Shown: in pieces, positions 1-64,000 of the stretch
How positions within the stretch are numbered: position 1 is the stretch's first letter
Layout of the letters: every line of letters starts with the position of its first letter
Assembly (NCBI RefSeq): GCF_001412085.1
Contig: NZ_LKEV01000002.1
Span: forward strand, 1 to 64,000
Reading direction: 5' to 3'
Source of the DNA: Corynebacterium lowii
GTDB lineage: Bacteria; Actinomycetota; Actinomycetes; Mycobacteriales; Mycobacteriaceae
DNA length: 64,000 bases
Program-made: the position numbers and the translations under genes
The notes under the pieces: model-generated
What the model saw: the letters and a program-made list of their open reading frames with translations, nothing else
The model's database searches: none
What the model was told of the DNA's origin: nothing

Positions 1-160
1 AAATAATCACCAGAGGGATGACCCCAATGGGAATTAAGTGTCCCATTACATAATTTTCCTCATGCCACCCAATGATAATCGCATAGATAGGAAGAACAAA
101 AAGAACAAGGAACATAAAAACTCTATACGCAGAATAGAAGATCCTCAATATTATATTCAT
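1..160 (-). CDS. Hypothetical membrane protein, N-terminal part, runs off the left edge
   Basis: Reading the minus strand from an ATG at 160 gives about 53 uninterrupted codons that reach the window edge without a stop. The protein begins MNIILRIFYSAYRVF and holds one strongly hydrophobic helix (residues about 14-30), a short polar stretch (GWHEENYVMGH), then a second hydrophobic segment (LIPIGVIPLVII). An in-frame GTG at 169 is an alternative start. The pattern of the second segment resembles the intact membrane protein at 1063-1812 (its LLGLMPVGFSIILV), so I infer a third member of the same tandem family. No function can be assigned. Confidence is limited by the short visible part and by the AT-rich composition. 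Confidence 0.5.
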   Translation of the reverse strand, partial: MNIILRIFYSAYRVFMFLVLFVLPIYAIIIGWHEENYVMGHLIPIGVIPLVII

Positions 161-283
161 ACCATTCACCCAAATCCCGCCAGAACCATTCCTACCCACT
201 ATCCCTTCTTGCAACTACAAAATATCACACTAAAGATCGGTAAATATAAAACAAATCAATCGACACTACCCCCTACATTCAAG

Positions 284-307
284 CATTGCAAAGAACTATT
301 TGCAATG
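284..307. repeat. Perfect 9-bp inverted repeat between two membrane-protein genes
   Basis: CATTGCAAA (284-292) and TTTGCAATG (299-307) form perfect arms around a 6-bp spacer. It lies about 125 bp upstream of the minus-strand gene starting at 160 and downstream of the broken copy ending at 406. No T-run follows on either strand, so an operator or attenuator is more likely than an intrinsic terminator. The rest of 161-405 is AT-rich and shows no convincing gene. Confidence 0.45.
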
Positions 308-405
308 TATCGTACACCTGATATGTTACTTCTCAAGAGGGCCTTAACTTGATCCAGGTCAGCGCTACCCAAAAAGCAGAGTTCATGTAAATATCCCCAC
401 TTTTT

Positions 406-1005
406 CTATAGAAATTTACTTCTAGACAACATTCTCCCCTCCTCTATATTCCACTCTCCCTTAATAAGAAAACCGGGTACTGTAGTGCGACTTTCATCAT
501 AAATAGTCTCCATGATCTCTGGCACTATAGAAAACTTTTTTCGAAGATCAACGATAATACAGTTATTCCATATATACACACGGCCAGCACATCGATCAGG
601 ACATAAGATGGCAACCTTAATAAATAAACAAGATCAGACTACCAGCTGAGCCTATTAAGGCCCTACTTCCACCACCAGGAAAACCGAATCCGAATAAAAT
701 TGCTAATCCAGACACGAACGATAGAAAAGTGAGAATAATTCCAATACGCACTTGATAAGTCCTGACTGTAAAAACATCATCAGGGATAACCCTTGCTATC
801 AATCCACCAAACCTCCTATTCCAGTAAAGAGCAAGAATCATATAGAACCCCAGTATGCACATTAGGAAAAAACTAGTAGACATAGTAAATATATACCACT
901 CTCCGTTTGCATAGGAGTAGATCATCGTATAGAGAACCAAGCCAGAGAAGCTACAAACAGCAAAATCTAACCAGGTAAAACTTTAATTATTATCCTTTTC
1001 AACAT
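406..1005 (-). pseudogene. Broken membrane-protein gene, paralog of the intact gene at 1063-1812
   Basis: The open part (617-940) encodes about 107 residues with at least three membrane helices and ends at a TAA at 617. One base further along, another frame continues without interruption to a stop at 406. It ends in a segment containing GEWNIEEGRM that matches GEWNIEKVDF near the C-terminus of the neighbour. The middle also aligns by eye: ARVIPDDVFTVRTYQVR here against NGRIIDFKPGERFEAKSYF there. Upstream, an ATG at 1005 opens a short reading (MLKRIIIKVLP) that would need a further shift to join the body. I read this as one gene of about 200 codons broken by one or two frameshifts. Function unknown. 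Confidence 0.5.
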
Positions 1006-1062
1006 TATATCTTTCTAGACTGTTGAACGATTTTAGTCATGCCAAACACGGAATAGACATTG

Positions 1063-1812
1063 TCAGTTCCTACCTTTCTCATCCAACAAGCTACTGTTCT
1101 CTAAAATCTTAATAATCTCTTTCCGGCCAACAGTTCCATAAATTGCCGGATCAATATTTATATAAGTTTGCTTACGGGAAAAGCTACGCGAACCCTGGAA
1201 ATCAACCTTCTCAATATTCCATTCTCCGCGAACGGTAATGTACCGGATAAAAATAGATCGACGCCGCTCGGTAAACGTAGCAGTTCCCGGAATTAAACTA
1301 CTCCTGCCCCTGCCCGTTGCCTGCAAGAAATTCTTTTCAATGACAATGCCAGTGACGCCAAGATTACCGCCCCAGAGAAGCAACCAGGTAATACAAGCAA
1401 GAAAAATACAGTCCATAATAGAATACCAGACGAGCCCACCAATCTCATCTTCGATAAATAATCCATACAATGTCGAAATATCACTTAGCACTAAAAGATA
1501 CAACGCGGCAACAAAATACCGCACGAAATAGCTTTTTGCCTCGAATCTCTCTCCAGGTTTAAAATCAATAATCCGTCCATTAATCCATCCCAATACTCTA
1601 GGAAAAGCTAATGAGGCTAAGGATACTAGAATAATAGAAAACCCCACAGGCATCAACCCTAAGAGGTAAATAGGGTCATCAAGTATAGCGCTGGCATATA
1701 TAACGGCAGCCGTAATGGCAATGCATAATAGTATTATCACAACATAATCAATAACAACATCTTTGCTATTATTTTTACGATACGCAGCCACAGGCTCACT
1801 CCAAAGGATCAT
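1063..1812 (-). CDS. Hypothetical multi-pass membrane protein with C-terminal soluble domain
   Basis: 249 residues from an ATG at 1812. About six hydrophobic segments fill residues 20-165: two helices near 22-42 and 48-70, a pair around 100-120, and a pair around 130-165. A charged, beta-rich tail of about 80 residues follows (GVTGIVIEKNF, RSIFIRYITVRGEWNIE), the layout of a membrane anchor with a PH-like cytoplasmic domain. That fold is a guess. Base composition is clearly more AT-rich than the rest of the window. It is the only apparently complete member of the tandem family at 1-1812. I do not recognise the family and assign no function. Confidence 0.65.
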   Translation of the reverse strand: MILWSEPVAAYRKNNSKDVVIDYVVIILLCIAITAAVIYASAILDDPIYLLGLMPVGFSIILVSLASLAFPRVLGWINGRIIDFKPGERFEAKSYFVRYFVAALYLLVLSDISTLYGLFIEDEIGGLVWYSIMDCIFLACITWLLLWGGNLGVTGIVIEKNFLQATGRGRSSLIPGTATFTERRRSIFIRYITVRGEWNIEKVDFQGSRSFSRKQTYINIDPAIYGTVGRKEIIKILENSSLLDEKGRN

Positions 1813-1943
1813 TCCCCATTAGGATAAACTAATAAAAAGCTACCCTACTCCCCCAGAAACACCCACGCACCATTTTCGCCCAATTAATTTCACAGTCCGA
1901 GCCCCACGCCCCAATACCACCTACACCACCCCCACCTTCCACA

Positions 1944-1979
1944 AAAAGAGGCAGCGCCCACCCCAGGCGCTGCCTTTTC
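1944..1979. terminator. Bidirectional terminator beyond hisS
   Basis: GGCAGCGCC (1950-1958) and GGCGCTGCC (1966-1974) form a 9-bp GC-rich stem with a 7-nt loop. An A-run lies on the left and a T-run on the right, so it can work on both strands. It serves hisS, which stops at 2006 on the minus strand, and marks the boundary with the AT-rich segment. Confidence 0.8.
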
Positions 1980-2005
1980 CCCTTCCGCCTTTATCGGCGG
2001 CCCCC

Positions 2006-3277
2006 TTACTTCTCCCCCGTCACCTCCGCCACCACGGCGTCGAGAGCCACCTCACGCTGGCTATGCTCGGCAAGGTTCTTCACCGCCACGGTTCCGGCCT
2101 CTAATTCCTGGTCACCCAGTACCAAAGCAATGCGCGCACCGGCGCGGTCGGCCCCCTTCATCGCGCCTTTGAGTCCGCGGTCCCCATAGGCCATATCGGC
2201 GGGCACCCCGGCGGCGCGCAGGTCGTTGATGAGCCGCGCCATCACGCGCTTGGCCTCACCTCCCAGGGCCACGCCATACACCTCCACGCGCGGTGCACTC
2301 AGGTCGATGCCCTCGGCTTCCAAGGCCAGCACGGTGCGGTCCACGCCCAAACCGTAGCCGATGCCGGAGAGGTCTTGGCCGCCGAGCTGGGCCAGGAGGC
2401 CGTCGTAACGCCCTCCGCCGCCGATGCCGGATTGCGCGCCGAGGCCGTCGTGCACGAACTCAAAGCAGGTCTTGGTGTAGTAGTCCAGGCCGCGCACCAG
2501 GCGCGGGTTTATCTGGTACTGCACGCCCATGTCGTCGAGCAGCCCGGTCACGGTCTCAAAGTGCTCGCGGCTCTCGGCGGAAAGGTGGTCGAGCATCAGC
2601 GGGGCCTCGGCTACCATCTCGCGCACCTCGGGGCGCTTGTCGTCGAGCACGCGCAGGGGGTTGATCTCCGCGCGGCGGCGGGTTTCCTCGTCGAGAGGCA
2701 GGTTGAAGAGGAAGTTTTGCAGCTTCTCGCGGTATTGCGGGCGACAGGTGCTATCGCCCAGGCTGGTCAATTCCAGGCGGAAGCCGCTGAGCCCCAGGGC
2801 GCGGTAGCTGCGATCGGCTAGGGCGATCACCTCGGCGTCGAGGTCCGGGTCATCCACGCCGATGGCCTCCACGCCCACCTGCTGCAATTGGCGGTAGCGC
2901 CCGGCTTGGGGGCGCTCGTAGCGGAAGAAAGGACCGGAGTAGTAGAGCTTGGCCGGCAGTTGTCCGCGATCAAGGTGGTGTTCGATCACCGCGCGCATCA
3001 CGCCCGCGGTGCCCTCGGGGCGCAGGCTTACCGAGCGGCCACCGCGATCCTCAAAGGTGTACATCTCTTTGGTCACCACGTCGGTGGATTCGCCTACACC
3101 ACGGGCAAAAAGTTCCGTCTCCTCAAAGACGGGCAGTTCAATGTGCTCAAAGCCGGCGTTGCGGGCCTGCTGTACAAAGGTATCGCGCACCCGCACGAAT
3201 CCCGCCGAGGCCGGGGGCACATAATCGGGAACTCCCTTGGGCGCTTTATGGGCCTGATACTTCTTCTTTTCGCTCAC
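2006..3277 (-). CDS. hisS: Histidine--tRNA ligase
   Basis: Class II aminoacyl-tRNA synthetase that charges tRNA-His. The 423-residue protein shows motif 2 as [14 protein letters not shown], the HisRS-specific [11 protein letters not shown] and the glycine-rich [11 protein letters not shown] of the catalytic fold, followed by the anticodon-binding C-terminal domain (from about residue 330). I chose the GTG at 3277 ([19 protein letters not shown]), because residues upstream in the longer reading are compositionally biased and belong to the end of the preceding gene. It starts 10 bp after the stop of the metallo-hydrolase gene (3288), so the two are probably cotranscribed. The same gene pair adjoins rel and ppi in other mycolata. 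Confidence 0.96.
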
Positions 3278-3287
3278 CCCCCATACT

Positions 3288-3911
3288 TTAGCCTCCGGCC
3301 GCGCGCAGAAAGGGGTTGGTGGCCTTCTCCTGTTCCACGGTGGTTTCCGGGCCGTGCCCCGGCAGCACCCGCAGCCCTGCATCCAGGCTCGCCACTGGCC
3401 CGCGCAGCGTGGCCAGCATCGCCTCGGGGTCGGAGCCGGGCAGGTCGGTGCGCCCTATTCCGCCGCGAAAGAGCACGTCACCGCTCCAACACACCTCCTG
3501 GCCCACCAGCAGCACGCTGCCGGGCGAATGCCCCGGTGCAGGCAGCACTCGGTAATCCTCTCCGGCAATGCGCACCTTATCTTCTAGCTTTTCGACGTCC
3601 CGTGCGCGCACCATCGACGGGACGTCGAAAAGCTCCCGCAGCAGCGGCCCGCCGTCGAGCATGTGTTCATCGGCGGGGTGGATATGCACCGGCACGCCGA
3701 AGTCTCGCGAGAGTTCCCCGGCGTCGCGGATGTGGTCGATGTGGCCGTGGGTGAGCACGATGGAACTCACCGTGAGCCCTGCCTTTTCTATCTCTTGGCG
3801 CACCAGCGGCGCGGCTCCCATGCCGGGGTCGATGATGGTGGCCTCGGTGGTGCCCAAGGCCACATAGCAGTTTGTGCCCAGCGGGCCGCAGGTGAGCGTG
3901 AGGATCTTCAT
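3288..3911 (-). CDS. MBL-fold metallo-hydrolase, glyoxalase II-like
   Basis: 207 residues of the metallo-beta-lactamase fold. The metal-binding signature THGHIDH lies at about 55-61, further ligands are in APGHSPGSV (about 125) and CWSGDVLF (about 139), and the C-terminal LPGHGPETT supplies the last histidine. The size and the motif [11 protein letters not shown] are those of the small hydroxyacylglutathione-hydrolase-like group. Mycolata use mycothiol instead of glutathione, so the physiological thioester is unknown. The gene sits between hisS and the divergent cyclophilin, as in related genomes. The biochemical class is confident, the substrate is not. Confidence 0.85.
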
Positions 3912-3979
3912 GCCCCAACGCTACAATATGACCGTTAACCCCGTACCGCCGATTAATGAAGCTGAGGTAACTCACCGGG

Positions 3980-4810
3980 ATGAATAACGAACAGCGAGGC
4001 CAGGAGGCCCTTCAAGAACTCGATCGCGCCCTGCGCGGCCGCGATCGCGCCGAGAAAACCAAGCCACTGCTCGTGGTGTTTATGGCTGCGGCCGCCATTC
4101 TCATCCTCGTGGGCGGCATCGTTTATGCCGCCACCCGCGATGGTGCCGATACCGTCGCTGAGGATAGCAATGAGCTGCCCACCCCCGAGGTACTCGCCAT
4201 GTCCCGCGAAACCCCGCTGGATAACACCGTCACCTGCGAATACCCCGATAATGGCGAGGCCGCCAAGGCCGTGAGCAAGCCGCAGACCAAGGACGTGCCC
4301 GCCACCGGCACCACCACCGTGACGCTCAACACCAACCAGGGCGCCATCGGCATGGAGCTGGACCGCTCCGTCTCCCCCTGCACCGTCAATGCCATTGCGC
4401 ACCTGGCCAAGGAAAAGTTCTATGACGATACGGTCTGCCACCGCATGACCGGCGGCGGTGCCCTCAACGTGCTCCAGTGCGGCGATCCCTCCGGCAACGG
4501 CTCCGGTGGTCCCGGCTTCACCCTGCCCGATGAGTACCCCACCGATTCTCCCGAGGGGGAGGATACCCAGGTGATCTACCCGCGTGGCTCCATCGCAATG
4601 GGTAATACGGGTACCCCCAACACCGGCGGTTCCCAGTTCTTCCTGAACTACCAGGATTCCACCCTTGCTCCCACGTACACCTACTTCGGTCAGATCAATG
4701 AGCAGGGCCTAGAGACCCTGGATAAGATCGCGGAGAAGGGCATCGAGGGCGGCGCTCTCGACGGCGCCCCAGCCGAGGAAGTGCGGATTCAAACCGCCAC
4801 CGTCTCCTAA
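3980..4810 (+). CDS. Membrane-anchored cyclophilin-type peptidyl-prolyl isomerase
   Basis: 276 residues. A short basic N-terminus is followed by one membrane helix (about 35-56, LLVVFMAAAAILILVGG) with no cleavage site, so the enzyme should be anchored facing outside. The cyclophilin domain covers about residues 110-275: FYDDTVCHRM carries the catalytic arginine region, LQCGDPSGNGSGGPGF the loop, and GSQFFLNY the substrate-binding segment. An insert and two cysteines (CHRM, LQCGD) could form a disulphide. It is transcribed divergently from the hydrolase and hisS, and convergently to rel across a shared terminator. Position and architecture match the mycobacterial PpiB-like gene next to relA. 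Confidence 0.9.
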   Translation: MNNEQRGQEALQELDRALRGRDRAEKTKPLLVVFMAAAAILILVGGIVYAATRDGADTVAEDSNELPTPEVLAMSRETPLDNTVTCEYPDNGEAAKAVSKPQTKDVPATGTTTVTLNTNQGAIGMELDRSVSPCTVNAIAHLAKEKFYDDTVCHRMTGGGALNVLQCGDPSGNGSGGPGFTLPDEYPTDSPEGEDTQVIYPRGSIAMGNTGTPNTGGSQFFLNYQDSTLAPTYTYFGQINEQGLETLDKIAEKGIEGGALDGAPAEEVRIQTATVS

Positions 4811-4816
4811 ATAAAT

Positions 4817-4854
4817 AAAAATAACCGCCCTGGGGATTCAGGGCGGTTATTTTT
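4817..4854. terminator. Perfect bidirectional terminator between ppi and rel
   Basis: The arms 4817-4832 and 4839-4854 are perfectly complementary over 16 bp around a 6-nt loop (GGGATT). The GC-rich core is bordered by A-run and T-run, so the element terminates both the cyclophilin gene (+) and rel (-), whose stop lies 5 bp away. Confidence 0.95.
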
Positions 4855-4858
4855 ATGC

Positions 4859-7141
4859 CTAATTAGTCACCCGATAAACGTCAAAGACGCCCTCTGTATT
4901 GCGCAGGGTGGTCACCAATGCCCCTAGTTGCTTGGTATCTGAAACGGCAAAGGTAAAGCGAATGGTGGCGATGTGATCGTCCGAGGCGTGCGAGTTCATG
5001 GCCACCACGGAGAGCTTTTGCTCCGTAATAGAGCGGGTGAGGTCCATCAACAGGCCTTCGCGGTCCAGGGCCTCCACCTGAAGGGTGGCGCTAAATACCG
5101 AACCCTTCTGCTCCCCCGCCCAGGCCACCGTGATGAGCCTTTGGGTTTCCGCCCGCAGCTTCTCCGCATTGGTGCAATCGGTGCGGTGCACCGATACCCC
5201 GCCGCCGCGGGTGACAAAACCAAAGATCTCATCGCCGGGCACCGGCTGGCAGCACTTGGCCAACTTTGCCATCACGTCCGGGCTGCCCTCCACCAGGATT
5301 CCCGAGTTATCCGCCGTGGTGGTGGCCTTGGAATTGATGATCTCGGTAAACGGGGTGCGGCTGACCAGCTCGTCCTCGGCGGCCTCCTGATCCCCAAAGA
5401 CCGCCATGAGGCGGTGGGCCACCTGCTGCGCCGAGATATTTCCCGCGCCAATCGCGGTATAAAGGGCGTCCACGTCTGGGTAGTGCAGCTCCGCGGCCAC
5501 CGTTTTCATCGACTGCGCGGTAAAGAGCCGGTGCAGAGGCAGCCCCCCGCGCTGTACCTCGGCGGCCAGGGCATCGCGCCCGGCCTCTAGGTGCTCCTCG
5601 CGGCGCTCCTTGCTAAACCACTGGCGGATCTTGGCCTTGGCCCGGCCAGAGACCACAAAGTCCTGCCAATCCCGCGAGGGTCCGGCATTTTCATCCTTGG
5701 AGGTAAAAATCTCCACGCGATCGCCGGAATTGAGTTTGGTTTCCAGCGCCACCAACTTGCCATTGATCTTGGCTCCGATGCAGCGGTGCCCCACCTCCGT
5801 GTGCACGGCATAGGCGAAGTCAATGGGAGTGGAATCCACCGGCAGATTCACCACATCGCCCTTGGGGGTAAAGGCAAAGATCTGCTTGGCGGTGAGGTCA
5901 TAGCGCAGCGAGTCCAAGAACTCGTTGGGGTCCGCCGCCTCCTTCTGCCAATCCAGCAATTGACGCATCCAGGCCATCTGATCCACCTCGGCCTGGTCGC
6001 CCTTGTGGGAGCCCTTGGTCTCCTTATAGCGCCAGTGCGCAGCAATACCGAACTCCGCGTTGTAGTGCATCTCATGGGTGCGCACCTGTACTTCCAGGGG
6101 GCGCCCGGAGTTCGTCATCACCGTGGTGTGCAGGGATTGATACACCCCAAAGCGCGGGGCGGAAATATAATCCTTAAACCGCCCCGGCATGGCGGAAAAG
6201 AGCGCGTGTACCACGCCGATGGAGGCGTAACAGTTATGCACGTTATCCACCAGCACGCGCACCCCCACCAGATCGAAGATCTCATCAAAGCTATGGCCGC
6301 GCACGATCATCTTCTGGTAAATGGACCAGTAATGCTTTGGCCGCCCCATGACCTCGGCCTCGATGTTATTCTCCCGCAGCGCGCTCTCTAGCTGCTCCTT
6401 GATCTCCGCCAGGGCGCGGTCGCGCTGCGGGGCGCGGTCCGCCACCAGGCGCACGATCTCGTCGTACTTCTTGGGGTACAAAATGGCGAAGGAAAGATCT
6501 TCCAGCTCCCACTTCACGCTCGCCATTCCCAGGCGGTGCGCCAAGGGGGCGATCACGTCGAGGGTTTGCCGGGCCTTCTTGGCCTGCTTCTCCGGGGGCA
6601 AAAAGCGCATGGTGCGCATGTTGTGCAGGCGGTCGGCCACCTTAATCACCAACACGCGGGGGTCCTGGGCCATCGCCACGATCATCTTGCGGATGGTCTC
6701 GGCCTCCGCCGCAGCGCCCAGGGCCACCTTATCCAGTTTGGTCACCCCATCTACCAGGCGGGCAACCTCCTCACCGAAGTCTCCGGTGAGATCCTCCAGG
6801 CTGTATTCGGTATCCTCCACCGTATCGTGGAGCAGGGCCGCCACCAGCGTGGTGGTATCCATGCCAATCTCCGCGGCGATGGTGGCCACGGCCAGCGGGT
6901 GCGTGATGTACGGCTCCCCGGATTTCCGATACACCCCCTCGTGCAGGCGCTCCGCCGTGGCATAGGCGCGATCTAGCAATTCCCCATCGGCTTTGGGGTG
7001 GAATTGCCGGTGGATACTCAGCAGCGGGTCCAGCACCGGATTGACCTTGGTGCGGTTACCAGTGAGGCTGCGTGCCAGACGCGCGGACATACCGCGCACT
7101 CCCACCGTGGTACGGGGTTTATCGGGGCGATCCTGGGTCAT
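4859..7141 (-). CDS. rel: Bifunctional (p)ppGpp synthetase/hydrolase Rel
   Basis: Long RelA/SpoT homolog that makes and degrades (p)ppGpp in the stringent response. The 760-residue protein has, in order, the HD hydrolase domain ([10 protein letters not shown] at about 108), the nucleotidyl-transferase domain ([12 protein letters not shown] at about 265, [12 protein letters not shown]), the TGS domain ([14 protein letters not shown]), a zinc-finger-like region ([12 protein letters not shown]) and a C-terminal ACT domain. The start is the ATG at 7141 ([11 protein letters not shown]); upstream in-frame codons would run into apt. Spacing to the apt stop is 17 bp, so the two are cotranscribed. Mycolata carry this single bifunctional enzyme as their main ppGpp source. 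Confidence 0.97.
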
Positions 7142-7158
7142 AAAAGCCGCCTTATTCG

Positions 7159-7701
7159 CTAGGGATGGACAACAACGAGGGGGCTTGTACCCAGCTTCTC
7201 CCGGCCGCCGAGGCCGGGCACCTCTAATACCACGGCGTGCCCGACGACCTCGGCACCCGAGCGACGCAGGAGGGAACCCGCCGCCACGAGGGTGCCTCCG
7301 GTGGCCAGGACGTCGTCGATAAGCACGATCTTGCGCCCGGCAAGGTCCATTCCCTCGGCGGGAATCTCCAGGCAAGCCGTGCCGTATTCCAAGGAATACT
7401 CCTCGCGGATCACTGGAGGGGGCAGCTTTCCTTTCTTTCGGATCGCCACCACGCCCAGGCCCAGCTCATAGGCCACGGCCGAGCCCAGCAGAAAGCCACG
7501 CGCGTCCAGGCCTCCGATGAGTTCCGCGCCGCAATCTCGGGCAGCCTGGGCCAGGGCCTTGATGATCTCCCTAAACGCCTCCGCATCGGCCAACGCCGGG
7601 GTGAGGTCTTGGAAGATCACTCCGAGCTCGGGAAAATCCTTGACGTAGCGGATGGTGCGCTCTAGCGCCGCCGTGGCCTGCGGAAATTGCGTTGTTCCCA
7701 C
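7159..7701 (-). CDS. apt: Adenine phosphoribosyltransferase
   Basis: Purine salvage enzyme that makes AMP from adenine and PRPP. The 180 residues contain the PRPP-binding signature [12 protein letters not shown] (about 125-136), the flexible-loop region REEYSLEYG and the conserved [10 protein letters not shown]. The start is a GTG, 6 bp after the stop of the upstream lipoprotein gene, so this is the middle of a lipoprotein-apt-rel operon. The order is conserved in mycolata and links nucleotide salvage with (p)ppGpp metabolism. Confidence 0.95.
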
Positions 7702-7707
7702 CGTGTT

Positions 7708-9306
7708 TTATTCCTCGTTTATCTGCCAGCGATCCAGGTTCCAGCCAATGCCGGTGAGTCCTGTGTACACGTTCACATTATCCACCGCGGGATCGACCGC
7801 AAAAGTGCGGGGCTGCGCCGCCAGCGGAATGGCCGGAATCTCCTCCCACAATTGCCGCTCCGCATTGCGCAGGGCCGGTATTTCCGTGTTTTCCAATTCC
7901 ATTTCCCCGTACTCCGCCACCGGGTCCACGGCGCGTAGCACCGCATCCATCTTCTCCGTTCCCGGTGCCGCCGTGCCCACCAAGGAATCCATGTCTCCGC
8001 CCTCGGCGGAAACGTCCACCACCGTGATTCCTGCGGGCTCGCAGGATCGTCGAATGGCCTCCACCATGTCCGCCTTGCGCTGATCCGGCCCCATGTATCC
8101 GATGCGCACCGTGCTACCGCGCAAAGCCTCCGCGATAGTCACGTCCACGCCCAGGTGGGGATCGGCAATATCGGCCAACTGATTGCGCAGCGGGTCGGTG
8201 GCTCCCACCATGTACGTGGCCGTGGGAGGAACCTCCACCCCGCTGGCCGCAGAAGAAGCCTGCGCCACGGCAGCCTGGTCCACGCAGGCCGCAAATTGCC
8301 CGCGTGCCTCCTGGGAAGCAAAAACCCCATCATCACCCAGCGCCAGCGTATCCGTGAGCGCCCCCGGCTGGGAATACACGTCGTAGGGGTGATTCTGCTC
8401 CTGCTCCTCCACCCACTGCTTATTGCCATTGCTCACATCCGCTACCCGAATGTGTGCGCTCTCGTTGATCTTCTGGGCGTCGGCAGTGCTCGGCCACACC
8501 GTGAGATGTTCAATGCCCGCGGCATCGCCGTAATAGGACTCGTTGCGCGCCAGCACCACCTCGCCCTGCTCGCCCACCTTCTCGATGCGGTACGGGCCCG
8601 CCGATACCTGAAGCTCGGAATCAAAGGAATCCAGGTTATAGCCCTCGTGCCATACCCGCGCCAGGTCTACCAGGGCCGGGCGATCGTTATTCACCAGGGC
8701 ATTGGTGAGCTGCTGCTGAGACATGCCCGCCTTGCGCGCGATGGAGTGAGCGGGCAGCACCTCGCCGGGGCCAAAGAGATTGCGCCAGCGCCCACCCATA
8801 TTCTTCTCAAAGACCACCGTGAAGGTCTTAGCCCCTGGGGTACATTCCAGGTTTTGCACCTGCTTCATCAACGGAAGGTGCGAGCCAAAGAGCCCGGACA
8901 TCTGCCCGGCCTTGTAGGTGAGCAGAAAGTCCGTGCAGGTAATTTCCACGCCATCAGAGAACTTCGCCTCCTCAGAAATCGTGTACACCACCTGGCGATT
9001 CTCCCCCGGAAGCACCTGGGCGGTGGCCAGATCCGTATTCGGGATCATCTGCCCCGCGGGTCCCGGCGTGTACACCCCCGGATAGACCCTGCCCGATAGC
9101 ACCTGGGCGTTCGTTGAGGCCCCCAGGGTGCTGCCCGCATTCGAGGTGGCCAGCGGGGAGGAGACCAAATACGCCGGATAATCCGTGGTAGCGGCCTGCG
9201 GGGCGGCATCCTGAGTCTCCGCGCCGCAGGCAGCGATCGTCCAGGTCATCATCGCCGCCGCGATACCACCTAGTATCTGAGTCGCCGCTCGCTTGGATGT
9301 ACGCAT
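7708..9306 (-). CDS. ABC-transporter substrate-binding lipoprotein (DciAE-like)
   Basis: 532 residues of the family 5 solute-binding type (peptide and nickel binders). The N-terminus is a lipoprotein signal: basic MRTSKRAA, a hydrophobic stretch and the lipobox IAACG, with the lipidated cysteine at about residue 27. Typical family features include a conserved region around VYTISEEAKFSDG and the C-terminal lobe ending in the LWEEIPAIPLAA region. No permease or ATPase genes are next to it. The gene lies between secF and apt, the usual place of this lipoprotein in mycolata (often called dciAE), where it is an orphan binding protein. The ligand is unknown. Confidence 0.82.
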   Translation of the reverse strand: MRTSKRAATQILGGIAAAMMTWTIAACGAETQDAAPQAATTDYPAYLVSSPLATSNAGSTLGASTNAQVLSGRVYPGVYTPGPAGQMIPNTDLATAQVLPGENRQVVYTISEEAKFSDGVEITCTDFLLTYKAGQMSGLFGSHLPLMKQVQNLECTPGAKTFTVVFEKNMGGRWRNLFGPGEVLPAHSIARKAGMSQQQLTNALVNNDRPALVDLARVWHEGYNLDSFDSELQVSAGPYRIEKVGEQGEVVLARNESYYGDAAGIEHLTVWPSTADAQKINESAHIRVADVSNGNKQWVEEQEQNHPYDVYSQPGALTDTLALGDDGVFASQEARGQFAACVDQAAVAQASSAASGVEVPPTATYMVGATDPLRNQLADIADPHLGVDVTIAEALRGSTVRIGYMGPDQRKADMVEAIRRSCEPAGITVVDVSAEGGDMDSLVGTAAPGTEKMDAVLRAVDPVAEYGEMELENTEIPALRNAERQLWEEIPAIPLAAQPRTFAVDPAVDNVNVYTGLTGIGWNLDRWQINEE

Positions 9307-9409
9307 CTCTCCGTCCTCCGCTTCCTCCGACGATCTTTTTCTTGACTCCCCGCGCGCTTTCCCAGCCCTAACCCTGCGCTACAGGGCGGAGCTCATCGCC
9401 GGACAGGAT

Positions 9410-9440
9410 GCGCCGGCCGCTCAGAGAAAGCGACCGGCGC
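9410..9440 (-). terminator. Hairpin downstream of secF
   Basis: GCGCCGGCCGCT (9410-9421) and AGCGACCGGCGC (9429-9440) pair over 12 bp with one mismatch around a 7-nt loop. It lies 50 bp past the secF stop, in the 184-bp gap before the dciAE-like gene, and probably separates the two transcription units. There is no strong T-run, so efficiency is uncertain. Confidence 0.6.
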
Positions 9441-9490
9441 GGTAATCATCTCAAGGGGAGATTATAGTAGGGCCCCTCCGCAAAACAGAG

Positions 9491-10684
9491 TTAGACCTGC
9501 GGGCGCCAGGTTACTCCCCCGCTATCCCCTTCACCGGAGGGATTCGGGGAGCGCACCGTGCGGGTACCGTGTTCCTCGCGCTGATCGCTTTCCGACGCCC
9601 CTGCGACCCCCGACGCCCCCGCAGCAGAAGCGGCCGAAGCACCCGGAACCCCGGCCTTGCCAGCCCGGTAGGCCGCCACCTCCTCGTTATGGCGGCGCAC
9701 CTCCTTGGTGCGGTTAGCGATACTCACCAGGATCGGGGTGGCCAGGAAAATCGAGGAGAATACGCCCTCGATCACGCCGATGAGCTGAATAAGCGCAAGA
9801 TCCTTCAGATCACCCACGCCCAGCATGCCCACGGCCACCACCAGGAGGGCCACGATGGGCAGGGCGGAGATCACGGAGGTGGAGATGGAACGCATCACCG
9901 TCTGGTTCACCGCTGCGTTGGCGGCCTCACCATAGGTTTGGGTGCGCGATCCCATGATTCCGGCGGTATTCTCCCGCACCTTATCGAACACAATCACCGT
10001 GTCATAGATGGAGAAGGAAAGCACGGTGAGCAAACCGATGATCGCAGCCGGGGAAACCTCAAATCCAAAGAGCGCGTAGATTCCGGCGATCACCACGGCG
10101 TCGATCAGCAGGGCGATCATGGCCGCCGCAGCCATCTCTCGCTTAAGCCGCACGGCGATATAGAAGAAGGCCAGCACCAGGAATACGATCATGGACATCA
10201 CCATGCGCTTGGTGATGGTAGAACCCCAGGATTCCGAGACGGTGGAATCCCCCACCGCATCCGGGGTGGCCTTACCGGCGGCGTCCTTGGGCTGGTAGGC
10301 CTCAAAGAGAGCCATGCGGGCCTGCTGAATCTGGTCCTCGCTCAGACGCTCGGAGTTGATCTCTAGCGTGGCGGTCGAACCGGAACCCACCACCTGCGTG
10401 AGCTCCGGGGTTACTCCCGTGGATTCTTCAAAGGTCTGCGCCACCTCCTCAGAGTTGAGTTCCGCTGCGGGCATGCTCATCTTGGTGCCGCCCTCGAAGT
10501 CAATGCTCATGTCGAAGCCGCGCACGCCCACCGCCGCGATGCTCAGCACCACCAGGGCGGCCGTAATCCAGTACCACAGGCGGGAACGACTGATGAAGTC
10601 AATGCCGCCCTCGCCGGTGTAGAGGCGATCAAAAAAGTTCATCTTGGGGCTCGTAGCTTGGTTGGCAGTCTCAGTGGTGCTCAT
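9491..10684 (-). CDS. secF: Protein translocase subunit SecF
   Basis: Membrane subunit that, with SecD and YajC, uses the proton-motive force to help Sec export. The 397-residue protein has a first membrane helix at about 38-58, the periplasmic SecF domain with the signature IDFEGGTKM, and five further helices in the second half (from about residue 160). A hydrophilic C-terminal extension of about 70 residues, rich in Ala, Gly and Ser, is variable among actinobacteria. The start overlaps the secD stop as ATGA, showing translational coupling. Confidence 0.96.
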   Translation of the reverse strand: MSTTETANQATSPKMNFFDRLYTGEGGIDFISRSRLWYWITAALVVLSIAAVGVRGFDMSIDFEGGTKMSMPAAELNSEEVAQTFEESTGVTPELTQVVGSGSTATLEINSERLSEDQIQQARMALFEAYQPKDAAGKATPDAVGDSTVSESWGSTITKRMVMSMIVFLVLAFFYIAVRLKREMAAAAMIALLIDAVVIAGIYALFGFEVSPAAIIGLLTVLSFSIYDTVIVFDKVRENTAGIMGSRTQTYGEAANAAVNQTVMRSISTSVISALPIVALLVVAVGMLGVGDLKDLALIQLIGVIEGVFSSIFLATPILVSIANRTKEVRRHNEEVAAYRAGKAGVPGASAASAAGASGVAGASESDQREEHGTRTVRSPNPSGEGDSGGVTWRPQV

Positions 10685-12489
10685 CGTTTCTCCTCCTCAG
10701 AAACCGCCGAGGCAGCAGCGCGACGCCCCTGCGCCAGGGCAAAAACCTTGCCCATGCCGTTAACGGCGGGCTTGGACCAGAACGGCTTGCGGGCGGCTAG
10801 TTGCATCAGCGGGGCGGTGATAAGGAAGGTCACCACCAGGTCGAACACCGTGGTCATACCCAGAGTAAAGGCAAAGCCCTTGACCTCGCCCACGGCGAGG
10901 AAGTAAATAACCACCGAGCCGATGAGCGTGACCATGTTACCGGTAATCACCGTGCGCTTAGCGCGGTCCCAGCCGCGGTGCGTGGCCGAACGGAAGGTAT
11001 GCCCCTCACGCACCTCATCCTTAATCCTCTCGTAGATCACCACGAAGGAGTCCGCCGTGGCACCCAGGCCGATAATGAGGCCCGCGATGCCGGAGAGGTC
11101 CAGGGAGTAATCCACCCAGCGACCCAGCAGCACCAGGGAACCGTACACGATGATGCCCGAGCACAGAAGGGTGAACAGGGAAATGAGGCCGTACAGGCGG
11201 TAATACGCGAACACGAAGATCACGATGGCCGCCATGCCCACCGCACCCGCGATGAGGCCGGCCTTGAGGGAGGCCTCACCCAGGGAGGCCGGAATCGTCT
11301 CCGTGGTGCCGCCCGATTCGCCGTTTTCTCCGGCGAAGGAGAGCGGCAGGGCGCCGTAGCGCAGGTTATTGGCCAGCGTCTGGGCCTCTTCCTGGGTGAA
11401 GTTACCCGTGATGGAGGTGGCGCTGCCCACGGGGGTGGCTTCCTGGATATTCGGTGCGGAGATCACCTGGGAATCCAGGGTAATAGCCACTTGTTGTCCC
11501 GTGTACTGATCCGTGAGCTTGGCCCAGGTTTCCGAGCCACCGCCGGTGGCAAAGGCAAAGCTGATCTGCATTTGCCCCTGTTGGGAGTCATAGCCACCAA
11601 AGATTTGCTTGCTCGTATCAATCTGCGCACCGGAAAGGCGCGTGCCGTCCTCGCCCGCCTGGCCTTCGAGCACCGGGGCGGGATCGAGCAGCATCACGCC
11701 ATTGGCTCCGGGCACGCCGGTTTGCATGCTGGGATCGCAGGTCACCAGGGGCTTAGCGGGGTCATCGGTGCCCTGAAGAGGGTCGATGGAACCATCGCAG
11801 GTGAGCAGGGTGCTGGCGGCCAATTGCGCCGTGGGGTCCTCAGACTGACGATCGGAGCGCAGCACCTCCGTGAGTTCCTGGCGGCGCTCGGTGGCCTCGA
11901 TGGAGTTCTCGGGCTCCGGCAGCGCCGTGGCCGTGATCTCCGGGGCCGTCAGCTTCTCCTGTCCCTCGCCCACGGTGGTGTTGATATTCTCCACCATCGT
12001 CTCTATCGCGGAGGTGGCATCTTCCTTGCTGATAACGCCATACTCCACCCAGCGGTTAGCCATCTCCCCCACGGTCTTGGGGTAGGACGCAAGATCGGGG
12101 GCGCCTCCCTGTGCCACGGGGCGGAAGAGCAGCTTGGAGGTCTGCCCCAGGGCGCGCGCCTGGGCGGTGTCCTCTCCGGGCACGGTGATAACCAGGGTGT
12201 TGCCGTCGGTGATAACGGAGGCACCGCTCACGCCCATGCCGTTCACGCGGTTTTCCATGATCGTGCGAGCCTGCGCCAATTGCTCCTGCGTGGGGTCATC
12301 GCCCTGGGGCACCAGGGTCACCCGAGTACCACCCTGCAAATCAATCCCCAGCTTGGGAGTGGCGTGGCGATCACCGCTAAAGAAGATCAAGGCGTACACG
12401 ATCATCACGAGGAGGAGGAATCCCCCCATCGCTTTCTGCGGCCACGTGCGGCTCGCCTTTTTTGAAGCCCGTGCTCTGGGTGCTGACAC
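10681..12489 (-). CDS. secD: Protein translocase subunit SecD
   Basis: 602-residue partner of SecF. After one N-terminal helix (about 22-40) comes the signature LGIDLQGGTRVTL, then a large periplasmic domain with a head region extended by about 100 residues (TGVPGANGVMLLDPAPVL), as in other actinobacteria. The five-helix C-terminal block follows, with the conserved GLGATADSFVVIYERIKDE. It lies 80 bp downstream of yajC and is coupled to secF by a 4-bp overlap. The order ruvCAB-yajC-secD-secF is conserved. Confidence 0.96.
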   Translation of the reverse strand: MSAPRARASKKASRTWPQKAMGGFLLLVMIVYALIFFSGDRHATPKLGIDLQGGTRVTLVPQGDDPTQEQLAQARTIMENRVNGMGVSGASVITDGNTLVITVPGEDTAQARALGQTSKLLFRPVAQGGAPDLASYPKTVGEMANRWVEYGVISKEDATSAIETMVENINTTVGEGQEKLTAPEITATALPEPENSIEATERRQELTEVLRSDRQSEDPTAQLAASTLLTCDGSIDPLQGTDDPAKPLVTCDPSMQTGVPGANGVMLLDPAPVLEGQAGEDGTRLSGAQIDTSKQIFGGYDSQQGQMQISFAFATGGGSETWAKLTDQYTGQQVAITLDSQVISAPNIQEATPVGSATSITGNFTQEEAQTLANNLRYGALPLSFAGENGESGGTTETIPASLGEASLKAGLIAGAVGMAAIVIFVFAYYRLYGLISLFTLLCSGIIVYGSLVLLGRWVDYSLDLSGIAGLIIGLGATADSFVVIYERIKDEVREGHTFRSATHRGWDRAKRTVITGNMVTLIGSVVIYFLAVGEVKGFAFTLGMTTVFDLVVTFLITAPLMQLAARKPFWSKPAVNGMGKVFALAQGRRAAASAVSEEEKR

Positions 12490-12569
12490 TACGTATTCTC
12501 CTCATTGGCTCGCGCCCTATGAATCCAAACCAACATGGTACGTTATAGGCGGGCCACCGAGCACGCGGG

Positions 12570-12893
12570 CTACTGGTTTTCCGGGTGCTCCCGCTGCTCT
12601 AGCTTTGCGACGTCCTCCCCTGCCGCCGCGGGCTGCTCGGCATTGAGGTTGCGCACCACCGCCAAGAGTTCCCAGGTGGTGACCATTCCGGGGGCTATTT
12701 CTAGCTCCACCTGATCCCCCTGTACCGCCACCACAGTACCGTGCACGCCGGAGGCGGTGACCACCCTATCCCCCGTTGCCAAAGATTTCTGCGTGGCCAA
12801 GATCTCTTGCTGGCGCCCGCGCTGCTTGCGCACCAGGAGGATCTGCGGGATGAGAAACACCAAAAGTAAGCCAAGGATAAAGAGCATTTCCAT
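12570..12893 (-). CDS. yajC: Preprotein translocase subunit YajC
   Basis: Small single-pass membrane protein of the SecDF-YajC complex. From the ATG at 12893 (MEMLFILGLLLVFLIPQ) it has 107 residues: one N-terminal helix, then the conserved cytoplasmic domain with LATGDRVVTASGVHGTV. A GTG at 12902 and an ATG at 12887 are alternative starts; the ribosome-binding context (a G-rich stretch 10 nt before the GTG) does not decide. The gene lies 5-15 bp from the ruvB stop, so it is in the ruv operon and leads into secD. Confidence 0.9.
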   Translation of the reverse strand: MEMLFILGLLLVFLIPQILLVRKQRGRQQEILATQKSLATGDRVVTASGVHGTVVAVQGDQVELEIAPGMVTTWELLAVVRNLNAEQPAAAGEDVAKLEQREHPENQ

Positions 12894-12907
12894 GCTCTTC
12901 ACTATAA

Positions 12908-13963
12908 CTAACCCCCGATGGTGCCCTCCGGGGGTTCCAGACCCAAGTGCCGCCACGCCCGCGCCGTCGCCACGCGCCCCCGGCCCGTGCGGGCGATCAA
13001 ACCCGCGCGCACCAGATAGGGCTCGCACACCTCTTCCACCGTGGCGGATTCCTCCCCCACCGCAATGGCCAGGGTATTAACCCCCACTGGGCCACCGCCG
13101 TGGCCGCGCACCAGGGCACCAAGCACCGCCCGATCGAGGCGATCAAGGCCGAGCTCATCCACATCAAAGATCTCCAAGGCCCCCTGCGCTGCCGCCAGGT
13201 TCACGTGGCCATCGGAGCTCACTTCTGCGAAATCCCGCACGCGGCGCAACAACCTATTGGCAATGCGCGGCGTGCCCCGAGAGCGCGAGGCAATCTCCGT
13301 GGCTGCCTCGGCATCCACCGGAACGTCTAGAATCTGGGCGGCACGGGTGACCACCTTGGTCAGATCCTCCACATCGTAGAACTCCATCTGCGCGGTAAAG
13401 CCAAAGCGATCCCGCAGCGGGCCGGTGAGCATTCCCGAGCGCGTGGTGGCTCCCACCAGAGTAAAGGGGGGTAGGTCCAGAGGAATCGAGGTGGCCCCCG
13501 GCCCCTTGCCCACGATCACGTCAATGCGGAAATCCTCCATCGCCATGTACAGCATTTCCTCCGCAGGCCGGGCAATGCGGTGAATCTCGTCGATGAAGAG
13601 CACGTCACCCTCCATGAGATTGGAAAGCATGGCCGCGAGGTCCCCCGCGCGCTCCAAGGCCGGGCCGGAGGTCATGCGCAAGGAGGTGCCCAACTCCTGA
13701 GCCACGATCATCGCCATCGTGGTTTTACCCAGGCCGGGCGGCCCGGAGAGCAGCACATGATCGGGCACCACGCCGCGATTCTTTGCCCCTTGCAGCACCA
13801 GGGAGAGCTGATCGCGCACCTTTTGCTGGCCGATGAACTCCCCCAGGGACTTCGGGCGCAGGTTCTTCTCAATATCCTGTTCACCCGCATTCAACCGGGG
13901 GCTCACCTCCTGCGAGGGGCCTGGGGATTGCACCTTGAACTCGGTGCGCTCAATATCGGACAT
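12908..13963 (-). CDS. ruvB: Holliday junction branch migration helicase RuvB
   Basis: AAA+ motor that drives Holliday-junction branch migration with RuvA. The 351 residues show the Walker A motif [11 protein letters not shown] (about 69-79), Walker B FIDEIHR, the sensor region GATTRSGML and the C-terminal winged-helix domain ending in [12 protein letters not shown]. The start ATG directly follows the ruvA stop (TAAATG), and its ribosome-binding site (GGGAGGAAAGG) lies inside the end of ruvA. Confidence 0.97.
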
Positions 13964-14572
13964 TTAGCCTTTCCTCCCCAATCCGGCCAGGGCCGCGCGC
14001 AGAGCCTGCGCCGTATCCAGATCCGGCTGCTCGGCCAGTACCTGTTCCACGGCGGATTGCGCCTGCTTCTCGGGAAAACCCAGCCCCATGAGCGCCTCTA
14101 CCACCTGCGGGTGCGCGGTGGTGGGGGCGTCGATAGCCGTACTTGATTCCACCACAGGAGCCTCACCTGCAAAGTGACTCACCTTATCCTTGAGTTCCAG
14201 CACCATGCGCTCGGCCATGCGCTTACCCACGCCGGGAATCCGCTGCAATTGCTTGGTATCCCCTGCCGTAATGGCTTGGGAAAGCTCCACGGGATTCAGC
14301 ACGGATTCCGCGGCCAGGGCCAGCCGCGGCCCCAAACCGGATACGCCTTGGAGCACTCCGAACATCTCCTTGCTGGCGGCGTCGGCAAAGCCATAGAGCA
14401 CCATCGAATCATCCTTGACCGACAAGGTGGTCATCACCGTGGCCTCCTCGCCCCGGCGCAGCAGCCCCAGGGTGGCCGGGGTGGCGTGGAAGAAATACCC
14501 CACCCCCGCGCATTCGATCACGGCCCCACCGAGTTCCACACTCAGCACGGTGCCTCGCAAAGAAGCAATCAA
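13964..14572 (-). CDS. ruvA: Holliday junction branch migration protein RuvA
   Basis: 202 residues that bind and hold the four-way junction. The start is a TTG at 14572 (reads IASLRGTVL after the initiator). It is preceded at 6 nt by a near-perfect Shine-Dalgarno sequence AAGGAGGAT, which overlaps the ruvC stop. This is far better than the upstream in-frame codons. Domain I has the OB fold, domain II the two helix-hairpin-helix motifs (VSGLGPRLA, IPGVGKRMAERM), and the C-terminal domain III (about 150-200) contacts RuvB. Middle gene of ruvCAB. Confidence 0.95.
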   Translation of the reverse strand: MIASLRGTVLSVELGGAVIECAGVGYFFHATPATLGLLRRGEEATVMTTLSVKDDSMVLYGFADAASKEMFGVLQGVSGLGPRLALAAESVLNPVELSQAITAGDTKQLQRIPGVGKRMAERMVLELKDKVSHFAGEAPVVESSTAIDAPTTAHPQVVEALMGLGFPEKQAQSAVEQVLAEQPDLDTAQALRAALAGLGRKG

Positions 14573-14574
14573 CG

Positions 14575-15096
14575 TTATCCTCCTTGATATATGCGGGTGC
14601 GCTCTAGTAGGGGTGCTCGCCAGCAGTGGCACACCGCGAGCGCCAGGGCATCGGCGGCGTCGGCGGGCTTGGGGGGCTCGCTGAGCCCCAGGATTCGGGT
14701 AATCATAATGGTCATCTGGCGCTTATCGGCACGTCCGTTGCCGGATATTGCCTTTTTTACCTCGCTGGGGGTGTACATGTGCACCGGGATATTGCGCTCG
14801 GCGGCGGCGAGCACGAGCACCCCCACCGCATGCGCGGTGTGCATGACCGTGGAGACGTTACCGCGCTCAAACAAGCGCTCGATGGCCACCACGTCCGGGT
14901 GGTATTCATCCATCCATTCCGTCACGGCGTGAGAAAGGCGCAGTAGGCGCTCGGAGAGTTCCGCCCCCGTGGGAGTGCGCACCACCCCCACGGCAACGGG
15001 GAGCACGGCGCGCCCGCGGCCGGCCTGCACCAGGGAGAGGCCGCAACGGGTCAATCCGGGATCAATCCCCATCACCCGCAATCCCTCTAAGTTCAC
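14575..15096 (-). CDS. ruvC: Crossover junction endodeoxyribonuclease RuvC
   Basis: Resolvase that cuts Holliday junctions. The 173-residue RNase H-fold protein shows the first catalytic aspartate in [11 protein letters not shown] (about 9-19), the glutamate in [11 protein letters not shown] (about 74), and the C-terminal acidic pair in [12 protein letters not shown]. The end of the gene carries the ribosome-binding site of ruvA. It is the first gene of the ruvCAB-yajC-secDF unit, 138 bp downstream of yebC, with a hairpin in between. Confidence 0.96.
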
Positions 15097-15160
15097 GCCG
15101 CTCCTTTCCTTCGCACAGTAGCCCTTCGGCCCTTCATTTTTAGCACATAATTACGAAAAT

Positions 15161-15194
15161 CCCGGTTCCGCCGGATTACTCCGACCGAACCGGG
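15161..15194 (-). terminator. Hairpin between yebC and ruvC
   Basis: CCCGGTTC (15161-15168) and GAACCGGG (15187-15194) pair, and the loop contains a second small stem (CGGA GTAA TCCG on the minus strand). ATTTTC follows on the minus strand. It sits 40 bp beyond the yebC stop and likely ends the yebC transcript before ruvC. Confidence 0.65.
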
Positions 15195-15234
15195 CTGCAC
15201 CGGGCTGAGCCTGACTATGCCGCAGCTGCGCCGT

Positions 15235-15987
15235 TTAGGCTTCCAGCGCCGCCAATACCTCGGGGGAAAGGCTCATATTCGTGTACACGTTCTGCACATC
15301 ATCGGATTCCTCCAAGGCGTCCACCAGGCGGAAGATCTTTTTGGCGTCATCCGCTTCCAGCGGCACCTCCAGATCGGCGCGGAAATCCTGTTCCGCGTCC
15401 TCCACCTCAATATCGGCCTCTTCCAGGGCCTTCTTTACCGCCGTGGCGTCCTCGGGGGCACTGACCACCTCAAAGAGATCGCCCACGGTATTGACCTCCT
15501 CGGCACCCGCATCGAGCACCGCCATGAGCACGTCGTCCTCGCTGAGTTCTCCCTTGACCACCTGAACCACGCCCTTGCGGTTGAACATGTAGGAGACCGC
15601 GCCGGAATCAGCCATGTTGCCGCCGTTCTTGGTCATGGCAGTGCGCACCTCGGTGGCCGCGCGGTTGCGGTTATCCGTGAGACATTCAATGAGGATGGCT
15701 ACGCCGTTGGGGCCATAGCCCTCGTACATGATGGTCTGCCAATCGGCGCCACCGGCCTCTTCGCCGGAACCGCGCTTGCGGGCGCGCTCAATGTTGTCAT
15801 TGGGCACGGAGGCCTTCTTGGCCTTCTTAATCATGTCATCCAACGTGGGATTGGCCGCCGGATCGCCACCGCCCGTGCGGGCCGCTACCTCAATATTCTT
15901 GATGAGCTTGGCAAACTCCTTGCCGCGCTTAGCATCATTAGCGGCCTTCTTGTGCTTGGTGGTTGCCCATTTAGAGTGTCCTGACAT
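15235..15987 (-). CDS. yebC: YebC/PmpR-family protein
   Basis: 250-residue member of the YebC (TACO1-like) family, with the hallmark N-terminus [20 protein letters not shown], then [10 protein letters not shown] and [11 protein letters not shown]. The start at 15987 is fixed by this conserved N-terminus. Family members have been described both as DNA-binding regulators and as factors that help translation of difficult sequences. Adjacency to ruvC is the classic arrangement, but no functional link with recombination is shown by the sequence. Confidence 0.94.
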
Positions 15988-16145
15988 CTCGTGGGTCCTT
16001 TCTCGCCGCAGTACCGCGGGCCTACCACTCGCCTGGAAAGCAGGCGAGGAGGCATCACGGCAGAGATAACGGCATCTCCGGGTATGGTTTTCCAGCTCGC
16101 CCAATTATACGCAGCCGCAGCACCTCCGGCGCGCCCCACCCCGCA

Positions 16146-16961
16146 TTAGGGTTTCTTGAGCGTGCGGGTAAGGCCCTCTTGAGCCACGGAGGCCACCAGA
16201 CGCCCCTCCTGGGTATAAATGCGCCCCGTACACAGCGCACGCCCCTCGCTGGCACTGGGGGAAATCTGATCGTAGAGCAACCACTGATCCACCCGCACCG
16301 GCTCGTGGAACCACAGCGCGTGATCCAGGCTCGCCATTTGCACCGGGTGATCGCGGTGCGGGGCCATCGCCCCATACAGAAGGGTCATATCCGACATATA
16401 CGCCAGCGCGGCGGCGTGCAGAGCCGGATCGTCCGGCAATCTCCTACTGGCGCGGAACCATAGGCGCTGGTGCCCATAGCCCTGCTCCCCGTGGTTTTCC
16501 ACCATGCGGAAATTCCAGTCATCCCAATCGTCAAAGGCCAAAAGATCGCTTTGGGGAGGCAGATATTCGCGCCCGGTGCTCAATCCCTCCGGGGAGGGCA
16601 CCTCCGGCATGGAGACGCTGTGCTGCGGGCCGGGATCACCGGGACGTCGAAAGTTCACGTTCCCCACGAACAGGGTGCGTTCCCCCTGCGCGGCGCGCAC
16701 GGCAAGGTTGCTATAACTACGCCCCCGACGCACCGGGATGACCTCCACCGTCATCCCCTCGGCGGCATCGCCACCCGATACGAAGTATCCGTGCAGGGAA
16801 TCCACCACCTTATCCTCACCCAGCGCTGCAATAGCAGCGGCGAGACTTTGCCCCACGACCTGCCCGCCAAAGGTGCGCTTTTGCTGCGTTCCCGAGGCAA
16901 TACCCTTCCAGGTATTAGCGCCGTGGGGGGCAAGGTCAAGGATCTTTTCCACGCTCTCCAT
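16146..16961 (-). CDS. tesB: Acyl-CoA thioesterase II (TesB family)
   Basis: Double-hotdog thioesterase that hydrolyses acyl-CoA to free acid and CoA. The 271 residues show the first hotdog with GTQQKRTFGGQVVGQS (about 24-39) and the second with SLDHALWFHEPV, where the aspartate matches the catalytic one of TesB. It ends with GRLVASVAQEGLTR. The location between the pimA cluster and yebC is conserved in mycobacteria (tesB2). The chain-length preference cannot be read from the sequence. Confidence 0.9.
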   Translation of the reverse strand: MESVEKILDLAPHGANTWKGIASGTQQKRTFGGQVVGQSLAAAIAALGEDKVVDSLHGYFVSGGDAAEGMTVEVIPVRRGRSYSNLAVRAAQGERTLFVGNVNFRRPGDPGPQHSVSMPEVPSPEGLSTGREYLPPQSDLLAFDDWDDWNFRMVENHGEQGYGHQRLWFRASRRLPDDPALHAAALAYMSDMTLLYGAMAPHRDHPVQMASLDHALWFHEPVRVDQWLLYDQISPSASEGRALCTGRIYTQEGRLVASVAQEGLTRTLKKP

Positions 16962-17074
16962 ATGGTGCTCCTCACATCTTTTACTTCAGCTGCTTCACAC
17001 CGTAGCGCTTTTATCACCGCCACGAGAGCATTTCGGAGACATTGCGGGCTGCTTTATTGTGCTTATCGACGCCG

Positions 17075-17545
17075 CTATGCCTCTGGTGCATGGGGAAGTT
17101 CAAAGTACACCGGTAGCGGTGCGGTTCCCCCCAGCCTCAGCGCCCGCACGACGGGGCGAGTACGCAGGGCACGAGTATCCGTTACCGCGTCATTATAAAA
17201 ACGCCAGGCCAAGCCCACCCGCGCCGAGGCATCCACCACCTGTGGGGGCAACGAACGCGAGGGTGATGAGGCGACCTTAGCCAAGGATTCTTCTAAGCGC
17301 GCCTCTAATAAAGCGCGGCGATCCAGCGAATACATGGAGTAATCCACGCTCAGAAGCTCCCGGGCTGGCGCGGCGGCCTCCGGTATCAGGGCCTCCACCA
17401 AGCTAGCGCGGCGATCCAGGCTGGCCTGCAAGTTCTGCAAAGCGGAATCCGTGCGGATATGCAGCCGATTAAGCCGCTGGGCCGTGAAATAAGCCCAGGC
17501 CACAGCCATCGTGAGCACCACGGCCAGTACTATCCACCACCCCAT
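17075..17545 (-). CDS. LemA-like single-pass membrane protein
   Basis: 156 residues. One N-terminal helix (about 3-22, WWIVLAVVLTMAVAWAYF) is followed by a mostly helical region with RLNRLHIRTDSALQNLQASL and RRALLEARLEESLAKV. This resembles the helical bundle of LemA proteins and predicts an extracytoplasmic or membrane-proximal coiled bundle. It is translationally coupled to pimA (TGATG, one base shared), so a role near phosphatidylinositol-mannoside synthesis is an inference from position only. Function unknown. Confidence 0.75.
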   Translation of the reverse strand: MGWWIVLAVVLTMAVAWAYFTAQRLNRLHIRTDSALQNLQASLDRRASLVEALIPEAAAPARELLSVDYSMYSLDRRALLEARLEESLAKVASSPSRSLPPQVVDASARVGLAWRFYNDAVTDTRALRTRPVVRALRLGGTAPLPVYFELPHAPEA

Positions 17546-18639
17546 CAGCGCACCTCCACCACGCTTCCATCCGCCACCGTTTCATACACGGCGAAAACAT
17601 CGTCAGCCACCGTGGACCAGTCATAGCGATGAGCGCGCTTCAATCCCGCGTTTACCAATCCCGCGCGCCGCTCAGAATCGCGCAATAAGAGCTCTAACTT
17701 TTCCCGCAGATCCTCGGCCGAACCATTCTTAAACAGCACGCCAGCGGGATTATCGCCCTCTGCGTCGCACACCGCAGAAAAGGCCTCCAAATCACTCGCC
17801 ACCACGGCGCACCCTGCCGCCATTGCCTCTACCAAAACAATGCCAAAACTTTCTCCCCCGGTGTTAGGAGCCACATAAATATCCGCGCGCCCCAAAATCT
17901 CCGCCTTTTCTGCATCGCTCACGCGGCCCACAAAATCCACTCCCGGCACCGTGCGCGGTTTTCCGCCCCCGATCACCGTGACCTTGACCGGCTGAGATAA
18001 GCCGTGGAGAGCGTGCAGCAAAATATCTAGCCCCTTACGGGGTTCATCAATGCGGCCCAAAAAGACAATCTCTGGCACTGTGCCCGGCGTGCGATCATCC
18101 TTCCGGGCCTGGTGATACACCTTCGTATCCACGCCATTGGGAATAAGCACAGGGTCTCCCCCCAATTGCTCCACCTGCCAGCGCCGAGCCATTTCCGATA
18201 CCGCAATACCGCCGCGTATCTTTTCCAAATACGGGCGCAATACCGGCAGCGCACACTTTAATAACCGCGATCCCGAGGCCGAGGCGTGGTACGTGGCCAC
18301 CAACGGGCCGGAGGCACACATCATCGCGGCCATAGAATAACTGGGCGAATTAGGCTCATGGATATGCAGCACATCGAAGTTGCCCCGCTGTACAAAGGCA
18401 CGCACGTTGCGGAATACCTGCGGCCCAAAAGCCAGGCGGGCCACCGAGCCGTTATAGGGAATGGGAATGGAGCCGCCGCCGCGCATCACATACTCCGGCA
18501 GTTCCGCCTCCTGAGTCGCAGGCCCCAACACCGCCACGTGATGACCACGCTTTCTCAGTATCCGCGCGAGATCCAGGATATGTGCTTGCACACCACCCGG
18601 TTCGTCAAAGGAGTAAGGGCATACGATGCCAATTCGCAT
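17545..18639 (-). CDS. pimA: Phosphatidyl-myo-inositol mannosyltransferase PimA
   Basis: GT4 glycosyltransferase that adds the first mannose from GDP-mannose to phosphatidylinositol at the inner face of the membrane. The start at 18639 (MRIGIVCPYSFDEPGGVQAH) is the conserved N-terminus; the longer reading overlaps the upstream gene. The 364 residues show the N-terminal Rossmann domain with the GGVQ loop, HIHEPNSPS, and the donor-binding EX7E motif in ESFGIVLVEAMAAG (about 278). It starts 4 bp after the acyltransferase stop and is coupled to the LemA-like gene. Confidence 0.95.
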   Translation of the reverse strand: MRIGIVCPYSFDEPGGVQAHILDLARILRKRGHHVAVLGPATQEAELPEYVMRGGGSIPIPYNGSVARLAFGPQVFRNVRAFVQRGNFDVLHIHEPNSPSYSMAAMMCASGPLVATYHASASGSRLLKCALPVLRPYLEKIRGGIAVSEMARRWQVEQLGGDPVLIPNGVDTKVYHQARKDDRTPGTVPEIVFLGRIDEPRKGLDILLHALHGLSQPVKVTVIGGGKPRTVPGVDFVGRVSDAEKAEILGRADIYVAPNTGGESFGIVLVEAMAAGCAVVASDLEAFSAVCDAEGDNPAGVLFKNGSAEDLREKLELLLRDSERRAGLVNAGLKRAHRYDWSTVADDVFAVYETVADGSVVEVR

Positions 18640-18643
18640 GTGC

Positions 18644-19534
18644 TTAGGTTTTCCCCTCTGCTCGGCGCTGCTTACGCAAAAGAACATCGCGGGGCCACAG
18701 TGGTTGCAGCATATGCCAATCCTGCGGGTGCGCGCTGATATTGCGCTCGAAGATCGACGCCACCTCTTGCACGGTGGGCTGCACCTCCCCCACCGTCACC
18801 TCTTCTGAGATGGAAAAACCCCATTCGGTTTTCCCCTCAAACCAGCAATGCACCACATGCAGGGCCGCCCCCGTTTGGCGGCATAGTTCCACCGCGCCCA
18901 CCGGCATGGACGTGGTTTCTCCAAAAAACTCTACTTCCACGCCCTTGCTCTTAATGTCTCTTTCCCCCAGCAGGCACACCACCTTGCCATTATTCAGAGC
19001 CTCCTTGAGGTGCGGGAAGGGCGGAGTATCACCGGACAGCGCAAAAATATCGAACCCCAGCTCAGAGCGATAATCCACAAAGGCATCAAAAAGGGCCTCC
19101 GGGCGCAGCCTTTCGGCCACTGTCACCACCGAGCCAAAAATATCCGTGCAATATACCCCGGCCATATCCCAGTTGCCCGAATGGGGCAATACCAAAACGG
19201 CTCCCTTGCCCTTGTTCATCGAGGAGACCAGGTATTCCTCCCCCTCCACGACGCTACGCAGATGGGGGACCAGGGCGGGATCGGCCACCTGCGAGGGAAG
19301 CCTAAAGGCCTCCATCCAATAACGGGCATAAGAGTGCATGGAGGCCCGCACGAGGTCCTTGGTAACGTTCTCCTGCCCCACCACGCGGGCTAAGTTACGG
19401 CGCAGCTGCTCCATGCCCCGGCCGTTATCGCACGCAATATCCGCACCGCGTTCAAAAAGCCACCGCGCCCATTTTTCGGGGAGGTAGCGCACCACGCGCC
19501 ACCCCGCGAGATAGCCCACCGTGCCGAGATCCAT
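18644..19534 (-). CDS. patA: Phosphatidylinositol mannoside acyltransferase (PatA-like)
   Basis: 296-residue lysophospholipid acyltransferase-fold enzyme expected to acylate the mannose of PIM1/PIM2. The HX4D active-site motif is visible as HSGNWD at about 118-123, and further family blocks are LLGERDIKSKGVEVEFFG and MPVGAVELC. There is an amphipathic N-terminus but no clear membrane helix, as in related enzymes. It lies between pgsA and pimA in the standard operon order. Confidence 0.92.
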   Translation of the reverse strand: MDLGTVGYLAGWRVVRYLPEKWARWLFERGADIACDNGRGMEQLRRNLARVVGQENVTKDLVRASMHSYARYWMEAFRLPSQVADPALVPHLRSVVEGEEYLVSSMNKGKGAVLVLPHSGNWDMAGVYCTDIFGSVVTVAERLRPEALFDAFVDYRSELGFDIFALSGDTPPFPHLKEALNNGKVVCLLGERDIKSKGVEVEFFGETTSMPVGAVELCRQTGAALHVVHCWFEGKTEWGFSISEEVTVGEVQPTVQEVASIFERNISAHPQDWHMLQPLWPRDVLLRKQRRAEGKT

Positions 19535-19567
19535 GTGCCGCCCTTTCTTCGGGTTAGTTCTGCGCGG

Positions 19568-20233
19568 TTATTTTTGAGTGTCCTGTGCGCTCGCTTCCTG
19601 CGAGCCCGCCGGCGGAGCGGAAAGCTGACCCGCCAGCGGAGAACGAGAGGCCATGTACAGGCGTTGGACCACGGTAAATATCGAGCCCACCGCCAGAATC
19701 CACACGGCCACATCCACGGCATAAGGAACTCCCATGCCGTGCAGGCCAATGCCCACCAAGCCAATGATAAGCCGCTCCGGGCGTTCGATGAGCCCGCCCA
19801 CCATCGTGAAACCGCTGGCCTCTCCCCTGGCCTTCACATAGGAGATCACCTGGGAGCACACCAGCACCACCAAGGACGCCGCCACCAAGGGCTGCGAGGC
19901 CTCGTAGGAATACACTAGCCACCAGGTGATAGCGGAGAAAAGGGCGCCGTCGGTGATCCGGTCACAGGTGGCGTCGAGAGTGGCACCGTACTTGGTGCCC
20001 CCGCCGCGCAGGCGTGCCATCGTGCCATCGATCATGTCCGTGGCGGCGAAGAAACCCGAAAGCACCGCCGCCCACACCAAGTGGCCGCTGGGGATCAGGA
20101 TGACGGCCACGGCGATGGTGAGCACCGTCCCCGCCACCGTGATCGCATTGGGGGAAAGCCCCACTTTGAGCAGAGCGGAGGCCACCGGCTCAACGACGAC
20201 CGCCGCCGGGCGCCTGCCATAAACGCTAAGCAT
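19568..20233 (-). CDS. pgsA: Phosphatidylinositol phosphate synthase (CDP-alcohol phosphotransferase)
   Basis: Makes phosphatidylinositol phosphate from CDP-diacylglycerol and inositol 1-phosphate, the entry into PI and PIM synthesis. The CDP-alcohol phosphotransferase signature is seen as DMIDGTMARLRGGGTKYGA followed by LDATCDRITD (about residues 68-97), with all four aspartates. Around it lie about six membrane helices. Of two ATGs, 20233 is preferred because AGGAGG stands 6 nt before it, while the ATG at 20239 directly abuts the same site. It overlaps the HIT-gene stop by 8 bp, so it is translationally coupled. Confidence 0.93.
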   Translation of the reverse strand: MLSVYGRRPAAVVVEPVASALLKVGLSPNAITVAGTVLTIAVAVILIPSGHLVWAAVLSGFFAATDMIDGTMARLRGGGTKYGATLDATCDRITDGALFSAITWWLVYSYEASQPLVAASLVVLVCSQVISYVKARGEASGFTMVGGLIERPERLIIGLVGIGLHGMGVPYAVDVAVWILAVGSIFTVVQRLYMASRSPLAGQLSAPPAGSQEASAQDTQK

Positions 20234-20879
20234 GAGCATCCTCCTCCGCGATCTGTGCCCACCCTTCGGCCAGAAGCGCGCGGGTATCTCGCAACGTCTG
20301 CGGAAGAACCTTGGTTCCGGCCAGGACGGTCATAAAGTTCGCGTCTCCCGACCACCGCGGCACCACGTGCATGTGGAGGTGATCGCGCACAGAGCCACCC
20401 GAGCCCTGCCCCAAGTTGAACCCCACGTTCACGCCCTGCGGGCGCGCAACCCGCTTGAGGGTACGCACCGCTCGCTGCGCAAAGGCCATGAGTTCCGCGC
20501 TCTCCTCGCCGTTAAGCTCTTCAAGCTCGGCTACCTTGCGATAGGGAACCACCAGCATATGGCCCGTGTTATAGGGAAAGAGATTGAGCAGGCAATACAC
20601 GCTCTGGCCCCGGGCCACGATGAGGGATTCCTCATCGCTGCGCCGGGGGGCCTCCACGAAGGGGTCCTCTAGGGGCGAGGCCACATAGTTCATGCGGTAG
20701 GGAGCCCACAGCCTTTGCAGGGCATCGGGCTCTCCCGCCCCGCTATCCTGCCAAGTTTCCGTAGCGGAGGTGTCCGCAGCGGCGTTATCCGTGGCAGCGT
20801 TGCCAGTGGCGGCGTCGTCGGTAGCGGTGGTTTCCGTAGCGGTATTTCCCTTAGCGGCGCTGTGCAAGGCGGGCCTCAT
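20226..20879 (-). CDS. HIT-family nucleotide hydrolase with low-complexity N-terminus
   Basis: 217 residues. The histidine-triad motif [10 protein letters not shown] (about 173-182) marks a nucleotidyl hydrolase or transferase of the HIT superfamily, and [14 protein letters not shown] is the usual family block. Homologs in this position begin near [15 protein letters not shown]. Here the first 45 residues are an Ala/Thr/Asp-rich extension built from short imperfect repeats ([20 protein letters not shown]). The reading overlaps the thrS stop by 29 bp, so translation coupled to thrS is likely. The natural substrate is unknown. It is the second gene of thrS-HIT-pgsA-patA-pimA. Confidence 0.87.
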
Positions 20880-22911
20880 TTGGCTGTTCGTTGATCCGAT
20901 CGCTCACCCAGGAGGCAATGAGGTTCACGGCCTCGTCCACGGGTACGCCATTGATCTGGGAACCGTCCAGGAAGCGGAAGCTCACCGCTCCGGCCTCCAC
21001 GTCGCGCCCACCGGCCAGCAGCATGAAGGGAATCTTGCCGGTGGTGTGGTTGCGGATCTTCTTTTGCATGCGATCATCGGAGGAATCCACCTCGGCGCGG
21101 ATACCCCTGGCGCGCAGGGCCTGCACCACGGTGTTGAGGTGGGGTACGAACTCATCGGCCACCGGAATACCCATCACCTGACGGGGAGCCAGCCAGGCCG
21201 GGAAGGCACCGGCGTAGTGCTCTAGCAGCACACCAAAGAATCGCTCAATGGAGCCAAAGAGCGCGCGGTGAATCATAATCGGGCGCTTCTTGCTCCCATC
21301 CGGGGCGGTGTATTCCAGCTCAAAGCGCTCCGGCAGGTTGAAGTCCAGCTGCACGGTGGACATCTGCCAGGTGCGTCCGATGGCGTCGCGCGCCTGCACG
21401 GAGATCTTCGGGCCGTAGAAGGCCGCACCGGCGGGGTCCGGCACCAGTTCCAGGCCGGACTTGGTGGCCACGTCCTGCAAAATCGTGGTGGCGCGCTCCC
21501 ATACCTCATCATCGCCCACGTACTTATTCGGGTCCTTGGTGGAGAGTTCCAGGTAGAAATCGTCCAGGCCGTAATCGCGCAGCAGGGAGATGATGAACTC
21601 CAATACATCGGTGAGTTCCTGCTCCAATTGGTCCTCGGTGCAGTAGATGTGCGCATCGTCCTGGGTAAAACCACGGGCGCGGGTGAGGCCATGCACCACA
21701 CCGGACTTTTCGTAGCGATACACCGTGCCAAACTCAAAGAGCCGCAGGGGCAGTTCGCGGTAGGAGCGCCCACGGGAATCAAAGATGAGGTTGTGCATAG
21801 GGCAGTTCATGGGCTTGACGTAGTAGTCCTGCCCCGGCTTGATTTCCTTGCCCTCAGCGTCATGCTCGGCGTCGAGCTGCATGGGCGGGAACATACCATC
21901 GGCGTACCAGTCCAGGTGCCCGGACTTCTTGAACAAATCGCCCTTGGTCACGTGCGGGGTGTTCACAAAGGAATAACCCGCGGCCAGGTGGCGCTGGCGG
22001 GAGTGCTCCTCCATCGCAAAGCGCACGATGCCGCCGTCCGGGTGGAATACCGGGAAGCCGGAGCCAATCTCATCGGGGAAGCTGAACAGGTCCAGCTCGG
22101 AGCCCAGGCGGCGGTGGTCGCGTTTTTCCGCCTCCTCCAGCATGGTGAGGTATTCCTCCAGGGCCTCCTTGGACTCCCAGGCCGTGCCGTAGATGCGCTG
22201 CAAACCGGCGTTGGCTTGGTCGCCACGCCAGTAGGCGGCGGAGGTGCGCATGAGGGCAAAGGCCGGGATGTACTTGGTGGTGGGAATGTGCGGGCCGCGG
22301 CAGAGGTCAAACCACTCCACTTCCCCGCTGCGGGGGTTCACGTTGTCGTAGGCCGTGAGTTCCCCGGCGCCGATCTCGGCGGCCTCATCGGAATCGGGGT
22401 CCACGTTGCCCTTGTCCTCGATGAGTTCCAGCTTGTAGGGCTCGTGGGCCAGGGCCTCGCGGGCCTCTTCCTGGGATTCCCACACGCGGCGCTCAAAGCG
22501 CTGGCCGGACTTAATGATCTTCTTCATCCGCTTTTCCAGCGTGCGCAGGTCCTCCGGGGTGAAGGGCTCGGCGGCGTCGAAGTCATAGTAAAAGCCGTTC
22601 TCAATGGCCGGACCGATGCCAAGCTTGGTGCCGGGGAACTCTATCTGCACGGCCTGGGCCAGCACGTGGGCTGCGGAGTGGCGGATCACGGAGCGTCCCT
22701 CCGGGGAGGCAGCGGGCACGAGCAGGAACTCGGTATCCACCTCCGGGGCGTGGGAGAGATCCCGGAGGTTGCCCTCGGGATCCTGAGCGCACACAATCGC
22801 CTCCGGGCCCTTGGTGGGAAGTTCCAGTTCCCTCATCGCCTTGCCCACCGGGGTACCAGCGGGAACCAGCAGGGCCTGCTTATTGGCGGGGTGTTCAGCG
22901 GGGTTCACCAT
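20851..22911 (-). CDS. thrS: Threonine--tRNA ligase
   Basis: 686-residue class II synthetase. N-terminal TGS domain (about 1-70), the editing domain with the [10 protein letters not shown] metal site (HxxxH, about 90), then the catalytic core with the zinc ligands in [10 protein letters not shown] and [18 protein letters not shown]. Motif 3 is in [17 protein letters not shown], and the anticodon-binding domain is C-terminal. The start is the ATG at 22911 ([11 protein letters not shown]); the longer frame into the upstream gap is compositionally random. An untranslated region of up to 190 bp separates it from the Dyp gene. It heads the PIM operon. Confidence 0.97.
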
Positions 22912-23104
22912 ATTGTTGCGCTCCTCCTTGCGCTCATGCGGGAGACGGCATACCGGGCCGCCCCCGCTACTGTCATGCCTCCGCCCAGGCTTTCCCGCTC
23001 GGTGTTTGCTTTTCGACGCCGCGCCCAACGGAGCACCGGCGCAGCGCAATCAGGTAGCAGAGAAGCCAGGACAGTAACCGCTGAACAGCTTACCCCGAGC
23101 GGGG

Positions 23105-24325
23105 TCAGGCGAGCAGTTCGGCTCCCCAAAAATCTCCCCGGCCTGCATCTGTTCCCGGCGGAATAAAGTACACAGCCGAGCCAATATGCGTGATCCACTG
23201 GTTGAGGCGATCGGCCTCATCCAAGCGCTGCTGAATCGGCGTGAATTGCACCATCGGGTTCTTCTGGAAGCAAATAAATATCTGCCCGGAATTGGAGCGA
23301 TCTTCCGCGCCCGGTTCCGGGGCGATGTCCCAGTTATAGGGGCGGCGCAGAATCTTTTGCTCCGGATGATCCGCCGGGGCCGTAGCGCGCGCCATGTGAC
23401 TATTCGGGTCAATGGCGGGGAGGCCATAGCCATCGCGGGCCTCAAAGTCTGCGGGCGTGTGTTCCTCTCCCCCGGATAGCGGGGCCCCGCTATCAAGAGT
23501 GCGGCCCACCACCACCTCGCGCGAGGAGCGGTCTAATTTCTCCCACTCGTCCATGTGCATCTGGATGCGCCGCACCACCATCGCGGTTCCGCCACGCTGC
23601 CACGGTTCCCCCTCGTCAATCCACACCTGATCGGCTAATTCTTCCTCACCGCGTGGGTTGATCGTGCCGTCTTTTTGCCCAAAGAGGTTGCGCTTGGTCT
23701 CACCGCGGTTGTTCCCCTGGCCCGCCGAGGGCCCATTGGCGGAAACGAACCCCTGCTGCAACCAGGCCACGTCCGCATAATCGGAACCGGAGCGCACCAT
23801 ATTGCGCATCGCGTGAGCCACGGTGAAGGGATCATCGCCGCAGATTTGCAGCACCAGATCGCTCTGCCCCCAGCGCTCATCCAGGCGATCCTGCGAGAAG
23901 GACGGAAGAGGGGCCAGCCACTCGGGGCGTCGATAAGCAATGCCCGCAAGATCAAAGAACCTCGGACCAAAGCCACAGGTGATGGTCAGATTTGCCGGGC
24001 GGGAGGTCAGTTCCGGTTCCAGGCTGCCGCGCGGGGTGCGCCCGGCACACAGCTCGCGGGCGTCCTCCGTCCACAGCCGGAGCAGCCGCTTCAACGCCTG
24101 CTTATCTGTTCCCTCCTGCACAGAGAAAGCCACCAGGTTAAGGTGCGCCTGCTCCGGGGTGGCAATCCCCGCCTGGTGCGGACCATCAAAATCCACCGTG
24201 CTGGTGGCGGGGTCTACTATCGACGCCCCGGCTTCCTCAGCCCCCTGCGCGCAGCCCGCCAAGGCGAAACCGCCCGCAGAAAGGGACAGGCCGGAGAGGA
24301 ATCCCCTGCGACTCAGCGAGGTCAT
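23105..24325 (-). CDS. Dyp-type haem peroxidase, Tat-exported (EfeB-like)
   Basis: 406 residues. The N-terminus is a twin-arginine signal (SRRGFLSGLSLSAGGFALAGC), which also ends in a possible lipobox, so the protein acts outside the cytoplasmic membrane. The dye-decolourising peroxidase fold shows FGFKDG-like GQKDGTINP (about 225) with the catalytic aspartate, and DSHMARA-like NSHMARA near the proximal-histidine region. RSNSGQIFICFQKNP is the usual C-terminal block. It is the last gene of an operon with PCuAC and CopC proteins (15-bp spacing). Iron extraction from haem, as proposed for EfeB, is possible; no EfeU or EfeO gene is present here. Confidence 0.88.
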   Translation of the reverse strand: MTSLSRRGFLSGLSLSAGGFALAGCAQGAEEAGASIVDPATSTVDFDGPHQAGIATPEQAHLNLVAFSVQEGTDKQALKRLLRLWTEDARELCAGRTPRGSLEPELTSRPANLTITCGFGPRFFDLAGIAYRRPEWLAPLPSFSQDRLDERWGQSDLVLQICGDDPFTVAHAMRNMVRSGSDYADVAWLQQGFVSANGPSAGQGNNRGETKRNLFGQKDGTINPRGEEELADQVWIDEGEPWQRGGTAMVVRRIQMHMDEWEKLDRSSREVVVGRTLDSGAPLSGGEEHTPADFEARDGYGLPAIDPNSHMARATAPADHPEQKILRRPYNWDIAPEPGAEDRSNSGQIFICFQKNPMVQFTPIQQRLDEADRLNQWITHIGSAVYFIPPGTDAGRGDFWGAELLA

Positions 24326-24340
24326 CTGGCCTCATCCTTC

Positions 24341-24907
24341 CTAGTGGTGGTGCTCTCCGTGGCCTTGCTCGCCCTGGTCTCCTTGATCCAGGTCACCGTA
24401 GTTCTCATCGCCGGCGCCGATGGTGCGAACCGGAATCGGATCGAGCTCCACCGAAGAGCCATCCGATAGTTCGAGGGTCACGGTAATCTCATCCCCGGCG
24501 GCCACGGGATTGGCATAGCCCATCACCATCATGTGATCCCCACCGGGCTTGAGCTCGTGAGAGCCGTGCGCCGGGATGGTATAGCCACCCGATTTCTCCC
24601 GCATCACCCCATCTACCACCTCATGCAGCTGATACTGGGCCTCGCCCAGGGAGGTGGTAAAGGACTCCACCGTGACATCCTCATCGGTGTCATTGACCAG
24701 CGTTCCAAAGATACTGGTCATATCGTTATCCTCCCCCTTGGCACGCACCACGGCGTCGTCAAGGCGCAGGGAGGCTTTCGACGCCTCTGCAGAGGTCGTT
24801 GCCGCCGCGCTCGACGCCCCGGAGTCGCCCTCGTCATTCGAGCAGGCGGCCAACGTCAATCCCAGGGCCAGGGTCACAATGCCAGCACCGATTTTCACGC
24901 TTTTCAT
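24341..24907 (-). CDS. Copper chaperone PCu(A)C-family lipoprotein
   Basis: 188 residues. Lipoprotein signal MKSVKIGAGIVTLALG with lipobox LAACS (Cys at about 22). The PCuAC copper site is visible: a first His in LHEVVDGVM with Met further on, then HELKPGGDHMMVMG carrying the second His and Met. The C-terminus is His-rich (GEQGHGEHHH) and may bind extra metal. Family members deliver Cu(I) to the CuA centre of cytochrome oxidase. The gene lies 5 bp after CopC, whose end (ACTAAGGAGTAA) supplies its ribosome-binding site. Confidence 0.88.
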   Translation of the reverse strand: MKSVKIGAGIVTLALGLTLAACSNDEGDSGASSAAATTSAEASKASLRLDDAVVRAKGEDNDMTSIFGTLVNDTDEDVTVESFTTSLGEAQYQLHEVVDGVMREKSGGYTIPAHGSHELKPGGDHMMVMGYANPVAAGDEITVTLELSDGSSVELDPIPVRTIGAGDENYGDLDQGDQGEQGHGEHHH

Positions 24908-24912
24908 GTTCT

Positions 24913-25455
24913 TTACTCCTTAGTAAAACGACGCTGCCGCGCTATAGCCAGCACCACAACCGCCGCTAGGACCAGTACCCCCGCGCCGCCGATGATCCAT
25001 GCCAGCGGCCCGGAGAGGGACGGTTCCTCATCCTGGTTTTGTTCCTCGGCGGAGGCGGTTTCCTTTGCCTCCCCGGCCACGCTAAAGGTGGTCTTTCCCC
25101 TGGTAGCGTGACCATCCGAGGAGGTGATCTGGAAGCCCACCGTGTAATCGCCGGCACCGGGGTGAACGTCCTCGGGCACCGCAATGCTTACCTCCTGACC
25201 GTCCAGCTCCGGTTCCTGAGAAAAAAGAACCTCGTTGGTGGCGGAATCGCTCACGGCCACGGTATTAAAGGTGTCCTTGGGGATACCGGAGAAGGTCAGC
25301 ACGATCTCCCGTGGAAACTCCTCCACGGTGCCACCATCCTCCGGGGTGGCGGCAATCACGCTATCGTGAGCGCTCACGGCGCTGGGGGCCATCGCCCCGA
25401 GTGCGAGCATCACCGCAACGGAAGCGCCTATGCGGGTGCGAACGATCTTTGCCAC
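24913..25455 (-). CDS. CopC-domain copper-binding protein, membrane anchored
   Basis: 180 residues from the GTG at 25455; a TTG one codon earlier is less likely given GAGGTG about 8 nt upstream. A cleavable signal ends at VSAHD, so the mature protein would start with the histidine that is a Cu(II) ligand in CopC proteins. The CopC beta-sandwich follows (TPEDGGTVEEFPREIVLTF, GDYTVGFQITSSDGHATRG with a second ligand His). After an acidic linker there is one C-terminal helix (about 150-172) and a basic tail, the YobA/YcnJ-like arrangement. First gene of the CopC-PCuAC-Dyp operon. Confidence 0.87.
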   Translation of the reverse strand: MAKIVRTRIGASVAVMLALGAMAPSAVSAHDSVIAATPEDGGTVEEFPREIVLTFSGIPKDTFNTVAVSDSATNEVLFSQEPELDGQEVSIAVPEDVHPGAGDYTVGFQITSSDGHATRGKTTFSVAGEAKETASAEEQNQDEEPSLSGPLAWIIGGAGVLVLAAVVVLAIARQRRFTKE

Positions 25456-25609
25456 CAAGATTCACCTCGATTAATTCCAGATTGATACGGATGAGAACAG
25501 GATACTCGGGCCGATTTTCCAGCACGGAATCCTATGAGAGGAGTCGCGGTGGGGCGCAGAATAGTTCCGGTGCTGCTCGTCACTCATATTGCCGGGGCGT
25601 TAAACATGC

Positions 25610-25646
25610 GAAAAACCGCAAGATAGCTTTTACTATCCTGCGGTTC
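25610..25646 (-). terminator. Terminator of the tRNA-Val(CAC) gene
   Basis: AACCGCAAGATAG (25614-25626) pairs with CTATCCTGCGGTT (25633-25645) with one wobble, and the minus strand continues into TTTTTC. It lies 6 bp from the 3' end of the tRNA and ends its transcript. Confidence 0.85.
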
Positions 25647-25651
25647 TTGAT

Positions 25652-25726
25652 TGGTGGTCCCAGCTGGGATCGAACCAGCGACCTTTCCGGTGTGAACGGA
25701 ACGCTCTTCCACTGAGCCATGGGACC
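25652..25726 (-). tRNA. tRNA-Val (anticodon CAC)
   Basis: The minus strand folds as a full cloverleaf: acceptor GGTCCCA with TGGGACC, anticodon loop TTCACAC (anticodon CAC, reads GUG) on a TTCCG/CGGAA stem, and T-arm loop TTCGATC. The discriminator A is followed by an encoded CCA (25652-25654). It is divergent from the six-tRNA cluster that begins 277 bp away. Confidence 0.95.
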
Positions 25727-25957
25727 GTAGCTTGCCGTGTGGCTTGCGAGAAATAAGTTAACACGCGGCGGCTTTCCTCTCCTAATTCGCTGGTCAAGAT
25801 GGCTATTGCGGCTTGAAGGTGCACAGCACAGAGGTAAACGCACACTCGTGTAGTTACAAGCACGGAACCTTCCCCGCGCCAAGGCATTGGCCCGTGACGC
25901 CGGTCAATGGGGCACGGAACAGGCGATTTGTTTTCCGCGCCCCACTCAGGCTAGAGT

Positions 25958-25986
25958 TTGTCAACGCACAACGACGGCACAATAAA
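25958..25986 (+). promoter_or_regulatory. Predicted promoter of the tRNA cluster
   Basis: TTGTCA at 25958-25963 and AATAAA at 25981-25986 are separated by 17 bp, and the first tRNA begins 18 bp downstream. Spacing is ideal and the -35 is close to consensus, the -10 less so. The rest of 25727-26003 shows no gene. Confidence 0.5.
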
Positions 25987-26003
25987 GCCATCGAAAGTGC
26001 AGT

Positions 26004-26076
26004 GCGGATGTAGCGCAGTTGGTAGCGCATCACCTTGCCAAGGTGAGGGTCGCGAGTTCGAGTCTCGTCATCCGCT
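26004..26076 (+). tRNA. tRNA-Gly (anticodon GCC), copy 1
   Basis: 73-nt cloverleaf: acceptor GCGGATG/CATCCGC, anticodon stem CACCT/AGGTG around TTGCCAA (anticodon GCC), T-loop TTCGAGT. No CCA is encoded (the sequence continues CCGG). First of six tRNAs. Confidence 0.95.
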
Positions 26077-26090
26077 CCGGGTAAATCCCC

Positions 26091-26260
26091 TGTTTCGCGC
26101 GTTTAGCTCAGCGGGAGAGCGCTTCCCTGACACGGAAGAGGTCACTGGTTCGATCCCAGTATCGCGCACAGAGGAGAAATCCTCGATGCGGATGTAGCGC
26201 AGTTGGTAGCGCATCACCTTGCCAAGGTGAGGGTCGCGAGTTCGAGTCTCGTCATCCGCT
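26091..26260 (+). repeat. 170-bp direct repeat, copy 1 (tRNA-Val + tRNA-Gly)
   Basis: Identical base for base to 26371-26540. It covers the 6-nt lead-in, tRNA-Val(GAC), a 19-nt spacer and the whole of tRNA-Gly(GCC), and stops exactly at the last tRNA-Gly base. The copies are offset by 280 bp, with tRNA-Cys between them. Confidence 0.95.
26097..26168 (+). tRNA. tRNA-Val (anticodon GAC), copy 1
   Basis: 72-nt cloverleaf: acceptor GCGCGTT/ATCGCGC with one T-T mismatch at position 6-67, anticodon stem CTTCC/GGAAG around CTGACAC (anticodon GAC), T-loop TTCGATC. Position 73 is A and no full CCA follows (ACAGAG). Confidence 0.93.
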
Positions 26261-26263
26261 CCA
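26188..26263 (+). tRNA. tRNA-Gly (anticodon GCC), copy 2
   Basis: Same 73 nt as the first and third glycine tRNAs, but here followed by CCA at 26261-26263, so this copy has an encoded 3' end. Confidence 0.95.
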
Positions 26264-26295
26264 GTACGTCATGTACTATGAGGCGGTTACGCCAC

Positions 26296-26369
26296 GGTGG
26301 AATGGCCGAGTGGTGAGGCAACGGTCTGCAAAACCGTGCACACGGGTTCGATTCCCGTTTCCACCTCCA
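26296..26369 (+). tRNA. tRNA-Cys (anticodon GCA)
   Basis: Acceptor GGTGGAA/TTCCACC, anticodon loop CTGCAAA (anticodon GCA) on stem CGGT/ACCG, T-loop TTCGATT, discriminator T and an encoded CCA (26367-26369). It is a single copy between the two duplicated Val-Gly pairs. Confidence 0.95.
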
Positions 26370-26376
26370 TTGTTTC

Positions 26377-26448
26377 GCGCGTTTAGCTCAGCGGGAGAGC
26401 GCTTCCCTGACACGGAAGAGGTCACTGGTTCGATCCCAGTATCGCGCA
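26377..26448 (+). tRNA. tRNA-Val (anticodon GAC), copy 2
   Basis: Identical to the copy at 26097-26168, including the T-T mismatch in the acceptor stem. Confidence 0.93.
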
Positions 26449-26467
26449 CAGAGGAGAAATCCTCGAT

Positions 26468-26540
26468 GCGGATGTAGCGCAGTTGGTAGCGCATCACCTT
26501 GCCAAGGTGAGGGTCGCGAGTTCGAGTCTCGTCATCCGCT
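26468..26540 (+). tRNA. tRNA-Gly (anticodon GCC), copy 3
   Basis: Identical to the other two glycine tRNAs over 73 nt. It is followed by CTCTTTT with no encoded CCA, and by the cluster terminator. Confidence 0.95.
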
Positions 26541-26550
26541 CTCTTTTAAG

Positions 26551-26590
26551 GCCGCACCCGTGAAAATACCGGGTGTGGCTTTCTCGTTTT
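26551..26590 (+). terminator. Terminator of the tRNA cluster
   Basis: GCCGCACCCG (26551-26560) pairs with CGGGTGTGGC (26570-26579), one G-U pair, 9-nt loop, followed by TTTCTCGTTTT. It lies 10 bp after the last tRNA-Gly. Confidence 0.8.
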
Positions 26591-26620
26591 CCCACCCTTC
26601 ACCGTAGTAGCCTGTGCCCC

Positions 26621-27316
26621 ATGACTGGCCTCAACCATCTGCTCGGCACCGATCAGGATGACGAACTTACAGTCCGCGGAATCATGGTTTCCACGCTCAC
26701 CGGTTCCGCAACGATCAAGCATCGCTCCCAAGACCTCGGCAATGACACGGACCATGCACTGCTCATGGCCGTGCGGGATTGGGCCGACGTGGTTCTCGTG
26801 GGCGCAGGAACAGTACGCGCGGAGGATTACGGAGGGGTACAGCCCACCCCATCGCGCCCCCGCCCCGCCCCCATCGCCGTGCTCTCACGCGGCCTCGATT
26901 TCGATTTCCACGCGCAATTCTTCCATAACTTCACCACCCCACCGATCTTCCTCACCCCTCGCACCACCCTTGAATCCCCCGCCCTCGCCCCCCAGCGCCA
27001 GCTCATTGAGGAGATAGGAGGCCGTATCCTCCCCTGCGATTCCCCCGCCGAGGCCGTCTCCGTTCTGCGCGCCCAGGGTTTTAACAAGATCGCCTGTGAG
27101 GGCGGCCCCAGCGTCCTAGGAGCCCTCATCGAGGCCGACCTCATCGACGTCATGCACCTCACCTTTTCCCCCATCCTGAGCTCACGGGTGGAACTCCCCC
27201 TGGTGCCATTGGCGCAAGAAAAAGAAGAAGCCGCCGTGGTATCCCACCTCAGCCTGGAACACACCGCAGTGGACGAGGATTCTACGCTGTTCCTGCGCTA
27301 TCGGCGTATAAGGTAA
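26621..27316 (+). CDS. RibD C-terminal-domain (pyrimidine reductase) family protein
   Basis: 231 residues with the dihydrofolate-reductase-like fold of the RibD reductase domain: GIMVSTLTGSATI near the N-terminus, DVVLVGAGTVRAEDYG (about 56-71, NADPH site) and IACEGGPSVLGALIEADLID in the C-terminal half. There is no deaminase domain, so it is a stand-alone reductase. The start is the ATG at 26621. In mycobacteria the gene beside aftC has this form (Rv2671-type) and has been linked to a side activity on dihydrofolate. True substrate uncertain. Coupled to the next gene through TAATG. Confidence 0.85.
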   Translation: MTGLNHLLGTDQDDELTVRGIMVSTLTGSATIKHRSQDLGNDTDHALLMAVRDWADVVLVGAGTVRAEDYGGVQPTPSRPRPAPIAVLSRGLDFDFHAQFFHNFTTPPIFLTPRTTLESPALAPQRQLIEEIGGRILPCDSPAEAVSVLRAQGFNKIACEGGPSVLGALIEADLIDVMHLTFSPILSSRVELPLVPLAQEKEEAAVVSHLSLEHTAVDEDSTLFLRYRRIR

Positions 27317-28671
27317 TGAGGGTGCCTGTAGCCCTACGATCCCTGCAACACCGCCTGGACAACACCTTCGTAGCCCAGCGCCCCATCTCCGCTGCGCCCC
27401 CGCGGCTACCGGGTGGTCCGAGGTGGCTCAGCGCCACGTTGTGGCTCTTTGCGCTCTTTTCCTGGCTTCGGCTGCTGATCTTCGACGCCCCCGCGCACAA
27501 GGGCACCGATGATTTCTCCACCGTTTTCCAAGCCCTGCGCCGCTTTCTCGACGGTTCGGTGGTGTACAACGAGTCCTATCAGCACGTGGACCCGCACTAC
27601 CTCTACAATCCCGGCGCCACGCTGCTGCTCAGCCCCTTCGCCTTTGGCAATGCTGCCGACGCCGCCCGCACCTGGTTCATGGTGGCCAATGCCGTAGCGA
27701 TCATCGTCGCTCTCCTGTGGCTGGCCCGCCTGTTTCATATCCCATCCGGCCATTGGTTCACCCCCTTGGCGCTCATGCTGGCCAGTCTCACCGAGGCCGC
27801 CCGCAGCACCGTCTTGTTCAATAACATCAACGGTATTCTCCTGCTGCTCCTGGTGGCCTTCATCTCTTTGACGCTGCGCGATCGCCAGGTTGCCGCGGGC
27901 ATCATGCTGGGGCTCGGGATCGTCGTTAAGCCCTTGTTTGCCCCGCTCCTTGTTCTCGCCTTGGTGAAGTTCCAGTGGCGCACCATCGCCAGCGCCCTCG
28001 CCGTAGTCTTGGCCCTCAACGCCGTGGCCTGGCCACTGATGAATCAGCCGGAAAGATATTTCACGGTGGTTACCCCCTATCTGGGCGAGGTTCGCGATTA
28101 TGCCAACTCTTCCCTACCGGGCCTGGCGATGTATTTTGGCATGCCCACGGCTCTGTACACCGCGCTCTTTTGCGTGGTGGCCGCCTGCGTGGCCCTAAGC
28201 GCCGTGGTGTTGCTGCGCTGGCGTCATACTGACCCGCTGCTGTGGTTGGTCACCTCTTCTTCCCTGATATTCACGGGGGTATTCCTTCTTTCTTCCCTGG
28301 GGCAGAAGTACTATTCCCTGCTGCTCCTACCCCTGCTTTTCACCGTCACCCAGGCCCGCAGCGTGCTCCACCACTGGCTGCCGTGGGTGGGAATATATCT
28401 CTTCCTCGGCCCCCAGGGTTTTCCCTCCGATTCCTGGTATACGCAGTACATACTCGTTATCCTCACCGCTCCCGTGGGCTGGGCGATTCTTCTGCTAAGC
28501 GCCACGGGTACCATCCTGGGCTGGTGGCGCAGTGAGTCCACACCGCCACCACAACCACCTCAGCAAGCACCACGACGAGCGCGCCACGGCGCCCCACAAC
28601 GCAATAATCTCCCCGCTCGCCGCGTTACTCAACACAGAAGGACCCCACGAAGGAGGCATAACCATGACTGA
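27316..28671 (+). CDS. aftC: GT-C (GT87) arabinofuranosyltransferase, AftC-like
   Basis: 451-residue polytopic protein (DUF2029/GT87) with about 10 membrane helices. Its first extracytoplasmic loop has acidic residues (FSTVFQALRRF, YQHVDPHYLYNPGATL) where GT-C enzymes place the catalytic acid. AftC adds alpha-1,3 branches to the arabinan of arabinogalactan and lipoarabinomannan from decaprenyl-phosphoryl arabinose. Assignment rests on family plus position: RibD-like, aftC, msrB, hemQ is the order around Rv2673 and its C. glutamicum counterpart. The C-terminal 40 residues are basic and proline-rich (PPPQPPQQAPRRARHG). It overlaps msrB by 8 bp. Confidence 0.8.
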   Translation: MRVPVALRSLQHRLDNTFVAQRPISAAPPRLPGGPRWLSATLWLFALFSWLRLLIFDAPAHKGTDDFSTVFQALRRFLDGSVVYNESYQHVDPHYLYNPGATLLLSPFAFGNAADAARTWFMVANAVAIIVALLWLARLFHIPSGHWFTPLALMLASLTEAARSTVLFNNINGILLLLLVAFISLTLRDRQVAAGIMLGLGIVVKPLFAPLLVLALVKFQWRTIASALAVVLALNAVAWPLMNQPERYFTVVTPYLGEVRDYANSSLPGLAMYFGMPTALYTALFCVVAACVALSAVVLLRWRHTDPLLWLVTSSSLIFTGVFLLSSLGQKYYSLLLLPLLFTVTQARSVLHHWLPWVGIYLFLGPQGFPSDSWYTQYILVILTAPVGWAILLLSATGTILGWWRSESTPPPQPPQQAPRRARHGAPQRNNLPARRVTQHRRTPRRRHNHD

Positions 28672-29074
28672 TTTCAAACTCATCACCGATGCCCAATGGC
28701 GCGAACGCCTCAGCGCAGAGGAATATCGCGTGCTGCGCCAGGCCGGTACGGAGGCCCCGCACGTGGGCGAATACACGGATACCACCACCGAGGGCGTGTA
28801 TTCCTGTAAGGCCTGTGGCACTGAACTATTCCGTTCCACGGAGAAGTTCGAGTCCCACTGCGGCTGGCCTTCCTTCTTTTCCCCCAAGGACACCGATACC
28901 GTCATCGAGCGCGATGATTACTCCCTGGGCATGAAGAGGACCGAGGTGCTTTGCGCCTCCTGCGGCTCGCACCTCGGCCATGTTTTTGCCGGTGAGGGTT
29001 ATAACACCCCCACCGATCTGCGTTACTGCATCAACTCCATCAGCCTTTCCCTAGAGGAAAAGCCGGTGGAATAG
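28664..29074 (+). CDS. msrB: Peptide-methionine (R)-S-oxide reductase MsrB
   Basis: Repairs methionine-R-sulfoxide. The 136 residues show two zinc-binding CxxC pairs (YSCKACGTEL at about 45, LCASCGSHLGH at about 91), FESHCGWPSFF and the catalytic cysteine in RYCINSISL near the C-terminus. The start ATG at 28664 has GAAGGAGG upstream and lies inside the end of aftC, overlapping by 8 bp. The upstream extension of the frame is a shadow of aftC. Confidence 0.95.
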   Translation: MTDFKLITDAQWRERLSAEEYRVLRQAGTEAPHVGEYTDTTTEGVYSCKACGTELFRSTEKFESHCGWPSFFSPKDTDTVIERDDYSLGMKRTEVLCASCGSHLGHVFAGEGYNTPTDLRYCINSISLSLEEKPVE

Positions 29075-29095
29075 TAGGCCCCGCTCAACCTCGCT

Positions 29096-29797
29096 CTACG
29101 CCAGGCCATCGAGCAGTTCTGCGGCATTATCCACGCGCCGCCCGCTGTAGAAGGGCACTTCCTCGCGCACGTGCAGGCGGGCCTCGGTGTAGCGCATCTT
29201 GTGCATGAGATCCACGATGCGATCCATGCTCCCGGCCTCAAAGGCCAGCATCCACTCGTAGTCTCCCAGGGCAAAGGCGGTGGTGGTATTGGCGCGCACA
29301 TCCTTGAAGCTGGCGGCGGCGCGCCCGTGCTCGGCCAGGATTCGGCGGCGGTCGGCGGGGTCGAGAATGTACCAGTCGTAGGAGCGCACGAAGGGGTACA
29401 CCGTCATCCAGCGCTCCGCTTCCTCCCCCATGATGAAGGAGGGCAGGTGAGACTTGTTGAACTCCGAGGGGCGGTGAAGGCCATTGCCGCACCAGACCAG
29501 CTCGGAAACCTGACCCAGGGTGGTCTCACGGCGGAAGGTGTTGAGGGCTGCTTGCAGGTCGGAGAACTCCTCGGCGTGCCACCAGATCACAAAGTCCGCC
29601 TCGGCCTTGAAGCCGGAAGCCAGGTAGACGCCGCGGACGGTGACCTTCCCGGCGTCGGCAAGCTCATCGAGGAAGCGCTGCACCTGCGCGGCGGCCTCGG
29701 TGCGCTCGCTGCCCAGGGCGCCGGGGGCGGTGCTAAAGACCGCCCACTGGGTGTAGCGCTGTAGTTTGTTGAGTTTTTCCAGGTCAAGTTCAGCCAT
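29096..29797 (-). CDS. hemQ: Coproheme decarboxylase HemQ/ChdC
   Basis: Chlorite-dismutase-fold enzyme that makes haem b from coprohaem III, the last step of the coproporphyrin-dependent pathway of Gram-positives. 233 residues. Seen: LQRYTQWAVFSTAPG at the N-terminus, YLASGFKAEADFVIWWHAE, YPFVRSYDWYILDPADRR containing the conserved tyrosine region, and FALGDYEWMLAFE. It is transcribed convergently to msrB with a 21-bp gap. The placement matches Rv2676c in mycobacteria. Confidence 0.92.
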   Translation of the reverse strand: MAELDLEKLNKLQRYTQWAVFSTAPGALGSERTEAAAQVQRFLDELADAGKVTVRGVYLASGFKAEADFVIWWHAEEFSDLQAALNTFRRETTLGQVSELVWCGNGLHRPSEFNKSHLPSFIMGEEAERWMTVYPFVRSYDWYILDPADRRRILAEHGRAAASFKDVRANTTTAFALGDYEWMLAFEAGSMDRIVDLMHKMRYTEARLHVREEVPFYSGRRVDNAAELLDGLA

Positions 29798-29870
29798 GAT
29801 CTGGCGACCTTCCTTCCACTATGAGACTCATAGGAACGTACTACCCCATCATAAGTTGTAGATACCGCCG

Positions 29871-30572
29871 ATGCTTCCACCCGCCCCTCGGCGCGCCTTC
29901 ACAGGAAGTAGCGCCGCAGTGTCTACCTTGGTGGGCGTGATACGTTCCGATTCCTCAACGACGCCCCAGCCGCTCCCCCAGCGGGCACCGCAGGATTCCC
30001 AAGCATGGCCCGCCGCCTTCTCAGCCGCGGTGGAATCCATGCACGCGGCCCGGCTGCGTCCTGAGTTATCCCTGGGCACCATTCGCCCGCCGCAACGCCT
30101 GGCCCCCTATAGCCACGCCATCGGCCTGGAAGTACACCACGGTGAGGTGGATCTGGTGCCCCAGGACACCGAAGGCGATGCCTTTGGCCGCCTCATCCTG
30201 CTCCACGACCCCAAGGCGGAGGACGCCTGGGAAGGGGCCATGCGCCTGGTGGCCTATATCCAGGCCGACATGGACGATGAGGTAGCCGCCGACCCCCTCC
30301 TGCCCGAGGTGGCATGGCAGTGGCTCACCGAGGGCTTAGAATCCCAGGGCGCGGAACTGAGCAACCTGGGTGGCACCGTGACCTCCACCTCCTCCGTACG
30401 CTATGGAGAAATCGGTGGCCCGCCGCGCGCATACCAACTAGAACTGCGCGCCTCCTGGACGGCTAAGTCGGAACAGCTATCCCCCCACGTTCAGGCTTTT
30501 GCCGAGGTACTAGCACACGTGGCGGGACTTCCCCCCGAGGGCGTGACGGAGCTTTCGCGCCCGCGCTCATGA
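29871..30572 (+). CDS. DUF3000 family protein
   Basis: Up to 233 residues of the actinobacterial DUF3000 family, a cytoplasmic protein of unknown function. Conserved blocks are RPELSLGTIRPPQRLAPYSH and GRLILLHDPKAEDAWEGAMR, then ADPLLPEVAWQWL. The start is unsure: the first ATG (29871) has no ribosome-binding site, while GTG codons at 29919 (AGGAAG 12 nt upstream) and 29937 fit the length of homologs better. The stop overlaps the next start as ATGA, so it is coupled to the RNase D-like gene, as in relatives (Rv2680-Rv2681). Confidence 0.8.
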   Translation: MLPPAPRRAFTGSSAAVSTLVGVIRSDSSTTPQPLPQRAPQDSQAWPAAFSAAVESMHAARLRPELSLGTIRPPQRLAPYSHAIGLEVHHGEVDLVPQDTEGDAFGRLILLHDPKAEDAWEGAMRLVAYIQADMDDEVAADPLLPEVAWQWLTEGLESQGAELSNLGGTVTSTSSVRYGEIGGPPRAYQLELRASWTAKSEQLSPHVQAFAEVLAHVAGLPPEGVTELSRPRS

Positions 30573-31775
30573 ACCCTATTCCCCTGCTCACCCCACGCGA
30601 GGGAATACCGGAACTCGCCCGCAGCGGCGAGGACTTCCGCCGCGCCGCCCACCTGTTGAGCCAGGGGCGTGGCCCCTTTGCCATCGACACCGAACGCGCC
30701 TCTGCCTACCGCTACGACGACCGCGTATTTCTTCTCCAGGTGCGCCGCCGGGGTGCGGGCACCTTTCTCTTTGCCCCCGAGGGGCACCGCGCGGAACTCA
30801 GCGCGGCCCTGCGCCCGGTGCTGGGCGCAAAACCCTGGGTGCTCCACGCCGCCCCCTTCCGATCTGCCCAGCCTCTATGAACTGGGATTGCGGCCCAGCC
30901 GCCTCTTCGATACAGAACTCGCGGCGCGCCTGGCCGGATACGAGCGGGTCAACCTCGCCGCCATGACGGAAGAACTCTGCGGATACAGCCTCGCCAAGGG
31001 CCACGGTGCCGAGGACTGGTCCACCACACCCCTGCCCCAGGAATGGCTGGCCTACGCAGCTCTAGACGTGGAACTCCTCCTTGAGCTCGCAGAAGCATTG
31101 GCAGAAATCCTCGATCAACAGGGCAAACTGACCTGGCTAGAGCAGGATTGCGCCGCACTCATCGCGGATACCACCCCGCCGCGCCACCACTGGACCGCGC
31201 TCAAAGGCCTGGGCCGCCTGCGTTCCGGGGAACAGCGCGCCCGCGCCCGCAGCCTCTGGCAGGCACGCGATGACCTAGCCAAGCGTATCGACGTCGCCCC
31301 CGGCACCCTTCTCTCCGATAAGGTACTGCTCGCCATCGCCGCCGAACCTCCGGCGCGGCCCGGGCACCTGTGGACGATACCTGGTTATTCCCGCCGCTTC
31401 GACGAGCACAGCCGCACCTGGTTTGAGGCTGTCAAGCAGGCCCGCGCGCTCGATCCCGCCGAGGACACGGCACCGGCCCCCTCCCCGGTACCGCCTCATT
31501 CCCGCTGGCCCCACCTGGCCCCGCGCGCGGCCGCCCTCCTCAGCGAGGCCAAGGAGGCATACCGCCTCTGTGCCGAGAACCTGGGAACCCCCGCCGAAAA
31601 TATCTTGCGGCCCAAGATCATGCGCGCGGCCATCTGGGAGTTCGCGGAGGAAGAAAACATCCACGATTCCGCCGACCTACGCGCCTTTCTCTCCCGCCGC
31701 GGGGCCCGGCCCTGGCAGGTAGAAATCAGCGCCGCCGTGCTCGGGCCACTGCTATGGGGCTTTCCCCGAGTCTAG
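30569..31775 (+). pseudogene. rnd: RNase D-like 3'-5' exonuclease gene with a +1 frameshift
   Basis: The first frame (30569-30880) encodes the start of the DEDD exonuclease domain, with FAIDTERASAYRYDDRVFLLQ holding the first two acidic residues. It goes off after KPWVLHAA and stops at 30880. The next frame takes over at SDLPSLYELGL and runs to 31775 with FDTELAARLAGYERVNL, the AALDVELLLELAEALAE exonuclease motif and a C-terminal HRDC-like region. The break lies at GCCCCCTTCC (30851-30860); removing one base there restores a protein of about 401 residues. This may be a homopolymer sequencing error, a real inactivation or, less likely, ribosomal slippage at CCC-U. Function would be RNA 3'-end processing. 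Confidence 0.85.
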
Positions 31776-33676
31776 GATTCCTCGGGGTAAAGAGCGCCGA
31801 GCCAGCCCTCAATGCTGGCCGTCATGGAGGGAGCATCGAGGCCCACCTCGCTCAGCAACTCACCCCGGGAGGCATGGGCCGGGAATACATCGGGGAAGGC
31901 CAGGTGACGCACCGGGGTATCCACCTCGGCGGCAGCCAAGACCTCGCTGATCTGGGCACCGATTCCGCCGCGCACCACGCCATCCTCGATGGTAACCACC
32001 AGGTCATGATCGGCCGCCAACGCAATGAGCGATCCCGGAATGGGAGATACCCAGCGGGGATCAACTACCGTGACTCCCACCCCGGCCTCCGCGAGGTTCT
32101 GTGCGGTCGTCAGGGCCTCCCCGGCCAGGGCACCGATGCTCACGATGAGCACATCCACCGCGTCCTCCGGGCCGTCGCTGTAGCGCAGCACCTCCACGCC
32201 GTCATCAAGCTGCCCCACGGCCGGTATCGGCTCCGGCACCTCCCCCTTGGGGAAGCGCACCACCGTGGGGCCCTCCTCCACGGCCACGGCCTCGCGGAAA
32301 AGCTCGGCCAGGCGCTGCCCATCGCGGGGGGCGGCAATCGCCAAGCCTGGAACCAGGGAGGCAATCGCCAAATCCCACACGCCGTTGTGGCTGGGGCCGT
32401 CCGAGCCGGTGACCCCGGAACGATCGAGTACCAAGGTGACCGGCTGCTTAAGCAGGGCCACATCCATGAGGAGTTGGTCGAAGGCTCGGTTGAGGAAGGT
32501 GGAATACAGCGCCACCACTGGGCGCAGACCTCCCAGGGCCAGGCCCGCCGCCGAGGTCAGCGCGTGCTGCTCCGCGATACCGACGTCAAAGAAGCGCTCC
32601 GGGTATTTTTCACCGAAGGGGGCCAAACCCGTGGGACCCGCCATCGCGGCGGTAATCGCCACCACGTCCTCGCGCTGCGCGCCCAGGCGCAGCATCTCCT
32701 TGGAAAAAATGGAGGTCCAGCTGGGGCCCTTAGCCGCACCCACCGCCCGGCCGGTCTGCGGATCAATCACCCCGGTGGAGTGCATGAGATCGGCTGATTC
32801 CGTGGCGGCGGGGCCATAGCCCCGGCCCTTTTCCGTGACCACATGCACGATAATCGGCTCATCATAGTCCCTGGCGTATTCCAGGGCGGTATCTAGCGCT
32901 TTGAGGTTATGCCCATTAACCGGCCCCACGTACTTCATGCCCAGCTCGGGGAACATCTCGGTGGGAATGACCGAGGATTTCACTCCCTCCTTGAAAGCGT
33001 GCAGGGCGGCAAAGGCGTGTTCTCCCACCCAGCCCAGAGATTTGAGGGTGCTCTTGCCCTGTTCCATCACTCGGTCATAGGTGCGCATCATGCGCAATTC
33101 CGCGAGGTTTGCGGCAAAACCACCGATGGTGGGCGAATAACTGCGGCCATTGTCATTGACCACAATGACCACCTTGCGGCTCTTATCCGCCGCGATATTA
33201 TTCAGCGCCTCCCAGCACATGCCCCCCGTCATCGCGCCATCGCCCACCACGGCCACCACGCTGCGATCTCCCTCCCCACGCAATTGGAAGGCCTTGGAAA
33301 GGCCATCGGCATAGGAAAGGGCCGCAGAGGCGTGGGAGGATTCCGTCCAGTCGTGCTCGCTTTCTCCGCGATCGGTATAGCCGGAGAGCCCGTCCTTCTT
33401 GCGCAGGGTATCAAAGCGATCACTGCGCCCGGTGAGGATCTTGTGCACGTAGGACTGATGAGAGGTGTCAAAGATCATGGGATCACGTGGGGAATCAAAC
33501 ACCCTGTGCAGGGCCACTGTGAGTTCCACCACCCCCAAATTGGGGCCAAGGTGACCGCCGGTGGCGGAAACCTTGGCCACCAGGAAATCCCGTATCTCCT
33601 GGCATAACCGCTCCAATTGCTCAGCATCCAGCGCCTTTAGGTCTGCGGGCGACGATATTGCACGGAGAATCTCCAT
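31772..33676 (-). CDS. dxs: 1-Deoxy-D-xylulose-5-phosphate synthase
   Basis: First enzyme of the MEP isoprenoid pathway: thiamine-diphosphate-dependent condensation of pyruvate and glyceraldehyde 3-phosphate. 634 residues. TPP binding is seen in [19 protein letters not shown], the catalytic histidine region in [13 protein letters not shown], the transketolase pyrimidine domain in [17 protein letters not shown], and the C-terminal domain from about residue 500. The start is the ATG at 33676 ([16 protein letters not shown]) with AAGGAG 12 nt upstream; a GTG 27 bp earlier is less likely. The last bases overlap the convergent RNase D gene by 4 bp. Confidence 0.96.
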
Positions 33677-33728
33677 CAGTCTGCTCGGCTCCTTCTGCCT
33701 CACACAGGCGATTAGCGTTTGCTCTACT

Positions 33729-34997
33729 TTACCCCCGGCGCTCCCCTGGAATAAGTAGGGCCATCACTTCACTGTGGTGCGTACCGGGGAAGGCGTTAAT
33801 CAGCTCCATCTTCGCCACGCCATACCCATTTTCCCCCCACGCACGCAGATCGCGGGCAAAGGTGGCGGGATCGCAACCGATGTGCACCACCGCTCGCGGG
33901 CCCGCCTGAGCAATCCCATGCACGACGTCGGCCCCCGCACCGGTGCGCGGGGGATCGAGTACCACGGCCTGCGGAGCGGGCAGGGTACCCAGGCAACGCT
34001 CCACGCGGGAGCCGCGCACCACCACGTCATAGGGCTCTAAGCAGGGCTGCGGCGTATCCGTAGCCGCGTGCGAGGCATCCACGGAATAGATCTTGGCCCG
34101 CTCTCCCAGGGCCGTTGCCAGCGGAGGCACAAAGAGTCCCACACCGCCGTAGAGATCCCAGCCCACCTGGGGCTTATCGCCTTCTCTGTTTCCCAACGCC
34201 TCGCTCAGCCAGCGTTCGATGCGCTCGCTATAGGCCTCCGGGGCGCGGCGGTGTGCCTGCCAAAAGGCCGTCACCGGAAAGGTGAAGGTATGCCCCGCCA
34301 CCGTGTGACTCACCTCGGAGGGCCCCTCCAAGGCCTTATCAATGCGCTCCGTGCGACGCCCCCGCGAGGCCTTGCGCGTTTCTACCACGTGGCGCTGCCC
34401 ATCATCGCCCATCACAGCCACGACCTCCGCGCCGGGGCGGAACGTGCGGGAATCAGAGCCCACGATTCCCTCCAGCAGGCCTTCTACCGGCTGCGAGCAG
34501 GCCACCTCGCTCACGATCTCGTGGGAGCCTAAGCGACGCACCCCCGCGCGGCCCTGGGCGTCCACCCCCAGGCGGGTACGGGTGCGCCACTGGGAATCGG
34601 GTTCCAGGGCCGTCACGGTGAGGTTATCCACCGTGAGTCCGCCGATGCGCGCGAGCTGATCGCGCAGCACCTCTTCTTTGAGTTGAAGCTCCGCCTGCGG
34701 GGTCAACGCCGCATAATCGCAGCAGCCAGCCCCGTGCCGGGCGGCCTCGCAGCGCCAGGGTCCGCGCATGTCCGAGGGCTCGATAATCTTTTCCACCTGG
34801 CCGCGCAGGAAACTGCGCTTGGCCTTGGTTACGCGGACCTCCGCGGTATCGCCGGGAAAAGCCCCGGCCACAAAGATCACGCGGCCATCGACCGTGCCGA
34901 TCCCTTCCCCGCCGTGGGCCATGCGCTCAATGCGCACGCGCACCGTCGTGCCCAATTCCACTGCGCCTAAGTCCCCGCCGGTTTCAGTGTTCGTCAT
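33729..34997 (-). CDS. TRAM-domain class I RNA methyltransferase (TrmA/RlmCD-like)
   Basis: 422 residues predicted to methylate C5 of a uridine in rRNA or tRNA. N-terminal TRAM domain ([20 protein letters not shown]), a cysteine-containing segment ([13 protein letters not shown]) where family members bind an iron-sulfur cluster, then the SAM-binding fold ([12 protein letters not shown]). The catalytic region follows: [11 protein letters not shown] and the cysteine in [13 protein letters not shown]. The cluster cysteines look incomplete compared with E. coli RlmD. The specific target is not readable. Its start overlaps the end of the DUF3159 gene by 14 bp. Confidence 0.88.
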
Positions 34998-35658
34998 CGA
35001 AGCTCTCTTTCTCGGTTTCCCCTACCGCTGCCTTCTCTACCGCCTCAACGGCCGCGTCCGCGCGGCGCACCATGAAAATAGTAAATACCGTGACCACTCC
35101 CGTGAGCGGCCAGCCCATGAGGATGCGCACCACGGCCAAGATCGTGGTGGAGGAATCATCGTAGAGGTACTTCTGCACGAAGAAGCGCGCGAAGAACACT
35201 ATTGCCCAGCCCAACGTGGCCCAGGCATAGGCGCGACGAGCAGAGCCGACGGTACGCCAGGCCATTTCCTCGCCGTTGAGGCCCTTCCAAATCACGCCCA
35301 CCAAGGGCCATCTCAGCGCAATGGAGATCAACGCCGCCGCGCCAAAAACGAGGGAAACCCAAATGCCGTAGAGGAAGTACCCTTTGGCGTCGCCCACTTT
35401 CCAGGCGATCACGGCGCAGATAGCCACGCCGAGCACCCCGGAGAAAGCCGGTTGCAGAGATTCCTTGCGCAGCAAGCGCCATACGAAAATCAATATGGCG
35501 GTGCCAAAGGCCGCGATCAGCGCCGGAGTAAGCCCCCAGAGCGTATTGACCGGGACGAGCACCAACACCGGGAGGGTGGAGGAGACGAGGCCGGTAAACC
35601 CACCCATCTGCTCTAGCAAGGTGGGTTCTGCGGTCTCTACGTGTTTATTTTCTTCCAC
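34984..35658 (-). CDS. DUF3159 family membrane protein
   Basis: 224 residues with about five membrane helices between residues 25 and 195 (for example VLVLVPVNTLWGLTPALIAA and GWPLTGVVTVFTIFMVRR) and a charged C-terminal tail. The motif LRKESLQPAFSGVLGVA is typical of the actinobacterial DUF3159 family. Overlap with the downstream methyltransferase and a 7-bp gap to the upstream DUF3710 gene place it in one operon. Function unknown. Confidence 0.85.
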   Translation of the reverse strand: MEENKHVETAEPTLLEQMGGFTGLVSSTLPVLVLVPVNTLWGLTPALIAAFGTAILIFVWRLLRKESLQPAFSGVLGVAICAVIAWKVGDAKGYFLYGIWVSLVFGAAALISIALRWPLVGVIWKGLNGEEMAWRTVGSARRAYAWATLGWAIVFFARFFVQKYLYDDSSTTILAVVRILMGWPLTGVVTVFTIFMVRRADAAVEAVEKAAVGETEKESFDDEH

Positions 35659-35665
35659 GGAGGTC

Positions 35666-36439
35666 TTAGGCCTTCTGCTGGTCTTGCTGCTGTTGCTCGC
35701 GCTGTTGCATGGCCTGGTTCACCTGATCCACCAGTTGCTTGGGCAGCGCCACCGGGAGGGAATTGCCCGCCAAGATAGGCTGCTCACCGCGGTACACGAA
35801 GGTACGGGCGGCCAGTTCGCGCCCCAGTTTTGCCAGGTCATCGGCCATATCCACGGGGCCAGCGAGGGTGAAGCGCAGCATCCAACGCGGACCATCCACA
35901 CCAATAAGGCGAATCACACCGGCAGAGCCGCGGGTGACTACCTCGCGACCCCAGGGACCATCCTCCACCTCGGGATCAAGGCCATCGCCTCGCATTTGAT
36001 CCACGATCTCCGTCACGGCCTGACGCCACTGACTGCCAGAACGCGGCGCGGCAAAGGCCACCGGGGTGATGCGTCCGTAGCGCGTCACCACGTGCAGCAT
36101 GCGAGGACCCTGCTCCCCCATCTCCACCTGCACCTGAGACTCGGTGGGCAAGGGCAGCTTCAAAGAACCGAGGTTAAGAATACCGCCAGCAAAATCGGAG
36201 AAGTCAAAGTCCTCAATGTCCACGGAATCACCGTCAAAGGGGCCAGTCTCCCCATTGATGGCGTCATGGGTGGGAGCGGTATATCCCCCGGTCTCTCCCG
36301 CGTTGGGCACCTGTTCCACCTCGGGGCTCACCTGAGCCGCTGGGGAGCCCTGAGTCTCCGCGCTGCTCACGGCCTCCGCAGCGCCCACCTGCTCTTCTTC
36401 TTTAGCCTTGTCCTTCTTGCCAAATGGCCACAGAGCCAT
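35666..36439 (-). CDS. DUF3710 family protein
   Basis: 257 residues. A lysine-rich start (MALWPFGKKDKAKEEEQ) is followed by a low-complexity acidic linker to about residue 75. The conserved DUF3710 domain then runs from FDFSDFAGGILNLGSLKLP to RTFVYRGEQPILAGNSLPV. The C-terminus is glutamine-rich (QQREQQQQDQQ). Soluble, actinobacteria-specific, function unknown. In relatives it stands between dut and the DUF3159 gene, as here. Confidence 0.87.
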   Translation of the reverse strand: MALWPFGKKDKAKEEEQVGAAEAVSSAETQGSPAAQVSPEVEQVPNAGETGGYTAPTHDAINGETGPFDGDSVDIEDFDFSDFAGGILNLGSLKLPLPTESQVQVEMGEQGPRMLHVVTRYGRITPVAFAAPRSGSQWRQAVTEIVDQMRGDGLDPEVEDGPWGREVVTRGSAGVIRLIGVDGPRWMLRFTLAGPVDMADDLAKLGRELAARTFVYRGEQPILAGNSLPVALPKQLVDQVNQAMQQREQQQQDQQKA

Positions 36440-36527
36440 GCGGAAATCACGTCCTTTTTGGTTTTCTTCGGAAAGATTGCTTTTTACTTCAACGCCCTAG
36501 GATAGCGCCAAGAAAGCAGCGCGCACC

Positions 36528-36974
36528 TTAGCCAAGGCCGGTAGAACCGTATCCACCGGTACCTCGATCCGTCTCATCGAGATCTTCGACCTCGCAGAAA
36601 TCCGGAAGTTCCACCCGCTGCACCACGAGCTGAGCTATGCGGGTGCCGCGCTCGATGTGAATGGGCTCCCGCGGATCGAGGTTAATCAAGCACACCTTAA
36701 TCTCTCCGCGATAAGCGGCGTCGATCGTGCCGGGGGTATTGACAATGCTGAGTCCCTGGCGAGCCGCTAGGCCGGAACGCGGATGCACCAGCCCCACGGT
36801 GCCCGGTGGCAGGGCAATAGCGATGCCGGTACCCACCAGTGCCCTTTCTCCGGGGGCGAGATCAAGGGTGTGCGCGGCATAGAGATCCGCCCCGGCGTCA
36901 GTGGAAAAGGCTCGCTTAGGCAGGGGAATATCGGGGTCAAGGCGCTTGACCTTAATGGCGTCGATCGGATTCAT
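36528..36974 (-). CDS. dut: dUTP diphosphatase
   Basis: Trimeric dUTPase that hydrolyses dUTP to dUMP, keeping uracil out of DNA. The 148 residues hold all five family motifs: [29 protein letters not shown] with the catalytic aspartate, [10 protein letters not shown] and the C-terminal [10 protein letters not shown] that closes over the site. The start is the ATG at 36974 ([15 protein letters not shown]). An 88-bp gap separates it from the DUF3710 gene. It is divergent from the DUF3093 gene. Confidence 0.96.
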
Positions 36975-37068
36975 GCGCTCCACCCTACGACCCTGACGAG
37001 TCCGCCACATAAACAAGCGTATTTCCTCACGTGAAGTCGCGGCCACCGGTGTCGTAGGATTGATAGCC

Positions 37069-37587
37069 GTGATTGATTCCGCTTCTCCCGCGCGCACTGT
37101 TCTTTATCGGGAACGCCAATGGGTACCCGCATACTGGTGGATTCTCGCGTTCGGCTTAGTGGCCCTTCTCACCGCCCAGATCGCCCACAATCGCTCTACC
37201 GTGTGGCTGATCGCCCCGGCTATTGTCTTTTCCCTCTTAGCCGTGTGGTTACTCACCTGGCTTTCTTCTACCGTCATCCAGGTGGAACGCGATGAACACG
37301 GCGTTCGGTGGTTGCTGGCGGGAGGCGCGATTCTGCCGGATAACGTCGTGGATCGCAGCCTGGCGGTGCCCGCCACCGCCAAGCGCAATGCGATGGGGCT
37401 CCAACTTGATCCCGCGGCCTTTGTGGTTTCTCACGGATGGGTACCGGAGATGGTGATGATCGTGCTGGACGATCCCGAGGACCCCACTCCGTATTGGCTC
37501 ATCGGCTCTAAGAATCCCGAGGCCCTTCTTGCGGCCTTCCTCCCCGAAAAACAGGGTTCTGAGAAACACAGCGAAGAACGGGGCTAA
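37069..37587 (+). CDS. DUF3093 family membrane protein
   Basis: 172 residues from the GTG at 37069, which has TAGGA 9 nt upstream; a TTG at 37060 is an alternative. Two membrane helices (about residues 22-40 and 46-68) are followed by a cytoplasmic domain with [33 protein letters not shown] and [17 protein letters not shown]. The last part is the DUF3093 signature. Function unknown. Its position divergent to dut is conserved (Rv2698-type). Confidence 0.84.
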
Positions 37588-37643
37588 ACCTCCTCACCAC
37601 TTTCACCCAGAGTTTTCTGCGCAACATTGATATTCTGCGCGAT

Positions 37644-38012
37644 ATGGGCCTCGCAGCATATCTCTCTCCCCTTCTCGGAACTCTTCTTCTCAGCGCCATC
37701 ATTCATGTCATGATCGCTTCTATTCAGAGCGGAGACTTCCCCCGGCAATCCGTCCTTGGGCTGCGGACTAAGGCCACGTTGAGCTCCGATCAGGCGTGGA
37801 TTACCGGGCATCGCGCCGCCTTGCCCATGCTCAAAACAGTAGCGTGGGCGGGCTATATTGGCGCGGCCTTATTGGTTATTCTCTTTGTGTTCTTCCCCCA
37901 ACCGCGCCCTTACTCCCTCATTACGGGGCCGGTGATCCTGCTCATCTGCCAGGCAATAGCGCTGGTCTATGCGGCGCGGCAGGCAAATCGCGCCGCCCGC
38001 AGTGCAAATTAA
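37644..38012 (+). CDS. SdpI-family-like membrane protein
   Basis: 122 residues with three membrane helices: an N-terminal one (LGTLLLSAIIHVMIASI), one around residue 70 (VAWAGYIGAALLVILFVFF) and one around 95 (LITGPVILLICQAIALVY). Between the first two is LGLRTKATLSSDQAWITGHRAA, matching the GxRT...W...HR pattern of SdpI/YhfL-type proteins. SdpI gives immunity to a killing peptide in Bacillus, but most family members are uncharacterised and I infer no such role here. It follows the DUF3093 gene by 56 bp. Confidence 0.7.
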   Translation: MGLAAYLSPLLGTLLLSAIIHVMIASIQSGDFPRQSVLGLRTKATLSSDQAWITGHRAALPMLKTVAWAGYIGAALLVILFVFFPQPRPYSLITGPVILLICQAIALVYAARQANRAARSAN

Positions 38013-38087
38013 AACCGGCGCTCCACAACTTATCCGCGAACTATCCGCAAGGCCGGTGCCACAGCCTCTTTGGGGCCTTTAACTGCA

Positions 38088-38381
38088 CTAAGCGCAGTCC
38101 TGGCAAATCACCGAGCCGTCATCCTCCACGTGAGAGATGCGGTTTTTGCGCTGCACCAGGAAGCAAATGGAGCACGTGAACTCATCGGATTGCCGCGGAA
38201 CTACGGTGACGTTGAGTTCTTCGCCGCTGAGGTCCATCGTGGGCGGTTCAAAGGAATCGACAATCTCCCCGTCCTCATCCATCGAGGAGTTTTCCGCCTC
38301 GGCGGCCTTGATTCCCTCTAGGGAATCCGTTTCGAGCTCGTCCTCGGCCCTACGGCGCGGGGCATCATAATCGGTAGCCAT
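38088..38381 (-). CDS. DUF4193 family zinc-ribbon protein
   Basis: 97 residues from the ATG at 38381 (MATDYDAPRRR). The N-terminal half is acidic and disordered. The C-terminal half has FTCSICFLVQRKNR and VICQDCA, two CxxC pairs that should bind one zinc. The family is small, actinobacterial and strongly conserved; RNA-polymerase-associated roles have been discussed for such ribbons, but nothing in the sequence proves it. It lies near suhB, ppgK and sigA, as in mycobacteria. Confidence 0.85.
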   Translation of the reverse strand: MATDYDAPRRRAEDELETDSLEGIKAAEAENSSMDEDGEIVDSFEPPTMDLSGEELNVTVVPRQSDEFTCSICFLVQRKNRISHVEDDGSVICQDCA

Positions 38382-38535
38382 GCGGTTCACCTCTGGCGTC
38401 GTCGTTGTACCACGCCGCTCCCTCCTGCTCCCGTAGGCCTGAGCGAGCTGGCATTGTGTTCTTGGACGCGCATATTAAACCACTCTCACGGCCCTGTCAT
38501 ATCCCCTGGACAAAAGCAATTTTTGCCACCCAAGA

Positions 38536-38552
38536 CTCTGCCCAAGGCAGAG
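38536..38552 (-). terminator. Short perfect hairpin after suhB
   Basis: CTCTGCC (38536-38542) and GGCAGAG (38546-38552) form a 7-bp stem with a CAA loop, 7 bp beyond the suhB stop. The minus strand has GGCAAAAATTG further on. Of the gap 38382-38558, the remainder should hold the DUF4193 promoter (a TTTAATATG stretch at about 38473-38481), not resolved further. Confidence 0.5.
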
Positions 38553-38558
38553 CCCTTG

Positions 38559-39416
38559 CTACGCGCCTAATTGTGGGCCCGCCCCGGCGGCGTCGAGAAG
38601 CTCCGCCAATGGCTCCGCGATCCCCGGTGCCGCCACCAGGACCCGGTGAAACTCTCCGCCCGGCACGGAAAGCGCCGGGGTATGCACCACGGCACCAGCT
38701 TCCTGGGCGATGAGTGCGCCGGCGGCGTAATCCCAGCAGTGAATCCCGTGCTCGTAGAAGGCATCCACACGTCCCTCTGCCACCGCGCAGAGGTCAAGGG
38801 CCGCCGAACCCTGGCGGCGAATATCGCGCACCTCGGGCAGTATCTTCGTGAGTGCTGTGGCCTGCTGCTTGCGGCGGGCCGCCTGATAGGAAAACCCGGT
38901 GGCCACGAGTGCCTGAGCGAGGTTTTCCTCGCGCGAGGCTCGCATATCCTGCACCGCGCCGCCGCGGACCACCTGCGCCCCGTATCCGCGCGCGGCCCGG
39001 TACACCGAACCGCCAGCGCCCTCAGTACCCCCAGCCGCATTAATCACGGCCCCGGCGATCACGTGGCCGTCTACCGCCGCAGCCAGCGAGACCGCATAGT
39101 TCGGTATCCCGTAGAGGAAGTTCACCGTGCCATCAATGGGGTCAATGATCCACGAGACCCCCGTGGTGGAGCGTTCCTCAGTGCCTTCCTCCGCGATGAT
39201 CCCATCGCCGGGACGCTGCCGCGTGATCGCCTCCACCAGCAATTCTTCCGCCATCGTGTCCACCACGGTCACGGGATCGACGGAGGAGCTTTTCGTGAGG
39301 GTATACGGGCGCAGGTCTCCGAGTTCCCGGCGGCGTCGCTCGATGGCATAAGCTGCCTCACGCACCCAATTTTCAGCGAGATCGCGCAGCATTATCGGTT
39401 GGTGGTGATCCATCAT
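38559..39416 (-). CDS. suhB: Inositol monophosphatase family protein
   Basis: Mg-dependent phosphatase, probably hydrolysing inositol 1-phosphate or related sugar phosphates. The 285 residues have the metal sites EEGTEE (about 89), [15 protein letters not shown] (about 106-120) and [15 protein letters not shown] (about 225). The start is ATGATG at 39413-39416; upstream codons would cross into the divergent ppgK promoter and are compositionally unlike. Inositol supply fits the PI and mycothiol needs of mycolata, but substrate choice within the family is not readable. Confidence 0.9.
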
Positions 39417-39453
39417 GCCCCCTATTGTGCCGATTTTTGTACACTCTGAGGCT

Positions 39454-40206
39454 ATGAGCAGCATCGGATTTGGCATTGATGTAGGCGGATCTGGCGTCAA
39501 GGGAGCCCGCGTGGATCTTGAAAGCGGAGAGTTCGCCTCCGAGCGCATCAAGATCCTCACTCCCCAACCCGCCACACCGGAAGCCGTCGCGGAGGTCGTC
39601 GCGCAGATCGTGGAGCAGGCGCAGTGGGAAGGCCCGGTGGGCATCACCGTTCCCGGCATCGTGCGAGATCAGGTGGTGGAAAGCGCCGCCAATATTGATT
39701 CTTCCTGGATCGGCACCAATGCCCAGGAACTATTCTCGCGCCACCTCGACGGCCGCGAAGTCACCGTGCTCAACGACGCCGACGCTGCCGGCCTCGCTGA
39801 GATCACCTACGGTATTCCCGAAGCCTCCCGCGGCCCCGTCATCTTTCTCACCCTGGGCACGGGCATCGGTTCCGCCATTCTTATCGACGGCCACCTGTAC
39901 CCCAACAGTGAGCTCGGCCACCTGGAAGTCGATGGGAAGGAAGCGGAACGCCGCGCCTCCTCCGCCGTCAAGGAGCGCAAGGATCTGAGCTATAAGCAAT
40001 GGGCTCAGCGCGTGGATAAGGTGCTGCATACTTACGAAGAACTTTTCTCCCCCTCCCTATTTATCGTGGGCGGAGGCATTTCCCGAAAGTCGGAGAAGTG
40101 GATTCCGCTGCTCACCTGCCGCACAAAGGTGGTTCCGGCTCGCCTGCTCAATACAGCGGGTATTGTGGGTGCCGCTATGATCTCGCAACAAGATTCTGCC
40201 TCTTAG
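39454..40206 (+). CDS. ppgK: Polyphosphate glucokinase
   Basis: ROK-fold kinase that phosphorylates glucose with polyphosphate (and usually ATP). 250 residues: phosphate-1 motif [17 protein letters not shown] at the N-terminus, [25 protein letters not shown] with the catalytic aspartate, [14 protein letters not shown] and the C-terminal [11 protein letters not shown]. The start is the ATG at 39454. It is only 37 bp from the divergent suhB; a TACACT box (39440-39445) lies 8 nt before the ATG, compatible with a nearly leaderless mRNA. It precedes sigA as in other mycolata. Confidence 0.94.
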
Positions 40207-40282
40207 CAGATTGCCTGCTACACTGGGCGTTCGTTTATTGTGGCCTGTTTCCTAGAGGTCACGCACCCTAAACGATTATCGC

Positions 40283-40301
40283 GCCCGGAATCTTTCCGGG
40301 C
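40283..40301 (+). terminator. Hairpin between ppgK and sigA
   Basis: GCCCGGAA (40283-40290) and TTCCGGGC (40294-40301) are perfectly complementary with a TCT loop. No T-run follows, so it may be a weak terminator of ppgK or a leader hairpin of sigA. It lies in the 164-bp gap between the two genes. Confidence 0.55.
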
Positions 40302-40370
40302 CGCTGTTGGTTGTAAACGGGTATCATCCTTGGATGTTTGAGGAAGCATAAGCAAGTCGAAAGGGCGTAC

Positions 40371-41921
40371 GTGGTAGCCACCACTACTTCAGAAAACTCC
40401 GGTGCGGAGGATAACGGGACCCAGCGTTCCGCGACTACCGCCACCGTGAAAAAGACTGCGAAGAAAACCGCACGGAAGGCTGCTCGCAAGGCCGCCCCAC
40501 GCAAGGCTGCCGTGGCAACCACGGATACCGCAGCGACCTCTGCCACTCCGCCAGATTCTTCCGGTGCCGAGGAAACCGCTCCTGCAAAGAAGGCCACCAA
40601 GAAAACGGCGAAGAAGGCCGCCAAAAAGACGGCCCGCAAGGCTACTAAAACCACCAAGGCCACCAAGACCGCGGCGAAAAAGACGACGCGCAAGACGGCG
40701 GCTAAGAAGAGCACTTCCCGTGCAAAGACCAAGAAAGATGAAGCCCCCGCTCCCGTGGAGGAGGATGAGACCCTCACCGAGGAAGAACTCTCCCCCCAGG
40801 ACGAGGATCAGGACTTTGATCCCACCCTCGATGAGGGCGACGAGGACTTCGTTGACGCGGACGTAGAGGATCAAGAGGACTCCACCGAGGACGAGGAAAA
40901 CGAAGAGGACGAGGGTTCCTCCGTCTGGGACGAGGACGAATCCGCCGCCCTGCGCCAGGCCCGCAAGGACGCGGAACTCACCGCTTCTGCCGACTCCGTG
41001 CGCGCCTACCTCAAACAGATCGGCAAGGTCGCCCTGCTCAATGCGGAGCAAGAGGTCTCCCTGGCCAAGCGGATCGAGGCAGGCCTGTATGCCACCTATC
41101 GCATGGAGCAGATGGATGAGGCCTTTGCCGCCGGGGATAAAGACGCCAAGCTCACCCCGGCCGTCAAGCGCGACCTGCGCGCCATTGCCCGCGATGGCCG
41201 CAAGGCCAAGAACCACCTGCTAGAGGCCAACCTGCGCCTGGTGGTCTCCCTGGCTAAGCGCTACACCGGGCGCGGCATGGCCTTCCTTGATCTCATCCAG
41301 GAGGGCAACCTCGGACTTATCCGCGCGGTGGAGAAGTTCGATTACACCAAGGGATACAAGTTCTCCACATATGCAACCTGGTGGATTCGCCAGGCGATCA
41401 CCCGCGCTATGGCCGATCAGGCCCGCACCATCCGTATCCCGGTACACATGGTGGAGGTCATTAACAAGCTCGGCCGCATCCAGCGCGAGCTCCTGCAAGA
41501 CCTGGGCCGCGAGCCCACCCCGCAGGAGCTGGCAAAGGAAATGGACATCACCGAGGAAAAGGTGCTGGAAATCCAGCAGTACGCCCGCGAGCCCATTTCC
41601 CTGGATCAGACCATCGGTGATGAGGGCGATAGCCAGCTGGGTGACTTCATCGAGGATTCCGAGGCCGTGGTGGCCGTGGATGCCGTCTCCTTCACGCTGC
41701 TCCAGGATCAGCTTCAGGACGTGCTGCATACCCTCTCCGACCGCGAGGCCGGGGTGGTTAAGCTCCGTTTTGGCCTCACCGATGGTATGCCGCGCACTTT
41801 AGACGAGATCGGCCAGGTCTACGGAGTCACGCGAGAGCGTATTCGCCAGATCGAATCCAAGACCATGTCCAAGCTACGCCACCCCTCGCGCTCGCAGGTC
41901 TTGCGCGACTATCTGGATTAA
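40371..41921 (+). CDS. sigA: RNA polymerase primary sigma factor SigA
   Basis: 516 residues from the GTG at 40371, with AAAGG 7 nt upstream; a TTG at 40338 is a poorer start. The first 130 residues are lysine- and alanine-rich ([15 protein letters not shown] and similar), followed by a highly acidic stretch (about 130-195), the region 1.1-like part. Then come regions 1.2 ([16 protein letters not shown]), 2 ([51 protein letters not shown]) and 3. Region 4 ends with the helix-turn-helix [20 protein letters not shown]. It directs housekeeping transcription. Confidence 0.97.
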
Positions 41922-42000
41922 TCAGTACGCCTGAATATCTACCAGGCGTACTGATATAGGAAGGTGGCCCGTTTCCCATGTGGGAGACGGGCCACCTTCT
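41921..42000. terminator. Double hairpin terminator between sigA and the DUF4190 gene
   Basis: Two perfect 13-bp stems stand in tandem: 41921-41933 with 41943-41955 (starting inside the sigA stop codon), and 41960-41972 with 41987-41999. The second is followed by TTTATTTCTT on the plus strand and, on the other strand, faces the convergent DUF4190 gene, which stops 8 bp away. The pair should terminate both. Confidence 0.9.
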
Positions 42001-42007
42001 TTATTTC

Positions 42008-42508
42008 TTAAGAGAAGAACGGAACCGAGATATTATCCGCGATGCACTGTTCCTGCTCCGCGGAACCCTCCGGGTAGGTATTCACGCAGGCCTGAATCTC
42101 ATCGGCGCTCTGCGCCACCCCGACCACAAAAACAAGGCTGATGAGGAAGGAGATCACGGAAAGCACCAGCCCCACCACGGACATGCCCATGCGGCGCCCC
42201 TCCGTGGGGTTCTTCTTGGCCTTAACCACCGCGATGATGCCCACCACGATGCCCACCAGACCCACGATGATGGGCAGCACGAGGGTAAGCAGCAAGGCCG
42301 CGGAGGCAATGCCAATGCCGAGCGCCCACGGGGCCACCTTATTGCGCTCCTGGGCGTCCACCGTCCAGGCTTCCTCTGGGTTAACGGGCGCCTGTGGTGT
42401 CGGCTCCGCGAAGGCGGCGGACTGATCCACCTCCATCGGTACGGCTACCAAGGGAGGATCGTGTTCCTCCGTCTGCTTGTTCTCATAGGGGTTCTGAGAA
42501 CCACTCAT
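42008..42508 (-). CDS. DUF4190 domain membrane protein
   Basis: 166 residues. A proline- and acid-rich cytoplasmic N-terminus (about 1-58) leads to two membrane helices (about 60-92 and 108-135) joined by VKAKKNPTEGRRMGMSVVG, the DUF4190 hallmark. A short extracytoplasmic tail has two cysteines (IQACVNTYP, EQCIADN) that may pair. Function unknown. Convergent with sigA. Confidence 0.82.
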   Translation of the reverse strand: MSGSQNPYENKQTEEHDPPLVAVPMEVDQSAAFAEPTPQAPVNPEEAWTVDAQERNKVAPWALGIGIASAALLLTLVLPIIVGLVGIVVGIIAVVKAKKNPTEGRRMGMSVVGLVLSVISFLISLVFVVGVAQSADEIQACVNTYPEGSAEQEQCIADNISVPFFS

Positions 42509-42581
42509 CGTGCCATCCTTTCCACAGACGCTCGCATTTTTATGGAAGCCACCTTAACACTTTAAGGTCTCTACGACAGGA

Positions 42582-43793
42582 TTAGTTTTTCTGCGGCGCC
42601 CATTGCTTTTGCAGGCCCTGCTTGCCGTAGCTCAACCGTCGATGCAGTTTCTCTAGCGGCCCCGATACGCCGAATCGCTCTAACAGAACCGCCAGCGCCA
42701 CGGTTACGGCCCAGACTCCCACAGCGATCAGCGATTTACCGGTAGCACCCATGCCCTCCGCGATATTGAGGGTAAAGGGCAGGATCACCACGAAAAAGAC
42801 CACGGATTGCGCCACGTAGCCGGACATCGACCTCTTCCCCAGCGCCACCAGGGAATAGATCGCCGGGTTCATGGAACCCTCGCGGTCCCAGCGCCGCTGA
42901 GCGGGCTGTACCGCGAGGGCGATGGCCGCCACCAATCCTGGGCCGGTGATAAAGCCCGCTGCCTGGTTGAGGGCGTATAGCGGCGTGGTCCAGGAGGCAG
43001 GCAGTACCCCTATCTCGGCCAAACCCCACGGCAGGCCCACGAGGAGGATGAAGGCAAAGGCGATAGCCGCCCAGATTTTTAGGCCCCGGCGATGCGCGGG
43101 AACCTCGTGCAGCATAAGGGTGCGCGCCATGAGGAGGCCCACGATCATGGGAGGGAGCAAGGCGCTGTACATGAGCGGGGCGGCCAGCGTGGCGCCAAAG
43201 ACCATAGAAAGCCCATTGAGCACGTATTCTCCGTAGGAGGAAGCCAGCACAAAGGGCTCGCCACGGAATAGCCCCATACCAAAGTTCAGTGCCGCCGCTA
43301 CTGCCCAGATCACCCCGGCTATCCACATGAGGGTTTTATTACTCAGCCCAATGAACAGGGTCAGAACCAAGCCACACAGACCATAGCCGAGCATAATATC
43401 CCCGAAGAAAAGAAATGTCATGTGGATCAAGCCAAAGAGGTACAGCCACGCATATCTCTTAGCCAAAACGGCCTGGGCCTTTCCACGGGGATAACCGCGC
43501 CGCAAAAGGCTCAGGGAGATCATTCCCACGCCAAAGCCCAGCAGGGTAGAAAACATGGGCAGGCCGCGCACGTGAACGAACATCGTGCCCAGCACCACCG
43601 TGATCTTATCGGCCACGGAGCCGTCCCTGATTCCGCCTAGCCCCGCGGCAGCCATCGCCTCCCCCGCCGGTGCCCAGGCCATCACCACATTCGCCAGGGC
43701 AATGGAAAGCAGCATGAGGCCCCTGGCTACGTCGGGGGCCAGAAAGCGCTTTTTCACCGCGTGGTTATTATTCCGTTCCTCCGGGGGTGCCAT
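42582..43793 (-). CDS. DUF418 family membrane protein
   Basis: 403 residues with about ten membrane helices. Seen: APDVARGLMLLSIALANV near the N-terminus (the DUF418 start), RGLPMFSTLLGFGVGM, a central FGDIMLGYGLCGLVL, and the C-terminal conserved region SMSGYVAQSVVFFVVILPF. DUF418 proteins such as YeiB are thought to be transporters or acyltransferase-like membrane proteins; no substrate is established. It stands alone on the minus strand, with 73-bp and 93-bp gaps to its neighbours. Confidence 0.83.
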   Translation of the reverse strand: MAPPEERNNNHAVKKRFLAPDVARGLMLLSIALANVVMAWAPAGEAMAAAGLGGIRDGSVADKITVVLGTMFVHVRGLPMFSTLLGFGVGMISLSLLRRGYPRGKAQAVLAKRYAWLYLFGLIHMTFLFFGDIMLGYGLCGLVLTLFIGLSNKTLMWIAGVIWAVAAALNFGMGLFRGEPFVLASSYGEYVLNGLSMVFGATLAAPLMYSALLPPMIVGLLMARTLMLHEVPAHRRGLKIWAAIAFAFILLVGLPWGLAEIGVLPASWTTPLYALNQAAGFITGPGLVAAIALAVQPAQRRWDREGSMNPAIYSLVALGKRSMSGYVAQSVVFFVVILPFTLNIAEGMGATGKSLIAVGVWAVTVALAVLLERFGVSGPLEKLHRRLSYGKQGLQKQWAPQKN

Positions 43794-43886
43794 TCATGCC
43801 TTTCTTTAAGAGATGTGCTTTAAAAAGCCGTGGAAGTTTCCCCTCAATATAACTTCCCCACCCCGGCCATGCCACCGCAAAAAGCA

Positions 43887-45608
43887 CTACCACTTGCGCA
43901 AATAGGCAATGCGATCGCGCAATTGCTCCGCCGAACACATGGCTGTGGGCGGTCCCCCGCATACCCGGCGCGCCTCGTTATGGATGGAGCCGTGGGGCCT
44001 GCCGGTGCGCGCGGCGGTGATGGAGACAATCGCGTTGAGTTCCTTGCGCAGGGTGGGCAGCTCCTCGCTAGCCACCCTGTCGCGGGCGGCCTTGGCCCCC
44101 TCGGAGGCCTGGGCCTTGGCCTGGCGTTCCTTTTCGCGTTCGGCCTCGGCGCTGCGGGCGTCGAGCTGTTCTTTTTCTCGCTTGCGCAGCAGGGCGCGCA
44201 TTTGCTCGGCGTCGAGCAGGCCTGGCAGGCCCAGGTAATCGGCTTCCTCGGCGGAACCGCTCAGCGCCCCAGTGCCGTAGGTGGAGCCATCGTAGATGAG
44301 GGAATCGAGTTCGGCCTCCGCGCCCAGGGATTGATAGCTGCGGTCTAGTTCCGGCTCGTTCTTTTCCTTATTGGCCTCGGCCAGCAGGTCATCGTCGAGC
44401 CCATCAGAGGGGCGATCGGGCTTGCCCAGCACGTGATCGCGCGACTTTTCCAGCTTGGAGGCCAGGTCGAGGAGCACGGGCACGGAGGGCAGGAATACCG
44501 AGGCGGTCTCCCCTGGGATGCGCGAGCGCACGAAGCGCCCAATCGCCTGGGCAAAAAAGAGCGGTGTGGAGGCGGAGGTGGCGTACACCCCCACCGCCAG
44601 GCGGGGCACGTCTACGCCCTCGGAGACCATGCGCACCGCCACCATCCATTCATCGGTGGAGGCGGAAAACTCCGCGATGCGCTCGGAGGCCCCGGCCTCA
44701 TCGGAGAGCACCACCGTGACCGGGGTGGAGGAAATCTTGGCGAGGATCGCCGCGTAGGCGCGGGCGGTCTTGGTATCGGAGGCGATCACCAGCCCTCCCG
44801 CATCCGGCATGTTCTGGCGCAATTGGGTCAGGCGGGTGTGCGCGGCGGAAAGCACGGCGGGTATCCACTCGCCGCGCGGATCGAGGGCGGTGCGCCAGGC
44901 GCGGGCCGTCTGCTCGGCGTTGAGGGGTTCACCCAGGCGGGCAGCGTATTCCTCGCCCGCGCTGTCGCGCCAGCGAGCCTCGCCAGAGTAAGCCAAAAAG
45001 ACCACGGGGCGCACCACGCCGTCGGCCAGGGCGTCGGAGTAGCCGTAGGTGTGATCGGCCTGGCTCACCAGGTGCCCCTCGCCGTCCTCGATGTAACGCA
45101 CAAAGGGGATAGCGGAGTCATCGGAGCGGAAGGGCGTTCCAGTCAGCGCCAGGCGGTGTTCGGCATCGGCGTAGGCCTGGCGGATACCGTCGCCCCAGCT
45201 CTTGGCGTCGCCACCGTGGTGAATCTCGTCGAGGATCACCAGGCTGCGCCGCGCGGTGGATACCGAATAGTGCTTGAAGGGGTGCAGGGCCACCTGGGCA
45301 TAGGTGACCACGATGCCGTCATGGGAGGCGTTGACGGCATCGGTATTGCGGAAGTTCGGGTCCAGCGAGATTCCCACCCGCGCGGCAGCCTGGGCCCACT
45401 GCACCTTGAGGTGTTCGGTGGGTACCACCACGATGATGCGGTCTACGGTGCGGTTATCGAGGAGTTCGGTGGCTACCCTCAGCGCAAAGGTGGTCTTGCC
45501 CGCGCCGGGGGTGGCCACCGCAAGGAAGTCCTTGGGTTTGCGCACCAGGTAGGCGGTCAGTGCCTTACGCTGCCACTCGCGCAGTTGCCCTTTTACGCGG
45601 CCCGTCAC
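43887..45608 (-). CDS. DEAD/DEAH-box helicase, SF2 (SSL2/XPB-like)
   Basis: 573 residues. Walker A in ATPGAGKTTFALRVATEL (about 33-50), motif II as DEIHHGGD, a Ser-Ala-Thr-equivalent LALTGTPFRSDD and motif VI as QAIGRFVRSR. The C-terminal 120 residues are charged and coiled-coil-like (KREKEQLDARSAEAERE). It starts with GTG overlapping the DUF3039 stop (GTGA), so the two are translationally coupled, the standard arrangement in mycolata. DNA or RNA target unknown. Confidence 0.88.
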   Translation of the reverse strand: MTGRVKGQLREWQRKALTAYLVRKPKDFLAVATPGAGKTTFALRVATELLDNRTVDRIIVVVPTEHLKVQWAQAAARVGISLDPNFRNTDAVNASHDGIVVTYAQVALHPFKHYSVSTARRSLVILDEIHHGGDAKSWGDGIRQAYADAEHRLALTGTPFRSDDSAIPFVRYIEDGEGHLVSQADHTYGYSDALADGVVRPVVFLAYSGEARWRDSAGEEYAARLGEPLNAEQTARAWRTALDPRGEWIPAVLSAAHTRLTQLRQNMPDAGGLVIASDTKTARAYAAILAKISSTPVTVVLSDEAGASERIAEFSASTDEWMVAVRMVSEGVDVPRLAVGVYATSASTPLFFAQAIGRFVRSRIPGETASVFLPSVPVLLDLASKLEKSRDHVLGKPDRPSDGLDDDLLAEANKEKNEPELDRSYQSLGAEAELDSLIYDGSTYGTGALSGSAEEADYLGLPGLLDAEQMRALLRKREKEQLDARSAEAEREKERQAKAQASEGAKAARDRVASEELPTLRKELNAIVSITAARTGRPHGSIHNEARRVCGGPPTAMCSAEQLRDRIAYLRKW

Positions 45609-45844
45609 TTTTTGCGCAGGCCCTTATATACGCGCTCGCAGTCGGGGCACACCGGGGAGCCCGGCTTGGCTTGTTTGGTCACGGGGAAGGTTTCTCCGCA
45701 GAGTGCCACCACCATGTTTCCGCTCACGGCGGATTCCACGATCTGGTTCTTCTTTACGTAGTGGAAGAACTTAGGGGTGTCGTTATCGGTGGTGGTTTCT
45801 TCCCTGATCTCGGGGCGATCAATCGTCGTCGTGCTCGTACTCAC
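45605..45844 (-). CDS. DUF3039 family small protein
   Basis: 79 residues from the GTG at 45844 (reads STSTTTIDRPE after the initiator). The conserved core is FFHYVKKNQIVESAVSG, with a putative metal site formed by LCGETFP, VCPDCERVY and the upstream histidine. The helicase gene starts within its stop codon, so the two products may act together; that is an inference. Divergent from the DUF3099 gene. Confidence 0.84.
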   Translation of the reverse strand: MSTSTTTIDRPEIREETTTDNDTPKFFHYVKKNQIVESAVSGNMVVALCGETFPVTKQAKPGSPVCPDCERVYKGLRKK

Positions 45845-45903
45845 CCCACCCATCATGCCCCACACCTACGGGCGGAAGCCACATGTGGGTCTACCCTGGG
45901 TGC

Positions 45904-46374
45904 ATGGCTTCTCAAGGTGATGCTTCCGATAGCGCCCCCGAGCCCGCCGAGACTATCGACGCCCCCGTCGAAAACGTCCCGGCGCGCCGTCGCGGGTTTT
46001 CGGCGCCCCGGCTGCGGCGGCGTCGAGTAGCTCTCATCACCGATGCCCAGCGCACTCCCGAGCAGAATCTGCGCCACCGCGAGCGCCTGTACGGGGTGGT
46101 GCAGGGCGTGCGCTTGCCGCTGTTGGGCCTGGCCATGCTGACGCTGGTGGCCTGGGATAACTGGATTATCGCGGGTGCGTTATTCTGCGTATCTATTCCC
46201 CTGCCGTGGATTGCGGTGGTGCTTGCCAATGGGCGCGGTGAGCCGCGCGATCCGCGCTCTCCCAAGGTGTATAAGCCCGCATTGGCGCGCGAGCAGGCCA
46301 TCGCGCAGCTTCAGGCCGCTGAGCGAACCCCCGAGTTGCCCCCGCACGAACGCCCTACCCCAAAGGATGAATAA
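45904..46374 (+). CDS. DUF3099 family membrane protein
   Basis: 156 residues. A disordered N-terminus with a basic patch (RRRGFSAPRLRRRR) is followed by ALITDAQRTPEQNLRHRERLY, the DUF3099 signature. A pair of membrane helices follows (about 75-112, LPLLGLAMLTLVAW and AGALFCVSIPLPWIAV), then a charged tail. Function unknown. The start is the ATG at 45904, 59 bp from the divergent DUF3039 gene. It is followed at 3 bp by the methyltransferase gene, so they form one operon. Confidence 0.84.
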   Translation: MASQGDASDSAPEPAETIDAPVENVPARRRGFSAPRLRRRRVALITDAQRTPEQNLRHRERLYGVVQGVRLPLLGLAMLTLVAWDNWIIAGALFCVSIPLPWIAVVLANGRGEPRDPRSPKVYKPALAREQAIAQLQAAERTPELPPHERPTPKDE

Positions 46375-46377
46375 TTT

Positions 46378-47988
46378 ATGCCTCTTTCCGCTCTGGCGGG
46401 TGTTGCCCGTGAGCTTTCTGTTTTCCTTCAGGACGTCGATTGCACCGTCGAGGGCGTGCGCGCACACTTAGGCGAATCCGCCTATGCCGCCCTGTATCGG
46501 GGTGAGCCGGCGGCCGTGCGCCGCGCCGTGCCCGATGATTCCCCTCTTTCCCTCGCTATCCGTCTCTTCCTGCTGCGCGATGAGGTTCCTGTGGCTCAAT
46601 GCCGCGCGGTGCTGGGGGAATCGCTGTGCCAGGGTCTCGTGGAGGCTCAGGCCCTTGAGGTACGTGCGGAACTCGCTCGCATGCTTATCGACGTCCGCCC
46701 GCACGTGCTATCAGGCCAGAACCACTGGGTCTTTTCCGATGCCGATGCCTCGGTAACCCAGCACGTCCCCGGCCCGGATCACGTTCTGGGTGTGGGGGCC
46801 GCCAGCATCTCTCTGCTGCACTCGGTGCCCACCTCTCCGGTGGAGAGCCTGCTCGATCTCGGGGCTGGCTCCGGGATTCAGGCTTTGGGCCAGTGGGATT
46901 GCGCCCGCCGCCTCACCTTGACCGACGTGCATCCCCGGGCCCTGGATTTTGCCCGCGCCACGCTGGCGGGGGCGGCGGCCACCTCTGCGCGTCCGGAGGC
47001 TCAGCGCTCCGAGGCCCAGAACCCCGAGGTGGAGGTGTTGGAGGGCTCCTGGTTCGAGCCGGTGGCCGGGCGCCGCTTTGACCGCATCGTGAGTAACCCG
47101 CCCTTCGTGGTGGGTCCTCCCTCCGTGGGCCACGTCTACCGGGATTCCGGCCTGGCGCTTGACGGCGCCTCTCGCCTATTGCTCTCCCAGGTGCACGAGT
47201 ATTTGAATCCGGGTGGCACCGCGCACCTGGTGGCGGCCTGGGTGCATCGGGAGGGGGAATCCTGGCAGTCCCGCGTGGCCTCCTGGCTGCCCGCCCAGGG
47301 GGTGCGCGCGTGGGTCTTGCAGCGCGACGTGGCCGATCCCGCTCTCTACGTGGGCACCTGGCTGCGTGATGAGTCCCTTGATCCCCGCTCCCCCGAGGCC
47401 GCCCGCCGCAGCGAGGAGTGGTTGGATTTCTTTGAGCGCGAGGGCGTTACCGGGGTGGGCTTTGGTTTTGTGGCCTTAGAGCGCCTTGAGGAGGGCCAGC
47501 CCAGCGAGGTCGTGGCCGAGGAGATTCACCAGGAGTTCAGCGATCCCTTGGGCCCCGAGGTGGAGGAGTATTTTCTGCGCACGGGCTGGCTGCGCCAGGT
47601 GCGCGGTTCCGGGGAGATTCTTTCCTGCCGCTTTAAGCTGCGCCCCAGCGTGGCCCGCGAGCGCGTGGAGGTGGCCGATGCCGCCACGGGGATGGGTTTT
47701 CGCCCCGCCACGCAGCGCCTGGTGCGCATGGATGGGCCGCGTTTTAGCCACGAGGTCGATGAGCACATCGCGGCCATCGTCTCCGGGCTGCACCCGGAGG
47801 GGTTGTGCCTGGGTGAGGTCATGCAGCTCTACTGCGCCGCGCGCGATATTGATGCCGAGGCGGTAGCGCCCGAGGTCAGCGCGGCGGTGGTCGATTTGGT
47901 GCGCCACGGGCTGCTCCTGCCCGCCGACGTGCTGGCGGATACTTCGCACGGCGAGCCCGAGCACGGCGACGTCGAGGAGGCGCGATGA
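46378..47988 (+). CDS. Class I SAM-dependent methyltransferase, HemK/RsmC-like
   Basis: 536 residues. An N-terminal domain (about 1-145) precedes the SAM-binding fold: [13 protein letters not shown] (about 160), [12 protein letters not shown], then [16 protein letters not shown], whose NPPF motif marks N-methylation of an amide or base. A long C-terminal domain (about 330-530) ends in a winged-helix-like part ([19 protein letters not shown]). The same three-part architecture is common in actinobacteria; the substrate is unproven. It overlaps dtd as ATGA. Confidence 0.84.
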
Positions 47989-48419
47989 AGGCGGTTCTCA
48001 GCCGGGTGAGCCGGGCGAGCGTGACCGTAGCCGGGGCCGTCGTGGGTGCCATTGAGGGGCCGGGAGTGCTGGCCCTGGTCGGTGTGCACCGCTTGGATAG
48101 CGATGATGACGTGGCCACGATGGTGCGCAAAATCGCGGAGTTGCGGCTCCTCGACGGCGAGGTAAGCGCTCAGGATAGCGGAGCGCCGGTGTTGGTGGTG
48201 AGCCAATTTACCTTGCAGGGGCGCACCGCCAAGGGGCGGCGTCCCTCGTGGAGCGAGGCGGCGTCGGCCGCCCAAGCTGAGCCGCTTATCGACGCCGTGA
48301 TAGCCGGGTTGCGCGAGCGCGGACTCGCGGTGGAGCAGGGGCGGTTCGGGGCCGATATGCAGGTGGAATCGGTCAACGATGGCCCCTTTACCCTCCTCGT
48401 GGATACCCGCGGGAACTAA
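47985..48419 (+). CDS. dtd: D-aminoacyl-tRNA deacylase
   Basis: Removes D-amino acids (and misloaded glycine) from tRNAs. 144 residues with the N-terminal [18 protein letters not shown], the catalytic SQFTL motif in VVSQFTLQG (about 78-82) and the cross-subunit GP motif in [10 protein letters not shown] near the C-terminus. The start ATG overlaps the preceding stop as ATGA, so translation is coupled to the methyltransferase. Confidence 0.95.
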
Positions 48420-48473
48420 TCCGATCACCTGTGCGTTATACCGGACAGCATCGGTGAGAACGAGGAGGCTTTT

Positions 48474-49463
48474 ATGACACAGGCGTCGGTAACCGAGTTT
48501 AGCTCTCAGGAACAGGATCGCGGCAGCCGCCGAAATCAGACCAACGATAATCCCTCAGCCGACCTTGTTCGCGTTTATCTCAACGGCATTGGTAAAACCG
48601 CTTTGCTCACCGCCGAGGATGAGGTGGAGTTAGCCCAGCAGATCGAGGTGGGCTTGTATGCCGAGCATCTTCTCGCTCACTCCGAGGAACCCCTGACCCG
48701 CGCCAAGAAGCGCGACCTCAAGGTCTTGGCCCGCGAGGGTAAGAAGGCCCGCAGCCACCTGCTAGAGGCCAACCTGCGCTTGGTGGTCTCCCTGGCTAAG
48801 CGCTACACCGGACGCGGCATGCCCCTGCTGGACCTCATTCAGGAGGGCAACCTCGGGCTTATCCGCGCGATGGAGAAGTTCGATTACGCCAAGGGTTTTA
48901 AGTTCTCCACGTATGCAACCTGGTGGATTCGCCAGGCCATTACCCGCGGCATGGCCGATCAATCCCGCACCATCCGCCTGCCCGTCCACCTCGTAGAGCA
49001 GGTCAATAAGCTCTCCCGGATTAAGCGCGAGCTCTATCAACACCTGGGCCGCGAGGCCACCAACGAGGAACTGGCCGAGGAATCCGGCATTGACGAGTCC
49101 AAGATTGAAATGCTGCTGCGCCAGTCCCGCGACCCGGTGAGCCTGGATATGCCCGTGGGCGCCGATGAGGAGGCCCCGCTGGGCGACTTCATCGAGGACG
49201 CCGAGGCCGCCGACGCCGAGAGCGCCGTGGTGGCTTCCCTGCGCCACTCCGATATTCGCTCCGTGCTCTCCACCCTGGAGGATCGGGAGCAGGACGTCAT
49301 TCGCCTGCGTTACGGCCTTGACGACGGCGTGCCGCGCACCCTCGATCAGATCGGGCGCCGCTTTGGGCTTTCCCGCGAACGGGTGCGCCAGATTGAGCGC
49401 GAGGTAATGAGCAAATTGCGCGACGGGGAACGCGCCGACCGCCTCCGCGATTACGCCCAGTAA
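48474..49463 (+). CDS. sigB: RNA polymerase sigma factor SigB (primary-like)
   Basis: 329-residue group 2 sigma factor, used in mycolata for late-growth and stress transcription. It lacks the long N-terminal extension of SigA but shares regions 2-4 almost word for word ([59 protein letters not shown]). The ATG is preceded by GAGGAGG 7 nt upstream, and TTATAC (about 48437-48442) is a plausible -10. Adjacency to dtxR is conserved in Corynebacterium. Confidence 0.96.
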
Positions 49464-49477
49464 TTGCCCTCCCCACC

Positions 49478-49518
49478 CGCTCCTGCCCACCATATAGCGG
49501 CGAGGGGCGGGTTTTGCG
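49478..49518 (+). terminator. GC-rich hairpin after sigB
   Basis: CCCGCTCCTGCC pairs imperfectly with GGCGAGGGGCGGG across about 12 nt, followed by TTTTGCGGG. It is 15 bp past the sigB stop and separates it from dtxR, which starts at 49571. Confidence 0.55.
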
Positions 49519-49570
49519 GGTATTGTGATGGACATTCCTTAGCGCGAAAGAACACAACAAAGAGGTAACA

Positions 49571-50257
49571 GTGAAGGATCTCGTCGATACCACCGAGATG
49601 TATCTGCGCACCATCTACGAGCTGGAAGAGGAAGGCATCGTTCCCCTACGTGCTCGCATTGTGGAGCGCTTAGAGCAATCCGGCCCCACGGTGAGTCAGA
49701 CCGTGGCTCGCATGGAGCGCGATGGACTCTTGCACGTGCGCTCGGATCGCAGCCTGCAACTCACCGAGGAGGGCCTCGCCCGGGCCACCGCCGTGATGCG
49801 CAAGCATCGCCTAGCCGAGCGTTTGCTTACCGACGTTCTCCACCTCAATCTCGATCAGGTGCACGACGAGGCCTGCCGTTGGGAGCACGTGATGAGCGAC
49901 GAGGTGGAGCGCCGCGTGATCGACGTGCTTGACGACGCCTCCTACTCCCCCTTTGGCAATCCCATTCCGGGCTTGAAGGAACTGGGCATTGATAGGGAGT
50001 CCGCCCGTGAGCGCGGGGTGCGCCCCGTGGAACTTCCCGAGGGTGAGGATATTCCCGCCCTGCTCCTCCAGGTCAATGAGATCGTGCAGATGGAGCCGCG
50101 CCACCTACGCGCCCTGGCCGATGCCGGCATTGAGATGGGTTCCGAGGTCGTGGTGCGCAATGAAAACGGCCTGGTGACCCTGAGCAAGGGCGACAAGACC
50201 ATCGAGCTTGCCGACGATCTCGGCCACGCCGTGCGCGTGGAACCGGTGGAGGGCTAA
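49571..50257 (+). CDS. dtxR: Iron-dependent transcriptional repressor DtxR
   Basis: Fe2+-activated global repressor of iron uptake (and of toxin in C. diphtheriae). 228 residues, GTG start with AGAGGT upstream. N-terminal winged helix ([18 protein letters not shown] is the recognition helix), then the metal-binding dimerisation domain with [28 protein letters not shown] (Cys, Glu and His ligands of the primary site) and [12 protein letters not shown]-terminal SH3-like domain begins at about residue 150. All known ligand positions appear intact. It is followed after 6 bp by galE. Confidence 0.97.
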
Positions 50258-50263
50258 AGCACC

Positions 50264-51223
50264 ATGAAACTCTTGGTGACCGGCGGGGCCGGCTACGTGG
50301 GCAGCGTGTGTTCCCAGGTTCTTATCGAGGCGGGCCACGAGGTCACCATCGTGGATAACTTCTCCACGGGCAACCGTGACGCCATAGCCCAGGGGGCGCG
50401 CCTGGTGGAGGGCTCGGTCTCCGAGGTGATCGACGAGGTGCTTGCCGAGGGCGGCTTCGAGGGGGTGCTGCACTTTGCGGCCCGCTCCCTGGTGGGTGAG
50501 TCGATGGAAAAGCCCGATGAATACTGGCGCGATAACATGGGTACCTCGCTTGACCTTCTTGAGGCCATGCGCCGCCACGGCGTGAATAACCTAGTCTTTT
50601 CCTCCACCGCCGCCACCTACGGCGAGCCGGAGACGGTACCAATTACCGAGGACTTCCCCACCCGCCCCACCAATACCTACGGGGCCACCAAACTCTCCAT
50701 TGATTACGCAATCTCCTCCTATGCCTCTGCCTACGGCATCGGGGCTACCAGCCTGCGCTACTTCAACGTGGCTGGGGCCTATGGGCGCATGGGAGAGCAC
50801 CGCGAGGTGGAAACCCATCTCATTCCCCTGATTCTCCAGGTGGCGCTGGGCCAGCGCGATAAGATCCTCATTTTTGGCGATGACTGGCCCACCAAGGACG
50901 GCACTGCGGTGCGCGATTACATCCACATCCTCGATCTGGCTCAGGCCCACCTGCTGGCCCTAGAGAGTAATACCCCTGGTGAACACCGCATTTATAACCT
51001 CGGCTCCGGGGAGGGTAACTCGGTGCTAGAGGTAATCCAGGCCTGCCGGGACATCACCGGGCACCCCATTCCCGCGGAACTGGCCCCGCGCCGCGCGGGC
51101 GACCCCGCCGTGCTCATCGCCTCCTCGGAGCGCATTATCCGCGACCTTGGGTGGAATCCCACCCACACCGATATTCGCACCATCGTTTCCGATGCCTGGG
51201 AGTACACCCGAGTACCCCATTAA
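50264..51223 (+). CDS. galE: UDP-glucose 4-epimerase
   Basis: Short-chain dehydrogenase-fold epimerase that interconverts UDP-glucose and UDP-galactose, the galactan precursor for arabinogalactan. 319 residues: NAD-binding [11 protein letters not shown] at the N-terminus, [13 protein letters not shown] with the catalytic serine/threonine, [13 protein letters not shown] carrying the YxxxK pair (about 147-151) and [11 protein letters not shown]. It is cotranscribed with dtxR (6-bp gap), the usual mycolata order. Confidence 0.96.
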
Positions 51224-51246
51224 ACGCATTACATTGTGATTTGTGG

Positions 51247-51258
51247 CATAATTCCTGC
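51247..51258 (+). promoter_or_regulatory. Putative -10 box giving a leaderless MFS mRNA
   Basis: CATAAT (51247-51252) lies 6 nt before the ATG at 51259, and no Shine-Dalgarno sequence is visible. Transcription would then start at or next to the ATG, as in the many leaderless corynebacterial genes. No good -35 is seen. Confidence 0.4.
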
Positions 51259-52368
51259 ATGGTAGTCACAAATCGCAACCGAGCCCTTCAGGGAACCCTC
51301 GGGTTATCCCTGGCTATGGGCATCGGCAGGTTCTTCTATACCCCCATGCTGCCGCTGATGATCGCGGCCCTGGGCTGGTATTCGGGTCAGTCCGCCTGGA
51401 TCGCCACCGCCAATTACCTCGGTTACTTACTCGGCTGCATACTCATGGCTCGCGGGATGATTCCCCTGCGCGCCCCATATTTCCGAGCAACGCTGATGGC
51501 CTCCACCCTCTGTCTGGCCGCCATCGCCTTGACCCCGCACCTGGGGTGGCAGCTCCTCATCCGATTCCTTTCCGGGGTTTTCTCCGCCCTCATCTTTGTG
51601 TTCATCACCCAGGCTTTGCCCCGGGTGGTGCGCCAACCCACGCACATCGGGCTCGTCTACGGCGGGGTGGGCTGCGGCATCGTGCTCTCCGGGCTCGTGG
51701 TATCCATCCTCGGCTCGGTACTTGGTTGGCGCGAACTCTGGTTGTGTGCCGCCGTACTCAGTGCCCTGTTGAGCCTCGTCGTGTGGACCTGGCCCGTGGA
51801 AAAGGGGCAGGCGGATTCCCCCACCTCAGTGGCTCAACCTGCCTCCGTGTCAGGGCGGCCCGCCTTGCTCAAGGTGGGATACTTCTTTGAGGGCTTCGGC
51901 TATATCATCATCGGCACCTATCTGGTGGTGCTGGCGGAGCCGGTATTCGGTGCTACGGCGGCCGCACTCACCTGGATCATCGTGGGTCTTGCCGCCGCCC
52001 CCTCCCCTATGTTGTGGTCTCAGGTGGCGCAGCGCTGGGGTCGTAAGGCGGCGTTGCGCGCCTGTTATGGGCTTCAGATTCTCGGAGCCATCACGGCGGT
52101 GTTTGGCTCTTCTACCATCCTGCTCATCGTCGCGGCCCTGCTCTTTGGCTCCACCTTCATGGGCGTGGTCATGCTCAGTATCGCCACCGGCACGCAAGCC
52201 GGTATTCCCCACGCCTCGGCCACGTTGACCACCTGGTATAGCGTGGGACAAGTCCTAGGCCCCGCCCTCGTGGCCGTTGCTTTGGGAGATTCCATCGCCA
52301 CGGCCTTCGTGGTGGCCACCGTGGCACTGGTTCTCGGTTTCCTCTTTACCCTCGCCTCACGGCTATAA
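51259..52368 (+). CDS. MFS transporter, YbfB/YjiJ type
   Basis: 369 residues with about 11-12 membrane helices. The start LGLSLAMGIGRFFYTPMLPLM is the signature of the YbfB/YjiJ major-facilitator group (MGxGRFxYTPxLP), and IGLVYGGVGCGIVLSGLVV is the usual loop and helix 5 block. The substrate is unknown. This gene and the following EamA gene sit between galE and the DUF4192 gene, neighbours in relatives, so the pair looks like an insertion. The start is the ATG at 51259. Confidence 0.86.
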   Translation: MVVTNRNRALQGTLGLSLAMGIGRFFYTPMLPLMIAALGWYSGQSAWIATANYLGYLLGCILMARGMIPLRAPYFRATLMASTLCLAAIALTPHLGWQLLIRFLSGVFSALIFVFITQALPRVVRQPTHIGLVYGGVGCGIVLSGLVVSILGSVLGWRELWLCAAVLSALLSLVVWTWPVEKGQADSPTSVAQPASVSGRPALLKVGYFFEGFGYIIIGTYLVVLAEPVFGATAAALTWIIVGLAAAPSPMLWSQVAQRWGRKAALRACYGLQILGAITAVFGSSTILLIVAALLFGSTFMGVVMLSIATGTQAGIPHASATLTTWYSVGQVLGPALVAVALGDSIATAFVVATVALVLGFLFTLASRL

Positions 52369-52393
52369 CCTCTCTTGGAATAGGGCTCATCCC

Positions 52394-53302
52394 ATGATCG
52401 CTTCTCCGAACCTCACCCGGCGCGCCGTGCTCTGCGCCGCCGGGCTGATTCTCCTCGGCTCGGCCGGGATACAAACCTCCTCTGCTATCTCTGCGGGTCT
52501 CTTTTCCTCCTACGGCACCTTTGGCACCAGCGCCCTGCGCATGATTATCGCCGCCCTGGTGCTTCTACTCCTCGTGCGCCCTTCTCTTCGCGGGCGGGAG
52601 CGCTCGGAGTGGATGGGCATTGTGGTCTATGGCGTGGCGATGGCTCTGATGAATCTCTGCCTGTATAACGCGATTGATCGGCTCCCCCTCGGGGTGGCGG
52701 TGACCTTGGATTTCCTCGGCCCCTGTGCGGTGGCGCTCATGGCTTCTCGCCGTCTCAAAGAGGGGCTGTGTGCCGGGGTTTCCCTGCTGGGCGTGGCCCT
52801 TATTTCCGCTGGCCCCTGGGGGTATTTTGATCTCATCGGCTATGCGGCGGGGTTGGGTGCGGCTTTCTTCTTTGGGTTGTACACCGTCTTTGCCGCCAAG
52901 GTAGGCAAGGCCGGAAGTGGCCTGGACGGATTAGCGCTCTCGGTCACCGTGGCCGCGCTCATCACCTTGCCCCTGGCTCTTCCTCACCTGGGGCAGGTCA
53001 GCGTTTCCGGTTGAGGGCTGCTGGCGGCCTCGGCGGTTATTGGGGTGGTTATTCCTTATTCGGTGGATACCATCGCAGGCGGCCTTACCTCCGCTCGCGT
53101 GATCGGCACGCTCTTTGCCATTGACCCGGCGATGGGTTCCCTGGTGGGGTGGCTGCTGTTGGGAGAGACCATCAGTGCCGTAGCCCTGGTGGGTATTATC
53201 CTCGTCGCCTGCTCGGGAGCCTTGCTGGTGTGGCTCTCGGAGGCTCCCAAAGAGGCACCCGAGGAGACACCGAATCAATCTGCTCACACATCACCCGCCT
53301 AG
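52394..53302 (+). pseudogene. EamA/DMT-family transporter interrupted by an in-frame TGA
   Basis: The reading from the ATG at 52394 encodes seven to eight helices of an RhtA-like drug/metabolite exporter (SAGLFSSYGTFGTSALRMI, YNAIDRLPLGVAVTLDFLGP) and stops at a TGA at 53012-53014. The same frame continues directly with the missing C-terminal helices (IPYSVDTIAGGLTSARVIGT, LGETISAVALVGIILVAC) to 53302. The whole would be 302 codons, the normal family length. So one nonsense change (or a base-call error) breaks an otherwise complete gene. Amino-acid efflux is likely for the family. It ends with a 4-bp overlap to the convergent DUF4192 gene. Confidence 0.85.
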
Positions 53303-54302
53303 CCGTACACATCGAGAATGGCCCTCGATCCACTCCGCACCGTTTCTAGTACTCCCTCGAAGCCGCAATGGTTGAACAACTGGCGCATGAGGTACGTCAG
53401 GCGGTGCTCCGGCATCTCCTCTTCTGCCGCGTGAAGGGCAAAGTGCACCCGCCAGCCCCTTCCACTGCACATGGCGGCCACGCTGTAGAGGCACAGCGCA
53501 TTGGCGCGTATCTCGCCCCGGGTTTTCCTTGCGATGGCATAGAGCATGGTCAGGGCCGGGTCGGGGTGCTGGAAGATGAGATTGATGAGGGCATCGCGCA
53601 GCAAGCAATGCCCGAGGAGCAGGGCGAGGTGTTCTAGGGCCTGTCGGTCCTTGGGTCCGCGTTCTAGGAGGTCGCGAGCTTCTTCCATGATCTCGGTGAG
53701 AATCTGCGGGTTCTTTGACGCCGCAGCGGCCAGGCTCTGAGCCTCTGCGGGCTGAGGGTATATCGCTTCTTCTTCGTCGCCCTCCCGCGAGAAATACGCG
53801 GCGGCGTCCCCACGGCTGGCCTCGGGTAATTCCCCGTGGGCGATGAGGGTTTCCATCGCTGGCGCGTTGATAAGGGAATCAATGGTGCCGCGTTGCCATC
53901 GCGGCGGGGAATCGGGGGAATAGACCAGCTCGTATTTCCCTGCGCTAACGATCTCCTCGGTGCGCCAACAACCGAGCATGCGTGCCCCACCCTCGTGGCT
54001 CCACCGCGCGATCTGTTGGGCCATGCTTTTCTCTTCCGCCTCCACCCTGCCGACCTCGCGCGGAGCAATGAGAAAGACCACCAAGGCGTCGATATGCAAG
54101 CCAGAAAGGTGCATGCAGGCCTCCTTGAGTGTGCTCGGCGGGGAGTTCATGGGAACGCGGAGCACGGGGCCAAGGAGTAAGTATGTGCACCGGCGGTATT
54201 GAGGCCTAGGAGAATGATGGATTCTGTGGGATAAAAGCCCAAGATCGCCGGGATATTGGAGAGCAGATAGCCGGGAGCGGTGGAGCGGAAAGAACGTGTC
54301 AT
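53299..54302 (-). pseudogene. DUF4192 gene split by a frameshift
   Basis: From the ATG at 54302 the minus strand reads MTRSFRSTAPGYLLSNIPAI and then LGFYPTESIILLGLNTAGAH, a typical DUF4192 N-terminus, but this frame stops at 54147. The rest of the protein is in another frame, from about TYLLLGPVLRVPMNSPP to the stop at 53299. It includes ALVVFLIAPREV, HGELPEASRGDAAAYF and ALCLYSVAAMCSGRGW. The change of frame falls within about 54170-54190, where one base seems to be missing. Joined, the product would be about 334 residues. DUF4192 is an actinobacterial family of unknown function. A true mutation cannot be told from an assembly error here. Confidence 0.82.
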
Positions 54303-54676
54303 GCCCGTAAGTGTTCACGGCCTTATCCAAGAGCCCAAGGGGTCGATCGAGCGGCTGTGGATACTTGTGGGTTATCCACAATGCCCGTGGCTCCCCGCCC
54401 CCTTGCGGCGTGCCTTGTGCTTCTTGCTGCCGTGGCCGTCGCCTGCACATCGTCCCTGCCCGTCTCTTCTGCTGAAAACGCGGCGGGCCGCTACACTAGG
54501 CGAACACTTCGGTGTTCAAGGCCGGGCCTACCGGGGTCGAGCCGAGATCACGCCGGGATAGCACCAAGATCGCTCACAGTAATCTCCCAGTGTAAGAAGG
54601 AATTTTTATCGAGCGATCGGGAATTATCACGGTGGCTTCTCCGTTGCACCGGGTAGATCGACAAAGGAGGACTATC
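54303..54676. other. Intergenic region with paired DnaA-box-like sites and a doubtful small ORF
   Basis: Between DUF4192 (-) and the PAC2 gene (+). TGTGGATA (54356-54363) and TATCCACA (54373-54380) form a perfect 8-bp inverted repeat with a 9-bp spacer; TTATCCACA on the right arm equals the DnaA-box consensus, and the left arm is one base off. A plus-strand ORF from 54381 to 54656 begins with a lipoprotein-like signal (CLVLLAAVAVACTSS), but the rest has no family feature and no ribosome-binding site is seen, so I do not call it a gene. AAAGGAGG at about 54663 belongs to the PAC2 gene. Confidence 0.4.
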
Positions 54677-55606
54677 ATGCCGGAAGAATCACGCCGCATG
54701 TACAAGCTGGAATACCCGTCGCCGGAGGTTTCCGCGGACGGAAACACCGGCCCTACCCTTATCGTCGCCCTGCAAGGCTACGCGGACGCAGGCCAGGCCG
54801 TGAGCGCGAGCGCCGATCACCTCATGGCAGCGCTGGAAAACCGCCTCGTGGCTTCCTTTAATACCGATGAACTCATTGATTACCGCTCGCGCCGCCCCAC
54901 GGTGACGATGGAAAACAATGAGGTCACCAAGATAGAAAAGCTCGCCCTGGCAATGCGCGTGCTGCGCGATATTCAAGGCCAGCACTTCTTGCTGCTCAGC
55001 GGCCCGGAACCGGATCTGCGCTGGGATGCCTTTACGCACGCCGTGGCGGATTTGGCCCGCAAATACAACGTCAGCCGCGTGGTGAGCTTGTATTCCGCGC
55101 CCATGACAGTGCCGCACACCCGCCCGTTGGTAATCTCTGCCCACGGCACGAGCCCGGAACTCATGCAGGACCTCTTCCGCTTCGATGGTTCCGTGGTGCT
55201 GCCGGGTTCTGCGGCCCTGCAACTGGAATCTGTACTCGGTGAGCAGCGCACGCCGGTAGCGGGTTTTACCGCCCACGTTCCGCATTACGTGGCCTCCTCC
55301 CCCTACCCGGAGGCCACCTTGAAGCTGCTGCGCTCCGTAGCGCACAACGCTCACCTCGATCTTCCCCTGCAAACCCTAGAGCGGGATTGGGAGCGCGTGG
55401 CTCAGCAGTTGAGCGAGCAGATGGAAGACTCCGCCGAGATTCAACACGTGGTGGGCGCCCTGGAGCAGCAGTATGACGAAGAGGTGGAGCGTTACCGCAC
55501 CCGCCACCCCAAGGCCGTGCTCCCCGGCGAGGAGGACGTGCCCAGCGGGGAAGAAATTGGCGAGGAGTTCGAGCGCTTCCTAGCCAACCTCGACGAGGAG
55601 GAATAG
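54677..55606 (+). CDS. PAC2 family protein
   Basis: 309 residues of the PAC2 (proteasome assembly chaperone 2-like) family found across actinobacteria. The ATG at 54677 has a strong AAAGGAGG at 6-7 nt. Blocks: LIVALQGYADAGQAVSASAD (about 26-45), DYRSRRPTVTMENNEV, FLLLSGPEPDLRW, VSLYSAPMTVPHTRP and GFTAHVPHYVASSPYPEA. The C-terminus is acidic (EEDVPSGEEIGEEFERF). Corynebacterium has no 20S proteasome in most species, so a chaperone role is not implied. Function unknown; followed by the helicase gene after 56 bp. Confidence 0.87.
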   Translation: MPEESRRMYKLEYPSPEVSADGNTGPTLIVALQGYADAGQAVSASADHLMAALENRLVASFNTDELIDYRSRRPTVTMENNEVTKIEKLALAMRVLRDIQGQHFLLLSGPEPDLRWDAFTHAVADLARKYNVSRVVSLYSAPMTVPHTRPLVISAHGTSPELMQDLFRFDGSVVLPGSAALQLESVLGEQRTPVAGFTAHVPHYVASSPYPEATLKLLRSVAHNAHLDLPLQTLERDWERVAQQLSEQMEDSAEIQHVVGALEQQYDEEVERYRTRHPKAVLPGEEDVPSGEEIGEEFERFLANLDEEE

Positions 55607-55662
55607 GCGGGAGCTTATCGACGCCCCCGCGCTGAGGTCTCAGGCAAAGAAGGTCTACTAGG

Positions 55663-58203
55663 GTGGGGTGGGTGAACCTCTCCCAGATGCTCCCCGACCT
55701 CAGCGAAGTACCGGAATCGCTCTTTGACGAGTCCATCTTTGATTCCTTCCTCGCCTGGACCCGCGAGCGCGGAATCACCCTGTACCCGGCCCAGGAGGAG
55801 GCCTCACTGGGCATACTCGCGGGCGATAACGTCATTTTGGCCACGCCCACGGGCTCGGGAAAATCAATGGTGGCCATCGCCGCGCACTTTATCGCTATGG
55901 CGCGGGGGCAGCGCAGTTTCTACACCGCCCCCATTAAGGCCCTGGTGAGCGAGAAGTTCTTTGCCCTCTGCGATATTTTCGGCCCCGATAATGTGGGCAT
56001 GATGACGGGCGACGCCACCGTCAACGGCAATGCCCCCATCATCTGCGCCACGGCGGAGATCGTGGCGAACGTTGCGCTGCGCGACGGCGCCAAGGCCCGC
56101 ATAGACCAGGTGGTGATGGACGAGTTTCACTACTACTCCGACCCCGAGCGCGGTTGGGCCTGGCAGGTGCCGATCCTCGAACTCCCCCAGGCGCAGTTCT
56201 TGCTGATGTCCGCCACCCTCGGCAATACCGAGGCGCTGCAAAACGATCTCACCTCCCGCACCGGGCGCACCACCTCACTGGTGGCTGGGGCCACCAGGCC
56301 GGTGCCCCTGGACTTCTCCTACGTGTACACCCCGGTGCATGAGACCATCGAGGAGCTACTCGACGCCGGGAAGTCCCCCATCTACGTAGTGCACTTCACC
56401 CAGCGCGAGGCCACCGAACGCGCCCAGGCGCTCACCTCCCTCAACATGGTCGATGCCGCGGGCAAGGAGGCCATTGCCGCAGAAATCGGGGCCTTCCGCT
56501 TTAGCACCGTCTTTGGCAAGCAACTCTCCCGCCTGCTGCGCAAGGGCATCGGCGTACACCACGCCGGGATGTTGCCCAAGTACCGCCGCCTGGTGGAAAG
56601 GCTCGCCCAAAAGGGTCTGCTCAAAGTGATCTGCGGCACGGATACCCTGGGGGTGGGAATCAACGTGCCCATCCGCACGGTGCTCATGACGGGCCTGGCT
56701 AAGTTCGACGGCACCCGGCAGCGCATTATGAAATCGCGCGAGTTCCACCAGATCGCCGGACGCGCCGGACGCGCCGGCTTTGATACCGAGGGCACCGTGG
56801 TGGTGGAGGCCCCCGAGCACGAGATTGAGAACTGGCGGCTGCGCGAGCGCGCCGGAAGCGACCCCAAGAAACTCAAGAAACTGCGTAAAAAGCATGCCCG
56901 CGAGGGCGAGGTGAGTTGGAGCGAGCGCACCTTTGAGAAATTAACGCAGGCCGAGCCGGAGCAGATGACCTCTCAATTCAAGGTATCTAACTCTATGGTG
57001 ATTAACCTCGTCTCCCGGCCAGGCAATACCTATGAGCACTTTGAGCACCTTTTGCGCGGTAATCACGATCCTCGGGCCAAGCAGAATAAGGATATTCTCA
57101 CCGCCGTGGAATTGGGGCGCGGGTTGTTGCGCGCAGAGATCGTCGAAAAGCATGGGAAGGGCTACCGACTCACCCGGGAAATGCAGCGGGACTTTGCCCT
57201 CAATCAACCCCTCTCCCCCTTTGCTTTAGCCGCGCTCTCCCTCTTAGACCCGGAATCGGAAACCTATACCCTCGATGCGATTAGTACCTTCGAGGCCATT
57301 TTGGACGATCCCCGCCCCATCCTCATCGCCCAACAAAAAGCCGCGCGCGGGGAACGCATTGCCGAGCTCAAGGCCGAGGGCGTGGACTATACCGAGCGCA
57401 TGACCATCGTGGAGGAAGTCACCTGGCCCATGCCGCTGGCGGAAGAACTCGACGATGCCTTTGAGACCTTTGCTGAGGGCGCGCCCTGGGCCCGAGAGTT
57501 TAGGCTCAGCCCTAAATCCGTGCTCCGCGATATGATCGAGCACGCCATGACCTTCTCCGATCTGGTGGCCACGTATTCCCTGGCCCGCTCGGAGGGGGTG
57601 GTGCTGCGCTACCTCACCGATGCCTGGCGTACCTTGCAGCACTCCGTGCCCGCGGAATATCGCACGGAGGAATTGGAGGATATTCTGGTGTGGCTTGGGG
57701 AATTGATCCGCCAGGTGGATTCCTCCCTCGTCGATGAATGGGCGCAAATGGCCGACCCGGATGCGCCCGTTTCCCAAGAATTAGTGGATCAGGAATTAGC
57801 CTTTGGCGTGGAGGACCCCACGGCACTCACCGCTAATAGGCGGGCATTTACCATTATGGTGCGCAATGCCATGTTCCGCCTGGTGGAGCTCTTTGCCTGG
57901 GAGAAGGAGGAGCGCCTAGAAGAATTGACGGATTACCTTGATAATGCCCCCGACTTCCCCGCTGCGATGGACGAATACTTCGATCAGTATTCCGAACTCG
58001 ATACCGGGCCGAGTGCCCGCGGGCCCGAGTATTTCCGCCTGGATACTGGCACCGATGCCAAGGCCCGGCAGTGGAAAGTACGCCAGATTTTCAAGGACCC
58101 GGTAGACGATCATTCCTTTGCCTACGAAGCCGTGGTGGACCTCGACGCCTCCGACGAAGCGGGCGAGGTGCGCTTTGCCTCCCTGCGCATTGATTCCCAC
58201 TAG
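55663..58203 (+). CDS. Ski2-like DEAD/DEAH RNA helicase with DUF3516 domain
   Basis: Up to 846 residues. Walker A in ILATPTGSGKSMVAIAAH (about 63-80), motif II as VVMDEFHYYSDPERGW, motif III as LMSATLGN, then GVGINVPIRTVLMTGLAKF and motif VI FHQIAGRAGRAGFD. The C-terminal 400 residues match the helical DUF3516 region of actinobacterial helicases. The gene may start at GTG 55663 or GTG 55672; both fit. RNA unwinding in decay or ribosome metabolism is a family-level guess. Confidence 0.9.
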   Translation: MGWVNLSQMLPDLSEVPESLFDESIFDSFLAWTRERGITLYPAQEEASLGILAGDNVILATPTGSGKSMVAIAAHFIAMARGQRSFYTAPIKALVSEKFFALCDIFGPDNVGMMTGDATVNGNAPIICATAEIVANVALRDGAKARIDQVVMDEFHYYSDPERGWAWQVPILELPQAQFLLMSATLGNTEALQNDLTSRTGRTTSLVAGATRPVPLDFSYVYTPVHETIEELLDAGKSPIYVVHFTQREATERAQALTSLNMVDAAGKEAIAAEIGAFRFSTVFGKQLSRLLRKGIGVHHAGMLPKYRRLVERLAQKGLLKVICGTDTLGVGINVPIRTVLMTGLAKFDGTRQRIMKSREFHQIAGRAGRAGFDTEGTVVVEAPEHEIENWRLRERAGSDPKKLKKLRKKHAREGEVSWSERTFEKLTQAEPEQMTSQFKVSNSMVINLVSRPGNTYEHFEHLLRGNHDPRAKQNKDILTAVELGRGLLRAEIVEKHGKGYRLTREMQRDFALNQPLSPFALAALSLLDPESETYTLDAISTFEAILDDPRPILIAQQKAARGERIAELKAEGVDYTERMTIVEEVTWPMPLAEELDDAFETFAEGAPWAREFRLSPKSVLRDMIEHAMTFSDLVATYSLARSEGVVLRYLTDAWRTLQHSVPAEYRTEELEDILVWLGELIRQVDSSLVDEWAQMADPDAPVSQELVDQELAFGVEDPTALTANRRAFTIMVRNAMFRLVELFAWEKEERLEELTDYLDNAPDFPAAMDEYFDQYSELDTGPSARGPEYFRLDTGTDAKARQWKVRQIFKDPVDDHSFAYEAVVDLDASDEAGEVRFASLRIDSH

Positions 58204-58228
58204 GGGCCTTTCTGCGCGCAGAAACCCC
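58203..58228. repeat. Palindromic hairpin between the helicase gene and oxyR
   Basis: TTTCTGCGCGCAGAAA (58209-58224) is a perfect 16-bp palindrome flanked by GGGG and CCCC. It starts at the helicase stop codon and lies 40-60 bp before oxyR. It may terminate the helicase transcript, or serve as a regulator site for oxyR; no T-run supports the first reading. Confidence 0.5.
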
Positions 58229-58267
58229 AGCGCAGTTATCAATGGCTCCCCGTATATCTCATAGGTT

Positions 58268-59236
58268 ATGGTAATGAGCATGCACAATAAGGAGTATCGG
58301 CCGACTCTTGCCCAGTTGCGGACCTTTGTGACCATCGCGGAGAACAAACACTTTGGTACCGCAGCGGCAAAGCTTAATATCTCGCAGCCCTCGCTCTCCC
58401 AGGCCCTATCCGCGCTAGAAAACGGCATCGGCATGCAGCTCATTGAGCGCTCCACTCGCAAGGTCATCGTTACCCCCGTGGGTGAACGACTCCTGCCCTA
58501 CGCCAAGGCCGCCCTCGATGCCACCGATATTTTCGTGGCCCACTCCCGCGGCTCCTATGGCCAACTCATCGGCCCTCTTTCCCTCGGCGTGATCCCCACC
58601 ATCGCCCCCTATTTGCTGCCCACCCTGCTCCCCCGCTTGCAGCAAGAATATCCCGAATTAGAACCCCGCATCGTAGAAGATCGCACCACTAATCTGCTGC
58701 ACATGCTGCGCGAGGGGCGTATCGACGCCGCCCTGCTCGCCCTGCCCACCGAGGCCCCCGGGGTGGTGGATATTCCGCTCTACCAGGAGGAGTTCGTGGT
58801 CGTCGTGCCGGACTCGCACCCGCTGGCCGGGCGCGATGATCTTAGCCTCCAAGCCCTCGATGATCTACAACTTCTGTTGCTCAACGACGGCCACTGCCTC
58901 CACGACCAGATCGTTGATCTTTGCCGCAAGGCCGATCTCAACCCCAGCCAGGCGGCGGGTTCCATTACCCGCGCCTCCTCGCTGACCACCATCGTGCAAC
59001 TCGTGGCCGGTGGTTTGGGCAGCACCCTCATTCCCATCAGCGCCGTAGAAGCGGAATGCCAGCGCCCCGGTCTGAGCACCGCCTCCTTCGCCCCCGGAGT
59101 AAGCGCGGAGAGGCACGTGGGGCTGGCATACCGAGCCTCCAGCTCCCGGAGCGCGGAGTTTACCAAGCTCGGGAGCACCATCACCCGCGCCTACCGCGCG
59201 GCCGTGCCCCTGCGCCAGGAATCTGCGGTGTACTAA
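58268..59236 (+). CDS. oxyR: Hydrogen-peroxide-responsive LysR regulator OxyR
   Basis: 322 residues. N-terminal winged helix-turn-helix (RTFVTIAENKHFGTAAAKLN then ISQPSLSQALSALENGIGM), then the periplasmic-binding-like sensor domain. The two cysteines expected of OxyR are present: LLLLNDGHCLHDQIVDLCRK (about 203-222). OxyR in corynebacteria represses catalase and other peroxide genes until oxidised. The start is uncertain: ATGs at 58268, 58274 and 58280 are all possible, and MHNKEYRPTL from 58280 resembles the N-terminus of the C. glutamicum protein. Stop to stop it abuts the convergent membrane-protein gene. Confidence 0.93.
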   Translation: MVMSMHNKEYRPTLAQLRTFVTIAENKHFGTAAAKLNISQPSLSQALSALENGIGMQLIERSTRKVIVTPVGERLLPYAKAALDATDIFVAHSRGSYGQLIGPLSLGVIPTIAPYLLPTLLPRLQQEYPELEPRIVEDRTTNLLHMLREGRIDAALLALPTEAPGVVDIPLYQEEFVVVVPDSHPLAGRDDLSLQALDDLQLLLLNDGHCLHDQIVDLCRKADLNPSQAAGSITRASSLTTIVQLVAGGLGSTLIPISAVEAECQRPGLSTASFAPGVSAERHVGLAYRASSSRSAEFTKLGSTITRAYRAAVPLRQESAVY

Positions 59237-60070
59237 TTACGAGGCGGCGGGGAGTTCTCCACCGCTGGCCTGGCGGTATATATGCGCCATGCTCAGGTAC
59301 ATAGCGGGAGCCAGAATCAAAGCGCCCAGGCCGAGAGTGATGAAAGCGCCGATAGCCACCACCAGGCCTCCCAGCGTGGCGAACAGCAGAACCTGAAGAT
59401 AATTGCGCTTTCCGGCTTTAAAGCCCTGGGAAATAGATTCGCCTATCCCATTGCCGTCTGCGGCGTACCAAGACCAAAAGCTAAAGAAGGGATTTATGAG
59501 CATCACGGCCAAAAAGAGCAATACCGCCACACTGATAATCACCGCCATAGGCGGGTTTGTAGCTATGAAGATTGTGGCCGCAAGGAGTGCGACAACCACA
59601 GCGATAACCAAGTACACAAGCCCCTGAATGATAGAGACCGCCAGCACCTTCAAATAGGCAACATCGCGGAAGAAGTCACCCAGCGATACTCGATCTTTGC
59701 TCACCTGTACAAGCGCACCCGTGAGAAGGAAAGGCGTAATGAGGAGCTGTATGAGACCGAGAACCCAATCCGTCCACGAGGTCTCCATCGTGGACGGAGC
59801 GGAGGGATCAGAAAAATCCATGGCGGCAAACACACCGGCTACGGAAAAACCGATCGTCAGTAGCCCCAGCACCAGGGTTCCAATGATCCAGATGGGCCAA
59901 TTGCGGAATACCGCCTTAAACGCCCAGCCGATAGCCAGGGGTACATCAGCCTTGCCCGTGCCTCGCGTGGTCACGCTTTCTTGCGCCCAGTCCGGGGTGC
60001 CCTGCGGATACTGAGGGTAGCCCTCAAACCCTGAAGAGTCCTCCGGGTGCGGCGTGGAAGGATAAGTCAT
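59237..60070 (-). CDS. Hypothetical multi-pass membrane protein
   Basis: 277 residues. A proline-, serine- and tyrosine-rich cytoplasmic start (SGFEGYPQYPQGTPDW) is followed by KADVPLAIGWAFKAVFRNW and about six membrane helices. In the C-terminal half, WSWYAADGNGIGESISQGFK and AGKRNYLQVLLFATLGG resemble the membrane domain of glycerophosphodiesterase/DUF975-like proteins. A degenerate copy lies directly upstream (60151-60947). Function unknown; convergent and adjacent to oxyR. Confidence 0.75.
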   Translation of the reverse strand: MTYPSTPHPEDSSGFEGYPQYPQGTPDWAQESVTTRGTGKADVPLAIGWAFKAVFRNWPIWIIGTLVLGLLTIGFSVAGVFAAMDFSDPSAPSTMETSWTDWVLGLIQLLITPFLLTGALVQVSKDRVSLGDFFRDVAYLKVLAVSIIQGLVYLVIAVVVALLAATIFIATNPPMAVIISVAVLLFLAVMLINPFFSFWSWYAADGNGIGESISQGFKAGKRNYLQVLLFATLGGLVVAIGAFITLGLGALILAPAMYLSMAHIYRQASGGELPAAS

Positions 60071-60150
60071 GGATCTCCCTTTCTGCCTTCATCGCGTATT
60101 GAGTCACAGGCCATGCTACCTATATATCCTCAGCCGTGTATTTCCCCCAC

Positions 60151-60947
60151 CTAAGCAGCAGGCAGCGGGCCACCATAAGCCTGGCGAGAAATATGGGCAT
60201 TAGCCAGCAAAAATACAGCGGGGAAAACCAAGAATCCCAGACCCAAAGTGAAGATGCACAGCAGCCCCACCGCTATCGGAGCCAGCAAGCCGTATAGTAA
60301 GAGCGCCCAGTAATTTCGCTTGCCGGCCTCATATCCTTTGCGCACAGCAGATCGAAAAGTCTCCCCCTCCGCAGCGAACCACGCCCAAAGATAAACCAAG
60401 GGGGTAACAAAAATGGTCGCAATACCACCCACGAACAAGGTCACAAAGCCCATCATTGTCAGTATCACCTGAGCGTCACCACCGGCGACATTTCCCAAAA
60501 GTTCCAGCGGCTGCACCACAATAAGATACAAGGAAAGCGCAAGATTCACTGCCAGTGCAGCAAAAAACACATTGCCATAGTTGAGGTTAATGAAAAAGTA
60601 TTTCCATTTCCCTCTTTGATGATCTACTTACCCAAGGGCACCCGCATAAACGAAGGGAGTGAGCAAAATGATAACCAGGACACCAACAGCGTTACTCAGA
60701 ATATCAAGAGCTCCTCTGGGAGATCGTAGTAATTACCCGGCCCCATCACCGCCATAATCACTGCCGCCGCAAAGATTCCCACGACGAAAAATCCCAGCAG
60801 CGAACCCAAAATCCATACGCGCTTATTCCGAAAGACTGTTTTAAAAGCCCAGCCCAAGGCCTCAATCACATCCACTTTCCCAGGAACTCTGATCTGCTCC
60901 TGCCCATAACTGGGGTAGTCCGGATACGCTCCAGTGGAATAATCCAT
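60151..60947 (-). pseudogene. Degenerate tandem copy of the membrane-protein gene at 59237-60070
   Basis: From the ATG at 60947 the first frame gives YPSYGQEQIRVPGKVDV and EALGWAFKTVFRNKRVW, matching the intact neighbour, and stops at 60696. Another frame then continues (DILSNAVGVLVIILLTPFVY) but meets a TAA at 60628-60630, at a position where the neighbour has glutamine (GALVQVSKDR against GALG-stop-VDHQR). After it the same frame runs on through EGETFRSAVRKGYEAGKRNY to 60151. The copy thus carries at least one frameshift (near 60698-60712) and one nonsense codon. It is a clear decayed paralog, not one sequencing error. Confidence 0.85.
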
Positions 60948-61040
60948 AACGTTTCCTCCCTACAACAGGTGATACAATCCGCAGCCCATACTACCCAGCA
61001 TTGGCCCACCAGCCCGGATACCCTAAAATCGGCTCCTAGC

Positions 61041-64000
61041 ATGAATAAAGATCACATCGCCGCCCGCCTCCCCCACGTCCCCATCGCCCAGGAGCGCGCT
61101 TTGCGACGCCGCTTCCGCACCGCCTCCACGCCGCAGGACTGGGAGGCCCTGCAACGCGACGTCGATAAGGCCTGTGCAGTCGTAGAGCGCCGGGCTGCGG
61201 GAATCCCCGAGATCACCTTCCCCGAAGAGCTCCCCGTGAGCGCGCGCCACGATGATATTGCCGAGGCGATTCGAGATAATCAGGTGGTGGTGATCGCCGG
61301 TGAGACGGGTTCCGGCAAGACCACGCAGATTCCCAAGATTTGCCTGGAATTAGGCTTTGGCCGCCGCGGCCTCATCGGCCATACCCAACCGCGCCGCCTG
61401 GCGGCCCGCACGGTGGCCGAGCGTATAGCCCAGGAGTTGGGCCAGGATATTGGGGAATCGGTGGGTTATGCCATTCGCTTTGATGATCGCGTGAGCCCGC
61501 ATACCGCCGTCAAACTCATGACGGACGGTATTTTGCTCGCGGAAATGCAGCGTGATCGCTTTTTTAATGCCTATGACGTCATTATTATTGACGAGGCCCA
61601 TGAGCGTTCCCTCAATATTGATTTTCTGCTGGGCTATCTGAAAAGGCTGCTACCCAAGCGCCCCGACCTCAAGGTTATTATCACCTCGGCCACCATCGAC
61701 CCCGAGCGCTTTGCCCAGCACTTTGCCGATGCCCACGGCAATCCCGCCCCCATCGTGGAGGTATCGGGGCGCACCTATCCCGTGGAGATACGCTACCGCC
61801 CCGATGATGAGGACCCTGATGCCCTCGTCCACGCCATCGAAGAACTCATGGCGGAGGGGCCTGGCGATATTTTGTGCTTCTTTTCCAGCGAGCGCGATAT
61901 TAGAGATGCGATGGAGGTTCTAGAGGCAAAGAAATGGCGTAATACCCACGTTCTTCCCCTCTTTGGCCGCCTTTCTAATCAGGAACAGCACCGGGTATTT
62001 TCCCCTCATTCGGGGCGCCGGATTGTGCTTTCCACCAATATCGCGGAAACCTCGCTCACGGTGCCCGGTATTCACTATGTGGTGGATACCGGCACCGCAC
62101 GCATCTCGCGCTATTCCACCCGCACCAAGGTGCAGCGCCTCCCCATCGAACCTATCTCCCAAGCCAGCGCCAATCAGCGCTCGGGCCGTTGCGGGCGCGT
62201 GGCCGAGGGCATAGCTATTCGCCTGTATTCGGAAGAGGATTTTGCCTCCCGCCCCGAGTTCACCGACCCGGAGATTCTGCGCACCAACCTCGCTAGCGTG
62301 ATTTTGCAGATGGCTTCCCTCAAGCTGGGCGATATTGCGCAATTTCCCTTTGTTCAACCTCCGGAGGCCCGCCACATCCGCGATGGCCTGAATCTTTTAC
62401 ATGAGCTGGGAGCCATCTCTCAGCGCCACCACGAGGGGCTACCCAAACTCACCCGCATTGGGCGCGACCTCGCCCGTATTCCCGTGGACCCGCGCCTGGC
62501 CCGCATGCTGGTAGAGGCGCATCGCCTGGGCTGCCTGTACGAGGTCATCGTGATCGTAGCCGCCCTGACCACCCAGGATATTCGAGAGCGTCCCCTCGAT
62601 CACCAGGCGCAGGCGGACCAAGCCCACGCGCGCTTCCGCAATAAACGCAGCGACTTCCTCAGTTATCTTCAGCTCTGGGATTATCTAGAGGAAAAGCGCA
62701 AGGAACTCAGCGGCAATGCCCTGCGCAGGCTTATGAAGGCGGAGTTTTTGCACTATATGCGCTCCCGAGAGTGGCGCGACCTAGTGCGGCAATTGCGCGA
62801 AGTATCGCAGCAATTGGGCTGGAATATCCCCGACCCCACCGGCAATGCCGAGGCCATTCATTGCAGTTTGCTGGCCGGTTTGCTCATGAATATCGGCCAG
62901 AGAGACGGTGACTCTAAGGAGTTCCACGGCACCCGCAATACCCGCTTTATGGTTTTCCCCGGCTCCGCGCTGGCAAAAAAGCCCCCGGAGTTTGTGATGG
63001 CCGCGGAATTGGTGGAGACCTCGCGGTTATGGGCGCGCGACGTCGCCGCTATCGACCCCGCCTGGGTGGAACGCCTAGCCGGTGACCTGCTCAAACGCCA
63101 ATACTCCGATCCCGCCTGGTACCGCTCCAAGGCGGCCGCGATGGTGCAGGAAAAGGCCACCCTTTACGGAGTCAGCATTTATGCCGACCGCACGGTGCCC
63201 TATCACCGCGTGGATCCGGAAGGCGCCCGCGCCCTGTTTATCCGGCACGCCCTCATCGAAGGGGATTGGGCCACCCGCCACCACTTCTTCCACGAGAACA
63301 CCGCCAAACTCGCCCGCGCCGCCGAGGTGGAGGAGAAGGCTCGCCGCCGTGGGCTGGTGGTTGATGAGGAAACCCTCTTTGAGTTCTATGACCAGCGCCT
63401 ACCGCGCACCATTACCACCGGAGCGCACTTTGATTCCTGGTGGAAGAAAAAGCGACGCGAGGACCCCACCGCTCTGGATTTCTCTCCCGAGGCTCTGCTC
63501 CATGATTCCGCTCAAGAGATTACCGAAGATCTCTTTCCCGATCGCTGGGGAAAGTTCCGCTTGGAATATACTTTTGAGCCCGGTTCACAGCACGACGGCG
63601 TGCGCGTGCTCATTCCCGTGCCCATGCTGGCCAGCGTCGATCCCACGCCTTTCCAATGGCTCGTCCCTGGCATGCGCGAGGAACTCATCACGGAATTAAT
63701 CCGCGGTCTGCCCAAGGGGCTGCGCCGCAGCGTGGTTCCCGCCCCGGATTTTGCCCACAACGTTCTTCCTCTCCTCGATGCAGGACAGGATTTACGCCAA
63801 TCCCTCGCCGAAGGGCTGCGGCGGCTGGGCGGCACCGGTATCGACGCCACCGATTTCTCTCTTGCCTCTCTCCCGCCGCATCTGCGCATGACCTTTGCCG
63901 CGATTAATAAGAAGGGCAAGATCGTGGATTCCGATAAGGACGTCCATGCGTTGCGCCAGCGTCAGGCCGCACAGATTCGCTCGTCGATGGATCGGCTCGG
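61041..64000 (+). CDS. hrpA: ATP-dependent RNA helicase HrpA (C-terminus beyond the window)
   Basis: DEAH-box helicase, open from the ATG at 61041 to the right edge with at least 986 residues and no stop. Motif I is in VVVIAGETGSGKTTQIP (about 83-99), motif II as IIIDEAHERSLN, motif III as ITSATIDPERF, motif V as NIAETSLTVPGI and motif VI as QASANQRSGRCGRV. They are followed by the HA2 and OB-like domains and the long C-terminal DUF3418-type region (PRTITTGAHFDSWWKKKRR). E. coli HrpA is about 1300 residues, so the remaining 300 or so lie outside. HrpA rescues stalled or collided ribosomes. It follows oxyR in C. glutamicum, as here. Confidence 0.93.
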   Translation, partial: MNKDHIAARLPHVPIAQERALRRRFRTASTPQDWEALQRDVDKACAVVERRAAGIPEITFPEELPVSARHDDIAEAIRDNQVVVIAGETGSGKTTQIPKICLELGFGRRGLIGHTQPRRLAARTVAERIAQELGQDIGESVGYAIRFDDRVSPHTAVKLMTDGILLAEMQRDRFFNAYDVIIIDEAHERSLNIDFLLGYLKRLLPKRPDLKVIITSATIDPERFAQHFADAHGNPAPIVEVSGRTYPVEIRYRPDDEDPDALVHAIEELMAEGPGDILCFFSSERDIRDAMEVLEAKKWRNTHVLPLFGRLSNQEQHRVFSPHSGRRIVLSTNIAETSLTVPGIHYVVDTGTARISRYSTRTKVQRLPIEPISQASANQRSGRCGRVAEGIAIRLYSEEDFASRPEFTDPEILRTNLASVILQMASLKLGDIAQFPFVQPPEARHIRDGLNLLHELGAISQRHHEGLPKLTRIGRDLARIPVDPRLARMLVEAHRLGCLYEVIVIVAALTTQDIRERPLDHQAQADQAHARFRNKRSDFLSYLQLWDYLEEKRKELSGNALRRLMKAEFLHYMRSREWRDLVRQLREVSQQLGWNIPDPTGNAEAIHCSLLAGLLMNIGQRDGDSKEFHGTRNTRFMVFPGSALAKKPPEFVMAAELVETSRLWARDVAAIDPAWVERLAGDLLKRQYSDPAWYRSKAAAMVQEKATLYGVSIYADRTVPYHRVDPEGARALFIRHALIEGDWATRHHFFHENTAKLARAAEVEEKARRRGLVVDEETLFEFYDQRLPRTITTGAHFDSWWKKKRREDPTALDFSPEALLHDSAQEITEDLFPDRWGKFRLEYTFEPGSQHDGVRVLIPVPMLASVDPTPFQWLVPGMREELITELIRGLPKGLRRSVVPAPDFAHNVLPLLDAGQDLRQSLAEGLRRLGGTGIDATDFSLASLPPHLRMTFAAINKKGKIVDSDKDVHALRQRQAAQIRSSMDRL

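What the first reader, a model, noticed from the sequence alone, without database searches (positions are those of the whole stretch)
1..1812. AT-rich tandem array of paralogous membrane proteins of unknown function at the hisS border
Three consecutive minus-strand genes (1-160 partial, 406-1005 broken, 1063-1812 intact) share membrane segments and, in the last two, a C-terminal segment with GEWNIE. The base composition is visibly more AT-rich than the rest of the window, and the block starts exactly beyond the hisS terminator. Tandem, decaying copies of a small membrane protein with a soluble tail suggest an acquired, fast-evolving locus. Immunity to a secreted toxin or bacteriocin is one hypothesis, not shown by the sequence.
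Basis: partly seen in the sequence, partly recalled or inferred. Interest (0 to 1): 0.6.

Follow-up and report, generated by a model that had tools for sequence, protein, structure and literature searches.

The report
Orphan toxin-immunity genes beside hisS
Next to hisS this bacterium keeps a short row of small membrane-protein genes that in its relatives sit directly behind a secreted, probably membrane-damaging antibacterial toxin, so they most likely protect the cell from such toxins although no toxin gene is found beside them here.

Summary
The block is real: GC 39.1% against 62.2% for the rest of the window, with an intact 249-codon gene and a broken relative of it. The partial third gene is not shown to be related by sequence. 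Window base 1 is a contig end.

In three relatives (G063, G064, G219) the same hisS-sdaA interval holds an MspA-like porin gene, a large protein with a signal-peptide-like start and a hydrophobic C-terminus, then relatives of the window genes. G105 has six in a row behind a toxin remnant. Other proteins of the same large family end in TNT, WHH-nuclease or Tox-REase-5 domains: polymorphic toxins. Here porin and toxin are absent at hisS; a copy of both, the toxin frame broken, lies on another contig at a site empty in G063 and G064, followed by a gene start 98% identical to window 1-152.

Best reading: an orphan immunity array that works like staphylococcal TsaI against TspA, of an unnamed family (no match for the 249-aa protein in Pfam, NCBIfam, PADLOC, PHROGs). 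Immunity is inferred from gene order, not tested.

The parts
1063..1812 (-). immA: intact immunity-like gene, 249 codons, four predicted membrane segments and a soluble C-terminal part; a GTG at residue 8 with GGAG seven bases before it may be the true start (read by eye)
   Evidence: ORF; hydropathy segments starting at residues 20, 48, 102, 127; profile 94.0 bits against at most 10.5 in 1000 shuffles; best relative G063 copy 3, 31% over 180 residues, E 1.9e-24
406..982 (-). immB: broken immunity-like gene, N-half about 620-982 and C-half about 406-633 in different frames
   Evidence: translations; C-half 21.0 bits and N-half 10.8 against best shuffles of 7.0 and 10.1; C-half 41% identical to a G064 copy, E 3.9e-14
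1..160 (-). gene X: 5' end of a gene cut by the contig end, with a membrane segment; membership by position only
   Evidence: window 152-1 matches C4 (L031) 11067-11218, just behind the toxin, at 98.0%, the outermost 127 bases identical; profile score not above shuffles
1949..1975 (-). terminator-like hairpin between hisS and the array
   Evidence: consensus scan; a pattern match, not proof
2006..3277 (-). hisS, conserved left border of the cassette in relatives (start placed by comparison with relatives' hisS)
   Evidence: ORF 2006-3382; 82-83% nucleotide identity to G063 and G064 from window 2016-2020 onward, and no match left of it

Best explanation
Window 1-1812 is part of an orphan immunity array (a homogeneous polyimmunity locus) of a polymorphic toxin system made of an MspA-like porin, a secreted toxin and tandem immunity genes. 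In relatives the hisS-sdaA interval holds the whole cassette. Here porin and toxin are absent next to hisS, while an intact immunity gene, a broken one and a third, partly seen gene remain; a copy of porin and toxin (toxin frame broken) sits at another site. Proposed mechanism, inferred: the toxin leaves by the Sec pathway, the linked porin helps it across the outer membrane, and its hydrophobic glycine-rich C-terminus inserts into and depolarises the target's cytoplasmic membrane; the four-helix immunity protein sits in that membrane and blocks insertion or assembly of the matching toxin type; keeping diverged copies without the toxin protects against toxin variants of neighbours. Shown: family relationship, gene order, no toxin between hisS and the array, the copy elsewhere. 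Inferred: immunity, membrane target, role of the porin, benefit of keeping the array.
For: Gene order toxin then family members in 4 of 4 other genomes with the family, with six members in a row in G105. The toxin family is polymorphic: same module with TNT (4e-18 and 1.3e-11), WHH nuclease (8.5e-9) followed by an SMI1/SUKH gene (2.4e-8), or Tox-REase-5 (6.6e-10) tails. Hydrophobic tails go with membrane proteins behind them: 14 of 15 loci against 1 of 7. An MspA-like gene lies upstream in 18 of 24 toxin loci fetched. hisS is followed directly by the array here, without nucleotide remnant of porin or toxin. Precedent: TsaI arrays and orphan ExiCD genes against membrane-depolarising toxins (passages).
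Against: No protection or toxicity was tested by anyone for this family. immA is only 20-30% identical to its relatives, so which toxin it would match is unknown. Gene X is not shown to belong. One of the two assessable genes is broken, so the array may be a relic. The repeat left of window base 1 is not in the assembly, so a toxin gene hidden there is not excluded. The tail/membrane association used cut-offs chosen after seeing the data and related loci. Structure prediction failed (pLDDT 50.8 and 36.4).
Confidence: 0.75

Rival explanations
1. Relic: after toxin and porin left the hisS site the immunity genes are useless leftovers being lost; immA is intact only because too little time has passed.
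For: immB is broken; the G064 array is broken and fragmentary too; the toxin copy elsewhere has a broken frame.
Against: immA keeps 249 open codons at 39% GC and the family's invariant residues; orphan immunity genes are kept for protection in staphylococci (passages).
Confidence: 0.15
2. Not immunity but a partner of the toxin: the membrane proteins help to export or fold it.
For: Tight linkage behind the toxin gene; small membrane proteins can be secretion partners.
Against: Partners are expected in one conserved copy; here there are two to six diverged copies, the kind of downstream protein changes with the toxin tail, and the array stands without toxin at hisS.
Confidence: 0.07
3. Unrelated AT-rich hydrophobic frames (for example phage or chance ORFs) that only look like paralogues.
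For: Low GC; little direct similarity between the window copies; no family match for immA.
Against: Profile score of 94.0 bits for immA against at most 10.5 in shuffles; same kind of gene at the same place in relatives; no PHROG match for immA.
Confidence: 0.03

Closest known systems
TspA / TsaI (DUF443) of Staphylococcus aureus (PMC7456083, PMC9484751; passages read)
   Same: Polymorphic membrane-depolarising toxin; strings of non-identical polytopic membrane immunity genes directly downstream, 11 in strain RN6390; pseudogenes and toxin fragments at the locus.
   Different: TspA uses a type VII system and TsaI is DUF443 with five predicted membrane segments; immA has four and no DUF443 match; here an MspA-like porin gene stands upstream and the hisS array has no toxin.
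EsxX / ExiCD of S. aureus ST398 (PMC12744356; abstract and passages read)
   Same: Glycine-zipper membrane toxin; polytopic membrane immunity proteins also found as orphans in strains without the toxin.
   Different: ExiC and ExiD work as a pair and a soluble pair ExiAB guards the cytoplasm; no sequence relation was tested.
Homogeneous polyimmunity loci (Zhang et al. 2012, PMC3482391; passages read)
   Same: Tandem, same-strand, diverged paralogous immunity genes without a toxin between them.
   Different: The described examples are soluble families such as SUKH or Imm11; this is a membrane family without a model in the libraries searched; only two to three genes are visible here.
CpnT / TNT of Mycobacterium tuberculosis (listing only; otherwise recalled)
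   Same: Toxin passage across a mycolic-acid outer membrane; TNT tails occur in the same toxin family.
   Different: CpnT carries channel and toxin in one polypeptide exported by type VII systems; here porin and toxin are separate genes and the toxin has a Sec-like start.

Membership tests
Homogeneous polyimmunity locus | tandem paralogous genes of one immunity family, same strand, short gaps, no toxin gene between them | tested here: met
   immA and immB same strand, about 80 bases apart, related; gene X uncertain; gap immB to X about 245 bases
Homogeneous polyimmunity locus | members neutralise toxins | not testable with these tools
   only gene order behind toxin genes in 4 of 4 other genomes with the family
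Homogeneous polyimmunity locus, extended form (four or more genes) | at least four tandem immunity genes | tested here: inconclusive
   at most three are visible before the contig end; G105 has six
DUF443 / TsaI (PF04276) | match to the DUF443 model | tested here: not met
   no match at E up to 1 in the own genome (none of the 14 control genomes passed the cut-off either, so the call has no positive control) and not among the families matched by 10 members
DUF443 / TsaI | polytopic membrane protein with five predicted segments | tested here: not met
   four segments in immA by hydropathy; a crude method
STM3941 family (NF041635) | score over the curated cut-off of 40 bits | tested here: not met
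   25 bits for one G105 member, no match for immA
Polymorphic toxin family (the linked toxin, not in the window) | conserved N-terminal part with exchangeable C-terminal toxin domains and matching downstream genes | tested here: met
   TNT, WHH, Tox-REase-5 and hydrophobic tails on one module
MspA-like porin (the linked gene, not in the window) | match to PF09203 over its cut-off | tested here: met
   153.1 bits, cut-off 22.9, for the G063 gene; only 31.2 of 280 bits for the strict NCBIfam MspA model; other loci tested by BLASTP to the G063 protein

The most novel reading that the evidence does not exclude
Corynebacterium and kin use an undescribed class of antibacterial weapon: a Sec-exported polymorphic toxin paired with its own MspA-like outer-membrane porin; this species has copied the weapon to a second site and kept the old site as a toxin-free library of four-helix membrane antidotes against rivals' variants.
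Probability: 0.35. Interest if true: 0.75.

Novelty: new variant of a known kind. Interest (0 to 1): 0.5.

Why it matters
If true, a simple three-part cassette (porin, toxin, membrane antidotes) would make it testable how bacteria with a mycolic-acid outer membrane send protein toxins across it, and the diverged antidotes would show which part of a membrane immunity protein sets its specificity. It would also give a function to a family that has no model in Pfam, NCBIfam, PHROGs or PADLOC.

Tried and rejected
Led nowhere: Pfam, NCBIfam, PADLOC and PHROGs for immA (no family; single relatives gave weak hits below cut-off, e.g. STM3941 at 25 bits and phrog_23063 at E 0.0021); PDB by profile (two designed membrane proteins, E 0.14 and 0.16, judged chance); AlphaFold of immA and of its last 100 residues from one sequence each, too poor, so no fold search was run; Rfam on 1-2300 at gathering thresholds (nothing); plasmids with immA (none) and with the G063 toxin (12 records, mostly the conserved middle module); genome contigs with immA (one 23-residue match in Epilithonimonas, judged chance). 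Contig C11 (3212 bases) was tested as the missing repeat and rejected.

Considered and rejected: DUF443 membership; a PH-like C-terminal domain (my guess from the sequence; the models could not test it); recent arrival of the whole locus by transfer, because relatives keep the cassette at the same place. The words signal peptide, kdp, transposase and Sec are my reading of the sequences; no call tested them.

Full report
What is there. The window starts at base 1 of contig C2 of an 11-contig, 2.35-Mb genome, so nothing can be read to its left. Bases 1-1812 have 39.1% GC against 62.2% for the rest; the lowest of 604 other windows of that length is 53.4%. The block lies behind a terminator-like hairpin of hisS at 1949-1975. 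On the minus strand it holds immA (1063-1812, intact), immB (about 406-982, broken, halves in two frames) and the first 53 or so codons of gene X (1-160). immA has four hydrophobic segments followed by a soluble C-terminal part.

Relatedness. A profile of 11 relatives from G063, G105 and G219 (no window sequence) gives immA 94.0 bits, the C-half of immB 21.0 and its N-half 10.8; the best of 1000 shuffles of each is 10.5, 7.0 and 10.1, so the N-half is marginal. Gene X gets 1.1 bits, reached by 567 of 1000 shuffles. Two of the three genes are thus shown to be paralogues. Direct BLASTP between window copies is weak or empty.

Relatives. With the single protein 3 of 201 genus genomes match, the own one included; with a 10-member profile 5 of 242: G000, G063, G064, G105, G219. 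Residues L173, P175, G196 and W198 (immA numbering) are invariant in 12 members. G063 has hisS, an MspA-like porin (PF09203, 9.7e-45), an 884-aa protein with a signal-peptide-like start, three family members, a 190-aa protein, sdaA. G219 has hisS, porin, toxin (73% identical to that of G063), a member, a 175-aa protein, a member, sdaA. G064 has the same frame, with the porin in two frames, a broken member, fragments and a transposase-like ORF. G105 has a 305-aa toxin remnant and six members in a row; whether hisS or sdaA flank it was not checked. The AT-rich dip is shared: GC about 0.38-0.43 over the members in G063 and 0.45-0.47 in three 1-kb bins of G219.

The toxin family. The 884-aa protein matches 28 of 201 genus genomes at E up to 0.001, some only by a short stretch, and 36 of 201 genomes drawn from the family (own genus included) at 1e-5, in 12 of 31 genera, outside the genus mostly by a module at residues 335-450. 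That module also occurs in 12 plasmid records, whose matching genes are named hypothetical protein, GH-E family nuclease, TNT domain-containing protein, DUF4258 or DNRLRE protein. I fetched 24 toxin loci from 16 genomes, mainly the strongest matches, not all of the 28. An MspA-like gene lies upstream in 18 of 24; of the other six, four are cut by contig ends (L051, L053, L054, L063) and two are remnants (L047, L062). Tails are TNT (L044, L058), WHH nuclease with an SMI1/SUKH gene next (L050), Tox-REase-5 (L057), or hydrophobic. Of 23 loci tested, 16 have a hydrophobic tail; one of these (L031, this genome) ends with the contig. In 14 of the other 15 one of the next two genes has at least two predicted membrane segments (L053 does not), against 1 of 7 remaining loci (L061, whose frame is broken) (Fisher p 0.0006; for the first gene alone 12 of 15 against 1 of 7, p 0.007). 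Cut-offs were chosen after seeing the data, the loci are related, and in L044, L045 and L046 the tested tail is not the TNT part, which lies in the next frame; the p-values are descriptive. G197 (L048) has a full toxin followed by further tail pieces alternating with membrane-protein genes, as polymorphic toxin loci often do.

What happened at hisS here. Between hisS and immA no porin or toxin is found, and BLASTN shows no remnant. Porin and toxin sit at the end of contig C4 (L031:7090-8034 and 8302-11057; the toxin in two overlapping frames); intact copies exist in G063, G064 and G219. About ten bases behind it starts a 152-base match (98.0%) to window 152-1, its outermost 127 bases identical. 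Contigs C6 and C8 likewise end in a shared 181-base piece of sdaA (98.9%, outermost 127 bases identical). Identical 127-base ends suggest one longer repeat, from the 3' end of sdaA to gene X, present twice and dropped by the assembler; this is inference. The flanks on C8 and C4 are neighbours in G063 and G064 without a toxin between them: similarity stops at L088:6607 and resumes at 7165, in L089 at 6426 and 6603. So a cassette with a hitch-hiking sdaA fragment entered that site in this lineage. The fragment is closer to the resident sdaA (98.9%) than to that of G063 (89.0%), which points to a copy from the hisS-sdaA locus. That C2 joins C6 at the old site is taken from the relatives' order; the crosswise joining (C2 with C8, C4 with C6) is not excluded, nor is a toxin gene inside the missing repeat.

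Mechanism. Shown: relationship, gene order, no toxin between hisS and the array, a copy elsewhere. Inferred: family members are antidotes to the toxin type they follow; the toxin tail acts in the target membrane; the porin helps export; the toxin-free array guards against others' variants. TsaI arrays behind TspA and orphan ExiCD genes are precedents (passages of PMC7456083, PMC9484751, PMC12744356), and homogeneous polyimmunity loci are described by Zhang et al. (passages of PMC3482391). 'Works like TsaI' is my claim; 'is a DUF443 protein' was tested and not met, with the caveat that one search has no positive control over the cut-off.

Novelty. Searches of the held papers for Corynebacterium + polymorphic toxin + immunity (25 papers), MspA + polymorphic toxin (6), Corynebacterium + MspA + toxin + immunity protein (0), Corynebacterium + TNT domain (1) and, with three of four terms, Corynebacterium / contact-dependent / toxin-immunity / interbacterial (118, 15 listed) showed no title or abstract start that describes this system. 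I saw listings only, apart from passages of PMC3482391 and PMC8092301; most subscription journals are not held. I rate it a new variant of a known kind: known logic (toxin and orphan antidotes), an unnamed membrane antidote family and a porin partner.

Noticed in passing
L044:7062-11563 (G063), L045:6034-11034 (G064), L046 (G128): A second MspA-toxin locus whose toxin tail is a TNT domain (Pfam tested for L044 only, 4e-18), followed by tandem soluble 237-254-aa genes; the tail lies in a different frame from the rest.
   Followed up: partly
L048:5697-14701 (G197): A full toxin gene followed by further C-terminal pieces alternating with membrane-protein genes.
   Followed up: partly
L006:7777-8349 (G063), L082:11335-11862 (G219), L007:10795-11337 (G064): A 175-190-aa protein with a membrane segment occurs between the immunity genes and sdaA in three relatives; no Pfam or NCBIfam match for the G063 copy.
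   Followed up: partly
L031:8302-11057 (G000 contig C4): The toxin gene of this genome lies in two overlapping frames; broken gene or sequencing error cannot be told apart.
   Followed up: no
L036 (G000 contig C11, 3212 bases): A small separate contig with broken frames, one reading like an ATP-binding domain by eye; no nucleotide match to the loci compared.
   Followed up: no
window about 59212-61024: Lowest GC of the rest of the window (53.4% in an 1812-base window); content not examined.
   Followed up: no
L007:9432-10037 (G064): A transposase-like ORF (by eye) inside the decayed immunity array.
   Followed up: no
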